This document shows positions 1 to 64,000 of a stretch of DNA of 64,000 nucleotides, one piece after another. Position numbers and translations under genes: made by a program. The stretch spans positions 62,001-126,000 of the forward strand of contig JAYKKM010000011.1 in assembly GCA_035772405.1 (NCBI GenBank), written 5' to 3'. The notes below the pieces were generated by a model. That model did not search any database, was not told the origin of the DNA, and saw only the letters and a program-made list of their open reading frames with translations. The first letter of the stretch is position 1, and every line of letters begins with the position of its first letter. Source of the DNA: Chrysogorgia sp. JL179-B06. Lineage: Eukaryota > Cnidaria > Anthozoa > Scleralcyonacea > Chrysogorgiidae.

Positions 1-902
1 GCACTAGCTCTAGTTCCCACGATGCTTTGCTTTGACCTCGCTTGGGCTCCAAGAATGGCGTACATGTAAACTTCAATCGATTGGTTTAGTAGTTCTTGTC
101 CTAATGGTGTGAACCCGTCAGAGTGTCTCGGGCAATACCGACGATAATCACCTTGGATGTCTTTGATGTATCTATTGTCAACATCAGTCAATGGTAGGTG
201 ACCTTTCAAAAGTCGCCAGTCAGGGAGGTACAGTCTTAAGATGTTGTTAATGTGAACTTGACTCTTACTCAAACGGAACATCACACGACGAATGGTGAAG
301 TACACGTGAAACCTCATGAGACCTACGACTTGCTTTGGGACGTCGACGTGATAACTTAAGTTCTGTAGAGACACCCCTGAGCGGTATGTAGCGATGTACA
401 TACCTGCGATCGCTTGATAGTAACTCTCGAGTAGAGTCCAAACTGTGTTAACGTTACCACCAATTGCCTTGTCGTTGTGACGTCTTTTGGTGTCGATGAG
501 TATTCTCGGTAGGTCTGATTTGAAGGAATTATTGTCGTCAACAAAGACGTCAAAATTGTGGGTTGGGTAATTTAGGACGTATGGTGGAAACGTCTCGACT
601 TCTCTGTAGCTCTTGTGGGTCTCCGTCAGTAGTAACTTTGGGACACGCCCATCGCTCGACCATATTCTTGGGAATCTTGGTGTGTTGCTAAGGAATTTCG
701 TGAAGCCCTTGTTCTTCGTGAACTTTGATGACTTTATGTTTATCATGTCAGAGTACTTTGGACCCGACTTGAAGTAAATGTCAACGGTCTTGACTGTTTT
801 ATTGTCGTCTGCGAGGTTGTACCCAAACTCAAACTTATCTAGTTGCGCATTTGGAAATTCACTAAGAAGAATTAGTTCACCTTGCTTTCTTTTTGTTAGC
901 AT
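1..902 (-). CDS. Uncharacterised Polinton-type gene, partial (N-terminal 300 codons)
   Basis: Reading leftward from an ATG at 902, the frame stays open for 300 codons to the window edge without a stop, so this is a real gene whose C-terminus lies outside. The visible part is basic and mixed alpha/beta in character. I see no signal peptide, membrane segment, Walker motif or polymerase/exonuclease signature. Codon usage resembles the neighbouring capsid genes, and it starts only 23 bp from the divergent gene at 926, which ties it to the same element. In such elements DNA polymerase B and protease are often in the other half, but nothing here identifies this protein as either. Confidence is high that it is coding and low on function. 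Confidence 0.8.
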   Translation of the reverse strand, partial: MLTKRKQGELILLSEFPNAQLDKFEFGYNLADDNKTVKTVDIYFKSGPKYSDMINIKSSKFTKNKGFTKFLSNTPRFPRIWSSDGRVPKLLLTETHKSYREVETFPPYVLNYPTHNFDVFVDDNNSFKSDLPRILIDTKRRHNDKAIGGNVNTVWTLLESYYQAIAGMYIATYRSGVSLQNLSYHVDVPKQVVGLMRFHVYFTIRRVMFRLSKSQVHINNILRLYLPDWRLLKGHLPLTDVDNRYIKDIQGDYRRYCPRHSDGFTPLGQELLNQSIEVYMYAILGAQARSKQSIVGTRAS

Positions 903-925
903 CTACATAACACACACTATATTAT
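903..925. promoter_or_regulatory. 23-bp divergent promoter gap
   Basis: Only 23 bp separate the start codons of the leftward gene (902) and the rightward gene (926). The gap is AT-rich and contains a TATATTATA-like stretch abutting the rightward ATG. Initiation for both genes must overlap neighbouring coding sequence or use this stretch. The promoter role is inferred from position. Confidence 0.35.
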
Positions 926-1588
926 ATGGTCAGGGTCGTAGTGTTGATTAGAGGTCCAACGGAGACTGTGGATCTACCAGAAGCACTTTTGACGTTTGGC
1001 TCAGATCCTCACTTACTAGTAAAAAAAGCGACCATCTTTTGGGACTACATTAAAGTGGAGACCGGTGTGAATGATGAAATAAGTTACAACGGCAACAAAC
1101 ACGTTTTTGAGCCTGGGTACCACACTTTTAAAATGATTGCTGACGAGTTGAAGGGATTAGGGGCTATCGAGCTAGTAGCCAACAAACACAATTCAAAGTG
1201 TGCGATAAGAACTGACCAACAATTAGAGCTGTTTAAATTTGGAGAGCTGTTAGGGTTCAACGATAACACAACGGTGAGTAGTAGTGGTTTGGTCAGCCCT
1301 AATGTTGTGGACGTTAACAAAGGGCTGAAGTACGTACAAGTAGGTTGTAGCATTGTGAACAGACCTGAGAATATTGTTAATGGTAGCAAAAGTGAGGTTA
1401 TCGTTGAGTTGCCATTGACCACCACCCAACCACTGAAGAGCTCTGTTCAACAATTCTTCAACATTGAGTCGAAGGTGTCGATAAACAAAGGCGCTTTTAC
1501 GCAGCTAGTGTTTAACGTGACTGACCAAGATGGTAGTGGTGTCAATGTTGGTGACATATTGTTGGATTTGTATGCAACGCTTGAGTAG
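926..1588 (+). CDS. Penton-like (minor capsid) jelly-roll protein A
   Basis: This is a 220-residue protein, beta-rich throughout. It is paralogous to the next gene. Shared blocks are a TxFWxY segment near residue 36, LLGF near 108, SPN at 124-126, a GLKYV block near 133, a charged K/RSxVI segment followed by LP, SKVxIxKG at 182-189, and a C-terminal strand ending in an LLxLY motif. That C-terminal pattern is typical of penton/fibre-like jelly-roll proteins of Polintons and adintoviruses. Its probable role is the pentameric vertex protein of an icosahedral capsid. Position beside integrase and major capsid genes supports this. The ATG at 926 is the first possible start after the divergent gene. 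Family assignment rests on pattern and context, not a search. Confidence 0.65.
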   Translation: MVRVVVLIRGPTETVDLPEALLTFGSDPHLLVKKATIFWDYIKVETGVNDEISYNGNKHVFEPGYHTFKMIADELKGLGAIELVANKHNSKCAIRTDQQLELFKFGELLGFNDNTTVSSSGLVSPNVVDVNKGLKYVQVGCSIVNRPENIVNGSKSEVIVELPLTTTQPLKSSVQQFFNIESKVSINKGAFTQLVFNVTDQDGSGVNVGDILLDLYATLE

Positions 1589-1613
1589 CTAACGTTAAAC
1601 GCACGCTAAAGTA

Positions 1614-2405
1614 ATGAGTCTAAACTATGGGTATGACTCTGGTGGTTACACTGAAAAGCGACGTGTAGACGACAGTCCTCAAAAGTTGACGGTGCTCGTT
1701 GAAGGTGTGGAGAAAGTTGTAACTTTTGACTACAGTGTAGTGGCCACACACGATAACCCACACATTGTAGTCAAGACAGCCACTGTGTTTTGGAGCTATG
1801 ATAATGTGACTGGTAGTGATGATATTCGATTCTTACATGTTGGATTTGGAAGACCGTATCCAAGAATCGCGACAACTCGATTGAGTGGGGGTCACTACGA
1901 CTTCGACGCGTTGGTTAGAGCTCTACGACTCACGCTCAGGGGGGTTAATGTAGACTTCGTGGTGGAGAAACTGGCGGCCACAGGTAAAAGTAGGGTCAAA
2001 GTTCGGCATATGGGGTATGGCCCCATCAACATAATAGAACTTAGGCTAGGTGGCATTGGGCTTTTGCTTGGTTTCGCGAAGGACGCAGGAATTGTGTTAG
2101 ATCATAAGTGGCACGACAGTCCAAACAAGATTGACATGAATAGAGGTCTGAAGTATGTAGAAGTCTCGTGCGACGCTGTTGAGACGGAGAGCAATGTGGG
2201 CACTGATGGGAAGCGTAGCGATGTGATCACAACATTGCCAGTGCCCACCGAGCAGTCTCTAGATGGGGGGATACAACGCTACGCATACGTTGACTCCAAG
2301 GTGGGAATTAAAAAAGGTATTTACTCGAGTATGACGTTTCGTGTCAAACCTAACAATGGTGACGCTGACGTTGGTGCAGTGCTATTGGAACTGTATATTG
2401 TGTGA
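1614..2405 (+). CDS. Penton-like (minor capsid) jelly-roll protein B
   Basis: This 263-residue protein is a tandem paralogue of the preceding gene, 25 bp downstream on the same strand. It shares the ATVFW segment (residues 56-60), LLGF (151-154), DSPNKIDMNRGLKYVEV (168-184), a KRSDVI segment, SKVGIKKG (228-235) and a C-terminal strand LLELY. It has a longer N-terminal extension and a Gly/Arg-rich insertion near residues 75-95 absent from protein A. A second vertex or spike-type capsid protein is likely. Two such genes side by side suggest duplication followed by divergence, perhaps to form two vertex types or a heteromeric penton. That functional split is inference. Confidence 0.65.
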   Translation: MSLNYGYDSGGYTEKRRVDDSPQKLTVLVEGVEKVVTFDYSVVATHDNPHIVVKTATVFWSYDNVTGSDDIRFLHVGFGRPYPRIATTRLSGGHYDFDALVRALRLTLRGVNVDFVVEKLAATGKSRVKVRHMGYGPINIIELRLGGIGLLLGFAKDAGIVLDHKWHDSPNKIDMNRGLKYVEVSCDAVETESNVGTDGKRSDVITTLPVPTEQSLDGGIQRYAYVDSKVGIKKGIYSSMTFRVKPNNGDADVGAVLLELYIV

Positions 2406-2410
2406 ATTAT

Positions 2411-3514
2411 ATGGAGCTCGGTGTGGAGACAGAGCAAGGGTTGAGAGACATTTACTACAATCCTAAGACAGGATTCAGTGGTGCAGAGAGGTTGTATCAA
2501 AGTGCATTGGGAGACGGATTGAAAGTAACTAGAAAAACAGTGAAAGAGTGGTTGACAGCGCAGGACACTTACACTAGGTACAAACCTATTGTGAGGAGAC
2601 ATAAGTTCCGCGCGACTTTTGTTGGATTTCTTGGTGAAGAGCTCCAAATGGACTTAGTGGACATGAGCAAGTACTCAAAACAGAATGGAGGTTATTATTG
2701 GATATTGACAGGCATTGAAATATTGAGTAGATACGCTTTTGGAATTGCAGTTTATAGAAAAGACACTAAGAACATGACTAAGGCTGTTGGAAAATTGTTG
2801 AGCGACTTTAAAGATCGGTTTGGAACCACACCTAAGTTAGCACAATTTGACGACGGACTTGAGTTCTACAACGTTGGTGTGAAAAGTTTGTTGAAAAAAC
2901 ATGGTGTTGAATATTTCAGCACAAAGAGTGATAAAAAGGCTGCTGTTGTCGAGCGTTTTAATAGAAGTCTGAAGAGTGTTATGTGGAAGTACTTTTACGC
3001 TTATGGGACGTACAAATGGATTGACGTTCTTGACCAGTTTGTGAGAAATTACAATAGCAACGTGAATCGAAGCATTATGATGAAGCCGAAGGATGTTGAT
3101 AAGTCAAATGAGGGTGAAGTTTGGACCACTTTGTTTGGTCACCAATTTGCAGACAATCCATTACCGAAGTTTAGAGTTGGTCAATCGGTGAGAATTAGTA
3201 AATACAAGAGTGTGTTCACAAAGGGCTATGAAGCCAACTTCACTGAAGAGCTGTTCAAAGTGGTGAGAGTCATTCGTGGTGATCCGAATGTGTACGAAAT
3301 TGAGGACATAAGTGGTGAACAGATTATTGGTAAATTTTATGAACAGGAATTATCGCTGGTCAATAAGAAACATGGTGACGATGTGTACAGAGTCGAGAAG
3401 GTGCTGAAAAGAAAGAAAGTCAGAGGGAAGAAGATGGCGTTGGTCAAATGGTTGGGTTATGAGAGCAAACATAATTCGTGGGTATCAGAAAGTGATATTC
3501 AAAATGTGAGCTAA
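2411..3514 (+). CDS. Retroviral-type (rve) integrase with C-terminal chromodomain
   Basis: This is a 367-residue integrase, using the ATG at 2411; an upstream GTG at 2402 is in frame but is not a plausible eukaryotic start. Order of domains: a helical N-terminal DNA-binding region (1-70); an RNase-H-fold catalytic core with candidate acidic residues D81 in a DLVDM block, D147 in FDDGLEF, and E181 in VVERFNRSLK; an SH3-like region (253-315); and a chromodomain (about 326-364) with a WLGYESKHNSW core. The D-E spacing of 33 residues fits the DD35E class. It inserts the linear element into host DNA, and the chromodomain may target chromatin. All catalytic residues are present, so it could be functional. 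It starts 5 bp after the preceding stop. Confidence 0.93.
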   Translation: MELGVETEQGLRDIYYNPKTGFSGAERLYQSALGDGLKVTRKTVKEWLTAQDTYTRYKPIVRRHKFRATFVGFLGEELQMDLVDMSKYSKQNGGYYWILTGIEILSRYAFGIAVYRKDTKNMTKAVGKLLSDFKDRFGTTPKLAQFDDGLEFYNVGVKSLLKKHGVEYFSTKSDKKAAVVERFNRSLKSVMWKYFYAYGTYKWIDVLDQFVRNYNSNVNRSIMMKPKDVDKSNEGEVWTTLFGHQFADNPLPKFRVGQSVRISKYKSVFTKGYEANFTEELFKVVRVIRGDPNVYEIEDISGEQIIGKFYEQELSLVNKKHGDDVYRVEKVLKRKKVRGKKMALVKWLGYESKHNSWVSESDIQNVS

Positions 3515-3520
3515 TGTAAT

Positions 3521-3967
3521 ATGGCTGAAGGTGGGGAAGGTTACGACGACCTCGAGATGGAGAACTTCGATAAGTTCAATGGCGCCACTGATGAGCAATT
3601 AATAGAGGAACGCGACGATACTAATGAGGAGCTCAGCGAGACAACCTTAAAGTATGGTATGGATGAGATGCCGAAAATCGTTCGTGTTAATTTTGTTAAC
3701 GGTCGTGACTATATGGATAGGATAAACAGCGAGCTAGCTAGAAGACGAAGTGAGCGAGAAGAAACGTCATTTATCGACACTGACGATGGTAAAACGGTTA
3801 CAGTAGGGGGAACTAACACAGAAGTCCCAACAGTAGAGTTTGTTGAACAGGAGCCATACGACGACGTCAATGACATAAGTTTCTATACAGCTTTTGGAGA
3901 GTCGGACGAAGTTGAGAGGAGACTTGGTGAGCTAAAAGCGCACAACAAAGAGCAAAAAACGAAGTAA
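3521..3967 (+). CDS. N-terminal part of a probable frameshifted capsid/membrane protein
   Basis: A 148-codon acidic reading frame begins 6 bp after the integrase stop with a TAATATGG start context. It is rich in Glu/Asp with a helical, charged C-terminal end. It stops at 3965-3967, right after an A6 tract at 3954-3959. The frame one base back is open from 3931 and runs to 4923 but has no ATG for more than 200 codons, so the two frames probably form one gene. Either a single-base indel broke it or a programmed -1 shift joins it. The A6C sequence is not in the right register for a canonical slippery heptamer, so I favour an indel. No known enzyme motif is visible. Confidence 0.7.
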   Translation: MAEGGEGYDDLEMENFDKFNGATDEQLIEERDDTNEELSETTLKYGMDEMPKIVRVNFVNGRDYMDRINSELARRRSEREETSFIDTDDGKTVTVGGTNTEVPTVEFVEQEPYDDVNDISFYTAFGESDEVERRLGELKAHNKEQKTK

Positions 3968-4923
3968 AAAGAATCGAGCTAATAGATGAGAAAATACGCG
4001 AGTTGTACGAAAAAAAACTCAGTCGTGACGACGCGTCGAGGAGCGTAGTCAACAGATCATATGTGACGAGATCGGGGTCTATTCTTTTCAAACCGATAAA
4101 CAAAGATGGTGAATATGGGAAACACAGACGAATTCTAATACCTGGGAAAAAAGGTTTGATCTACAGTAAAGATGCGAGTAGTAAAAACGCGATCGAGCAG
4201 TTCAAACAGTTAGTTGGTCAAATCCCTGAGAACACAGAAACAACAGTCGTCACAACAGAAGTAATCCCAGATGACTTCCCAGTAATTGAAACAAAAGTGG
4301 ACCGCGCTGACATACATGGGCTAACACCAGATGAAAACCGCGAGCTGAATGGCGTGCTTAACCCAAGTGATGGTGTGTTGCGTGAATCAAGAGTAGGTGA
4401 CGATGGTGCGTTGCAAATACAGGCAGACCACTTTCAAGAGGCAATAAATACAACGTTAGGTGAACTAGACGGTGAAGACGACGAAAGCATTATCTTTGAA
4501 TTGATAGAACGCGCTGTAGGGCTTGGAGAAGCGCGAGACAGAACTTTAGGACAGCTAGAAATAGAGGAGGTTAGAGAGCAGCAAGAAGTCGACATTGACA
4601 GGTTTCAGAAATTTAAGGAATGGGCTAAAGAAAATATGGTTGGGTTGAGCGCTGTAGCAATTTCAGTGGCTGGGATTATAACAACTATTATTATCGCTGG
4701 GAGGTCTGCTGTTATGAGAGGCGCTATGGCCACAAAGTCGTTCGCACAAGCTGTTAAGAACGCGATAATGAAGATGGGTCCATGGGCTGTTGGGTTGGCT
4801 AATTTAGTTTACAATGCGTTGACGTTGGGTGCAAAGGGTCTCGCTTGGTTGGCTCAAAATCTATGGGTACTCGCGGTGGTACTTGTGTGGTTTGCTTATG
4901 ATTATTACAAGCTAAAACGGTAG
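3931..4923 (+). CDS. C-terminal part of the frameshifted protein; membrane-associated
   Basis: The frame is open from 3931 and has no ATG before the first hydrophobic segment (around 4636), so it is unlikely to be an independent gene. It encodes a basic then acidic soluble region of about 210 codons, followed by a hydrophobic helix (about 4642-4701, ending in an isoleucine-rich run), an amphipathic small-residue region, and a second hydrophobic helix near the C-terminus (about 4855-4905) with a basic tail. The layout suggests a virion protein that inserts into or lyses membranes, comparable in role to minor capsid or membrane-lytic proteins of related viruses. That role is inference. It lies directly upstream of the major capsid gene. 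Confidence 0.7.
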   Translation, partial: AKSAQQRAKNEVKRIELIDEKIRELYEKKLSRDDASRSVVNRSYVTRSGSILFKPINKDGEYGKHRRILIPGKKGLIYSKDASSKNAIEQFKQLVGQIPENTETTVVTTEVIPDDFPVIETKVDRADIHGLTPDENRELNGVLNPSDGVLRESRVGDDGALQIQADHFQEAINTTLGELDGEDDESIIFELIERAVGLGEARDRTLGQLEIEEVREQQEVDIDRFQKFKEWAKENMVGLSAVAISVAGIITTIIIAGRSAVMRGAMATKSFAQAVKNAIMKMGPWAVGLANLVYNALTLGAKGLAWLAQNLWVLAVVLVWFAYDYYKLKR

Positions 4924-4983
4924 TCTCAGCTTCGAGGGTCTCAGCTTCGAAGATCTCATCTTCGAGGGTCTCAGCTTCGAAGA
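4924..4983 (+). repeat. Four tandem copies of a 15-bp repeat upstream of the capsid gene
   Basis: Units of the form TCTCAGCTTCGA plus three variable purines occur at 4924-4938, 4939-4953, 4954-4968 and 4969-4983. Units alternate between GGG and AGA endings, so the array may also be read as two copies of 30 bp. It fills the gap between the membrane-protein stop and the major capsid start at 5006. It could be a regulatory site or simple slippage. Confidence 0.9.
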
Positions 4984-5005
4984 TGACAAAACATATGTAA
5001 AGTAT

Positions 5006-6244
5006 ATGAACGTCACGTCAGCAGAGTTGAGCCCCGGTTTTAGACGAGCGACCATGGGTGTCATAAAAGGGGTGAGAACGCAACACGTAATCACGTTGAA
5101 CCCTAATAAGGTCAGTCCTGGTGAGGAACTTTACATTGATATACCGAAGCTCAAGGTTAGCAGCTGTTTGGTGCCTGGATCGTTGGGTCTAGTGTTCGAC
5201 TTTAAGAATGCAAACGCCAAAAGCTGGTTCTTAAACAATGTTAGTAAGTTGTTGGTTGAGAAACTTGTTGTGAGACTAGCTGGAGAAGCTGTGTACGACA
5301 ACAGTGGGGAAAATTACACTAGTGTTTATCGTGACCTTTGGGAAAGCGTCACTGTGCGAAATCAAATGATTGACTATGGTATTGGTGGTGAGAACTTGAG
5401 AAAGCTAATTTCTAAGGATGACAGTGGCGCGACGAGTGGAGACGTTGTTAAGGTTAGTGACGCGTTGATGTTTGGTGTGATTGGGACGAAGCAGCGGATT
5501 AAGCTCGGTAAGATCATGAACGACCACGGGTTGTACGCTCCTTTTAGCATGAACAACAACTTGCAGTATGTGATCACACTTCCGAAGGCCACAGACATCA
5601 TGGTGGCGCAATCCGGTAGCGCTGTGGGTGGATACACTCTGGAGAATCTCGAGCTCGAGTATGAAACGATCGATAACCAGGAGCTTGCTGATGAAATAAC
5701 GTCAGGCTATGCAAGTGGTCGTAGTTTGTCATACGAACACGTCACATTGATGAAAACCACTGAATGGGATAAGGGCACAACCATTGTGAATGAAAATGTC
5801 AATCTGCCAAGAAAAAGTATGAAGGCGATTGTGTTGCTATTCACGAATAAGGTGCGAACAGACAGCGAGGAGTTTCTTTACCCAAATATTGAGAGTGTTA
5901 GAGTCACAATTGAAGGTGTGCCAAATAGTGTGCACTCACAAGGCATCCCAAAGTCGAAGTTCTACGCAGAAGCGAAACGATTGTTTGGGTTGGGTGAGGA
6001 ACACGCTCAGTTCATGACCATACAGAAGTTCTACAAAGATGGCTTTGCGTTGGTCATCGACTTGAGGAGCGTTCAAGATAATTACAACATCGCCACTGGC
6101 AAGAATATTGTAAACACACAATCTGGTGTGCTTCTTGAAATCACTAAGGAAGCGACGACTACAAATGTTATGTGCAGGGTGTTTGTGATGAGTGATGGGT
6201 TGGTCAACTTCGTGAACAATGGGTTGCATTCAATCGGGTATTAA
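5006..6244 (+). CDS. Major capsid protein, double jelly-roll (hexon) type
   Basis: This 412-residue beta-rich protein is of the length and pattern typical for Polinton/adintovirus hexon proteins of invertebrates. Recognisable blocks are IPKL (46-49), VPGSL (56-60), GEAVYDNSG (93-101), YRDLW (108-112), NLELEYETI (214-222), LPRKSMK (267-273) and a late DLRS segment, arranged as two successive jelly-rolls. Trimers would tile the icosahedral capsid. The reading frame is uninterrupted. The ATG at 5006 follows a short AT-rich leader. The packaging ATPase starts 15 bp downstream, the usual neighbour in this virus lineage. Family assignment is strong from pattern and context, although no structural prediction was run. 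Confidence 0.88.
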   Translation: MNVTSAELSPGFRRATMGVIKGVRTQHVITLNPNKVSPGEELYIDIPKLKVSSCLVPGSLGLVFDFKNANAKSWFLNNVSKLLVEKLVVRLAGEAVYDNSGENYTSVYRDLWESVTVRNQMIDYGIGGENLRKLISKDDSGATSGDVVKVSDALMFGVIGTKQRIKLGKIMNDHGLYAPFSMNNNLQYVITLPKATDIMVAQSGSAVGGYTLENLELEYETIDNQELADEITSGYASGRSLSYEHVTLMKTTEWDKGTTIVNENVNLPRKSMKAIVLLFTNKVRTDSEEFLYPNIESVRVTIEGVPNSVHSQGIPKSKFYAEAKRLFGLGEEHAQFMTIQKFYKDGFALVIDLRSVQDNYNIATGKNIVNTQSGVLLEITKEATTTNVMCRVFVMSDGLVNFVNNGLHSIGY

Positions 6245-6259
6245 ATCAAACGCAATTTA

Positions 6260-6859
6260 ATGGAAACTCCGTTTAATATGTTAATTGTTGGTATGACAGC
6301 TTGTGGTAAGACGCATTATTTGCTGGAAACATTGGAATCTGAGTATCGTGGTAAATTTGACTACATTGTGTTGATTTGCCCTACTTTCGAGTGGAACAAA
6401 GCGTATCAAGATTGGAAATATGTACGTGACCCTGACGTGTTAGCGATAGACTGCGCACAGGACAATGTCGACGCTGTTCTCAAGTGTGTGACTAACGTTT
6501 TTAAAGGTACTAACACTCTGATTGTGTTGGATGACTGTGCAAGTTCTCAAGATGTCAAGAATAGGACTAGTCAGTTGGTCAACTTAGCTTTTAGTGCGCG
6601 ACATTTTATGTTGAGCGTTATTGTCATCACACAACAACTGACGTCGATCGCAAAACCGTATAGAGAAAACATTAGTAAGCTCATTTGCTTTTACTGTCCG
6701 AGCAGAAGTGATATGAAGGTTGTTATTGACGATTACCTTGGAGACATTAGCAAAGAAGAAGCATCGACGATTGTGACCGCATTAAAAAATAATAAGTACG
6801 CTAGACTTGAAATCTCACTGCGTTATCCATACAGTCACGAAGTTGTTATTCCGCAATAA
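6260..6859 (+). CDS. A32-like / FtsK-HerA-type genome packaging ATPase
   Basis: This is a 199-residue ATPase. Walker A is GMTACGKT (residues 11-18), Walker B is TLIVLDDCA (86-94), and an ITQQ segment (123-126) fits the sensor position after a hydrophobic strand. The length matches the short packaging ATPases of Polintons, adintoviruses and virophages. It would power translocation of the linear DNA into preformed capsids. All nucleotide-binding residues are intact. It follows the capsid gene by 15 bp and precedes the next gene by 3 bp, consistent with co-transcription or closely packed late genes. Confidence 0.92.
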   Translation: METPFNMLIVGMTACGKTHYLLETLESEYRGKFDYIVLICPTFEWNKAYQDWKYVRDPDVLAIDCAQDNVDAVLKCVTNVFKGTNTLIVLDDCASSQDVKNRTSQLVNLAFSARHFMLSVIVITQQLTSIAKPYRENISKLICFYCPSRSDMKVVIDDYLGDISKEEASTIVTALKNNKYARLEISLRYPYSHEVVIPQ

Positions 6860-6862
6860 AAT

Positions 6863-7375
6863 ATGGGTATAAGTAATAGCGTGATGGTAAAACGCAAAAG
6901 TGAGGAAAACCCCACGATTGAGGAATTAGTTGAGGAGACTGACGACACCTCAACTGTGGAAGACAACGTTGACGTTAGGAGATCCGAACTTATTAGACTG
7001 TCCGGTGACGGTGTGGTAAGTCAGTCCGAAGCGTACATTAAAAAAGCGTCCGCGAAAGTTATTGATAAGATATGGCGCCAACACGAGTTGAAGAGAATGG
7101 AGATCGCAAACGCTTTTCTCACCGACTTGCTAATCAGCAAATTCGCCAGCTTACTAGATGGGTTGAACGCTATCGAGAACCCTGAGGAACTAAACGACGA
7201 ACTACAAAAAGATCCGTTACTAAAGAAAGACGTTGAGAGTATTGTCGCGATTGTGACACCGTACGTACCTTTCTTGGGCTTGTTGTCGGGAGGAATTATA
7301 ACATCGAAACACGTGTACGATCATCATTTTAGGAGCGAGGTGGTAGACACTGAGAGTAGTGAACAAACAGACTAA
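6863..7375 (+). CDS. Small virion-like protein with MGxxxS N-terminus and hydrophobic C-region
   Basis: This 170-residue protein starts MGISNS, a good N-myristoylation pattern. An acidic low-complexity segment (15-40) follows, then a helical region (50-120), then a Gly/Pro-containing hydrophobic stretch (about 126-147) and an acidic tail. No enzyme motif is visible. Its place as the last gene of the capsid module, 3 bp after the ATPase, and its membrane-seeking features suggest a minor virion or membrane-interacting protein. The function is inferred. Start context is AAATATGG, similar to other genes in the array. Confidence 0.75.
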   Translation: MGISNSVMVKRKSEENPTIEELVEETDDTSTVEDNVDVRRSELIRLSGDGVVSQSEAYIKKASAKVIDKIWRQHELKRMEIANAFLTDLLISKFASLLDGLNAIENPEELNDELQKDPLLKKDVESIVAIVTPYVPFLGLLSGGIITSKHVYDHHFRSEVVDTESSEQTD

Positions 7376-7460
7376 TTCGTGGAGTAGTTGGCTATTTGTT
7401 AGTCAATGTTGTTAGCCAATCAAAAGAGCACCATTTTGCTATCCATTTGGATAAACATCG

Positions 7461-7492
7461 CCACTAGACTTGAAAATCTAGTGGTTTTTTTT
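7461..7492. terminator. Perfect 8-bp hairpin followed by T8 at end of the viral gene array
   Basis: CCACTAGA (7461-7468) and TCTAGTGG (7477-7484) form a perfect stem around an 8-nt loop, followed at once by eight T residues (7485-7492). It lies 86 bp after the last plus-strand gene of the Polinton-like array. The form resembles an intrinsic terminator or the hairpins that mark transcript ends in some giant viruses. Role is inferred from position and structure. Confidence 0.6.
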
Positions 7493-7531
7493 CGCGCGTG
7501 AGTTGAGACAGCAGTAGTTTGTTGAAAAAAA

Positions 7532-7676
7532 ATGTGAAAACGTTGAAACAACACTCTCTATTTTTTAAATATGTGAAAATGTTGAAACGACACTTTCTTT
7601 TTTAAATATGTGAAAAAATGTGAAACGACACATTCTATTTTTTAAAAAACATGCAAAAATATTGAAATGTCACATT
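7532..7676 (+). repeat. Four diverged tandem units of about 37-43 bp
   Basis: Units beginning ATGTGAAAA or a variant start at 7532, 7571, 7608 and 7651, each followed by a TTGAAAC-type motif, ACACT/CACATT, and a T-rich then A-rich tract. The array lies just beyond the hairpin and may belong to the terminal region of the Polinton-like element. The element's own terminal repeat cannot be identified because the left end is outside the window. Confidence 0.7.
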
Positions 7677-7697
7677 ATTAGCATATAAATCGAGTTT

Positions 7698-8521
7698 GTG
7701 GTCTTATTTGATGTATGTTGTAAATTTAGAATTACCGAAATGACATCGAACTTTTGGGGGTTTGGGATTTGGTGTAAATTTGGTGATGTTTTGGCGATTA
7801 TATTCGCGCTCAACATTGAATGTGTAAAAAATGAGCTCGTAGCCCCACTCTCTATACTACTTAAACGGGCGAGGGGTTGTTGCGTATACGTATTTCTAGT
7901 ATATTAATTATATTCATGTAATTAATTAGTTCTGGAAACAAATTTCTGTTTTATACCTTTGTTGTAAATCTGTTCTGTCATTCTCCACAATTACTGGTGC
8001 TACTTCTGATGTGCCAACAAGAGTGGTTTGGTTTGTAACATTCTACAATGGTTATATAAAAACATACAGTTCAATGACAAACCATGCAACTTAAGGTAGC
8101 TCCCTATGGTTTCTAAGTAATACACTACAGTAATACAGTACATGTAAAGTATATTGGACAACAAATTATCATAAATTATCATTATTAATTATCATAAATT
8201 ATCCAATAAGAAATATGTATATGCACACCTGCAGAATATATTTTGGCGGGAAGAAAATTGTGGGAATTTAATACGTGTATAAACAAACGTTTTGTCGCGT
8301 ATTCCTTACACACCAAATGTTCAGCGAAGAAAATTATATTACCTGTGCAGTAGATACTGCGGTTGTCATTGTGTTTGTCGAAGTGGAAGACGAGGGGCGA
8401 GAGGTATTGGGCCTGTCTGCAATTCGAGGCGCGTTCTATAAACGTGAACACAACAGTAAACATAGCCGTGTGACAGTGAAATACTAAACAGTTTACGCAT
8501 CTTTTAATTCTTTCCACTTAC
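7698..8521. other. AT-rich stretch with no supported gene
   Basis: Short open frames on both strands (7698-7907 plus, 8275-8487 plus, 8185-8517 minus) show no family resemblance. The 8275-8517 region is open on both strands, which usually signals chance. A short AATTATCATAAATTATC motif repeats near 8165-8205. Sequence here may include the end of the Polinton-like element or the intron following the exon at 8522-8629. Confidence 0.5.
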
Positions 8522-8629
8522 CTGGGTAACTGATTGGATCGATTGAATCGGAATTGAATGGATTGCATCGTTAACAGCACGGGAAACGGCGTCAGCAATG
8601 GTGCGCGACAGAGCTTCACGATCGGCCAT
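8522..8629 (-). CDS. Likely first coding exon (36 codons) of an unidentified gene
   Basis: On the minus strand an ATG at 8629 opens 36 codons ending in CAG followed by a consensus GTAAGT donor (8516-8521). The peptide starts MADREALSRTIADAV and is amphipathic and helical. GC content is higher than the surroundings, as for a coding exon. No downstream exon could be matched with confidence in 7.7-8.5 kb. The gene is not recognised. It may be host sequence, which would place the element end between about 7.5 and 8.5 kb, or part of another repeat. Confidence 0.5.
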
Positions 8630-8674
8630 ATTTTAATAGTAATATTACTTGGGAACCAGGCCTCTGGAACTTTT

Positions 8675-9042
8675 ATTATATGTAAATAATGAATTTGCAT
8701 GCAAGAATGACTTTTTACTTATTTATAAATAATTGGTTTAACAGCAACTAATTATTTATAAATAATTTACTTCCATAAGGTGATTATATGTAAATAATTT
8801 GCACGTTTTTATTATATGTAAATAATGTGTTTTTTACTTATTTATAAATAAGTAGTGTAACAGTAATTAATTATTTATAAATAATGTTTTAAACAAATTA
8901 TTTATTTATAAATAATTATGAAATGAACATAAAAATGAACATCCAATTGATGTTCATTTTTATTATTTATAAATAATAAACTTAGCCAACATTCATTATT
9001 TATATATAATGATTTGTTTATTTCAATTATTTGTAAATAATG
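8675..9042. repeat. Cluster of about ten AT palindromes (ATTATTTATAAATAAT family)
   Basis: Copies lie at 8675-8690, 8719-8732, 8750-8767 (18-bp perfect palindrome), 8783-8798, 8811-8826, 8836-8853 (18 bp perfect), 8870-8885 (16 bp perfect), near 8900-8918, 8960-8979 (20 bp perfect), 8995-9010 and 9025-9042. One variant has ATATG in place of TTTAT on the left half. A separate 15-bp inverted repeat with 5-nt loop lies at 8929-8963. Spacing is irregular (about 25-50 bp), so this is a set of iterated sites rather than a simple satellite. Confidence 0.9.
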
Positions 9043-9349
9043 AAAAAATGTACCAATTAATTCGCTAAATAATAAATTTACACTTGGCGCCCCATACAGT
9101 AGGCTATCTACTATAGTCCTAACATGTTCCGTAATGGCTGGAGTAAACAAAGATTATTTCTGGAATACATACCAGTATACAATACATGGACGTCAATTAA
9201 GCTATTAACTATGATTAAGCTCGTATCCTCAGAAAAACTATACCCGGGTGAAAAAATTATACCCTGATTGCTAGTGACTACCTCTAACCATTGAGGCATC
9301 AAGAGTCAGATGGAGAGAGGTTACAATGATGTACTGATTTGAATGATAT

Positions 9350-9664
9350 ATAATTATCAGGGCCGGATATTCCTGTAGATATGTGGAGGCCCTGAGCAGC
9401 CTTCAGTTGTGGAGGCCTCCCTCAAACTTAGAATACTAAAATGATGACAAAACATATTTACAGTCACCCATAAAGTATATTTTTCAAGTACTAATAATCT
9501 GAATAAAAATGCTGAATAAGCTAGCAGTAGATCTATAAACTGTATATACTACCGTTCATGTAGGCACTCACAAATACATTTTTCCTTACAATTTTTTCCC
9601 ATGAAAAATGTGGAAGCCCCCTGGTTGTGGATTGCCCGTAGGTAAATCCGGCCCTGATAATTAT
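9350..9664. mobile_element. hAT-type MITE with 8-bp target duplication
   Basis: The element spans 9358-9656 (299 bp). It begins CAGGGCCGGAT and ends ATCCGGCCCTG. The flanks are an exact 8-bp duplication, ATAATTAT, at 9350-9357 and 9657-9664. Terminal CAGGGC and an 8-bp duplication are hallmarks of hAT transposons. No coding capacity is present, so movement depended on a transposase in trans. Confidence 0.95.
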
Positions 9665-9759
9665 ACTGCCTATGCGGCAGTCACTATATATCAGTAATGC
9701 ACATAGGTATATACATATTTCAATTGAATCAGTACATCATTGTAACCTTCACTCTGCAT

Positions 9760-9825
9760 CTGAGTCTTGGGTAGCTCACTGGTTGGAGGTGCAATTCAGG
9801 TTCAATTCCCGTCTGGGACTAAGAA
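9760..9825 (+). repeat. tRNA-derived SINE head
   Basis: An A-box-like GTAGCTCACTGG (9771-9782) and B-box-like GGTTCAATTCC (9799-9809) are spaced as in tRNA genes. No acceptor stem can be formed, so it is a SINE relic rather than a tRNA gene. Confidence 0.55.
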
Positions 9826-9850
9826 TAATTTTTCTGAGAATATGTCCTTG

Positions 9851-11066
9851 CATAACAATCATCCATGTATCGTCTGTCTCATACTCCGAGCTCTTCCTTA
9901 TTCACTGCAGCAGTGTATATATTAACACTGACAAGTATAGTACAGTACTGTAATGCTTGTTTATGCTACAAAATTGTAGGTCAGGCCAAGGTTGTATAAA
10001 CCCCAGCATAGTCTGCATGTTTTTGCACCCTACTAAACTACCAGTACTGTATAGGCTAATTCAAATTTTTAAATTGTTCCATGATAGGTACAAACTTTAA
10101 ACTTGCACTACGATTGTGATTTTTCGTTGGCTTTCCAATGGTATATAGCAATTTATGCTATATGCTCTCTTAAGTATTTCAAAATGTATATATTTTATGA
10201 ACAACACTTAACATGACTAACATGTATATATGGTTGTTTTATTGAAGAGTACGATAAAAATGTTGTTCTGCGTACTGTGTAGGCAGTAGGTAGTGTTAAA
10301 AATAAAAATACATGTAAGAAATCGTGTGTGAGGACTATTCAATTTCGAGCGAAAGCCCTTCAAAGAGTGATTTCGTGATGTCTGATTGTTTTGTTTTTAG
10401 TCGCCATGACGCCATGCCAAAAGTGAAATGTTCCGACCACGATATCTTTTGAAGTTCTTACTCTAAGAACTCATTCTAACGACGCTTGGATTGGATATTT
10501 GACAAACTCCGAGTAAATATTTTAGATATTCAGACGACGATATCTTTTGAACTACTAACTCTAGAAAATCATGCTATACATCAAATAAAAACCGGAATAA
10601 CATACTCGGACATGTTTGCAAAACTATCTTGGTAACTGATTAACAGGTTTAAAAAACCGAAAACGGGTTTACCTTTAGTTTTGACGCCACGTATAAAACT
10701 TGATTTACGAACTTGACATATTCCGACGACGATATATTGCATTTTCACTGCATTTTCACGATCTTTTTGAACACAAATCTTCATTCACCGTATAACCCGA
10801 CAAAACACGTACTTTTCTTTTACGGTGTCAATTTAAATATTAATTCAAATGCAGATATTTACGATATCTAGTTACCAGTTACCGCGCATGATCGACATAT
10901 ATATACAAGGAAACTGAAAGTGACTCTACAAACACTTTAGAATCCCGTAATGAGGGACTAAATGCCGGTCGATATTAGCACCCTCGCCCTCAGGCCTGCG
11001 CTTCGCGCCGGGCGAGGGGATTATTAAGTAGCTGCCCCCAGCCTGCTATTTAGATAGGGGTATCTA
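9851..11066. other. Intergenic, no supported gene
   Basis: Nothing coding is visible. A GC-rich hairpin lies at about 10981-11020, with CCCTCGCCC pairing with GGGCGAGGG around a GCGCTTCGCGC-like loop region. Around 10270-10400 there is a faint relative of the GTAGGCAGTGTT / GAGCGAAxGCCCTTC fold-back family better seen at 47.3 kb. Confidence 0.4.
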
Positions 11067-11722
11067 TAGTACGTATTCCTTATAAGGAAGCGCAAATAGA
11101 AGGCATTGACGAGCAAATAGAGTGAATTAACGAGCAAATAGAGTGAATTAACGAGCAAATAGCTGACACGTTCAAACCTCGTACCAGCCTCCTTGTTAAT
11201 TGGATTGTAACCGACCCCAAAACAACAAAGGTCCTAACCCTTTGGCAAACGTTTTCTTGAGAAATAAACCACCCCCAAAGCTATAGAATATATCAAAGGA
11301 AAGTTAAATTATCTATTTACAACATACGTACAGCTTTATCCCGGTAGCTAACTTAGTTCTCTTTAAAAGCCCGGATAATCGAACATGCCAAAATATAATT
11401 TTCCTAATACGGATACCATCTTGTAAACAAAAACACGGCTGTCTTCGACGAACGTTTTCTTGAGAAATAATCAACTCCCAAAGCTACAATATATATTAAA
11501 ACAAAGATAAATTATCGGTTTACAATATGCGTGCAGCTTATCCTGCTAGCGAACGTAGTTTTCTTAAAAAGAGTGGATAATCGAACATATCGTAACGTGT
11601 TAACAATCCCACATCCAGTGGGCTGGTACGAGTGCCATGTATTTGTTCGTTAATGCCTTCTATTTGCTCGTCAATGCCTTCTATTTGCTCGTCGGTCACT
11701 TCCTTATATGGAATACGTACTA
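11067..11722. mobile_element. Non-autonomous element with inverted ends and subterminal iterons
   Basis: TAGTACGTATTCC (11067-11079) is inverted at 11710-11722. Just inside each end are repeats of a GACGAGCAAATAG motif: at least three units on the left (11107-11161) and three in inverse orientation on the right (11642-11692). The interior holds two diverged direct repeats of about 150 bp, starting near 11248 and 11450 with the shared block AACGTTTTCTTGAGAAATAA. No coding potential. Superfamily not determined. Confidence 0.75.
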
Positions 11723-11889
11723 GAAGTACATATGGCTATTTAGCACTGCATTTCATTAACATAAAGTAATACATCAGGTCAAACAATCATGAATAGCATG
11801 AGCGATAATTTGTGGTGATTTATTGCTGAGCTCTTGACCTGTTGACTCAGGCCTTCAGAGCAAATGCCAACCTATTGTTGGCTCACATC

Positions 11890-12022
11890 CATAGGCGTAG
11901 CCAGAATTCCTGGCCCCCCCTCAGAAAATGTGTACTCTTGGGTCTTCATTTGCCTCAGTTAGGCTGCCCCCCCCTAGATTTTTCCTGGCCCCCCTTGACA
12001 GAAAATGCTGGTTACGCCTCTG
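11890..12022. mobile_element. Short MITE, probable hAT type
   Basis: The ends are ATAGGCGTAGCCAG and, inverted, CTGGTTACGCCTCT, around a C-rich core. Flanks share CACAT in similar positions, a weak remnant of a target duplication. Confidence 0.5.
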
Positions 12023-12046
12023 TTTCACATCATACAAAAATTCAAC

Positions 12047-12161
12047 TTAACCCTTTGCCTACTAAGCCGCCCAAAAACGGCCACTTTGTTATTTTACTCT
12101 GTCTATAACGCCATACGATTTTACTTGCAGGTGATTAACCCCTAGGAGGGAAAGGGTTAAC
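12047..12161. mobile_element. Tiny TTAA-ended MITE, copy 1
   Basis: TTAACCCTTTGCC is inverted at the far end as GGGAAAGGGTTAA. The core contains two AGTAAAAT-type motifs on the minus strand flanking a TATGGCGTTATAG segment. Related copies lie at 12425-12545 and 12764-12856. Confidence 0.7.
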
Positions 12162-12424
12162 AACCAAAATCACGCAAGATCACAAAATGGCATAGTAACA
12201 ATTTACTCTAAATGAAATTACAAAGGTACAGGTATCAAGACTGTTGACTGAAAAGAGCTGACCAGTGAGTAGGGTTCTTGACACTTTGTAGGAAACTTGG
12301 TGTTTCCACAATTTATTGCTCAATGTAAGTTATATAATTGTCACCATGCAAACATTAATGGAATTATAAATCATGTATACTGTAGGTAACGAATTCAAGG
12401 AAATTGCAATATTTTCAACAATTA

Positions 12425-12545
12425 TTAACTCCTTGACTGAGGAGTTTCCTCGATCTTGATGAGTAAAATCGTCTGACGTTAGCCAGAGTAAAATACTAAA
12501 GTCTGCATGGTTCGAATTAAAACAAACCATTCAGTCATCAAGGAG
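12425..12545. mobile_element. Tiny MITE, copy 2 of the same family
   Basis: The ends are ATTAACTCCTTGACTGA and, inverted, TCAGTCATCAAGGAGTCAAT. The core has GAGTAAAAT twice around CGTCTGACGTTAGCCA. It matches copy 1 in the core, not in the arms. Confidence 0.65.
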
Positions 12546-12763
12546 TCAATATTATCCATATAATTATAACTGTTTTTAAAAAGGACAAGTACTGTACATT
12601 ACCTTAGTTGTTTTTCCCTTAAATCTTGTTGCTAGTAAATTAATACAAAGTTATACATTAATTATAGTAGCTACAATACAAATACTGTACATACTCTAAG
12701 TAAAATCAATACAAAACCAATTATTTTGTAAAACCTTCAAACAAAAGTAGTTTTAGTTTAACC

Positions 12764-12856
12764 CCTTAGAATTTAATGATTAACACCTGAATAAAATTGT
12801 GTGGCATATAGCCAGAATAAAATGTTCAAGTGTGCACTTGCCCATTAATGGTTAAA
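12764..12856. mobile_element. Tiny MITE, copy 3 of the same family
   Basis: The core reads GAATAAAAT, TGTGTGGCATATAGCCA, GAATAAAAT and lies between TTTAACCCC and a TTAAC-type inverted end. It is the most diverged of the three copies. Confidence 0.55.
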
Positions 12857-13396
12857 CTTAATGTACAAATTCAGTATATAATTTAATATATGCAATTTTT
12901 TTTTGACTAATATATGCCAGACAGTTTTGTTCACTTTAACTTATAATCCTAAACCAGGAAAGCAATTACATTATAAAACAATTAAAGGATTCAATGTTAG
13001 ACCATCAGATCCTTCCATGGCATTCAGCAATTACTGACCAGGTTGGTACTAATCTGTATGGTACTTGTAACTCTTGATATCACCATAACTCATAAGCAGG
13101 GTTTCTTTTAGGTGGGTTTTGCCCCCCTTGAAAAATATTTGATCCCTCTTGTAAATTGCCAAGGTGCTCAATCTGCCCCCCCCCAAAAAAATAAATATGG
13201 GGCTATTATATCAATTAGGAATAATTGCTCATGAATACACTATAGTCTTACTCTTATAGTTGTTGTATAACATTACAAATTCGTACAATTTATCAAAATA
13301 GTATGATCGAAGGCAACTTAGCCAACGGTAACCACAAGCAATCATGAAAAGGCCACAAAAACACACTGTCAGTTTTAAGTGGTTTTGGTGCTGTCC
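12857..13396. other. Intergenic, no supported gene
   Basis: A C-run-rich stretch at about 13110-13185 resembles a decayed hAT-type terminal region. Nothing else was recognised. Confidence 0.4.
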
Positions 13397-14388
13397 TTAA
13401 AGGGACACTCCAGCCCCAAAGCAAGTTTCATTCAAACGAAAGAACTAGGTAAACTAACTTCAGAATGAGTATTAGTTTCCTTCAAATCTTTTTAGTTTTG
13501 GAGAAATTTGACTTTGTTTGTCGTAATTTTCGCACATTGGGGGCCGCCATTGTTGCTTTGCTTGCGGGCCAAAGCGGGTCGTTGCCATTAGCGTTTTGAC
13601 GTCATTGAGTGATAGAAACAAATGTTCTTCGACAGCGCGGTTTTCCGTCTAAACGTAAATATTCTTGGTTTATCGTTCAATACTTTCTACAATGCCTGAT
13701 TGCATGGTTCCCGACTGCACATATAATTCACGCAAGACTGTGCGAATAAGTTACCATCGAATTCCTCTTGAAAGTTAACTGCGACAAGCGTGGCTGGCCA
13801 GAATTCGCTGTAATATCCATGTGCACGCAACAACTCGTTTGTTTGTTCGGAACATTTTACACCTGATTGGCCACCAAAACAGGAGAAAACTTAAGGCTAA
13901 TTCAGTACCATAATTAGCCTTAAGTATTCTCCTGTTTTGGTGGCCAGGCACTAATTTACGCATGCTTTCCTCGAAGCAATAAAGCTCGTAAAATGTTCCG
14001 AACAAACAAACGAGTTGTTGCGTGCACATGGATTATTGCGTCGAATTCTGGCCAGCCACGCTTGTCGCAGTTAACTTTCAAGAGGAATTCGATGGTAACT
14101 TATTCCCGCAGTCTTGCGTGAATTATTTGTGCAGTCGGACACCATGAAATCATGCATTGTAGAAAGTATTGAACGATAAACCAAGAATATTTACGTTTCG
14201 AAAGAAAACCGCGCTGTCGAAGAACATTTGTTTCTATCACTCAATGACGTCAAAACGCTCATGGTAATGGGAACGACCGCTTTCGCCCGCAAGCAAAGCA
14301 ACAATGGCGGCCCCCAATGTGCGAAAATTACGACAAACAAAGTTTTCGTTTGAATGAAACTTGCTTTGGGGCTGGAGTGTCCCTTTAA
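13397..14388. mobile_element. Kolobok-type fold-back element with THAP remnants in both arms
   Basis: TTAA at 13397-13400 and 14385-14388 bound a 984-bp near-palindrome beginning AGGGACACTCCAGCCCC and ending in its inverse. Both arms contain mirror copies of one exon: an ATG at 13692 in the left arm opens a THAP-like start with two CxxxxC-spaced cysteines (MPDCMVPDC) and YHRIPLE, followed by a stop. The same exon lies in the right arm on the minus strand, continuing to a VCSEHF-like block. The centre is near 13898. TTAA duplication plus a THAP exon indicates Kolobok descent. It encodes no complete transposase. Confidence 0.9.
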
Positions 14389-15023
14389 ATAAACTTTGTA
14401 ACTTAGTAACTGTTAAACACCAAATGTGTGATGTATGAGAAAATGGAGAATAAACCTTCAAACTGTACTTAAAACAAAGATAGACTGGAAAACCAAAGCA
14501 TGTAAATGAATTTCACTATATTTACTTCCAGTTTTGATATTTTTTCCTTGGAAAAAATAAATACAATGCAACCCACTGCTCTGGGTTATGTGCAGGAAGC
14601 ACAATTTTCAGACTGGGCCACACCATTGCTTTAAAATTGCTCGACCACACAATAGAGTTGAGCTAGATAAAGTTTGTAGTCACAAAAATCTTTTCTCCAC
14701 CATAAAAATTATTTCAATCAAGTGATATACAGTACCCTGTATTACTTCTTTAGCAAAACAAAGTAAATGCTGCTTTGCATATTCTGCTTTGTATATACAA
14801 AGTAAATTTCTGTTTGTCCTAGCTGTGATAAGATCATTAATTTATTTGACAAACCAACTCGGCTAACTGGTAAAAAAATAACAAAATGCTTCATCAAATT
14901 TTAGCCCATTTTACATGAACAGCCTAATAAGCCATGTAACGAGCCTCTGGCATTTCATCTTAATTTAATTTTCTATGCATGCTAAATTACTGTAACAGCC
15001 AGTATGGAGTTTCCTCAGTCAAG
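14389..15023. other. Intergenic, no supported gene
   Basis: AT-rich sequence with no motif or open frame of note. Confidence 0.4.
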
Positions 15024-15603
15024 TAGGGGTTTCCACAAGATGGTCGGAATTTTGCAAAAATTTGCTAAAAAAATCATTAAATTTTGCTTAAAAGTTGCCC
15101 TTTTTTAGGTTTTAAGAAAGTTACTCAATCTTGCTAGTTCACTTGCGCTGCCAATTTTAGCAAGTTCTGATACATACCTAATGTGTTAGCATTTAGACTG
15201 ACTGGCATATGAATGTGTTTCTTCATCAAACAATGTATGAACCATCGTTGTACTTAAGCATGATTGCTGCTTCTTTTGCAAGACCACATGGAAAGCATGG
15301 AAAGTGTAAATAACTCTGGTGTTAATTCCCCTGCCTTATTAAATAATGAATACCGTATAGAAAATAATAAAGTTGATATACAATTGAGAATGCAGATTTG
15401 GACTTGGAGACCTGAAATTATTCATTATTAAGCAAAAGCTAAGTGAAAACAATGAAAATGTAAATTTTTACTGACATACAATTAAGCAAAATTTAAATTA
15501 TTGCTGTTAAAACTCTCAATTGCTTGGAGCTACAAAAGTTGCTAGTTCAAAAAATTGTTGCTCATACAAAGAGAAGTTGCCGAGCATCTTGTGAAAACCC
15601 CTA
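15024..15603. mobile_element. hAT-type MITE (TAGGGG ends)
   Basis: TAGGGGTTTCCACAAGATG at the left is inverted at the right as CATCTTGTGAAAACCCCTA. Flanking 8-mers CAGTCAAG and CTGTCAAG match at seven positions, an eroded 8-bp duplication. The 580-bp interior is AT-rich and non-coding. Confidence 0.8.
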
Positions 15604-15807
15604 CTGTCAAGTACCTTCCCACTGACAACTGTGTAATTACAATACTCATACAATTTCGATTGTGATTGCTGCTAAAAAACCTACAGATATTTCTTTATGT
15701 CTTGCCACCTGCAAAATATCAAAAATTGTCTGTAGGTGAATTAATTGTCTTTACGTGGCTTACTTCCTAAACTCCCTAACGGCTTCTACATTTATAATTG
15801 TATTAAA

Positions 15808-15950
15808 ACAATAATTGGATTCGGTTTACACATGATATAAAGAATTATCCAGACCTCTGTCAATGTTACCCGCCTCAGCCTTCAGCAGATAACATTAAAC
15901 TTGGTCTGGATAATTTTTGATATCATGCTCAGCCTCATCCAATAATTGTT
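15808..15950. repeat. Fold-back element with ACAATAATTGGA-type ends
   Basis: The two arms pair over about 60 bp, from AACAATAATTGGA on the left to TCCAATAATTGTT on the right, including ATTATCCAGACC and its inverse. Its ends match the fold-back at 34854-35004. Confidence 0.8.
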
Positions 15951-17299
15951 TATTTATTGTGCTCAACTTTATAATCCAAAAATGATTTATAAATATGAAT
16001 AATATCACTTTAATTGATGTACTGTTTATATTAAAGTTATAACATAAAATGGAGTTAAAGCTGTGTTAAATCGTAGTTAAAAGTTCTTTCATGATGGGAC
16101 CAAGACCCTCAATCCGTTGTCAGATCATGTTTCTTTTTCAACAAGAAATGAAGAATATTACATACGAAAATACAAAATGACTACGTAGTTTAGCATTAAT
16201 TTAACAGTATCAGGTGAGGGTGCTGTTGAGTGTTGACTAGCGAATAAATTACAGTAGTGTCAGTGATAACGTATTTGTATGTCAAACTTAAAAGTTACTG
16301 TTGAGAAGATGTTAAACAATCACATAATCTGATTTGATAAAAAGTAGACGGTGATAAACAACAATTTAACACAGATTAAACCAGGCGCACACGCCGATTT
16401 ATGGTTATTTCATATTTGTTAACGGATATTTCATATTTGTTTCTCGTACATCAAACATGCATCGATAAAACCATATTTAATATATGTCCCATCATTTTAC
16501 CTTCGTTTACAGCAGACTTCTTAAATTCTTACACAATACCGGTGATTAATATTTTGGTAGATATAACTCCAGAATATATACAAATTTAAACGTGCTAATG
16601 AATAAAACATGTAATGTACAATTTACCTGTGTTGTCGGGTTTTTCCGCCATTTTGACTTTTCAAGAATGCGCAGATCATGTTAAATATGGGTTGTTCCGG
16701 AGTTTCCCCTAGATAGATCATAATCATCTATTTGCGTCGACTGTGTTGGTTCCTTGCACTCAAGTGACGTCAAATTGAAAATAAACCCCCGCTGGACCTT
16801 GAGTCTGAGCCGTCGAGCAAACTCGAAAATGGCGGCGTCCAGAAGCAAAATACGAGAATGAAAACGTTATTTCTCAAGTACAAGAGCAGATACCGTAAAA
16901 CTATTAACATTTCCAAACATTATACTTAAAGGCCTTTTATTTAAAGGTAATTGATTTTTTGGGTATAGTTTCCCTTTAAATTTGTAAAGAAGTATTAGCG
17001 ACCAAATAACCGCCATAACTGATTATTCAGTCTCAAATAATCTGCTAAAAAACAGAATTTTGTCATATTTTCCACTTTTCTAACTCAAAATTGGCTTAGA
17101 AAATTGCCAGGGCCGTACTCAGAAATTTTTTTGAAGAAATTTTTTGACAGGATAGCTCAGCTGTTTCAACTGCAGTTCCATTTCAAATTCAAGTGACAAC
17201 CATCCCTCCTCAACAAACAATGTAAGAGCTGTCACTGGCAGCTGTCATGGACCAGGCCATGGGAAAAGAAATTCCAGCACTCCTGGCGAAATAAATGCC
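15951..17299. other. Intergenic with possible solo transposon end
   Basis: No gene recognised. A GGGTATAGTTTCCCTTTAA at 16962-16980 looks like the right end of a TTAA-type element, but no left partner was found. A decayed tRNA-like A box lies near 17155. Confidence 0.4.
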
Positions 17300-17404
17300 T
17301 TAAAGGAGCAGTGTCACCATCTGCGCATTTCTTCTGCGCATATTTTTTTATTTTCGGAATATGTCGGAATAGGACGGAAATTGCTTCGTACTGCCCAAAG
17401 CATC

Positions 17405-18944
17405 ATGGAGGCGTCGGTGAGTAAGTAAATGAATGCATATATTTGCATTTATTTATTGGTGAAATAGACTCTTGCTGAATTTAAAATACAGGTTAGCCAT
17501 TGCTGTTGTAAAAGTTCGTGTGCCACAAAAAGAAAGGAAGATAGCACCAGAGGTTGCCCGTGCAAGGGGAAAAACGTCGAGTGTTCTGTCGACTGCAAGT
17601 GTGGAACTCGCAATAAACCTTGCAAGAACAGGGTATGTTTGCCAATAAAAATCTATTTAATATTTCTTTCATAATATTTTATATTATTGTGGTCAGGAAA
17701 TATCTTTCACGTTTAACTTTTTGTTGTTACAGGGAAATGCAGAAGAAAATAGAGTGCGCGAAAGATCATCGCTTCGATCGAAAGAAGGATTTCGTGGTTT
17801 AACGAAATCAAATCGAAATGTTGAGATTGAGGATCAGCAAAGAGAAAAGGAACATAATGATGTAAAGGTATTTGACTTCGTAATTCATGGACATATACTG
17901 CATTAAAATACATTCGAGTCAGCCTGTAGCTGTAGTTGAATTATAAAAACATGACAACATAATTTTTCAAAACATACTGTATATTTGTATACACAATTAA
18001 CACAAATTATGAGCAAACTACCTTATCATATGAACCAGGCTAACTGGAAAAGCTGAGTAAAATTTTGCGTGTTCAAATTAGATATGAGCTACCCGGTTTA
18101 ATATAATGGAGATGGGGCTTGATTTAACTAAATAGTAAGTTTGTATACTAAGCAAAAAATGTAGTAAACTAACTTTAGCATGCACACAGTAATCACAGTA
18201 ATCACAGCAATGCACGAGTCAATTCTTCCTGTTACCATCCCCCCACCCTGGGCAATACCCTGGGGATTTGTAAACAAATTTCAAATTCATAGCAAATTTC
18301 CCACCCGTGGGACTTAGAAATTTGTAAATTCCTCGCTTTTTGCATATTTGAAAGGAAAAATTTAGTCAACAATTTAGACTCCCCGAATGTCCTCCTAATT
18401 TTTTGATCAATCCCCACCATTCCCCTGGGGATATATCGGATCGGAATTTATCGGATCGGTAAATTGGATATTTCCTTGATCGGCTTACCCCTAGGTGGGG
18501 CCTTTGAGATGGGGGCCATTAATAGAGATATATGGTACCATGTAAATAACTAGTAAATATCACATATGATTTGTTATAATTATGCTATAAAATCTATAGG
18601 CATTCATTCATACACTTGATGAGGAGACAGTGCGAAAACTGGCAATAAGGGGTCTGAGGCGAGGAATCGGGAGTATGGACTACATCCACACTCTACTGAT
18701 TGCAGAGGATGATCTGGATGAGAACATACCTGTAGAGCTTTTGGATGACTTTAGTGATGAACCTGCTGAGGTAGAGGATACAAGTGGAGCAAGTCATCAC
18801 CAAGGTCAAGACACAACAGGAGATCTTGATGCTGCCCCTTCCTGGTGTGTCTGCTCAAATTGTAGGCCAATGCCTCAAGAAATTGAAAACAAGTGCTGCA
18901 GACAGAAAAAGTGCATAACACTTTCCTCTTGGAAATATTTCTAA
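17405..18944 (+). CDS. Kolobok second protein: CXC-type cysteine domain plus P2X7-ballast-like motif (4 exons)
   Basis: Proposed exons are 17405-17416, 17492-17632, 17733-17867 and 18600-18944, all phase 0 with GT/AG boundaries (GTGAGT, GTATGT, GTATTT donors). The 210-residue product has a CXC-like cluster in exon 2 (HCCCKSSC, then GCPCKGKNVEC, CKCG and KPC), a basic/charged linker in exon 3, and in exon 4 an acidic linker followed by WCVCSNCRPMP and NKCCRQKKC. The last block matches the start of the cysteine-rich cytoplasmic ballast domain of P2X7. It stops 12 residues after the last Cys, so the ballast domain is truncated or more exons exist. A DNA-binding or accessory transposition role is inference. 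Confidence 0.75.
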
Positions 18945-19801
18945 AAATATGATATTGGGTCATTCCAGAACCCCCCCCCCCTCCGAGGAAATTGGACATT
19001 GATCACCCTATCCCCTGTGTACTGTACATCTTTGTTACTTTGCTATTATCAGAAGTATTAGATCATTACTAACTATTATCAGTATAATGATCTCATAAAC
19101 TAAAACACACCTGGCTATTGGTACAACATTCTCTCTAAAATTGTTATTGCTAACCTTAAGGACACTCTCTTGGGTGTATACACCAGACTGAGACTGTTGG
19201 CACATTCAATTCCTCCTGTGTGTCTGTAGGATAAAAAAAAGACAATGTTTCCAATTCTTAATTTTGGTACAGGTGTATGTACCACAGAATACTAGTATTT
19301 TAAGATCTTGTTACAAACTTTGAACGAAACCTGCTATTTATTGTACTTTATTTTTGTTAAAATGTATACATGTTAGTCTTAACAAACATATAAATCCAAA
19401 AATAGAGCAAATAAATTCTTAAAAATACTTTGGTTTAGCAAGAAAAATATTGAACATCATTGAGCTTTTTTATTGTGTTACCCAGATATAACCAGTTCAT
19501 TTATACTGGAAAACTGTACTTTTTTATAGAAAATTGTTATTTTGTACACACTACTGACACTACTTGTACGCTGTGGTGATTTTAGAATTTCCTTATAATT
19601 TAAGTTACCAACATTTTTGTGCATCATTAGTATGCAACAAATTCAACATTATAAATGATACATCAGGATTTTTCACAAAAAGTTCAATTCAACAAAAAAT
19701 AATAAAGTCTACCAAATTCAACCCTAAAAATCCTCAGGAAGAAAAAATACAGCAAAAAACAATGCCTAAAAGAATGTAAAAAATATATTAAAAATATTTA
19801 C
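18945..19801. other. Gap between the two Kolobok genes
   Basis: AT-rich sequence between the convergent genes. I looked on the minus strand for the missing transposase C-terminal exons and on the plus strand for further ballast-domain exons and recognised neither. Confidence 0.4.
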
Positions 19802-22800
19802 CGAAATCGTGTATAGTACTTGAAGCTTTCTAGCAGTTCTGGATTGAGGATGACCTTCTGTAAAGCAATAAAGTCTTGGTCCCGTCTGTCAAACCAAGGC
19901 AGATTCTCATCATGTTCACCATCTGCATGCTCACATTTACCACCTAACCACTCATGTGAATTACACATATGATGAAGAAGTCCTAGCCATTTGTCCTGTA
20001 TGTGCGAAAAAAATAATCAGTTTGCATGTGTGCCCAAATATGTATTTTGTGTATTCGTTGAACAATGGAAGAGATGCTATACCTTCATTATTCTTAGTGC
20101 TTCAGCATCGGATGTGGAATCATCCTTCCGGCATTCACTAGAACAATACCAGAAGTGTCGCACAACATGTTTTGACCAGTCTTTGATTTTGCTCATGGCC
20201 TTTGGTTTACTAATCTGATAAAATTAAATGAGAAAACCAAAATATGGATGAGAAACATTAGCCTAATTAAGCTACAGTGTAAATGACTAAGACATAAGAA
20301 CCTCATTATACTTCCCAATGGCTCCATCCCCACTTGCAGTACAGAAGGATTTGGGGTTTTGGTCATATTATTGCATGCTAAAGATTTGAACTAATAACTA
20401 TAAATTTGCACACTGACTGACCTTTGCAAGACACTTCTTAATACATTTTGACTTGTGCCAAACATCTAGACTGTGCAAGACATCCTTAAATTCAGTTTCT
20501 TAAATAGGAGAATTTGTATTAATTTATTAAACAGGCAATGATGTTCATCATCATGCAAAGTTACAAAAGACATTTTAAGCATTGCATCCCAGAAAGGTTA
20601 AACATCGGTGTCTGGTGTTACACCTGTACTTGTAATATCTAATCAAAATTAAACAGCGATCTTACTCACCTATTAATTTCTTAATTGAAGAAGATGCATC
20701 AGTTACCAACTCAACAACATGTACATCTTCTTGCAGTTTTTTCAAGGATCTCTTTACTGCTTCCCGTTCCATATTGGTAGAAACCAAGCCAACATGGCGT
20801 TTATCGAGCACTTCAACATGTAATATATAATTTGAATTTACTTCTACTAAAAAGTAGCATAAATTCTTGGCATTAAAACCAGGAGAATCACATTGACCAT
20901 CCCCACCAATGATTATACCTTGGCCCAAAAACTCACCCACAAGCTGGCCCCTCATCCAACCCCACCACTCATCCACTGCTGGGAGTAAATATAATCGCTG
21001 TATTCTAAAATACGATGATTTGGATGGAAATGCCAAATTCAAAAACTTGGCCAAACGACTAATCTTGCCATAATTACTTCCTGAGAGCATCAATGCAGCA
21101 GAAGTTTGAACGTTGTTGACATATAAGCCATTCACCGCATGTGAAGAACAGAATCTAAATGCATGTCCAGATTGACATGAGCAGTTAACAATTATAGTTG
21201 TCCCCACAAAATGATAAGTTATGTGTGGAACATTTGCACAACCAGGGGTCTGACAGCATCTGGCAAATACCTCCAACAGTAAATCCAGGGAACAGATAAA
21301 TCTTTTTTCATTTGCCATCTTGAACTCTTTTTCAAGGGCATACATCTCATCTCCTCGACTAAATTTAGGATGTGGTCCATATCCTAAACCAACATTTTCA
21401 TTAAGGTTGTGTGAAATATCTGTTGGAACTGATTCGGATGAGTAATCTTTGTCATTATCATAATTGTCGTCTTCATTATTATCATAACATATCAGATCTT
21501 GCATAATATCTTCATCATCTACATCTTCGTCATCTACATCTGATTCTCTATAAAAGAAGTTAAAAAAATAATAGATATTTAAAATAAAATGACAACTGGA
21601 TAGGAAATGTGAAACAATTTTGCAATAACCCACACTTTTACTGTCCATATGACCACCTCAAATGATCAGACAGACAAAATGATCAGACAGACACAGACAG
21701 ACAGACTAGTATGCGGAGAGAATAGATAAGTGTACTTTTAAAGAATATACTGTACACGATGACTTACTTTTCTTCCTCGAGGTTTTCTTCAGCATTTAAA
21801 GCTTCAATTGCTGAACGAGTGAGTTCATGAACCCTGTCAACATAAAATAAGTCACAATCAGTAATTTAATATATACCAGTTTAATAATGAAACATTCAAC
21901 ACCCAACATAGAAGGAATGGAAAGCTGAGTCCCATATTCCCTTTTTAGATTGTTTAAATTTCTTCCATTCTTAAATTTAGTGTTAATATGAGTTTAACCA
22001 TAATATGTGATAAGAGATCGATAAACCTTAAACTGTCATTTAACACGCTATTACTATTGGAACCAGTCAGTATTGGAACTGTACATACCCAACACTTTCA
22101 TCAGAACTTGTATCTTCTAACGAGTCTCCTTCATCATCCGAAAACATTGAGGTATTTGCTTCTCTTCCAACAACTGAATCTGGCTCTTGGGTTAATGAAG
22201 TATCCAAACTACAATGCAACACTGATGGTGTTAACCATTATTTGCATTATACTTTACTTTGAAGAATCAAACAGACTACTTATAATTGGGTTATTAAGAA
22301 GATACATGGATGTATTGTAGTCTAGTTAACCAATTGTGATGCTCTTGACAGGTAAAACCACCTTGCATTACACAAAATAAAATAACAAATAGGGCACACG
22401 ATATCTTAATTTGCTATGTACAGCAAGATATTTTAATTATTTTAAACTTATATGGTACAACTAAGAGAATCCAAGAGAACAAAACAGGATTATGGATATA
22501 TAACTCACCTCTCATGAAATGAGGAACTGGAAAATGTGCAATCTATATCCATTTCTGCTCTTTCATTATGCCCTGCTTCCTTACCACTAGTTATGGGAGA
22601 CTCAGTTTGGAGAATTATCATGTCAGTAGATGGTTTATCTTTACATGGCGTAGACGTTTGTGGTCCTACATAAAACAAAGTATAATTAAAATTATTGTAT
22701 ATTCAGTCATACAATTTGATCGAAAATATAAACATGAAAAACAACGCAATCTTGAAACTATTGTTTAAACTATTAGTTCAAATGGTTCCTGGATGGGTAT

Positions 22801-23285
22801 TCTAAAATCACTCAAACTAATATTCTCACCTTGACTGATGTTTATAGCACATTCTTCAGACTCTTCAGCCATTTGACTGTCAATGGTAATGTCGTCTTCT
22901 TGTGTTGACATTAGAATTTGACCTCGTTCTCGTGGAATATCGAAAGTAGATCTGCAATATATCCAAAGAAAAAATACTAGTCAGTTGTTTACCGGTTTAT
23001 GCACTATTAATAAAAAGATAAATCAACGAAAAATGCCAGGAAACTTACTTACCTTCTACGAAATTCTAAGGACAATAAGTGTGCAGCAAAATCGTTATGA
23101 GTTGATCGTTCATATCCAGCAACTATTTTCGCATTTGACCATGTCTCGAAGATATTTTCAGTCAAATATATCTTTCTATGTGCCTTTCCCCATGCTTTTC
23201 TTAATGCTTTTTTATTTGCAAACGCTTTCCTTCGGCCGGAATTCTCTCTTGCACCACCGTGAGTGGCACCTTGTTTAGACGCCAT
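19802..23285 (-). CDS. Kolobok DDE transposase, nine exons, C-terminal end missing
   Basis: Exons on the minus strand: 23053-23285, 22830-22951, 22509-22665, 22089-22208, 21768-21833, 20670-21547, 20422-20498, 20083-20214 and 19802-19995. All junctions have GT/AG and phases agree, giving 659 codons. The N-terminus has a GGARENSGRRK AT-hook-like start and an acidic exon block. A Cys/His cluster (CCQTPGC, CSCQSGHAFRFCSSH) precedes the catalytic core. Candidate catalytic acids are in GDGQCDSPG (about 20895), LVTDASS (about 20700) and LDVWHKSK (about 20465). A further HFWYC / CNSHEW Cys-His region follows. Expected C-terminal exons were not found between 18.9 and 19.8 kb, so the copy may be incomplete. 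Exons 1 to 9 show no stop. Confidence 0.85.
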
Positions 23286-23396
23286 CTTGGATTTTAAAAC
23301 TTGAAAAGGTTGGCCCAATCTTTTCAAGTTTGTGTATGCGCAGAAGAAATGCGCATGCGCAGAAGAAATGCGCAGATAGTGACACTGCTCCTTTAA

Positions 23397-24433
23397 GCAT
23401 TCCCCGCAATGGCCAGAAACTGTAATTAGATGACCGAAATATGGGGACGCCATCACAACTTAATGTAATGCTCGTTGCATTTGGATCATCAATTAGAGCC
23501 CCATTGCCAACTGATTTGTACATTTGGCCATCGAAAATATCTTCTATTGTATCATCTGCCATTTTATGTCTGTCAAAACGATAACTTAAATCCAAGGTTT
23601 CACCTTGGCGGTCAAATAGATCTTCCAATTGTTTTTCAAGGGGGAGATATATGAAAAAGTTACCATCTTTGAGAAGGGTTTTTTTCATACTCAATCCCAC
23701 ATATCAAACATTGCAGTGTGTCTGATGAGTCAAGCAATGTCTTGCAACATGGACAGAAAAGATTAAAGGGGAGGCCATCTTTAAATATATTAAAGTGCTT
23801 GTAAAATAGGAACTTTGTCTGGGGCAACCGAGAATCACTAGGCAAAATTAAACTTAACAGCTTAAGCAACTCTCCTACCGCAGCACCAGACAATTTGTTC
23901 CCAAGAATAAAATACATCAGCAACAACAAGCACTGGTCATTGGCGCATTTTCATAAAGAGGTTCATCATGTTCCTGTCAGTTTTGGTATTCATACAGGAA
24001 TTGTATTCCTAATTATTCATAAATAATTAAATAAACCTAACCCTCTCCCCCCAAACACAATGAATGACCATATTAAAAGGCTAAATATCCCAAATGGCAA
24101 ATATTTCTTACAAATCAATTCCCATGACATGAGAACCATACCTTCATTATTATTAGCCATGCCAGTATCTCTATTTATGGTGTCCTCTTCATCTTGCTCA
24201 TCGTCATTATGATGATGATGATGATCTGAGTCTTGTGGTTGTATATTTTCAATTTCAGCATGACCATCCAAGAGGTCCGCTGACGATTCATTTAAATTAT
24301 GAAATTGAGAACGACGCCAATTAGTTGTCTTAGGCACAACGGCGTTATACTCATCATCATCTGCTGTCAAATTATATAGTTTATATCTTCCACGTTTCTT
24401 TCTAACAGCTCCTGAATCCGCCATGTTTTCCAT
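23397..24433 (-). pseudogene. tnp2-like (CACTA/EnSpm-type) transposase remnant interrupted by Kolobok
   Basis: Two exon-like blocks on the minus strand: 24142-24433 (starts near a MADSG peptide with a basic KKRGRYK segment and His-rich acidic tail, ends at a GTATGG donor) and 23397-23973. The second encodes a hydrophobic LLLLMYFILGNKLSG segment, a CPCC...CLICG zinc ribbon, a FFIYLPLEKQLEDLF block and an ITLSCDGVPIFRSS block, all features I associate with tnp2-type transposases. A frameshift lies near 23940. The frame ends where the Kolobok TTAA begins. No convincing continuation was seen on the far side of the Kolobok element. The family call is from pattern only. Confidence 0.6.
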
Positions 24434-24854
24434 GTGATGACCATTGAGTGCTCGGGATCTGGGAACAAATACGCTAATGCTGGATAAACCGGAAATCAAA
24501 CACCACTATAAATTACTACATATTTTATTAAAATATGAAAGCATAACTAAGAAAAATGTTGTAATTTTAAATGCTTATGTTTCGAGCTATATAATTAAAC
24601 ATATGCATTTAAATCACATTAACTGCAGTTATTCTTGAAACCTGTACACGTCACTCATATTTGTGAACACAATTGAAAAATCACTTCCTTTTGAACATGT
24701 GATCAGTGACGTTGAAGTTGTCACGTGAATAGTCTCATATATTGGCGGCGCATTATTCAAAACCGAAGGCGAAGAAAGAAAGAATTTCCATCTAAAGCGT
24801 CGAAGAAGAATATATATTGTAGTATTTAGCGCAGTTAACTTACTTCTAAACCAA

Positions 24855-26366
24855 TGAGACGAGTATCCTCACTGATGCTTTTGTCAGGGATAAGAGCATG
24901 CTTAAAGATCCAAAGAAGGAAGGCATGTTGTTCTTCGGAAAGCAAGGAATGAAACCGCCTAAATCTGGCTGGAAAGCATATTTGGGACGCGTGATCGCTG
25001 TCAGTGGTGAGTTGTTTATGATTCTTATGACCTTTATAATCTGTCGATCTTTACTTCAGGCCTAAAGACCGTTCTTGTGACATTTTTATATGAATACAAA
25101 TATCAATATGCCCACTCGCAAATTATTTAAATTTTCATCTTGACTTCATATTTCCGCCGTTATATCCTAATTACGTATGCCGATCAAATGTATTGTAGTG
25201 TTCTGAGACATGGTGTTTGACCTAGTTATCCAAATGCAATCCCGTGACTAGATGGGTCTTTATTATTGGATCATTAGCTCATGAATTATTAATGAGTTTG
25301 AGAATTAGTTTTCTTGAAAGCTAATATTTTGCTTACTATAGCTAAGCTTAGAGCTTTCCAAAATTTACGAAGAATGATATCATGAATATGTTCCTGCTAG
25401 TGTAAATAAATCTGTGCAAAACAAATGTCGACGAAAGATAATAAATTTCACAGGTTCGTCTGGTTAAGGTCAGATACCTCTTGGGCCAACAAGATGAAAT
25501 AGGCCTATGCATGGGCAAAAGCATTGCGGGCTCTGGGTACGAGATTGGGCTCGATCCAGCAAACGACAATTGGGGAGGAGACTGCAGAGCGGCGCATCTA
25601 AAACACAGGTCGCAGTGACATACACTGCATCCCAGAATTCATCATTCTCAACCTGACTTCTTCCAGCCTGCAGCGCATAACCTGAAATCACATTCATCAG
25701 ACATTCCCCAATCACCAACTTCACCATCAGACGTTCACTCATGCGCTTCACCTCAACTATCTTGTCAACAAATTCTTCCAGCACCAGCACACCCACTCCA
25801 GAATCCCTTCCGGACATCCTTGCCACAAAAACTTGTACTGTCCACTCTTCCCTCTCACCATTCTAGTACTTCCACCTTTCCATCTTGTCTCTTGGACACA
25901 GCACACAAACAATAGATAACCATAACGTTTTAAACAATGAAGAGTGATCTGCAACAATGACCAGTGACCTGCATTTTGGACCCGTCCGACTGCAGAGCTT
26001 CCTGTATAAATGTTTTTTTTTTATTATGTAAATAAGGAAGAACCACAGGTCTGAGATTGGCCTGTGTTGCACTAACTATTTTTTGGCATAACAGATATTA
26101 ATGACTGATTGTTTTAAATATTGTAGAAATTGGTACCTGCACTGTCACCTAAGAGAGCAAAAAAACATGCTGAGATGGAAGCATATAAAAAGATGGTAGA
26201 GAACACGGAATTTCCTACAAGTTCTCTGCCATCTGACAGTTATGATGACATATTTGAAGCAGAAAGTGAGTCAGTTGACGATATAAACAGCAAGGACGAT
26301 AAGATATTTTTTGCTTTGAAAGATTTACAAAAGGAAGTTGCACAACTTAGAAAGGAGAATATTTAA
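24855..26366 (+). CDS. Possible two-exon gene, unrecognised
   Basis: Exon-like block 24855-25006 encodes a basic KDPKKEGMLFFGKQGMKPP segment and ends at a GTGAGT donor. A second block, 26127-26366, follows a TTGTAG acceptor and encodes a lysine-rich then acidic region ending in a coiled-coil-like LKDLQKEVAQLRKEN and a stop. The splice phases as drawn do not agree, so an extra exon or a mutation must intervene. Family not recognised. A DNA-binding or BEN-related host or transposon protein is conceivable but unsupported. Confidence 0.35.
25475..25960 (-). pseudogene. LINE APE-type endonuclease remnant (RTE/BovB-like, craniofacial-development-protein-2-like)
   Basis: Minus-strand fragments in two frames carry CCVQETRWKG near 25900, then a VKRMSERLMVKLVIG segment and a NVISGYALQAGRS segment with DEFWD, the order found in APE endonuclease domains of RTE-class LINEs. 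Frameshifts separate the parts, and there is no reverse transcriptase next to it, so it is a dead fragment. Confidence 0.65.
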
Positions 26367-26639
26367 GTTCCAATAATCACACACCCATTTGAACACAAAC
26401 TATCATGTACTTACTATCATCAACTATTAAAGGAATATAGAATAAATTACCATGCATATGCATGACACTATGATTCTTACACATATATGATGTTGTGAGA
26501 CTTTGAAAAATGTCTCTGAAAATCACCATGCTTGTTTTATGTATGTTATTTTATATTATAAAATAAGTTGTGTCTTACGCTCGCTGTGATTGGTCAGTTA
26601 CCGTGTTTATATCAGGCTATATATATATAACATTGATGG

Positions 26640-26740
26640 ATTACGCCATCGTAATACGTCATCAATTAGCCATACTACGCCATCAACTAGCCATCATACG
26701 GCATCAATTAGACATCATAACGCCATCATACGCAGTAAGG
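26640..26740 (+). repeat. Short tandem repeat (ACGCCATCAATTAGCCAT type)
   Basis: About five diverged units of 16-20 bp with the pattern GCCATCAATTAGCCATCAT. Confidence 0.7.
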
Positions 26741-26805
26741 AGAATTTACGCGTTGATAAAAAATATATTTGTACATTTTATTGGCTTTCTACGGGTTATT
26801 TTATA

Positions 26806-26998
26806 AAATAAATAGAAAACATTTGTATCCGTGTTCCCATACGTTATATAAACACTCGTAGAAGTTTGGGAGAACTCGAAATCGCGTGGAAACACTCGCC
26901 CTACGGGCTCGTGTTCCCACTATGATTTCTCGTTCTCCCAAACTTCCACTCGCATTTATATAACTATATGTAAACACGGAAAATGTTTTCTATTTCTT
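26806..26998. repeat. Fold-back element, arms about 90 bp
   Basis: AATAGAAAACATTT on the left is inverted at the right as AAATGTTTTCTATT. Arms continue through CGTGTT, ATATAA, AGTTTGGGAGAAC and CGAAATC with mismatches. The loop is a short CCTACGGGC. No coding. Confidence 0.85.
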
Positions 26999-26999
26999 A

Positions 27000-28010
27000 A
27001 ATATCGACTACTGTTTGGACATATTCAGATTCACCATGATAGTTGCAGAGTTGCTGACACTGACAGTCCAATTTACTATTTGCATATATATTAGGGGTCA
27101 CACCATGGAAAGGTAATCATATACAATTGCTTCGTTCTTTAAAAAACGCTTTTAATTTGATAACAATCAACAAGTACACACAATATAAACCTTCAACATT
27201 ATATTTAAAGGGATTTTACAACAACTTGGTTTGTATTTCTGCCTTTAAATGCAGTTTCAAAAGAGGATGGGTATTCTATAATGGCTCCCGTGAAGAAGAA
27301 ACATGGCTGCTTTGGCGAGTAAATACTAAGATTTACCTTCTTCGTTTCTTTGCTGAATTTGAAACGCCACCCATTGATTGACAAAAACAGTATGAAAATA
27401 AGAACATTGGAACTATTCTACCATGGAAAGATTCCAGTTTCTTCAAGCTCTATGAACAGTGTTAGCACTTACGAATGTATTGCAAGGCACATATTTTGCA
27501 TCGCCCATAGGGTTGTTGGTCTATTCAATCAATTTCTAGCACAAGATTAACAAGATTACATGTAGCTTAGTTAACACGTAACAAATATCGAGGCACAGGA
27601 TCTGAGAAATATAAACGCCCACGCTAAGGAATTTTGAATTTTTGAATTTTTCATATTCACATTGTTATTCCTAGTGCCATATGAGGTATTATACGTGTGC
27701 GTGTCGCCATCTTTTCCCAAATTTTTGGTCATGATTACAACGAAATATTTCCAGCAGCACCTCACTTTTGATGAGTTACATGGAATACATGGGGATACAT
27801 GCCTGGGATACATGCACAATATATGGAAATTTATTTCCATAGCGATTTTACAAACTTTTTATAATTATATTATATTATTATATTATTATATTATATTATA
27901 TTATATATTATATTCATTACTGATTTTCAAAATTCAAAGTGGACAACATAATAACAAGCATGCATATATCTATAATAGTAAAGGTAAAGATTGCTTGAAG
28001 TTGAATTTCG

Positions 28011-28012
<2 letters not shown>
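27000..28012. other. Intergenic, with AT microsatellite
   Basis: No gene was recognised. ATTATATTAT-type simple repeats lie at 27863-27916. Confidence 0.4.

Positions 28013-28056
<44 letters not shown>
28013..28056. repeat. (AT)n microsatellite
   Basis: An uninterrupted AT dinucleotide run of about 20 units. Confidence 0.95.
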
Positions 28057-28061
<5 letters not shown>

Positions 28062-28291
28062 TAGTTTGTAAATTCTGTATTGCAGTGTATGTCTTATTAA
28101 AAACAACATTTTGTTTCAGCTATACATGCAGATGGCAGTGCCGGAAAGACATTCCAAAACAGATTTCTAGAGCTGCTAGTAACTAATCAACGCCCAGACT
28201 CTTCCTTTTATGGTTAATCTTCATGAAGATTCCGAATCCTCTCGCTTGTTGAAACGTCTTATCAAGCGTTCAAATCGACTTCATACAATGT

Positions 28292-31200
28292 TTCACAGAC
28301 AGGGCCGCCCAGACAATTTTGGGGGCCTGGGGCAAAATTCTCATTTGGGGCCCCCTCCAGCCCCCCCCCCCCTCCCGAGAAAAACAAAAAATAGTCATGA
28401 AAGTTTTCTTCATTTTGTATTTAGTAAAACAAGGTGGTACACTGTGCTAAATCAGGCTAATCAGCTCATTCATATTCTTGCTTTTCGTGCACACTTCGAA
28501 GCAAATGCTTCAATTACGGTGTCATAGTTAATCTTTCTTGCTATATCCCGCTCGGAAGAAAGCGTAATTAGTCCAGAAAGACGTTCTTGCCCCATTGTAG
28601 ATCGACGGCAATTCTTAACAATTGCTAGTTTACTAAAAGATCGTTCTCCAGAAGCAGCTGACACGGGTATGCTTAAAAGATTCTTAGGGCGACACAAATC
28701 TGTGGAAATATGTTTTGAAGTCCTTTCGCATAAATCTTGTTAAGCAACTCAAGAGAAGATAATTTACCGAACTAATTGTCATTTCGCTCTAGTTTATGGA
28801 GTAGACGAAGTTCTTCCAAGATTTGGTTTTCATTCAGATCATTCGGATAAAATTCTGAGAGCTTTCGACAAAAGTTTTTGCAAGTGTTTTCAACATCCTC
28901 TAAATGCGCTGACTCTGGTATACTAGGAGTAGGAGGATTCCAAAGGAAGCAAAACATGCTGTTCAATTGTTCACTTGTTTCAAATCTACGCATCACTTCA
29001 CATTAAAGACATTGTCTAAAGTCACATTAAAGACATTTATTCGGAACAGCGCTTCCTCGTCTTGTACTTCAAATTCGTTAGCCAGGTTTGCATTATGAAA
29101 TGTCCTACGAATCCGTCGTCTTTTTTCCTGGAAATGTTCATTGAGACCTAAAGAACCAGCAACAAGCTTTGATTCCTCAAGGGTAACATTCCACGATTCT
29201 CGAATGCGCTTTAAATCATCTTGCAGTGCTTTAATAAGATGCAATTCTTTGTCAATAGTAATTCCAGAACCTTGCAGCAACAGACTAACATCATTAATGG
29301 ATTGCAAAACTTTAAACCAAAAACTAGCCAGTAGAGCATACTCAAATGATTTTAACCACTTGATGAGAGTGTCTACATCATTGCACAAATCAGCAGGTAA
29401 GTCAAGTTCTTTCAAGCTATCTAAAGCTTCCAAGATTTCTCTGGGCCTCCTTTACTAGTGGCTTTACAGCGTCAATTCTAGCACTCCACCGAGTAACTGA
29501 CAATTTATGCAGTGAAATATGAGCAATTTCTTGCAACATTTTCCAGCGAGATGGACTACAACTAAACAAATTGTACAGTTTTTGGATATTCCCCAAAACA
29601 ATTTTCACAACTACATTAGACTCAGCTGCATGAACTCCACAAAGATTAAGGGTATGAGCACCGCAAGGAGAGAAAATAGCCTGAGGATTCTTCTCCCGGA
29701 TTAATGCTTGAGCTCCGTTATAACGACCGGACATATTTGATCCATTGTCATATCCTTGACCTCTGCAGTTTTTTAGCAGAATATCATGTTCTTTAAGCAC
29801 TTTACATATCAGCTTTGCAACATCATATCCTTTCTTTTTCTCACAGTCTTCCATCTTCAAAAATCGCTCACAGATCTCCCAGAGATTCTCATTTTCATGT
29901 GCATATCTCAGAATAAATGTAATCTGTTCTGTATGTGAGGTGTCTGGTGTGCCATCAACAATAATGCTGTAGTACAATGATCTCTTCACTTCATCTACAA
30001 TGGCGGTAAGAACAATCTTTGCACACTCTTCAATGAACTCATTCTGTGAACGCCATGATAGATAGTGTGCTTGCATTCGAGTTTCTTTCTCTTGGTGTTT
30101 CTTGACTTCATTAAGGTGTGACCTTTAGAACTTGATTATGACGACTAAGTAACTCCAAGTTGCCAAGGAAAAGACCATTGCTTGGATCACCTAGTTTATT
30201 GGTGGAGCCACGAAATGGAAGATTTCTTTCAGACAAAAATAAAACGTCTAAAATGCATTTAAAAACTTCACGCCATTTTTCCATCTCAGTATCATATTGC
30301 TTTTGAAGACTATGGTCAATTCCAACCGATTCATTTATGTTTTTCTCAAGATCTTTCCATGTTAAATAGCATGAGATATGGGCAGAATTTCGCTGGTGTG
30401 CCTCAATTTTTTCATACAATTTCCTCCAATTGTCCTTGACTCCTGCATCACTCCTTGTCAGTTGTGAGATCTGTGACTTTCTCTCTAGCTGTGACAAATC
30501 GTTAAAAAGACAACAAGCAAAGCAAAACAGTCCTTGCGATGATGAACTCTATACAAGCCAATCTCTTTCTATTTTTTCGCCATTAGGCAAGTCTTGATAA
30601 ACAAGTCTTGGTTAAAAGTCTCCAAGTTGAAGGGTCATTTGCTGGTAGTGGTATGCTAAACAGCTCCGTCTCTGTGTGACTAAAGTAAAAGGTTTCACCA
30701 ATATCACTATAACAATCCTCGTTTTCAGTTGTCGATTGAGGGTTTGTGACAATTTCAACACTATTTTTCTCAGCTTGTTCTTCAGTTGCCTTTATAATAT
30801 TATTCAATTTTAATGAATCGGTGAATGAATTGCTCGATCTATTCTCATCGTTGTCATCGAGATTGGATATTTGTTGATCTGTTAATGATTTCTGATTTAC
30901 GTGTAAACTCGTACTTGTGCCTGCTGTGGTAGCGACGTCAGATATAAAATCGGTTTCACTTTCTTGGTCTATGCTTATTTTCTGTGATTCAGAGTCAGCT
31001 GCAGTTTTGTAATCATCGCTCGTAGTAGTTTTTATACACCAGTTAAGGTCTTCGAATGTTAGCCGTGTTTTTTGCTTCGTTCTGAAGTTGGGTTTGGCGT
31101 TGTTTACGCTTCGTTGCTCCTGACAAATATGAACGTTTGGACGCCATTTTTATTTTTTAAATTACGCTTGCGCTAGACAATAATAAATAAAACCACAGGT

Positions 31201-31538
31201 AGCCCGAGATAGCAACGTAGGTTGCTATCTCGGGCTATGCCTACCCGTGATAAAACTGGCAATGAGCTCTATATGTAACTGGAGTATCAGACATTGATTT
31301 TATAATTAATATAACGCACGTGCTCGTAAATACAAACGCTGGGAATTTATTAGTCCTTTTAATGAAACGTGGAGTCAACAAATACCAAGATATACATAAT
31401 ATACTTTGGGAAGTTCTGGCTTCTCTAGCGTTCTACTTATTAAACTTCCAAATGAATGGCCTGGGGGGCCTCTTGAAGCCTGGGGCAAATTGCCCCCTTT
31501 GCCTCCCCCCCCCCCCTCTGGGCGGCCCTGTTCACAGA
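28292..31538. mobile_element. Complete hAT transposon with 8-bp target duplication
   Basis: The element spans 28300-31530 (3231 bp), beginning CAGGGCCGCCCAGA and ending TCTGGGCGGCCCTG. It is flanked by exact copies of TTCACAGA at 28292-28299 and 31531-31538. Poly-C/poly-G stretches lie just inside both ends. It carries a decayed hAT transposase on the minus strand. Confidence 0.96.
28470..31147 (-). pseudogene. hAT transposase (ZMYM1-like, DUF4371 class), multiply disrupted
   Basis: Reading from an ATG at 31147 on the minus strand: an acidic N-terminal region (30583-31100), a zinc-finger/linker region with AHISCYLTWKDL and FLSERNLPFRGS (30111-30497), the RNase-H-fold block (29417-30076) with VDGTPDTSHTEQ, GQGYDNGSNMSG and SPCGAHTLNL, the insertion domain (28772-29433), and the C-terminal dimerisation block IPVSAASGERSFSKL (28470-28697). 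Several frameshifts and stops separate the blocks. Although broken, the order is complete for this family. The transposase would have bound the CAGGGC ends of this element. Confidence 0.88.
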
Positions 31539-31850
31539 GGTCGAGGAAATATTGAGTATGTTGGTTTGGCAAAGAGTCTTGGTATGAAAGCTTTGGAAAC
31601 AGTAACATTTTGCATGACAAGGTTTATCAGTTCATCTTACCAACAGTGGGAGAATATCTATTCCAGTTATAAGGCATTATTGAAAGTAGAGTGGATGGTA
31701 AGGATGATAGTGAAGAGACAAAATACCAAGTGCGTGGCTAGGACTATGCAATCCAATCCGAGAAAAGGCGACTTTCGGAACTTCATGGGGATGCTGAGTT
31801 CAACGATTTCTTTGTAAGTGTCTGCCAATTGCCACATGTCATGAAATTAG

Positions 31851-33427
31851 TCAGTCTCCAGATTTGGACCACATAGCAGTATCATCGCCTACAGGAAACT
31901 GATGTATTGTGAGTTGCTGTCAAAAGTGAAGCGACCCAATTTTGTGAGCACAACCTTTGCTGTATTTGTTAATCAACAAATGCAATGTGCAGCAGATGTG
32001 AAGAGTGTGGTCCTTTATGGTTTTTTTTGTGAAGAGTGAAGTGACATCCCATAGCAATACAAACGTATTGCACAAGGTTGAGATTCGACAGCAGGTCAGT
32101 GAGAATCAGAAGATAAATCTGCATTTTAAGTAAAAACTAAAAGTATACCCATTTTTCCTGTTTTTATTCAGAAAACTATGAGCCAGCCATTGCAATATGA
32201 ACAAAGAGGTTCCATTTTCCCATTGTTTATTCAGTTACATCTGCACAGATGTCACAATGAAAAGTGCCCCACTTGTACATGGTACTGTACAGTGATGTGC
32301 TTGTCATATTGTGACATCCTCTGTATTTATAACTGAAAAGACAACAAAAAATAGAATAAATAGAATCTAAGAAAAAATAGATATAGAATAAATAGAATCT
32401 AAGAAAAAATAGAATCTAAGAAAAAATAGATATAGAATAAATAGAATCTAACAAAAAATAGAATCTAAGAAAACAATTCTAAAGCTTTATCAAAGCTTTC
32501 AAAAATAATCTTGTGTATTTTGATGTGATCCACGCATCTTATCCTCTAATAGATCATCGACAATGACCAATGAAAATGCACATAATACATGTGATCATAC
32601 AATTTACTGTAACTCTGCTATTGGTGGTTATATGTGTGTTGTTGTTTTATCAGCCTACAGGAGGCATTCTTTATATGGAACGTATGGCCCTAACAAAAAC
32701 TCTAATTGTTAGTACAACTCAAGTTGAGAGCTCTTCTTGCATTGAATAACTCAGGCTAACTTGGGAGGTATATTTCCTTTTAATGGCAAAAGGCAGATGA
32801 GTGCTATTGTGTTTAAGGATGGACACCAAACCCCCTTAGGAATTGGTAATTGTGAGTCAGTGATGTACTGTAGCTTTTTCTGAAAAGCTGCATTAGGGCA
32901 ATTTATACCCAAATGGCATAAAAGATAATTTAATTGCCCCAACAGGAACATCACAAACCAAAAGAAAGGCTGATCAGTACAGAATGTGTCAGTGTTGTCT
33001 TACTGTGCATGTGTGTGGGATTTGGTTGTACTATGACCATCAAACAAAAGAATGCTGGAAATGCAATTGATATACATGCACCTAGAATATACGCTCAAAG
33101 GTAGAGCTGAAGTAATTATGCATTGCACAGTACTTTTTATTGATGATGGTAGAAAATATGCCTATCATTTGTGTATATACATACAGTTTTAGAATGGAAT
33201 TTACATCCCAGTACTGGAAAGAGAGATGAGCTGGCCACATATTTGAAATTATCATTCACTTTAATATTTCTACTGTTTTGATTGGTTGATTTACCTGCAA
33301 ATAACTGCGTGCAAATATCGATTCAGCTGCAAATAGCTGGTGCAAATACTTTATTGAGCATGCGCACATGGAAAATGATTCGTCAGCTTGAATTGAAAAA
33401 TATCGTTTTCTCTTTTAAAAAGTAAAC
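31851..33427. other. Intergenic, mostly non-coding
   Basis: No gene recognised. Possible decayed continuation of the split transposase-like remnant up to about 32100. Confidence 0.4.
32345..32470 (+). repeat. A-rich tandem repeat (ATAGAATCTAAGAAAAA type)
   Basis: Units AAAAAATAGAATCTAAG and ATAGATATAGAATAAATAG alternate about four times. Confidence 0.85.
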
Positions 33428-34669
33428 ATGGCTCGTTTTGCAGAACTATCGGAAAGCGATTTGTCGTCTTTACTTGAGGAAAAGGACGCCGAAAACACAA
33501 AAAAGGCAACCAAAGTTGCTTTAAACCTATTTCGAGGGTATTTACAAGAAAAATGATTGAGTGAAGCTGAGCTATTGACGTCTAAAGTTAAACTTGCGAC
33601 GGTGCTGGGAAAGTTTTATGCAGAAGCCAGGAAGCAGGATGGAGGCCTTTACACAAAGGCTTCCTTGATGGCGATTCGTTTTAGTTTGCAACGATTCTTC
33701 AGCAAGCATTCAATAGATATCATCAAAGACCCAGAATTTCGCGAAGCTGATGCTATTTTTCAAGCCACACTTGTCAAGTTAAAGCGAGAGGGAAAGGCGA
33801 AAACACAACACAAACCGCCAATAAACAAAGACGATATGGAAAAGTTGTATCAAAGCGGCTTGTTTAATTTGAGCAGCCCCGAGACATTACAGAACAAGGT
33901 TTTCTTCGAAGTTATGCTATACTTTTGAAGAAGAGGTCGTCAAAATCTGAGAGACTTGAAAAAAGCTGATTTTTCAATCGAAACTGACCCGTCAAAGACG
34001 AAGTACGTTTGCAAAGTGAAAGACGAATTGACAAAGAACCGTCGCGAGAATGACGAGGCTCAAGAAACTCAAGTTATGTTTCCAACAGGCGGACCGCTTT
34101 GTCCAGTTTTATCGTTCGAGAAATATGTATCTCATCTGAATCCAAAGAACGAGTTCTTCTTTCAACGACCCAAAAGAATAGTTAACGAAAGCGATGGTGT
34201 TTGGTACGACAATATGGTTGTGGGTCAACGCACACTTGGCGACAAAATGAAGAAATTATCCGTGGATGCTGAGCTTTCCTGCAACTACACAAATCACTCA
34301 ATCCGAGCTACTACCATCACAGTGCTTGACGAGTGTGGATATGAAGCGCGACATACAATGGCTGTCTCGGGCCACAAAAGCGAGAACAACATTCGAAGTT
34401 ATGCAGCTAAAACAAGCCTTGGCAAGAAGAGGAAAATGTCTGAAGCCTTGTCCTTTTCAACAAATGAAAACAAGATGCTCTCCGAGTCTTTCCCAATCGG
34501 GGAATCAAGTACATGTCTGGCTACCTCCTCTCAATCAGAAGAAAATTTAGTGACACTTACTGATTCCCAAGAACGCTTTCTAAACGAAATAAACTTTCAG
34601 CAAATGTCTAACCAGCAACAAACGGTGAACAACTACAACAATTGCACGTTCAATTTTAGAAATGCTTAA
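33428..34669 (+). pseudogene. Crypton-type tyrosine recombinase with two in-frame TGA codons
   Basis: A single frame of 414 codons from an ATG at 33428 to a stop at 34669 is interrupted only by TGA at 33554-33556 and 33926-33928. The C-terminal half has tyrosine-recombinase features: NHSIRAT (HxxR), a downstream SGHKS and IRSYA that would supply the nucleophilic Tyr, followed by an NNYNNCTFNF-like tail. The N-terminal half is helical, as in the DNA-binding part of Cryptons and their domesticated relatives (KIAA1958, QRICH1, ZMYM2-4, DUF3504). The frame is otherwise intact, so inactivation is recent or the TGAs are read through. No introns are needed. Confidence 0.88.
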
Positions 34670-34853
34670 ATGTGATGTGATTGAGTTATAATAGTACATA
34701 CTGCTTAATTTTTTAAAAATCACGATGTTTGCGTAATATTTTTACGTTGAGTATATCAGTTTAAATTATACGTTTTTCATGTTGACTATTCCCGTATTTG
34801 TTATTAAACTTGCTACCCAAAAAAATTTACAAATACTAATCCGTGAATGATAA

Positions 34854-35004
34854 AACAATTATTGAACTCGGCTATCGCAAAATATCGTGATTTATCAGTG
34901 GCTCGCAGATCAATTATTTGCCTCTGCCTTCGGCATCGGCAAATAATTGATCTGCTCGCCACTGATAAATCACGATATTTTGCTCAACCTCGTCCAATAA
35001 TTGT
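34854..35004. repeat. Fold-back element downstream of the Crypton
   Basis: Arms of about 65 bp pair from ACAATTATTGAACTCGG on the left to the inverse CGTCCAATAATTGT on the right, including AAAATATCGTGATTTATCAG and GCAGATCAATTATTTGCC. The loop is TCTGCCTTCGGCATC. Same terminal sequence as the fold-back at 15808-15950. Confidence 0.9.
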
Positions 35005-35241
35005 ATATTAGTAATCATCAAAAGTGGAGGTAAGGTGTTAATTTTCTTTTTTCTTAAGTGTGATAACCTTTTGTAACAAGTGCAAATAAATGCAATTTCT
35101 AAGTGTTAAATATTTTACTCTTTGTACTGTAAAATATCAGTGTACATGCTCTGAAATCTGAAGCTTGAATTCCAAGTGGCACTAAAAGATCTAAGCAGTG
35201 CAATTCAATTCCTAGAAGAAAGAAAGAGGTATGTATATGAA

Positions 35242-37201
35242 CACGAACGTTGTCACTTGTTCAGGATGCTGGTACTGATAGTGGACGACTTTTTCAGATC
35301 GTTAACCATTTCCTCCATAGGAAACCCGAGAAGCTATATCCCGCATTTGATTCGTCCACAAGGTTAGCGAACCAGTTTGCATATTTCTTCAATGATAAAA
35401 TCACCAAGATCAAACAAGGACTGCAAAATTTATCGTCAAGTAATACCTTGTTTTTCTCCCAGCTGGATAATCTAAAGCTGACTTGTTGTCTGGATGAGTT
35501 CACTCCTACTACAATTGAGGAGCTATCTGATATTCTGAAAAAGACTAAATTAAAGTCTTGTGGGCTAGATCCTATACCAGCGAAGGTACTCTCTGCTCAC
35601 ATAGATGTGATTCTACCGATTGTCACGGATATCGTCAATTCATCTTTGGAAACTAGCTATGTTCCATCGTCCTTTAAGAAGGCTGCTCTACACCCGACTC
35701 TCAAAAATTCTGCAACGGACTATGAAGAATTTTCCAATTTTCGTCCGATTTCTAACTTAAAATTTATTTCGAAGATGACTGAAAAAGTGGTTGCTTTGCG
35801 TTTATTGCATTATCTTCGAAGCAATAGCCTCGAGGAACTGTATCAATCTGCCTATAAGCAATTTCATAGTTGTGAAACAGCACTTGTTCGTGTACAGAAT
35901 GACATTCTCCATGAGATAGATGGAAACTCGGGTGTCATACTGCTACTATTGGATCTATCAGCTGCGTTTGATACGGTGGATCATATGGTCTTGCTCCAAA
36001 GAATGTCCTCTAAATTTGGTATCAAGAGTGATGCATTAAACTGGTTCAGGTCCTACCTGTCTAATCGTTCCCAGACTGTATATGTTAATGGCGTTACTTC
36101 AGACAGCTATGATGTAGTTTGCGGTGTTCCCCAAGGATCAGTTTTAGGTCCTATCCTATATCTGATATACACATCACCAATAGGAGATATTTTACGATCT
36201 CATGACATGAAATTTCATCTATATGCCGATGACACTCAAATCTATGTTTCTTTTAATTATAAAGATCAGAATGACCTTGAGCAAGTCAAGTCGCGCGTGG
36301 AAGCCTGTCTGGTGGATATTATGAACTGGATGTCAGAGAATAAATTAATGCTTAACACTGACAAGACAGAACTTCTCATTTTGAGTTCAAAATTTCGGGC
36401 TGAGCCTGTATTCCCTGTGTTGACTGTGGGCTCCGATATAATTACTCCAACATCCCACGCTCGGAACATTGGTGTCACATTTGATAAATTTCTTACAATG
36501 TCTACACATATTAATAACATATGCAAGTCAGCATTTTACCACCTACGGAATATTGCTCGTGCTAGAAGATACCTGTCGTTTCATACTACCGAACAGCTCA
36601 TTCATGCTTTTGTGACTGTTAAACTAGATAATGCGAATGCATTGTTGTATGGTCTTCCTAAGGATCAGATTGGAAAGTTACAGCGTGTTCTAAACTCTGC
36701 AGCACGATTGTTAACCGGGTCCCACAAGTATAATCATATTACACCTATTTTAATGCAGTTGCATTGGCTACCAGTCGACCAACGGATTATCTATAAGATT
36801 ATTTTACTGACGTTTAAAGCATTAAATGGACTTGCTCCGCAATACATTGCAGATATGATCAGTCATTATGAACCTACTAGATGTCTTAGATCTTCTAAAG
36901 CTAACTTACTTAATGAACCAAGATTTAATGTAAATGGCTATGGTGGTAGAGCTTTTTACGCAAGTAGTCCTAGGTTATGGAATAAACTACCTGTCTCTAT
37001 TAGAGCATGTACAGATCTTTCGGAATTTAAGAGTAAGCTTAAGACCCACATGTTTAAAATAGCCTATGATTTATGAGATGTATATATATAATCTTAGTTT
37101 GTTATTTTTATCATAATTTTTTTTTAGATTAATGAATGTAAAGCGCTTAGATCTATGTGTTATAAGCGCTATATAAACTTGTAATAATAATAATAATAAT
37201 A
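35242..37201 (+). mobile_element. 5'-truncated CR1/Jockey/L2-like LINE
   Basis: The element begins abruptly within the linker before the reverse transcriptase, with no endonuclease, the usual result of incomplete reverse transcription. The 3' end has a GTAAAGCGCTTAGAT...AAGCGCTATATAAA hairpin and a (TAA)n tail at 37183-37201, typical of CR1/L2-group LINEs. Confidence 0.88.
35250..37076 (+). CDS. LINE ORF2 fragment: reverse transcriptase, uninterrupted
   Basis: About 600 codons stay open. Visible are the RT blocks: [29 protein letters not shown] (first catalytic Asp), [13 protein letters not shown], and YADDTQIY, the catalytic YxDD. A C-terminal region with [10 protein letters not shown] and NYLPV-like motifs common to Jockey/CR1 ORFs follows. 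All RT catalytic residues are present. The 5' truncation removes the endonuclease and any true start, so the copy cannot be autonomous. It lies in the same orientation as the Crypton, but I see no functional link. Confidence 0.92.
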
Positions 37202-38248
37202 AATTACAACGGTGTACATATAATTATAATAAATTATTATATAATCATTATAATCACTGGTAACAGAATGCCTTCATCAAGTAACATGTACACTGCATTT
37301 CATTGTTTTTAAACAATTTCTAAACATTCTCATCAATGTTCAATTGTTCTGGACAAATATACATGTAGCTTTTAGCCATCTTATCCGGAATGACTCTCTA
37401 CAAGTGTGGTTTATAAGCATTATTCTTGTCAATTACAAGTAAACCTGATGGTTAATCCTATCCTGGTGGTTAATCCAGAAGGCCAATAATATATGACCAT
37501 CACTTAAGGAATGTCAGTGAAAATAACTTTGGTTATGTCTTGTTGATGTTTCTCTCCTATAACTGCTATTCTCACATTCATAATTATTTCACTAGAACCG
37601 AAACCTATCCATCTGTATGATTGTGTGTTCAACAATGTAATGCTTCCTGTACACTTTATAGGACAAAAGCTAAATGTAGACTAAATACTTAATGTACTAT
37701 AATAATTATTCTTAATCTTGTTTACTATCTACCAAACTTAAATGTGCCAACATCTTGAATATTAAGGCAAGTCATATACAACATAATATATATAGTTTGC
37801 TATGTTTATAGTGTACTTAACTCTGTCTAATGGACAAGCAAGGAAGGGAATCAAGAATTAAGAAATTATCATAAAAAATCACTCAAATAATAATTTACCA
37901 TAATTTTTAGGGTCATCAAAACATATATCCTGTATTAATTAATTGAATGATTTATATACTATATGTATAATAGTGTAAGTTTCATATGGTGTATACGCAA
38001 TTGTTAATTGTCATTAGCATTTATGACATCTTGATCCAGTAATTGCTTGTACAAACAGTGAACAAGAGTGTTTATATGTTTGTATTCCTTACTGTGGTGC
38101 ATTCAATACAATATTATGTGTAATGTGTATGAGTGAAGGTATTTACTATTGCACATTATATTACTGTAAAGTAATGAGAGATTGGTTGGACAGATGAGAT
38201 TGAGAGTAGAAAGGAAAGTGAGTGATGATTCTTTATAATATCCTTTAG
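37202..38248. other. Intergenic, no supported gene
   Basis: AT-rich sequence. No repeat or motif recognised. Confidence 0.4.
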
Positions 38249-39398
38249 GTATATTGTACATAAAATGAAATCAAAAACATTTCTTGTGAGTGAATTAGAT
38301 GATGGAAATGTATGCCCTTCATGTCCAAAGGTAACTAAAATAATGTCATTAATTTAAAATTACTTGTATGCTGCCATTTCCATGACATATGCTGTAAAAT
38401 CAACAATATTGGTATATACTTGACATAAACTTCTTATAAAAAGCCCCAGCCTAGCCTTCCCATTTTGAAATGCATTTAAATTTCCATATATATAAGTACA
38501 TGTACCAGTATGTAAGCCCTCTCTGAAAATAAGCCTATAAAATTACTGTTATTAATTTTTGTATACAATAGCTGTTACTACCTCTGCTACTTGAAGAAGT
38601 CGTTTGTGAAGATGAGATGTCTTCCTGTGGATATGAGAATAATGGGGCTCAGGGCGTGTTTTGGTAATGCGTGGAGAGAATGCCTGTGCTGCCCAAACTC
38701 TACAAAGAGTGGAATAATGGCAATGTATAATATATTATGAAAATTTCTGGCTGGCCTGACCATGTTCCAATAGCTCAGTGGTCAGAACACCAATGCATTA
38801 ATTCAGAGACCTGATTTGATTACCAGTTGCTTGGGCCTTTTTGGGCCAGATTTTTCATATACCATAATTGATGTGAACAGCTGTAGATACCAGGTTCCAT
38901 AGTTTGAACATCCACCAATGGTAGCCAGTAGCATTGACTATAGCCTGTAATTAGCAATGGTTGATTATTTGCATAGCAGCATTGAATGGCAATAGAATGT
39001 TTTGGTTGCTGGTACTTTAATGGCAGTTACTGGCTATACAGGTTTTACTGTGTTTTGCTGTAAAATGTCTTGAATGCAATAAGTATAAGACATATAATAC
39101 AAATTTGAATTTGTGGTCATAGTAACATACATTGATTTTGGTTAATTTGTAATTTACAGTATTGTACTGTACATTAATTTTGGTTACAAGTAATTGTGGT
39201 TGTTGGCTAATATAGGATGCAGAAACAATTTGCGATTCAATTGACTCAGTTTTTATTTGCCGTAAAAAAGCAGCTGGGTCAAGTGCACGTCCTCCTCTTT
39301 TTGGGAGGTAAAGTTCTGTGATCAAGAAGCTGTTGACTCGTTTGTTCAAAACTGATGAACAGAGAAACCCAAACATTAGTGTTTTGGCAAATACCCAG
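38249..39398 (+). pseudogene. KDZ-type transposase remnant
   Basis: Two exon-like blocks with splice signals lie on the plus strand. 38249-38330 follows CCTTTAG, encodes TFLVSELDDGNVCPSCPK, and ends at a GTAACT donor. 39216-39398 follows TATAG, encodes CRKKAAGSSARPPLFG and, after a frame change, FCDQEAVDSFVQN, ending at a GTGAGA donor. A CPSCPK block followed by RKKxAG is the pattern I associate with KDZ transposases. The exon between them and both ends are missing or unrecognised. It is non-functional as it stands. Confidence 0.5.
38765..38830 (+). repeat. tRNA-derived SINE-like segment
   Basis: A-box TAGCTCAGTGG (38771-38781) and a weak B-box GATTTGATTAC (about 38813-38823). No acceptor stem, so it is not a functional tRNA. 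Confidence 0.45.
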
Positions 39399-39732
39399 GT
39401 GAGAATGTTTCATAGTATGTAGAATTGCATAGTAACTGGCTTGACCTGCACAACAAGTCTCAAAAGGCTTTCCTGGTGTCACGATATACATTATGCATTA
39501 ATAAAACATTGAAGCAGGTTAAACAATTCCAAACCCTTGTATATAAATAGGCTCTAAATGCTTATGGAAATTTAATAAAAATAATTTATATAAGGATAAT
39601 TAGCTTTATCATTTTCCTTGTTTACACCCCATTATTTGTTTATTTGTTTTAAGAATGTGATAACGTTTTAGCTGGCAATACTGTGCACTTGTTCAAGGTT
39701 TGCAGCTTTAAGTGAGACTGCCATTTTATAGG

Positions 39733-41011
39733 TTATTTAATTCTGCGAATGTAACAGTGTGCTAGTTTAGGATCAAAGTCCATTGCATACTCTAGAATGT
39801 GTGGCATTTTAGATGCAACTGCTAACACCGCTTCACATTCTTTCACATCATAGGCATCGTAATAACCGTCTGACACTGCTAATTTCACCATCCCATCAGA
39901 TGAACTACCACAATGTAATCTTACAAGTGCAACAGCATTAAATACTTGCAGGACTGCCAAAGAATGATCAGATACCACGAAATTGACTCTTGTATCTAGA
40001 GACGTCAATATATCTGATACAAGGCGTTTGTGTGGTCTTCTCTAACATCGATTTCATCTCGCATTTCCCAAGTAAATCGACTATTTGGCCTTGCTGTTGC
40101 TTCTCTCCCAGCATCTTTTATTACCAGCCAACCCTTCAACACCTTTGTAGTGCCGACCGGGCTTAATGGCTCCAGTTTTCTCCAATCGCGCAAAAGCTGT
40201 TGCAGAACCACTAGAAGCTTTCTCTAATTCCGCCTTTACTGTTGGCCACCATATGTTCAGCTTCCAAATAGGCGCATCGAGCGACTGGATCAGCAGATCA
40301 GTGACAAAATTCGATCCAGCGATCATGTACTGCAGCTCTTCATTCTCATCTCTGTTTGGATGAAACTTTTCGAATCCTTTCCAGAATGAGTCGTAGCTCT
40401 TCTCGACCTTTAGCCATTGCTCATAGGACGAGCTTACAAATTGTTGAGAAGAGTGGGTGACAGGTCTGTGGCCAGAATCATCTACGAGTTGTAGGAAGGC
40501 CATGTGACAGGATGGTATTGAAGACATTGCACCTCTTCACAAATCTTTGGAATGTGGTGCCACTAGGTGATTGTGAATCCTTCACTCCGACAATTGCTAG
40601 ATTCAGGATATGAGCGGGACCCCACGTTACAGGTTACGCCAGATGATCACCTTCAGTTTCCACGATATCCAAAGCCTCCACCAACTTCACGCGAAATCCA
40701 CTTGCCTGGTATGGACCATCTACCGCAACGCCACAGAGCCTCAAAACCACCTCCCTTGAAAAATTCTCATTGATAGCTCCGATCAGTTGTTCTGCAAGCA
40801 AATCACACGAGGCTTGTTCAAATTCTGTGTATACACTTGGAGGAGAAACAGGAATGAGGGAAGGAATACCAGTTTCGTTGTGGGCTACAATGAGAGTGGC
40901 TTGATTTGTTGTTTGAGATCGGGTGGCTTTATCCATTGTGGCCCATATATGGGGTGGTGATAGGGTTAATGCAAGTCGTTGGTTCAACCAGGAATTGATC
41001 CTACTGTTCAC
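39733..41011 (-). pseudogene. Transposase-like gene remnant, frame-shifted
   Basis: Minus-strand blocks in order: 40634-41011 (IWATMDKATRSQTTNQAT, VAVDGPYQASGFR), a block near 40545-40620 reading AHILNLAIVGVKDSQSPSG then RFVKRCNVFNT, 40081-40527 (QFVSSSYEQW, MIAGSNFVTDLL, APIWKLNIWWP), and 39733-40211. Frame changes and stops separate them. The ATMDK...DGPYQ...HxLNLA order suggests an RNase-H-type transposase of hAT style. It shares the SSSYxQW block with the remnant split at 28-31 kb. Confidence 0.5.
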
Positions 41012-43069
41012 CGTTTTTTCTAAGCAATAGAGAATGTAACGTTTGATTCTGGCCGTTGATCAGCAAACGGGTGGTTACCTTCTTCAAAAGAATCCCAGTG
41101 CCAAGTGTACCATTGCTTGAAGAATTGACGATTCGCTGGGCTTGGAATGGGGTGAGGCCACTAAGAGTTGGCAGCCAGATACACTATATATTTTGACCTG
41201 AACAAAGACCATGTGCCCAGTGGCCGCGCCAGGGTATGAGAAGTGGGGGGACAATGCGAAGGCGCTAGCACTAGGCAGACCGCCCCCCGAAACATTTTGG
41301 TAATCTAGAGTCTCTGAAATGCCATTTCCTGCATTTCGGGGGAGATTTTACGGAATTTTGAAAATTATGAAACGTCATAAAAAAACACTAAAAACTACAT
41401 ATTTTTATGGGATATTTCATGGATAATTACTAGATACTGTCAAAAAATTAAGAGAGATATCTAACAGTGCCATTCTATAATCTGTCCCATGGCAGGTAAA
41501 AAAAAATACCCCCCAAACTTTTCTCCTCGAATTTGGACGAATTTAAAAATCGACCTTGGAGAGAACTGGGGCGACGTGTCCTCCCCGTGCGCCACTACTG
41601 AATGTGCCAGCCGATTTCTTGTGATCGGACATCCAACTTGATGGAAGACGCCACATCGTATTTGCAACAGAAAATATGCTGAATCTACCAACAAGATCAA
41701 AGACATATACGTAGATGGAACGTTAAAAGTTGTCAAAGCTCCCTTCCCTGGTGCGACTCCATGAGCAGGCACAGCTCGTTGACATAAGTTAATTTAGTGT
41801 CAGAAAAGAAACTTAAAACAAAGTCAATGCAAGCAGTACCACCAAGTGCAACAGCTTTGCAGCAGCTTCTACGCAGGTGTGTGCATCTTATCTGCCAAGC
41901 TACGAATGATATATTAACTATTTATGTGACTAAATATTTTACTAAATATCCTGTCTAGTATTGTATATATAATAGTATTTTTAACTCCTTCATATTGAAC
42001 TAATTGATACGATTATGCAATGCAACACTATGATTTTCCTTCCTTATTTCTGCTGATTTTAATTAACGTTTATCTTTGAAAATTTTGAAATTGAAAAGCG
42101 TAAATTTATATCAGTGGTGCATCGAGGACGTTTCGACTTGAGTCGGCGACGTTTTGACTGGTAAGCACAACGTATACGTCCTAGACGAATTTAACTCTTC
42201 AGACGAATTTAAGTAAGTAAATGTCTAATCAGTGAAATATTCTAAAATAGTAATGCTAATTCTCGTTTTAAATTACTAAAGATAGTTGTCAAACTGTTGA
42301 CGCAATGACGATCGAAATACTTTTTTTCCAAATGATTTGTGAATGTTCACAGTAACGATCATCACCTGTCCCATACAATAGGAAAGCTATGAATGTGTTT
42401 AAATTATACAAACTGTCTCTTATAGAATCATCAAGCTGCTAGTATGAATGTGGCAGAAGACGAGAAAGATGACTTCTGAGAGCATTTTACTGATATATGT
42501 AGGTATGTAGGTAGAACTACCCAAAGGTTGGTAGATCGAATTAAACAGCATGTGCCTTCAGTCATTCGAAACAAAACTACTTCCACTCGCCAACAACCAA
42601 CACGGCAGTGTCGTAATAAATAAACAGTTAGTTGTGACTCAGCCATCGCAAGACATCTTTTGTCTAATGCGCATTAATGTGCTGAATCCTATTCAGACAA
42701 TGAATTTAGAATTCTTAATAAATGCTGCTCATTGTTCCAACTAAAGGGATCGAACCATTTTAATTAAGTTCCTTAATCCAATATTATGCATACAAAAGGA
42801 CTTTGTTTTCAGTCTGTCACTATTTTAAGTATCACTTCCCTATTGGAGTGACATCAAACCTCTTTCTCTACAGTTGATAAGTTGTCTGCCGAAATGCATC
42901 ATGCTCTTTTATTTTAAGCCTATTTATTTCTCAAATCTTTAAACAGTTCTTCTAAGAACTCATTTCTTTTTCTCACCCTTTGCTCCAATATTACGCCATT
43001 ATTAGATTTCGGTAAATGTGTTTATAAATAAGCAGTTTAGTTTTCAGAACGTTCTGAACTTATTACCAA
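41012..43069. other. Intergenic with transposon-end fragments
   Basis: Two hAT-like terminal fragments: CAGTGGCCGCGCCAGGG near 41218 and CAGTAGTGGCGCACGGGGAGG (minus strand) near 41575-41600. No gene was recognised. Confidence 0.4.
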
Positions 43070-43273
43070 TCACCATGTACGTGGCGGCAAGTACTTGTGC
43101 AACGACTTTTTCCCCATAGCAATAGCATCAATTATCTCATTCTGAATCTGTGTAGATGTGTACTTATTTCTTGATTTCTTGCTGGCTAGATGGGGGGCCA
43201 TATTAGGGAAGTGTCTCGCAATCAATTTGAGCAGTTCCAAGTAATTATCACTATTCTCAAATGATGTCGTCAA
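43070..43273 (-). pseudogene. hAT transposase fragment (DUF4371 class)
   Basis: The minus strand encodes YLELLKLIARHFPNM followed by TSTQIQNEIIDAIA, a segment found just before the catalytic block of ZMYM1-type hAT transposases. Only this part is visible. Confidence 0.55.
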
Positions 43274-43384
43274 ATCTTCCAGGCTTTCGAAGAAAAAATA
43301 TGGTCAAGAACTTGCAGCATTTTCTCTTTTGAATTAATGTCTTTTCCAATCAATCATTTGTCCAACGAAATAACCGATGCTCAA

Positions 43385-43535
43385 ATGATTTCCAATGTAC
43401 AAGACTGATGCAGTGGAGAACTGAATTTTCATGCTTGTTAATTTTCTCTAAGCAACGTTATTTTTTGTAAACCACATCTTTAGGGAATACCCCCATCTTC
43501 AGGTTTACATCGACCAATTGCTGGTAATTGCTCTT
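43385..43535 (+). repeat. Diverged duplicate segment, copy 1
   Basis: About 130-150 bp with blocks AAGACTGATGCAGTGGAGAA, TTTTCTCTAAGCAACG and ATCTTCAGGTTTACA is repeated in the same orientation at 46043-46205. Confidence 0.75.
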
Positions 43536-43925
43536 TCACAAGTTTTCCCTTCCATGGACTGTTCAGTAGCAGAAATGTCAAATTCACATTGCTTTTTACT
43601 TTTGGATGAATTGGTAGTGGTACATTCAAAATCATTTCATTGTGCTACTTTTGTCAAAGGTCATTTGGCACACAGAACGTTGTACCTTTTTTCGTTTGGT
43701 CTTACCTGCTATGCTGAATGCGAGACGGTTTACAGTTTGGTTTCCGGTGGAAACTATCCAGCAACTGGCTACTTAAAAAGAGGTGATAAACTGAGTATTA
43801 AAGCTATCAAGTATATCACTTTAGTTTTGCAGAACAAAATAAACAGCTTAGTCGCTTCATTTCCTGTGCTCTGGAATAGAAAACTAGACATGGACAACCC
43901 AGAGCCAGAATGGAGAACAATTTAA
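43518..43925 (+). CDS. Unrecognised open frame, 135 codons
   Basis: An open frame with a hydrophobic, cysteine-containing N-terminal half and a basic C-terminal half ending in DNPEPEWRTI. It begins at a TTG-type codon and no upstream ATG was seen, so if real it is an exon. It overlaps the end of the duplicated segment at 43385-43535, whose second copy precedes the spliced gene at 46.3 kb. Function unknown, possibly chance. Confidence 0.25.
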   Translation: MLVIALSQVFPSMDCSVAEMSNSHCFLLLDELVVVHSKSFHCATFVKGHLAHRTLYLFSFGLTCYAECETVYSLVSGGNYPATGYLKRGDKLSIKAIKYITLVLQNKINSLVASFPVLWNRKLDMDNPEPEWRTI

Positions 43926-45226
43926 TAAAGTAAAACATCATTTTATATAGTACACTATTGTGTAGGAACCTCACCAATAAAAGGAACTACGTCATTTACA
44001 TCTTTCGTAACAATTTAACACCTTTAAGGGAGGGACATGTCGTCACATTCTAATTCCATTATCTGTTTACGTATAGGTTCAACATGCGAGACACATGCTA
44101 CACATTGCACTGGTGACCAATCTCCTCAGCCTCTAACCCCTTATCTCTTTCATCTCGACCTGGCTCTTAGTCTGTATAAGAGGCCACAGTTTAGTCCTCT
44201 ACAAAAGCTTTATACAGTCATACTAGTTCTCTTTCGATTTATCTGGTAAATACAGTACATTATTGTATCATAATTCATATCATATCCAAGTAAAATAAGG
44301 CTGAAATTGGTAATTGTATTGAAAGATAAATAAGGTTTTACAGTTTTCATACGGCAGTAAGGCACATGAAATTGACGAAAATCATTTCCGAAATTCAATT
44401 TGACATATAATTCAGACACTTTGCGGGTTGAAATTGAATGCTGCTTCTGTGGATCTGCTGTAGTACCATATCATGGCAGTGGGGCAACTAGAAATTTTGG
44501 AGGGCAGGGGTTCAAGGATAGTGTTAGGGCAATCCAGGCATGGGATGCGGGGCAATGCCACCATTGAACATTTTTGAAATTTGGGTATCTTGAAATGGCA
44601 TTTCCCACATTCTGACAGTACCTTTGAACAAAATCTAAACGTTTTAAATCGGATTTGTAATATATGGATTGTGCCAAAATGACTTTGGAAGGCAATTTGA
44701 CAGTGTTAATATAAAATAAAATTCAGAATGTAAAGCAACAATATAATTTATTTCAACACGTGGCATTGACACATTGTCGTTTTTTAAGAGGCTACTTTCT
44801 TAGCATTATTTCAAACTTTTTCCTGTTGCTTTTAATCCATAGTTTTTGCTGTTTTGTATAATTTCGTTATGTCTTACTCTTTGATTTCATATTAATGTTA
44901 TATGTTATTTGTATTTGTAAAGGTGACCAATCCTAAGGGAATCTTGAATTCTATTTTTGGTTTACCCTAATACATTCAATTTTTAGTTGTAATACTGTAA
45001 TTAATATGTATTATAAATTCTAATAAATAAATAAATGTTACAGCTGCATAATAATTTAAATTGAGTCAAGATCATCTTTTTCCAAAGTATCTCAACATTC
45101 TTTGTGCCAAATAAAATTAATGCACCTCCAGTTTAGGTGGAATGCGGTTGCTAACGGAAATAATCGTTTCCACTTCCCAGGGTATATACTTCATGGTAAC
45201 ACTAGATCGGATTTCCATCTGTTTTT

Positions 45227-45290
45227 TATACCCCTAACCCCAATTGTAACCCTAATCCTAACCCTAATCCTACCCCTAACCATAACCACT
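45227..45290. repeat. Degenerate interstitial telomere-like repeat
   Basis: About eight imperfect units of CCCTAA/CCTAAC on the plus strand, mixed with CCCCTAAC. It is short and impure. Confidence 0.6.
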
Positions 45291-45467
45291 CGGGCTATGA
45301 AGATCAGTTGTAGAATTTCTGAAATTCAAGATCATTTATAATGTATCAATATAATAGAAAACATATTCGTTAAAATGAAGGAAACAAATTGTCTTTAGAA
45401 AAAGAGCAGGGGTTGCAAAGTCACGCCTCTGTTGACACGTTAGTCACTGATCCACTCTAAAAGGATA

Positions 45468-45651
45468 TAGACCTCTTTCATAATGGCACCCAAATTAAAT
45501 ATTCTTTTATATTCATTTAAATTAGCCTTTCTGACCTCGTTCGTATGACTGTAATTCCAAAGAATCTTTGCTTTGTAATCAGGCCAGAAAGGCTGATTTG
45601 CATGCATATAAAAGAATATTTAGACTGGCCGCCATTATGAAAGAGGTCTAT
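45468..45651. mobile_element. Fold-back MITE, TA target (Tc1/mariner-like)
   Basis: TATAGACCTCTTTCATAATGGC is inverted at the right as GCCATTATGAAAGAGGTCTATA, so TA flanks both ends. Arms extend through ATATTCTTTTATAT. No coding. Confidence 0.8.
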
Positions 45652-46042
45652 AATCTACTTTACTCAATTCAGTAGGTAATATTTATTCTGAAATGTATAA
45701 ATTAGTTATGTCACTTGTTTATATTGACAAGAAAGTGTTTTTCAGAATTTGAGAATATTATGAGTTATTGCACTGATTGAGTTGCAACCACTAATCTCAA
45801 AAGAAGACTGGATCAAGCAACTATTGTTCAGAAAATGAAGCCAAGAGCTCATCATTACTAAGGGACCAACTGAGGATAAAGAGGACCAGAAGACATTTTT
45901 CAAATTACTTGGCAATTCATGACTTAGTAATGGCACCTGTCAAGTTTTCCAGGTTTCATTTTCTGCCATCAGCAGACAATAGGTTGGTTGATCCAGTCTT
46001 CTTTTGTGATCAGTGGTTGAAAATTGATCAGTGGATGCCCAA

Positions 46043-46205
46043 CTGATTTCCAGTATGCAAGACTGATGCAGTGAAGAACTGAATTTTTATGCATGTTGAT
46101 TTTCTCTAAGCAACGTTATTTTTTGTAATTTTTTTGTGAAAGCTTCGATCATTCGTATCTTTAGGGAATACCTCATCTTCAGGTTTACACGGACCAATTT
46201 TTACA
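46043..46205 (+). repeat. Diverged duplicate segment, copy 2
   Basis: Second copy of the segment at 43385-43535, same strand, about 2.66 kb downstream, with a 25-bp insertion before TCTTTAGGGAATACC. Confidence 0.75.
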
Positions 46206-46262
46206 ATTTCTGCATGCACTGGAGAGTTAATTTTGATGTCAGAAAATAAGCCACAAAAATCT

Positions 46263-49200
46263 CAGAAACTAAATACCGGCTGGATAGAAGCAATGTGTGT
46301 ATTGATGTCCTTAACACGTTTGTTGAGGAAGTTCAAGTGAAATTACAAGACAAGCCTGTCAATGAGGTACATACCATGCATACTACCTAAAAATTGTATT
46401 CATCTACATAAATTACATAATTCAAAATTTTGCCTGGTTATTAACTTCTAGTCCAATATTAAACACTTACTTACTGGTATGGAAATATGCATAATATTGA
46501 TCATTAATTGTATGCCACAATGTTACAATATTCAGAATAGATCAAAATCGCATGAATGCTTTGCTAGCATCTCTTTAACAATTTTTCTTTGCAATGTTCA
46601 TAAATAACGGATTTTATCTATTTTTTAGGTTCTACGGCACATAAACCCAAGTGTGAAATGTTCGCTCTTAGACAATAAAAACTGCTACGCCATTGGGAGA
46701 ACCGAGGGTTTTGACTATCTAAGCCGTTGTGGTATTAGGGAACCTGGAAGGTCAACCATTTTTCAAATCGTGAAGAATTTGCATATTGGAGAAGATGTTT
46801 CAAAGTATTTCACAAAGCCCAACGCAACAGGAAATCGCATAATGAAGACAAATTCGAAGCAAAAGAGAGCTGTCATCTTTAAAAGAACCATGGTTAAACG
46901 TGATGTAAGAAAGCGATTGAATAAAGGTTTGTATCATATGTCAAATAATAGTACATGTGTATACTCTGAAATAAGCATTTAACGGTTAGGCTTAGTGTTT
47001 TTACAGACGTCACCAATTACTAGGCTTTCAACACTGAAAGAAGCAAAAGTTCAATTGCTTAAATTTTAACCTTGCCTCCAGTGCTAACAACAACTTTTGT
47101 TCTGTTTCACTGTTTTATTTTTTACTTTTTTCTTATCTCTTGCATTTATTTTTGTTATTAATTGACTGTGAATGTCTCGGAATATCAGTCTTGTGTGTAT
47201 GTTGCGCGTTCGCTATGAAACGCCTGTACAATTTTCGATTTTTCCAGCCAGCCCGAATTTGCAGCCACATCGTTGACTCGCAGGCAAACTTTTATGATCC
47301 AAACAGTTAAATAAAAATTGTGTGCTGCATAGGCAGTGTTGAAAACAGATCGAAATATAGTTAAATTGGTGAATTGCCGAAATATAAAACGTAGATTTCT
47401 GACGTTTTGAGCGAAGGCCCTTCATCAGAGAGAAAGGGCCTTCGCCCTTCAGAGAGAAAGGGCCTTCGCTCGAAACGTTCGAAATCTACGTTTTATATTT
47501 CGGCAGTTCATCAATTTAACTATATTTCATCTTTTATGATCAGGCTGCCTGTGTCATGTGATTTCACGGATTTATTTAACTTCGTTACGAATATCAACAT
47601 TTTGTAAATAAAAGTTACTTGCCTGGTTAGTATGTCTTGTCTCGTTATTTCTTCCTCGTTGAGTAAATTTGTCGTGAATTTATGCACGTTGTTCGCTTGT
47701 ATTATTTTAAACAGTAAACGGTGGGCGCGAATAACGTGCATAAATTCACATCAAATTTACTCAACGAGGAAGAAATAACGAGACAAGACATACTAACCAG
47801 ACAAGTAACTTTTATTTACAAAATGTTGATATTCGTAACGAATTTAAATAAATGCGTAAAAATATTATTGATACCTTATAAATTTTCAAAGTAGCCGTTT
47901 AAAAGACCTGCACGCGGGTTGCCACATCTGGAGATTGGAGATCCTGTGACCATATATTTTGTGCACCAGATCATTCATTGTTACTGTTTGTTTCTGCTGT
48001 ACTTGCTGTTGTCCTTATTTTTGGTTGTAGAGAATTTCGCTGACATTTGTTTTATATTTATTGGTATAGTTCTGGGTTTTGTTACGCTGCATGATTAAGC
48101 AGGTAATATAATATAGATTTCTATTTTCATGCATGGATTTATTATTTATGTTAATGAATTTATACACCCTATTTTTAGATGGGCAGGCAGACCAACATCG
48201 AAAAGGTTGTAAAATGCCACAATGCTGAAGAACGAAATACTGACATTTTGAGCAGAGCCTTTCATCATTCATTTCATCACGTTTTATACTCTCATTAACC
48301 CTTTATCACCCAACGATGTATTTAGTATTTTAGTTAATGGGATACTACCTACTTGATAAATTGTTAAAATACTCCGCTCAAAACGTCAGTATTTCGTTCC
48401 TCAAAATTCTCCGCAGTTTACAACCTTTTCGATTTGCTATATTCAAAACACTGCCTACGCACTACTCTACTCTTTTTTGACAGACAGACACACACATGTT
48501 ATTTTAAATAATAACATTACATAATCACAATTCAAGGAACACAATAGACCGTTTGGCCTCCACGGTGGAAGGTCGGCGAAAATCGCCCTGGGATCGGCTG
48601 GTCACATGACACCCAGAATTTCTGGGTGTTTTTATATGATAATTTATGTAGATTTATGTAATTTATATGATAATGTAGGTCATTTGTCTTTGTTTACTCT
48701 GTTGATGTGATAATGAATGAGAAATATGCAACACTCAGCAGACTTGTTCGTGTAAAGCATTCATCCTAAAAGCAACTAATGTATAATACATCCTTGATTA
48801 TCTCGTATAAATATCATGGACGAACATGTATATATCGACTGCAGTTCTTGACAATTAACCAAAGCCCTTATATTTCTTATTTGTGGTAAAATTGATACGT
48901 GAGGAAATTTCTTTGCATGTGGATTTAGATGAATAAATTATACTATAGCTGAATTAATCTAGTTTTAGAACTGGCCAATAAGATTATGGACCATTTTCGC
49001 CGACCTTCCACCGTGAGGTAAAATGCCCTGGGTATGAGGTTGACCATTTGCATGATGACACATTTACTTTTTTACTACAACTACCAGAATACTTTTCCAG
49101 TATTCGCTATCTAATTCACCCAGTATACTGGCAAAGCGTTCTAGTACTTGTCATTAAAATGACGTCATCATGCAAGTGGTCTTTCAAATAGTATATAATT

Positions 49201-49799
49201 AACATTTAAGCTTTTTCTTAAAAATTGGATGAATTTCTAAAAAATTAGCGCACCTCGTGTTTATTTTAGATGAAACAGAGGGGATTGATGGACCAAAAGA
49301 AATATCAATCATCTGTAAGTTCTTTAACATTACAACATAAAAAACACTTACTCAATAGACCTTACCCACTATGACGTTTCATGACGTCATTTAGCTACTA
49401 CCAGAATGCATCTGCTAAGCCAGGATGATGGCAAAGCATTCTGGTAGTAGTAGTTAAACATTGCCATGAAACGTCAAAATGGGTAAGGTCAATTATGTGT
49501 TCACACTCAGCTATGGTGCATGTATTAGCATAAAAAATATTTGCATGTGTGTGGGATTTGCATGTTTGCATAACATTTTATCTTTTCACCCAGGCTCGAA
49601 CGATAACAAGTGGCTTATTCAAAACCAAAAATTGGTTGCACTGAGAGAGGTGAATGAGGCTGGCGACTTTCAAATGAGTAATTTGCTTAACCATGGCATG
49701 ACAATGCCAAACAGCGAAAGGGTCTTCTGCACTTTTCCTGTGGGGATGAAAGTTAAAGCCATAGTCATCAATAACGAGATAAAATTTACTTTATTGTGA
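46263..49799 (+). CDS. Spliced gene of unknown function, four exons (5' end uncertain)
   Basis: Exons: about 46263-46366 (GTACAT donor), 46629-46926 (TTTTTTAG acceptor, GTTTGT donor), 49270-49314 (TATTTTAG acceptor, GTAAGT donor) and 49594-49799 (CACCCAG acceptor, TGA stop). Phases agree across all three junctions, which is hard to get by chance. The product, at least 215 residues, has a Cys/Gly-containing domain in exon 2 (NCYAIGRTEGFDYLSRCG, then REPGRSTIF), a basic KQKRAVIFKRTMVKRD patch, and a C-terminal region with WLIQNQKLVALREV. No known family was recognised. Introns 2 and 3 hold several fold-back elements. Confidence 0.55.
47355..47525. repeat. Fold-back element (GAGCGAAGGCCCTTC family)
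   Basis: Arms run from AAATATAGTTAAATTGGTGA through CCGAAATATAAAACGTAGATTTC to GAGCGAAGGCCCTT, then back. The centre has short duplications of AGAGAGAAAGGGCCTTCG. Confidence 0.85.
47568..47856. repeat. Fold-back element, 290 bp, near-perfect arms
   Basis: Left arm from ATTTATTTAACTTCGTTACG to GTGAATTTATGCACGTT is mirrored on the right from AACGTGCATAAATTCAC to CGTAACGAATTTAAATAAAT. Loop about 45 bp. Confidence 0.9.
48196..48433. repeat. Fold-back element (ACATCGAAAAGGTTGTAAA ends)
   Basis: CATCGAAAAGGTTGTAAA at the left pairs with TTTACAACCTTTTCGAT at the right. The inner arms GAACGAAATACTGACATTTTGAGC and inverse are related to the 47355 element. Confidence 0.8.
48560..49016. mobile_element. 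MITE with 22-bp inverted ends
   Basis: CACGGTGGAAGGTCGGCGAAAAT is inverted at the right as ATTTTCGCCGACCTTCCACCGTG. Interior is AT-rich without coding. No clear target duplication, so the superfamily is open. Confidence 0.85.
49044..49186. repeat. Fold-back MITE, copy 1
   Basis: GACCATTTGCATGATGACA and the inverse TGACGTCATCATGCAAGTGGTC flank an ACTACCAGAAT / GTTCTAGTACTTG inner arm. Related to 49359-49487. Confidence 0.75.
49359..49487. repeat. Fold-back MITE, copy 2
   Basis: GACCTTACCCACTATGACGTTTCATG is inverted as CATGAAACGTCAAAATGGGTAAGGTC. The inner arm CTACTACCAGAATGC is shared with copy 1. Confidence 0.85.
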
Positions 49800-50577
49800 A
49801 GCCGATGCAAACTTTGGAACCCGAAGTAAGATTTATTCATGGTATATGCTGCAAGTGTTGAAAAACCGTTACATTTTTAACCGAGTGTAAAATAAAAAAT
49901 GAACTATTCCATTGTAACATATCACAACATGTACTTCAGCTGGTAGCCATAGTACATTGTACTTGAACAGTTGTAGTAGCCCGCCTCTGCTAGTTGCCGT
50001 AGGAACATTGTAGAAAGGATCAAATAAGAATTAAATTAATTTAACATTGGGTTGTTTTATTTTGGATAAATGGCCAACGACTTCATATAGCAATCCGGAA
50101 TCCCAAGCTGAGCACTACTCGTACGATATTGTATTACTCTTAATTGGATGTACTCCTAATTGCGAGTAGTGTGTTACTTCTCTCACTTCATTATTAGACA
50201 AACTTGACCAACCACTAAACGCCCCAATAATTAATAATTTTGCCCCTATCTTGCTTAAAAGGCATGGCAGCTTGCGGATAAGGTCATTGACCAATGAAGC
50301 AACAAGTTCAAAACCTGATGCCAGGCTTAGTTTCTGATTGTGCATTTTGTTGTGTGCATTACTTTTTTGCTTCTCATTTGTTTTCTGTTTTATGCTAATC
50401 CCAGATGTTGACAATTGGGTGGCACCTTTCTGATATTTATTCGGGGACAGGATCAAGGAGTGTACCTTGTTTGCATTTTTCCATGGGGAGGGGTTCCTAG
50501 CATTTTATTAGATCTTGCTGTATTGACCGAGCGATAGCGAGGTTTGATATTTTACCGTTAAGACCAAACGGTCGAGG
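49800..50577. other. Intergenic, no supported gene
   Basis: An open frame at 50115-50456 (minus) shows no family resemblance. Confidence 0.4.
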
Positions 50578-51558
50578 TTAATAACTATAGTTTATTATAT
50601 AACACTTATCACAACAAAATACAACAGGAATTACAATTTTACTTCTGCATCGGTCAAGACTATTTTCCATGCACGCAAATACTGACTTTGCACTATATTT
50701 TAATTTATATTTGATAGGCACAGTGCAAAGGTGATAATCCAAACGGAAGAGTTGACGACGACGAAGGCGATGATGACGAAGGCGATGAGTTGCATCTACA
50801 TTCTTGTGTGCAGTTAGTTTTTCTTGTAGTTTGGAATCAGATACAAATGTATCTGATGTTTCTCCCAAACTGCCAACATTGGAGGCATACAAATTCAACA
50901 AATCACCATCACTTATATCATCATCTACTGGAATCCAGTGCAGCATTCAACTCGCTTTCTACTTTGGTTGGAAACATATCCTTCAGTTGTTGAAAGTTGT
51001 GGTCTCTTTTGTTACACATAGCTGTGATGGTGGTTTGCTTGAGACTATGCTGTTTTGAAGTGGAGATTGTCGTGGTTGATTTAACCGCATCTTCCTTGTT
51101 GTCATCTATCACAACAACAGCATTTGTATTCAATAAAGATTTCTTCACCTTTTTGGAGGGGTTATAATTATAAATTCACTTTCCATCATGCCTTTGTTAT
51201 CACTGGAATCTGATGAATTTCCTTTAATTTGTTCGAGGGTGGTTCGTTTTACCAAATAAAATGTTATACGATTGTAGGGTTTTTGCAATATCCTCTTTAT
51301 ATTTATCAAGTTGGCATAACTGGGTAGGGTCCCCTGGTAATGTCAAGACTTCAGTCTTATCAGGAATTCCTATAGGATCCTATAGGATTTTTTCGTAAGG
51401 GATGCATAGTTTTCGTATCTATCGAAATTTCGATCATGGGCGGCATGTTTCTCAATACTTTTATACAAGAGATCTACCTTTCTTATATTCACAGGAACAC
51501 GAACCAGCATTCCTTTACCTTTGCTCGGCTTTAACTCCCCTTTTGACAACTTCATCAC
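50578..51558 (-). pseudogene. Remnant of an uncharacterised multi-domain gene with CUE-like segment
   Basis: Minus-strand blocks in different frames follow one another: 51400-51558 (MLVRVPVNIRKVDLLYK, HAAHDRNFDRY), about 51230-51357 (GIPDKTEVLTLPGDPTQL, LDKYKEDIAKT), 50921-51148 (LKDMFPTKVESELNAALDS, resembling a CUE ubiquitin-binding motif), and 50578-50946. Frameshifts and stops separate them. The order suggests one ancestral protein, possibly ubiquitin-related, now decayed. Confidence 0.4.
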
Positions 51559-53566
51559 CCCAATATTAACTAGGACTTCCTTTGGGGGTTATTAAAAATT
51601 TTCCAGTGCCTGGAAATGTGAGAATGCCCCCAGACCCTCCTACAGGGTTCTCGCGCCTAGGCCTGAAACATCTTCCTACGTCCCTGACTGATATAATGAC
51701 ACATGGAATATACTTTATCTGCAATCAGTACAAAGTGATTGTCATTAACGCAGTTTCAATAGTATAAATGGTGCGCATAACTAAAACCCAGTTTTCCTGA
51801 AGTCTGGTCATATTTTACGATGCTTTAACACAGCATTCCAATGCATATTATTAGGCACAAGATTGTTTTCGCATAAAATTAAAGCGGAATACGTTCACTG
51901 ACATTTTCAAGAAGACAAAATAAATAGATGATTATTAGCGCTGTATAAATTTCCTACTCTATTAGATGAAATGCTTCAGATGTATGACAGTGTGCGAAAT
52001 GGGCCATCTGTAACCGCATTTTATGCCTGCCCATATTTCTCTTGTATTTGTAGTTTGATTTTGAGATTAGTTTTTCTAACTACATTTGTAAATGTGACAA
52101 CTATTTTGTGTGCAAGAATATGCACTGAATGAAGTGTTGTAAATGAATGCAGGGCTAAAATTGTACCACGTACAGCTTGTTAGGGAAAATAGTATTTAAT
52201 TATCCATGCTATTGAACAGGAAATGACAAAACAACAATCACTCTGTTGGAAACTAAGTATTATTGAGATATATATTATTAGTGTAAAAAAGGGGCAACTT
52301 GTTTCCGCATTTAACATGTCACTCATTGCTATGCAGCTGGTCACAAAGTGCTTTTAATATCAGTACGACAGTTTGGGTGACAGTTGGCATGACAGAAACA
52401 GTCATCACTGACAAAGACTGGCTCTTTGATAATTGTGTGTGTGTGTATGATGTATGTATGTATGTATGTATGTATGGCAATTCTCTATCCTTCTGATAGC
52501 GAAAATCAGCGCCTAGATAGATATTTTAGTGGGAATTTAAGAATATAAGTAAAACAATTCCACAAAAGATACAAAACATTTCAGTGTGTTGTAGCTATCA
52601 ATAATTATAATGCACCGCAACCAACATAACTTCATGGATGTAGTGCATAAATGAAAACTCGACAAATCGAATTTCGGCCAGATAGCTATGGCCAAACGTT
52701 TGGTTTCCTTTAGTAGTTTTTGTTGCTACAAATTAAAAAAGGTTGTTATTTATTGATGGACAATCATTGTGGATAATGTATCAACAAAAATGCACATAAT
52801 GTACCTGTTTGCAGTTAAATGGTCTGCAGTACACAAGATTCTTTAATTCAGATGATGCTTTGCTTTGGCCTGTTCAGAATACAAGCGGTGTCGTTTACGC
52901 ACCAGCTTTTTCATTCCAATTTGATGAAGGTGCATCTGAAAATGTGAAAAATCGCAAAGTTTAACATTATAAACTGTTATATACTAGGAGTAATCAAAGA
53001 TTAAATAAGTGTGTCCGAAACACGTAAATATTTTGTGTATATATATATGGTACGAATGTTGAGTTAAGGTGTATTTATTATTTTGGTATTTGGAATTTCG
53101 ACTTGGCATAACATAACATATAACACGAATACAAAAATGCATGTATATACATATAGCCAGAATAGATACTGATGACAACAATCCAATGTTTTGTTATCGT
53201 TACTTCAAACTGAAACTGGAAAAAGCCAGATCTCTTTTTCATTTTTACTCAGATCAAATACACAATTTATCAATTTCTCTTACTTTGCTTCTATTGTTAT
53301 GCGGTATCCACAGTAATATTGTCCTCTTGGTTGTTTATGAATCGCAACACATCCCCAATGATGCCATTTTTCACAGGTGTTACACATACACCTGGCAAAC
53401 CAAGGCATTGCATTTCGCATCCCACTTTTGTCCCACATGCTGGCTGGTTTCTTTTCCCTTTTCTCTACAGCAGCATAGTTTTCCTTGTTGATTTGCTTTA
53501 CACTCTAGTGGTCTTTATCTCCTTTTGACCTTATCTGTTTTTTTCTTTTTCCTCCACTATACTCTC
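51559..53566. other. Intergenic, no supported gene
   Basis: A (GT)n/(GTAT)n microsatellite lies at 52435-52478. Nothing else was recognised in this stretch. Confidence 0.4.
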
Positions 53567-53830
53567 CTACAGCGCTGCTCGTTTTCCCACCATTTTGCTC
53601 TTGCCTATTGGTTCACAATTGATGCAGAAACCACCATCGAGAATTTCTGAGTAGGTCAGCCATGCAAAATCCTTCAACCATTGATGCTGGAACTTCCTAC
53701 CATTTGCATTTACTGGAAATATATAAGTTGGCTCTGGTCTCCAGACATTGGACAAAAGATGCTACTTCTGCTGGTCAGTTAAAGAAGATGCAGAGTTGAC
53801 AAAATTTCCAACATCGTAAGGGAAACGATG
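53567..53830 (-). pseudogene. hAT transposase N-terminal (TTF-type) fragment
   Basis: The minus strand encodes NVWRPEPTYIFPVNANGRKF, then WLKDFAWLTYSEILDGGFC, the W-FP-RKFQ-WL-YS-DGxFCxxC order of the TTF zinc-binding N-terminus in ZMYM1-type hAT transposases. It is preceded by a degenerate DVGNFVNSASSLTD-like segment. No downstream catalytic part. Confidence 0.6.
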
Positions 53831-54345
53831 TATTGGAATCAATGGATGTTGTAGCACTGTGCGGTTCTTCTACTATTGAGAGGCTAATGGAAGATTCCTA
53901 CTGATTTGGAATTTTTACTGGTATTGGTGGATGGCAAACCTCATCAGTGATTTTCCTTTTCTTCAAAAACACTTTGTCAATGAGGGTTTGTTTTAATATG
54001 CCTCTTGTGCTTGGGATGACAGGTCTTGTTGCATTTATCTGAGGTGTAATCTGCTCTGGCAAAGGATGGGTCTTGTTTCTATTATTGGAATTAATGGTAA
54101 TAGACGTTTCAGCAATCGTAGATAAATCAGGACCAAACTTAGGAAGCTCTGGAGTAATGTGAGGGCAACATAATGATTTTTGTCTTGAGGGATCTCTTTG
54201 GTTTCAACAAAATTTATAGGTAAAACAGCACGTCGGAAAATATGAAGTCAGTCTGTCTCCAGATCAGCAGCAGTCGACCATTCTCTTGGGTAAATGGTGC
54301 AGTTGAAAAACAGTGATAATCTCGAATCTACTGATTTACCAATTC
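53831..54345. other. Decayed sequence upstream of the ISL2EU element
   Basis: Possibly more of the hAT N-terminal region on the minus strand, too degraded to call. Confidence 0.35.
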
Positions 54346-54505
54346 CCAATTCCAGCTATAATTGATGCTCGCAGGGAGTTATGGGAAGTAAGGTATCATT
54401 TGATCAAAATGGTGGCTTTGTAAACAAAGTAGAATTCAATAGTTCATGTTTTAATTCACTGCATATGGCGAGCCAGGTTATGCTGTGGTTAATTCTATGG
54501 ACTAA

Positions 54506-55969
54506 ATGGATGCTACGAATTCTAAAAAGTCGTTAACTAAACCTTTATGTGTCTCTGAAAATGAGCAAACGAGTCCTCCAACGAAGAAAGCTCGAGGTGG
54601 CGGTACAGCATGCTGTGTCCCTGGTTGTGGAAATAGTACAAAAAGGAACCCTACTTTGTCATATCACAGATTTCCGAAGGACAAGAAATTGAGAAATACG
54701 TGGATACATTGGATAGGACGACAAGCGTTCACTCCAAATGACCATCATCAGTTTGTTCGCAGCATTTCCCAGGGGGTAAGAAGACTTATCTCAACAACAT
54801 ACCGACCGAAACAACAAAGCTACTAAAACCTACACCAACCATACCTAGACTGACCCACAGATGCCGTGAACGAACAGTTCTAGTAGAGCTAAAGAATGAG
54901 GCAACTACAAGTAACACTGAAGAGACAGGATGTAGAGTCGTTAACACCACAGGAAAATCTTCAAACTGAGGTACATCGCCTGGAAAACGAACTGGCCAAC
55001 TTGAGACTATTGTATGAAAATTATACCAGTGCACTTAAAGAGGATTTAAATCGTACTAGATTCTCGATTGCCCGGTTTAAAACCTCAGATTCTGATTTTG
55101 AATTTTACACTGGTTTCCAGAACTATGCCAAGTTTAAAGTTTTCTTTAATTTCCTTAGTCCTGCTTGCACAAAGTTATGTTATGTTGGGTCCAACAATGG
55201 CCAAATCGAATCAGTAGAACAAACGTGGCCGTAAAAGATCATTGTGTCCGGAAGAAGAATTGTTTCTAGTTGTTTCCCGATTAAGATGTGGTTTATTGGA
55301 GAGGGACCTTGCTACGAGGTACAGCATTTCAGTATCACAAGTTAGTAATATTTGGATAACTTGGTTGGATTTTCTTTACCAAAGGTTGAGGTCAATTCCT
55401 ATTTGGCCTTCAAGGGAACTTGTTGATGCTACTATGCCAGCTAGTTTCAAGGAACATTTTCCAAAAACAAGGTTTATTGTGGATTGTACCGAGATGTTTA
55501 TTGAGATGCCATCTGCGCCAGTCAATCAGGGTGTGACATTTTCGTCATATAAGCACCATAATACTGGGAAAGGACTTATTGGCATTTCTCCTGCAGGCAC
55601 CCTAACCTTTGTATCAGAGCTTTATGCTGGGAGGACATCTGATAAAGAGCTAACTAAGGACTGTGGTATCCTTAAATTATTGGAGAAAGGAGATCAGATA
55701 ATGGCTGATAAAGGTTTTACCATTGAAGAGTATTTGCCAGATGGAGTAACCTTAAACATCTGGATCAGTTTTGTATTGAGGATGAGGTGAAGACAAGGAG
55801 AATTGCTAAGGAAAGAATACATGTGGAGAGAGCAATAGAGAAGATTGATAATTTTCGGATTTTACAGCAGGTAATACCTTTAAGTATGGCAGCAGATATC
55901 AACAAGGTTTTGATTGTTTGTAGCTACCTTACCTTGTTTTTCAAGCCTCTTGTTCTGTCAGCTCAATAA
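54506..55969 (+). pseudogene. THAP-DDE transposase (ISL2EU / DDE_Tnp_4), frameshifted
   Basis: From an ATG at 54506: a THAP zinc-binding domain (ACCVPGCGNSTKRN, YHRFPKD, TWIHWIGR, then after a frame change near 54765, VCSQHF and GGKKTY); a linker with a coiled coil (VHRLENELANLRLLYENY); a helix-turn-helix region (CPEEELFLVVSRLRCGL, SISVSQVSNIWITW); and the DDE core with FIVDCTEMFIEMPS (first Asp), SSYKHHNTGKGLIGI, SDKELT and IMADKGF (second Asp). A small deletion and frame change occur after TLNI near 55760, then RIHVERAIEKIDNFRIL supplies the last acidic region. At least three lesions inactivate it. Confidence 0.9.
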
Positions 55970-56534
55970 TCCGATTGAGTAAATTTATTACATTTTATAT
56001 TTTACTTAAAATGCGAACATTCCAGTTGTCTTCTTTTCCTTGCAACATTGCAATATTAATCAGCAACAAATCAGCAACAGCATGTTGCCTAAGGAGCAAC
56101 TTTCATATGTCATACCAAGATCCTACAAATTATCTGATTACCTGAAATCTACTCTATTCCACATAAGTTCACAATTTCATTAACATTTTTTTATGATCAA
56201 TGCCATTCTCCACTAAATATTAAATATTAACAGATAATGCTTTTAAGAAAATGTTGAAATGCTGAAGTACAATCATGTTCACAAGTTGGTCAAACCAACT
56301 TATATATATAGTACAATCTACAGACATGCATGTTTCGGCGTCCAACGCCTCGTCAGTGCAGCTTGGTACATCTAGATATGTGATAGCATTTGTATATATA
56401 CACGTGAGCTTGCTCTCACCAAGTGCATGTGGTACAACACAGTGACATCAACACATGTAGACATGCGTAGAGTGTAATGGGGCCAGAGTGCTCAAATGAC
56501 CACAAGGGAAGCGAGTAGATTTCAGGTAATCATA

Positions 56535-56565
<31 letters not shown>

Positions 56566-57069
56566 ATATATATATATTATGATATATATATATATATATT
56601 ATGATATATATATATAAAATAATTAATTGTATATATTAAATAATTATATGTTAAATTATTTATAAATTTAATTATATATTTTTAATTTCATTATAAATTA
56701 TATATTAAATAATTGATAATTTAACTTAATTTAAATAATATTTATTGTATCAGTCATTCATGACATCAGAGTATTGATAATTGAGTGTTTTATTAATGTA
56801 ATTAATTTCAATATACATGTACATATAATATAAATATATATATATATACATTTAAATGTTTGATACAACTCTCACTTAATAAATTCATTTATGCCAAAAA
56901 ATCGAAATAAAATTGAGTAAGCTTTGGCAGCATATTGTCATCCCAGTTTGTTGTTTCAAAGTAAACACGTTCAACATGGAGATCTTTGACTGTATATACA
57001 ACAAAATCTATCCATCTTAAGGCAAATGGCCATAATTCCTTGTAACTGAAAAAAATAAACATGCTTCTT
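55970..57069. other. Spacer between the two ISL2EU genes, with AT microsatellite
   Basis: (AT)n tracts at 56534-56625. A GTTTCGGCGTCCAACGCCTCG segment near 56330 resembles a common dispersed repeat. No coding. Confidence 0.45.
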
Positions 57070-58255
57070 TTTTAAACTAGGTTTACCCTCTAAGTAATGA
57101 AGATAAAATTTTGCATCTTCACATGCCTCACTGATGATGGTCATATTAATCTTCGACGATGGACACTTTATCTCAACAGCACCATAAGGTGTTGATTCCT
57201 GGGAACTGTAAGCCAGTGCATCTGGGCTAGCACCTAACCATGGCTATTTAGGATTTACTATCAAACCCACAGCTCTACAAACTTGTATAGGACTGTTATT
57301 ACATTCCTTATACTCAAAATACTTTAAAAGTGCACTTTCCTCATTTTCCATGCCCCATCTACAGCTTTTGGGTATTTTTACTGAATTAGAGGAATTTAGT
57401 ACTTTGTCTATTATTGTTTTTGGAAAAATATATTCTTCTGTTCATCACTGAACCAAAGTGTGATGCTGTTAGTCGCTTCCTTCGATGAGAAAACCATCCA
57501 GGGCAATCGGCTTGATCCCTAGTGTTCCTTTCAATCTCTAGACATCCTTCTAAATCAACAGTCAGTTTCTTTCTTTCAAGTTTAGAGAGTTCATTTTGAG
57601 AGAGAAGATTGTAATTTGGAGCTCCATTAAGATCTTTTAGAATAGCATCCCTAACGCTATCTGTGTTTAAATTGCTCAAGACTTTTTTCTTAGAGTTAAG
57701 TTTTAATTTCGAAGGTAAGTTATCGTGCCAAAATTCATAATCGAAAGGGTTACAATCATTGTCATCAAGCACACCAACAAGGGGAAAATTAGGCTCACTT
57801 TCAGCAATACTGTCGCGGAGTCTTTTTATGTCTTCCTTTGAAACATTTTCAGCAAAGCAGGGTGCTGCTTGGTATCCCTCCCGTTTACCTTTGACTAGCG
57901 GTCGTTTTCGACCTTTTCTATCTTTAGCGAAGTCTCCCTATTCGAAGAGTAAATCGTCGAAAAGCAGGGCACCTTTCATTTCGTTCCCTGTTGCAGGTAC
58001 ATTCCACTTTTGTAGCTTTTCGGTACACGATACATCGTCAGGAACTTCAGATAGTTCTAGCTCCTTAAAGTCTAAGAGTTGAAACAATAATGCTGCAACG
58101 TGTTTGCAACAACCTCCCTTTCCAGCAGGACATTCGCAGTTAGCGCAAGAAACGTCTCCAGATCTCTGTTTCAAATGAACGTAAACAGTATATTCATTTT
58201 TCTTCATTTGAGTGTTTACTCTACCACGAACCAGAAAATATTCTTCATCCCCCAT
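57070..58255 (-). pseudogene. SWIM zinc finger plus YqaJ-like exonuclease (ISL2EU second gene)
   Basis: On the minus strand, 57938-58255 holds a SWIM-type zinc motif (CANCECPAGKGGCCKHVAALLF is the visible Cx2Cx..CxH region, partly listed here as CxCx...CKH at about 58090-58145). 57386-57772 holds the start of the nuclease (FSHRRKRLTASHFGSVMNRR). Continuing to 57070 in another frame are PWLGASPDAL and AVEIKCP, the acidic and ExK catalytic motifs of YqaJ-family recombination exonucleases. One stop lies just before PWLGASP and frame changes separate the blocks. It would process DNA ends during transposition or replication, a role known only by analogy with phage exonucleases. Confidence 0.85.
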
Positions 58256-58623
58256 CTTTACATTTCGTTTTACTGAAATACCGATGACATATCCGTACTT
58301 GAAGAACTGGTATCCAAGTTTTTTATGTCATGCTGCTCCTTTTGGTTGTTGATCGGCGATACTTTTGTCAAGTACGAGATGTTTTTCAAGAGACTCGTGG
58401 GTAAAATTAGGAAAATTAGATAGATTTCTTGTCCACAGCACTTGAGAAGATTGACTTACGGTCATTTTCCAAGACGGATAAGCGAAATTATATGCAGAAC
58501 ATGCAGTGATTCGAAAGTTGTATTTACAAAGCCATTATTTTGAAAGATGATACCTTACTTCCCATAATGCCCTGCAAGCATAAATTATAGCTGGAATTGG
58601 ATAATAGGATTCAATTGGTAGCT

Positions 58624-61017
58624 TCATAATGCTTGATAGTGCAAACACACACACACAAATGAAGAATAATGGTAATTATTAGCATTATTAACAGCTTCAG
58701 CTAGAATGGATGAACATGGGTTTTCTTTTGTTAAACTACCAAAAGCCGCATGAGATAAACACACATAAAAGGCATTCCCTTTGTTGTTAAAAGCACCATT
58801 GCTATGCTGCTGCTCAACCAAAGGATGGGAGGAATAGTAAGGAGCATTCATATACATTTCAATACTCATTAGGCAACAGAGATAAATAGCCATGGTCTCA
58901 CTGGCAGTAATGGCCAAAGAACAAGCATTGTATAAACAATTACCATCACCAGTAGTTCTAGAGCGAGGAGGCATTAGAAGATCAAAGAAAATAATTAATG
59001 ATTTTTCAACCACTAATGATTTTACTTACAGTATAACTTGTTAAACACTAGTCTACACAGCTAAAAGTCTTAAGTATACCATACAGTATAGTAAAAACCC
59101 GTGTAATATAAGAACCTACATTTTAAGAACCTGTTAGGCTAATATTTTCCATTTAGACCGGCCCTTTACATAAGAACCTGTTTTGGGCTAAAATTTCAAA
59201 GCAGGTTCTTATTTTATAATTTATCAAGAGTCAAAACTAAAAATTTATAAATCAAAGAAAATTAACTCTACAAAGTAATGAAAATGAGCCAGAACCAGAC
59301 AAATAGTGTATACAGTAAATGTCTAAAGTTGTATACGTTGTTTTGTTCCATTGAATTTTCACACAGTAAGCTGTAAATTACATACAGGGTTTGTATTTGC
59401 TTAGATTGCAGTCATTTCGAGAAAATTTATGCATAATTTATATAAATAATAGACCACACTTACCAAAACAAAGTTGCTTTTTTCTAAAGAAAATAAGAAC
59501 GTTCAACCTGTTTCAGAACCTAAATAGCCTAATTTTGCAGTAAACACCATGCTAACTTGGACAAATCTAGGTTCTTATACGCAGTTTTTACTGTATATAC
59601 AAGACAGGTGAGGTACATGTTATCAGTTTAATCAATAACAATATAATATAATTTTAGACATGTCAATTTATTTTGGAAATGGTGCATGACTTGATGACTA
59701 CAAGAAAATATCAATCATAACATCTCTGCCGACAGCTGAATCCTCAGACACCAGTCCGCTTCGAGACTACAAATACAACTTAAAACCAGACTCACTAGGC
59801 AGTGCGTAACTGAACATGTAAACTTAAACACAAATGGACAAAGAATAATAGGATAAATACTGTATAATATGTTATTGAACGCTGTTGGATGTTCATTATA
59901 TTTTCTGTCAGTAATATTATGTTTCGGTGATTGAGAGTTTGGTATTTGTCTCACACAAAACATAATCACTCGCTCAATTAAAGTTTAAACTGGGTGGCGA
60001 GCGACTGGACAGCAAAAATTTAGATTACCATAAGTTAATATTCATGACTTTAGCTGTGTTTATATCGATTACATGTTAAATAATTATCATATTATTCATG
60101 AGCTATTTAATAAAAAATACATGCGGCAATGCTTACCTTAGGAGTAGTTCAAACAACGAGATTCCTGGCTATTTGGAAATTGAAGCTTCGCAAATTGGCA
60201 TACGCTCAACTGAGCAACACGACCATCGACAGCTTTCTTCCTCTCCACATAAACTATTTGCACATATTCTTCCCTGAGTAACGATAATCTTTGCTCTTTT
60301 TCTGCAGAAGAAAGGCTTCCACCAAGTATATTAAGCAATTGCTGTAAGACATTGTTGGAAGCCATCATGCTTCGAACAGAACTCACAAAATATAGCTCGA
60401 CTGTCACGCAGCCTAATAAATAAGATCAACCGTGGTCTGAAACGAAATTCTTATGTAATAGGCTTGCGATCTGACTGCTGCTCGGCAAGGTCTCTGATTG
60501 GTTTGCTGCATTGTAATACAGGAAACAATCTTAATGAAAACACAACCGAATAAAAAGCTACATTAAAGAAAAAAAGAAAACAATGTAACTTTTGATAAAC
60601 ATTTAAAAGGAAAGTGTTATAGTGACAGCACCTGAAGCAGCCTTGCCCTTTAAATTTTTCCATTCCACAGAACCACTTCTGAGGTAACTGATTTTCTTCT
60701 AACAACAATCCAACACACTCTAAATGGTACTGCTTAAAACAATCTGGCGAATCACATTGTATCCATTTAATTTCATTTGAGGGAGGGCACTGACAAGCCA
60801 ATGATTCGCACAATTCCTCTTTTTCGACGTTGGTTTTAAGGCATCTGCAATTACTGAATATTTTGGTATTCACTAGACAAGCTACCCCTTCATCGCAGTT
60901 GGGATCTTGGGGAACGAGCCTGATAAACGGACAGATGACGTACTCTCCTGCGATCATTTCTTCATCATCATTGCCCTTACGTCTATCATCATTGGCGTAC
61001 TTATCTCTCCGTGGCAT
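58624..61017 (-). CDS. Multi-exon gene with PHD finger and OTU-like domain
   Basis: From an ATG at 61017 on the minus strand, exon 1 (to about 60640) encodes an acidic/basic start, then CRCLKTNVEKEELC and a PHD-type Cys4-His-Cys3 pattern (ACQCPP, WIQCDSPDC, QYHLECVG, WFC). A middle block (60138-60407, TTAG acceptor) is helical. A final block (58624-58957, CTCTAG acceptor) encodes TGDGNCLYNACSLAI, the Asp-Gly-Asn-Cys-Leu catalytic loop of OTU cysteine proteases, and a helical remainder. Together they suggest a chromatin reader fused to a deubiquitinase-like domain. Junctions are partly uncertain, so it could be two genes. The candidate Cys is present but the OTU His was not located. Confidence 0.6.
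59082..59595. mobile_element. Tc1/mariner-like MITE in an intron of the PHD/OTU gene
   Basis: TA then CAGTATAGTAAAAACCCGTG at 59082-59103 and the inverse CGCAGTTTTTACTG then TA at 59580-59595. The inner arms share ATAAGAACCT. Interior has repeated AAGAACCTG blocks. Confidence 0.8.
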
Positions 61018-61371
61018 CAGGTCTGGCGTTTTTACGTGTTTAGCCCGAGTTAACGCCTAGCAGGCATCTCGTAACAATATCAATGGCCATTTTGACTACG
61101 ATTTTTATCGCCGAGTTACATACCTGTATATGGTTTAGACATAATGTCACGTAATTGCAGATAGTAAGTACAGCTATGATCATAGCTGTGTCAGATCGCT
61201 GGATCTAACAGACTGTTACAGCGCTTGCATTTTATGTGCGCAGTTTTGGGCTGTTGGCGTGCCATCCCAGCTAACACATAATGTTGTGACAACATTGTGG
61301 GAAGGTTATAGTTAGGTTAGACCTAACGTTCACGGCACGTTTGTCGCTTGGATATCGTATCATAACGTTGT

Positions 61372-61590
61372 GTGGACGTTGTAACGACGTTCACAATCCA
61401 ACGTTGTGTGACCGTGTTGGTATAACGTTGTCAGAACGTTGTAGTGACATCATAACCCAACGTTGTGTGAACGTGTTGACATAACGTTGTCAGAACGTTG
61501 TAGTGACATCATAACCCAACGTTGTGTGAACGTGTTGATATAACGTTGTCAAGACGTTGTATCGACGTCACAAACCAACGTTATATTCAG
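61372..61590 (+). repeat. Tandem repeat of about 65 bp within the AACGTTGT element
   Basis: Three to four units with ACGTTGTGTGAACGTGTTG, ATAACGTTGTCAGAACGTTG and TAGTGACATCATAACCCA. The last unit is the most diverged. Confidence 0.85.
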
Positions 61591-62682
61591 GTGCTGACAA
61601 CACGTTCTAAGAACCAGTTATATATCTGCGTATATATATATACAAGGCAGAACTGAACACATAATTAACCTTGTCACAACATTGGTTTACACAACATATA
61701 TTACGACCAAACTGAACGTAGAATCAATGTACGTCGTCGTCGCTTTATTGACGTTGTTTCAATTCGGCTTTGAATTTTGGTCGTATTTACAGTTATATAT
61801 TTTTCGACCAAACCGCTACATCGAATCGACGTCGCTTTATCGACGTTATATCAATGTCAGAAATATATGTCGATTCGACGTTGAATTTTGATTGCATATA
61901 TAGCGTCTTCATGTTTCACGACAATGCCAATATATGTATAGCTTTATCCACCGCAGTGTATTAAATGTAAGAAATAGATGTTTATTCAACGTCGAATTAT
62001 GCTTGCATTAGCGTCACAACAATTTCAGCAAAACATCTTATGCATGGCTAAGAAGTATGTTGTTTAAAATGTGGTAATAACTAGCAATTATTTGTTACCG
62101 CGATAAATTATCATTTCATAAATTTCACACTGTCGAAGGATCAATCTTATGAATTTTTAACCAATCAGGCGAGGCTGACGCTGATCTTAATTTAGCTACA
62201 AACGAGCAGGACTGTCTTTGCAGAGGTCCGTGTCCGCTTAAGCCAATCAGAAAAACGCCAAATTTTGATCCAGTACAACTGTGCAGCTATGCTTAATCAA
62301 ACATATCGAGCGATCGAGCAAACGAAGGCAAACGTCAACAACTATAGGGACAAGTAAAGCTTTTTCTGATGGTTGTAACAATATATTTCACAAAGGAGGA
62401 CCACTATACTTCTTTTGACCAAATGCTTGGGGTTAATAAGGATATTACTGTATTATTATATATTCAATGAAGAATATTCCGGCTATAAACACAAATATAC
62501 TACGGAGACTGGGCCTGAGGAACAATAATTCTGTTGATCTGTTCTTCAAATAATTAAATACCAGGACTACTAGTGATAAATCTTATGATTACTGATCAAG
62601 AAACAAGGACTATTTCGTATTACCTTATATATAATATGCGAATGCTTGCCGAGACGAGGCGCTTGGGACAGTGAGTCACCTA

Positions 62683-62765
62683 AACATATATATATATATT
62701 ATATATTGATCCAGTTTATATATTATATATTGATCTATGTATATATATATATAGAGAGAGAGAGC
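62683..62765. repeat. (AT)n and (GA)n microsatellites
   Basis: TATATATAT tracts broken by TGATCC / TGATCT, ending in a GAGAGAGAGAG run. Confidence 0.9.
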
Positions 62766-63282
62766 ATATACTTCTATATATAATTATATTTCCAATGGTT
62801 AGTAAAGACTGTAGGACTAATTCAATCGTTTTGTGAATAATACAGTACTTTGAGAAATGTGTCTGATCGCAGTGCTTATTCCAAGGTACATGTGTAAATA
62901 AAGCAAATCCATGCGAGAAATATAATGTGATGTTATTTACGTCGTATATATGGACGTCGTACTGTAGCAACGTCGACATTTCAACGTCAATTCGGTTTGC
63001 GTTTTCGACGTTGGTGAATCGCTAGCAAATATATTATTAAAACGTATTTTAACGTTGTGACACAACCTCATTACAACGTTGACACACAACCTTAATAAAA
63101 CGTTGTCACAATGTTGTGACAACGTTGTAGGCTACCTTGTGACAACGTTAAAATAACTTTCGCGGGACGTTGTGACAACGTTCTCAGGTGTCTACAAATC
63201 GGCGTTCTCAGGACGTTCGCATACGATGTTGTCACAACGCGTAAGTCCAACATTGTGACAACGTTATATTGTTAGCTGGGAT

Positions 63283-64000
63283 ATCTCTCTTTTTCGCCAA
63301 ATTTGGCAATTGTCAAGTTTCCGGTTAACATTGTTTAGCTAAACTGGGCCGTTGTCTCTTGAGTCTTACTACAGTTTAAATGTTGTTTGGGTATTTAAAT
63401 TGTATTAAACTTCTCAAACTGAGTCTCTAGTCCTGATTGGCAAGAATTACCCAGTGAATAGCATACCTGTAGCATGTAAGAGGTGCTTTCGTGTAATTTT
63501 GTGTGATTTTGTGATGTCACAAACTGATGTTTATAAAACAACCGAGTGTTTGAGGTAAACGTTGTTGATCTTTGTTTGGCCAGTTTCTAAAGTTGATGGA
63601 AATAATCGATATAATATAAAGATGGATGGAAATAATCGATAAACTTAAAGAAGGCTTCAAACGATAAATAAGAGTTGCACAAAGCTTCGTTGTCAGCTCT
63701 GTTGTTTATGTTGTAGCCAAATTACAAAAGCTGTGTTAGGTTAGCTCTCTTTCTGGATATTTCCTCACGAAAAGAAGAAAGTTAAAGGACTATCCTTTGC
63801 TTCAAACTATCGCTTATATTATGGTTATGGATGGAATCAATGGAAGAACAGTGTAAACATTGTACGCTTTGCGAAAAATTTAATATTTCGAAGCTCAAAT
63901 CTTTGTTACAAAAATCTTCCTGGAAAGTCCATGGTATGCTGGCACTTGAAATATATTTTGTTTCAAAACCAGGAACGATCTCCTTCACCTACAACCTGGC
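63283..64000. other. Right flank, no supported gene
   Basis: A GATGGAAATAATCGATA motif occurs twice near 63595-63640. No gene was recognised. Confidence 0.4.

Follow-up and report, generated by a model that had tools for sequence, protein, structure and literature searches.

A KolX-bearing Kolobok transposon in Chrysogorgia, truncated where its transposase gene and its P2X7 ballast-related gene face each other

The window analyzed here, a 64,000-nt stretch of the Chrysogorgia sp. JL179-B06 genome, contains a minus-strand transposase gene and a plus-strand cysteine-rich gene inside one TTAA-bounded unit. This arrangement raises the question of whether the second gene belongs to the transposon, how it relates to the ballast domain of the P2X7 receptor, and what it could do for the element. 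Kolobok transposons were first described by Kapitonov and Jurka, as cited in PMC9587614. Kojima and Bao (2022, PMC9587614) report KolX as the second protein of the originally reported Kolobok families and match the KolX of the Kol0 lineage to the P2X7 ballast, whose seven cysteines it shares. In their account, P2X7 came about when KolX was fused to a P2X4-like gene, Kol0 is present in vertebrates, annelids, cnidarians, and sponges, and a KolX-like part is also seen in piggyBac families. They give the Kolobok transposase signature as C/DxxH between the second D and the E, with a zinc finger between DxxH and E. Free-standing ballast proteins, corals included, had been found by Rump et al. (2020), whose article (PMC7016195) nowhere uses the word stem 'transpos'. 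A full-text search of the literature returned a single paper that mentions KolX. We consider it probable that the locus as a whole is best explained as a copy of a recently active DNA transposon with two genes that belongs to the Kol0 type, which carries KolX, and its identity as a Kolobok element with KolX is, taken by itself, close to certain. The first-pass annotation was right that a relative of the P2X7 domain bears on where that domain came from, but the origin from KolX is already set out in PMC9587614, and the accessory function that it had called unrecognized in Kolobok concerns a protein that the same article reports as the second of the element.

The element is a TTAA-bounded DNA transposon of 6,097 bp spanning window positions 17300–23396, exactly as it had first been delimited. 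TTAA target-site duplicates lie at 17300–17303 on the left and 23393–23396 on the right, and inside them are terminal inverted repeats of 38 bp at 17304–17341 (plus strand, AGGAGCAGTGTCACC...) and 23355–23392 (minus strand), so that the earlier description of a fully bounded element with 38-bp ends is borne out, with one mismatch. When TTAA is included, 42 of the first 42 positions align, again with one mismatch, and the inverted pairing reaches 43 nt if one extra pairing flank base is counted. The ends inside TTAA read AGGAG...CTCCT, satisfying the Kolobok 5'-RR ... YY-3' rule. A search of the assembly (781 Mb, 522 contigs), in which 40 of 708 candidates were scored and which therefore gives a lower bound, returned at least five further copies of full length between TTAA sites (L009–L013), 98.46–98.88% identical to the window copy where aligned. 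Each of the six full-length copies has TTAA on both sides, and the duplication is also found in L014 and L016. The flanks differ between most of the copies, and the unit therefore moves. Two pairs of copies share one flank only: L011 and L012 have 60 bases of left flank in common and not the right flank, and L011 and L013 have the right flank in common and not the left. This one-sided sharing could reflect nested repeats, recombination, or assembly joins.

Within the right part of the element, a palindrome occupies 23297–23331, on the side of the transposase start that faces the right end and 11 bases past its ATG; a second family has a comparable palindrome (in L016). The subterminal TGCGCA repeat has an additional 19-bp copy (23336–23354) at the right end of the window copy, which the other five lack. 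Outside the element, the right flank contains a minus-strand open frame (23397–24505, with ...LSCDGVPIFRSSNYSFWPLRGML...), which we take to resemble another transposase class; compared with Pfam, this frame gave nothing over the cut-off. The Kolobok copy may thus be nested within another element.

On the minus strand, the window copy of the transposase gene reads in phase through ten exons with GT/AG borders, comprising 2,048 coding bases and 682 residues. Starting from the ATG at 23285, exons 1–5 occupy 23053–23285, 22830–22951, 22509–22665, 22089–22208, and 21768–21833. Exon 6 (20670–21547) carries GGDGQCDSPG and VTDASSSI, with the presumed first and second catalytic D, and exon 7 (20422–20498) the DVWH motif. 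These are followed by exon 8 (20083–20214), exon 9 (19802–19995), and exon 10 (19155–19223), in which HTGGIE contains the presumed catalytic E. The nine phase-consistent exons of the first-pass annotation thus become ten in the window, out of eleven; the nine-exon reading, made from the window alone, was rejected, as 19155–19223 is the tenth exon from the start and the eleventh has been deleted. The L009 protein matches the Mutator-like transposase family PF20700 with 32.5 bits (cut-off 26.5), and its DDE triad, placed by motif and not by structure or by alignment with Repbase families, falls on D449, D516, and E666, with DVWH at 537 between the second D and the E. The window copy keeps the same D/D/DVWH/E motifs. 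By eye only, C/H residues can be seen between DxxH and E (YCSSEC ... CNSHEWLGGKCEH). In L009, the AG expected before transposase exon 7 is replaced by AT, and L010–L013 have frame lesions in transposase and KolX alike; two plainly intact genes were found together in none of the six full-length copies seen, and none of the six looks autonomous.

The plus-strand gene, KolX, has four exons, all of phase 0 and with GT/AG borders, in agreement with the four-exon cysteine-rich protein first proposed for this strand, apart from a shortened exon 4. Exon 1 (17405–17416, donor GTGAGT) is followed by exon 2 (17492–17632), which encodes a nine-cysteine CXC-like domain, exon 3 (17733–17867), and exon 4 (18600–18944), which encodes a conserved middle module and the first part of the ballast and, being truncated, retains six of seven zinc cysteines. 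The reading is intact in L009. KolX therefore consists of a nine-cysteine N-terminal domain, a middle module, and a P2X7-type ballast. Against the Pfam family P2RX7_C (PF20478; cut-off 23.5), the L009 protein scores 92.5 bits (E 4.1e-26), and even the truncated window reading remains over the cut-off with 26.2 bits. Matches of L009 KolX to four distinct solved P2X7 sequences range from E 1e-14 to 2e-11. The transposon-borne relative of the P2X7 cytoplasmic domain that had been predicted from the window, together with the profile check proposed for it, is thereby confirmed. Seven cysteines align between L009 KolX and P2X7 (C179, C181, C184, C195, C196, C201, and C267), and from this alignment they are taken to be the zinc cysteines of the published P2X7 work. 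Among the best 120 of 248 matches, the top-scoring named relative belongs to the octocoral Dendronephthya gigantea, at 62% identity, and a partial match from Paramuricea clavata reaches 76%. An AlphaFold model of the Dendronephthya relative (P0001), built with 34 alignment rows, is of poor quality, with a mean pLDDT of 55.5 and a pTM of 0.24. Separately, a 192-residue protein of Oculina patagonica (P0129) combines a piggyBac transposase domain (PF13843) with a ballast part (PF20478), which agrees with the piggyBac–KolX link described in PMC9587614.

Comparison with the other full-length copies locates an internal-deletion junction at 18927–18929 of the window copy, with a 2-nt overlap. The deletion is absent from all five other full-length copies, and its size comes to 709 bp when measured against L009, 730 bp against L010, and up to about 732 bp across the five. 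In L009, the 3' ends of KolX and the transposase gene face each other about 75 bases apart, and the stretch missing from the window copy comprises the last part of KolX and, on the opposite strand, transposase exon 11. The window KolX has thereby lost residues 207–289 (83 of the 289 in L009), including the seventh zinc cysteine, and the transposase has lost exon 11, i.e., the last 116 of 798 residues. A single internal deletion at the facing 3' ends thus broke both genes of the window copy, and the transposase gene, which had been taken as complete, lacks its last exon through the same event that shortened KolX exon 4. At most, other copies might mobilize the window copy in trans.

Both genes recur together at other loci. 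A second family (L015–L017), about 67–87% identical to the window family in matched pieces, likewise has the two genes convergent, and their exon boundaries are consistent. Among 12 further loci, fetched out of the places on the lower-bound list, the two genes are convergent in 10, and TTAA-type ends are found on both sides in five (L022, L023, L026, L029, and L031). The first-pass annotation had proposed a search for TTAA-bounded elements with both genes and had made its case depend on the plus-strand gene recurring in other copies; the former search is answered by the second family and the convergent pairs, and the latter point by the presence of KolX in all eight loci that were first matched only in transposase exons 6–10. 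Two loci, L024 and L025, initially listed via the left end and transposase exons 1–3, contain transposase pieces and no KolX; each has one TTAA-type end and the first transposase exons only, and both are likely internally deleted derivatives. Across 12 loci, a set that includes the frame-shifted L029 and the near-identical L022 and L023, ballast distances correlate with those of the catalytic region (r 0.48; 0 of 5000 label shuffles as high), and this correlation supports the co-inheritance of KolX and the transposase.

The cysteines of KolX exon 2, nine in all, follow the order CxC-x3-C-x(n)-CxC-x(n)-C-x3-CxC-x(n)-CxN. This pattern is found in 9 of 137 relatives among the matches listed, most of which are exon 4-only readings, and in seven of the nine relatives with at least 60 residues before the middle module; of the other two, the first is incomplete at its N-terminus and the second is short of a cysteine. 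None of 7000 shuffled N-termini shows it. Among the matches listed, the named hosts of the full pattern are Dendronephthya, Paramuricea, Oculina, Porites, and Actinostola. A search with residues 10–66 of P0007 returned three proteins among four candidates, P0007 itself included, and one with residues 1–130 of P0083 returned 18 proteins, of which every named one is anthozoan. In Pfam, the Tesmin/TSO1 CXC family (PF03638) failed the test: one of four N-terminal pieces matched, with E 4.5 and 8.1 bits (cut-off 23.5), and another piece gave a better, still sub-cut-off match to the unrelated NIR_SIR family (E 0.035). Nor was a TCR (PF03638) match found among the nine members of A1. Comparison of a KolX N-terminus profile with CXC domains of the same genome gave 45% probability across 33 columns and outscored all 300 column-shuffled controls, for a CXC profile of six distinct and mostly near-identical sequences and an alignment in which the first CxC pairs are out of register. 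The evidence for calling the N-terminus CXC-like, by its apparent resemblance to Tesmin/TSO1 CXC, is suggestive, as is the support for the 'CXC' label in the first-pass annotation. The term 'CXC' does not occur in the main text of PMC9587614, beyond which the domain may or may not already be known, and no article in the literature searched combines 'Kolobok' with 'CXC domain'. As a side observation, among the matches listed, 19 places in the genome (L032–L043) pass the Pfam cut-off for a Tesmin/TSO1 CXC domain, and five of them are in open frames of 380–391 residues with a near-identical domain, which look like another repeated element.

Substitution rates were compared between the families. 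With the NG86 method on filtered codons (those with local identity under 0.45 dropped), dN/dS between L009 and L015, L016, and L017 is 0.20, 0.19, and 0.15 for KolX, 0.25, 0.26, and 0.24 for the transposase, and 0.07–0.08 for the ballast, where L017 yielded KolX in part only and several sub-segments gave no value. For the CXC-like exon alone (45–47 codons), NG86 gives 0.605 and 0.548 against L015 and L016, and YN00 places dN above dS (0.136/0.081 and 0.148/0.071, respectively). A second, unfiltered set was limited to the top tblastn piece of each segment and to pairs whose dS lies in 0.05–2, and omits L010–L014, L018, L019, L023–L025, and L029. Its median dN/dS is 0.18 for the CXC-like part (12 pairs), 0.10 for the middle module (5 pairs), and 0.10 for the ballast (6 pairs, range 0.055–0.328; 0.055–0.118 in four L009 pairs), and 0.19 for the catalytic region (17 pairs) and 0.17 for the C-terminus (14 pairs) of the transposase; no pair in this dS range reaches 1. 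From these values, which rest on few pairs, some with high dS, KolX is under a constraint close to that of the transposase, which is clearest for the middle module and ballast, and both genes have been kept by selection across families. Comparable constraint on the two genes argues that the element needs KolX.

These data bear unequally on what KolX could be. The reading of KolX as a host gene, P2X7-like or nanor-like, beside a transposon insertion has practically no probability left: the ballast domain is known from host proteins as well (PMC7016195), but KolX lies wholly within the TTAA unit and travels with it across different flanks, by which this reading is refuted. A captured host domain carried as a passenger, with no role for the element, is very improbable. 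The broken KolX readings of the window copy and of four of the five other full-length copies would fit such a passenger, as would L024 and L025 with transposase pieces alone and the YN00 result for the CXC-like exon, where dN exceeds dS in two comparisons of roughly 45 codons. However, all three KolX parts stay below a dN/dS of 1 in every pair kept, the four L009 ballast pairs lie far lower still, KolX adjoins the transposase in every one of the loci reached through exons 6–10, and Kol0 with KolX is known from several phyla (PMC9587614); the selection on the middle module and ballast largely refutes the passenger. A regulator, which would repress or activate the transposase gene or shield the element from host silencing, e.g., by binding the palindrome, is unlikely but deserves serious weight. 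The palindrome close to the transposase ATG, with its counterpart in L016, would suit this role, and a DNA-binding-like N-terminus is compatible with a regulator or a cofactor alike; a cofactor predicts the same selection pattern, and selection does not separate a role in transposition from one in regulation.

On balance, judging from the sequence comparisons, we lean towards KolX being a needed transposition cofactor. Such a cofactor would bind zinc in both halves and be supplied in trans together with the transposase, which would itself perform the TTAA cut-and-paste chemistry. The CXC-like half might touch DNA, perhaps at the subterminal TGCGCA repeats or the right-end palindrome, and that it binds DNA at all seems to us somewhat short of an even prospect. 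The ballast half would bind the transposase or a nucleotide, and KolX as a whole would help to build or regulate the transposition complex. A further step, offered tentatively and with doubt, is that the ballast evolved as the working half of this cofactor, steered to DNA by the CXC-type N-terminus, and that P2X7 took over the ballast half only. If this were true, the first job of the ballast would have been in a transposon nucleoprotein complex, and P2X7 would have left the DNA-binding half behind. The P2X7 ballast belongs to an inflammation receptor. A KolX-rich transposon family, with the ballast beside a conserved cysteine-rich N-terminus and under purifying selection, offers a direct way to probe its job before the receptor. 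What is new here is modest, namely the internal deletion, the data on co-occurrence and on selection, and a CXC-like N-terminus conserved in anthozoan KolX.

Compared with the Kol0 elements with KolX described in PMC9587614, the element has the same TTAA duplication, RR...YY ends, DDE-type transposase with DxxH, and ballast-homologous second protein; unlike the published Kol0, the present copy is truncated, and it is assigned to Kol0 putatively, by its KolX. With the Tesmin/TSO1 CXC domain (PF03638), the N-terminus shares, by eye, nine cysteines in a similar order ending in CxN, whereas its first spacer is longer and it stays under the Pfam cut-off. With the P2X7 ballast domain, or ZCD (PF20478; PMC7016195), L009 KolX has seven cysteines in common, six of which persist in the window copy, and KolX differs from P2X7 in adding a nine-cysteine N-terminal domain and a middle module in a protein without the P2X channel.
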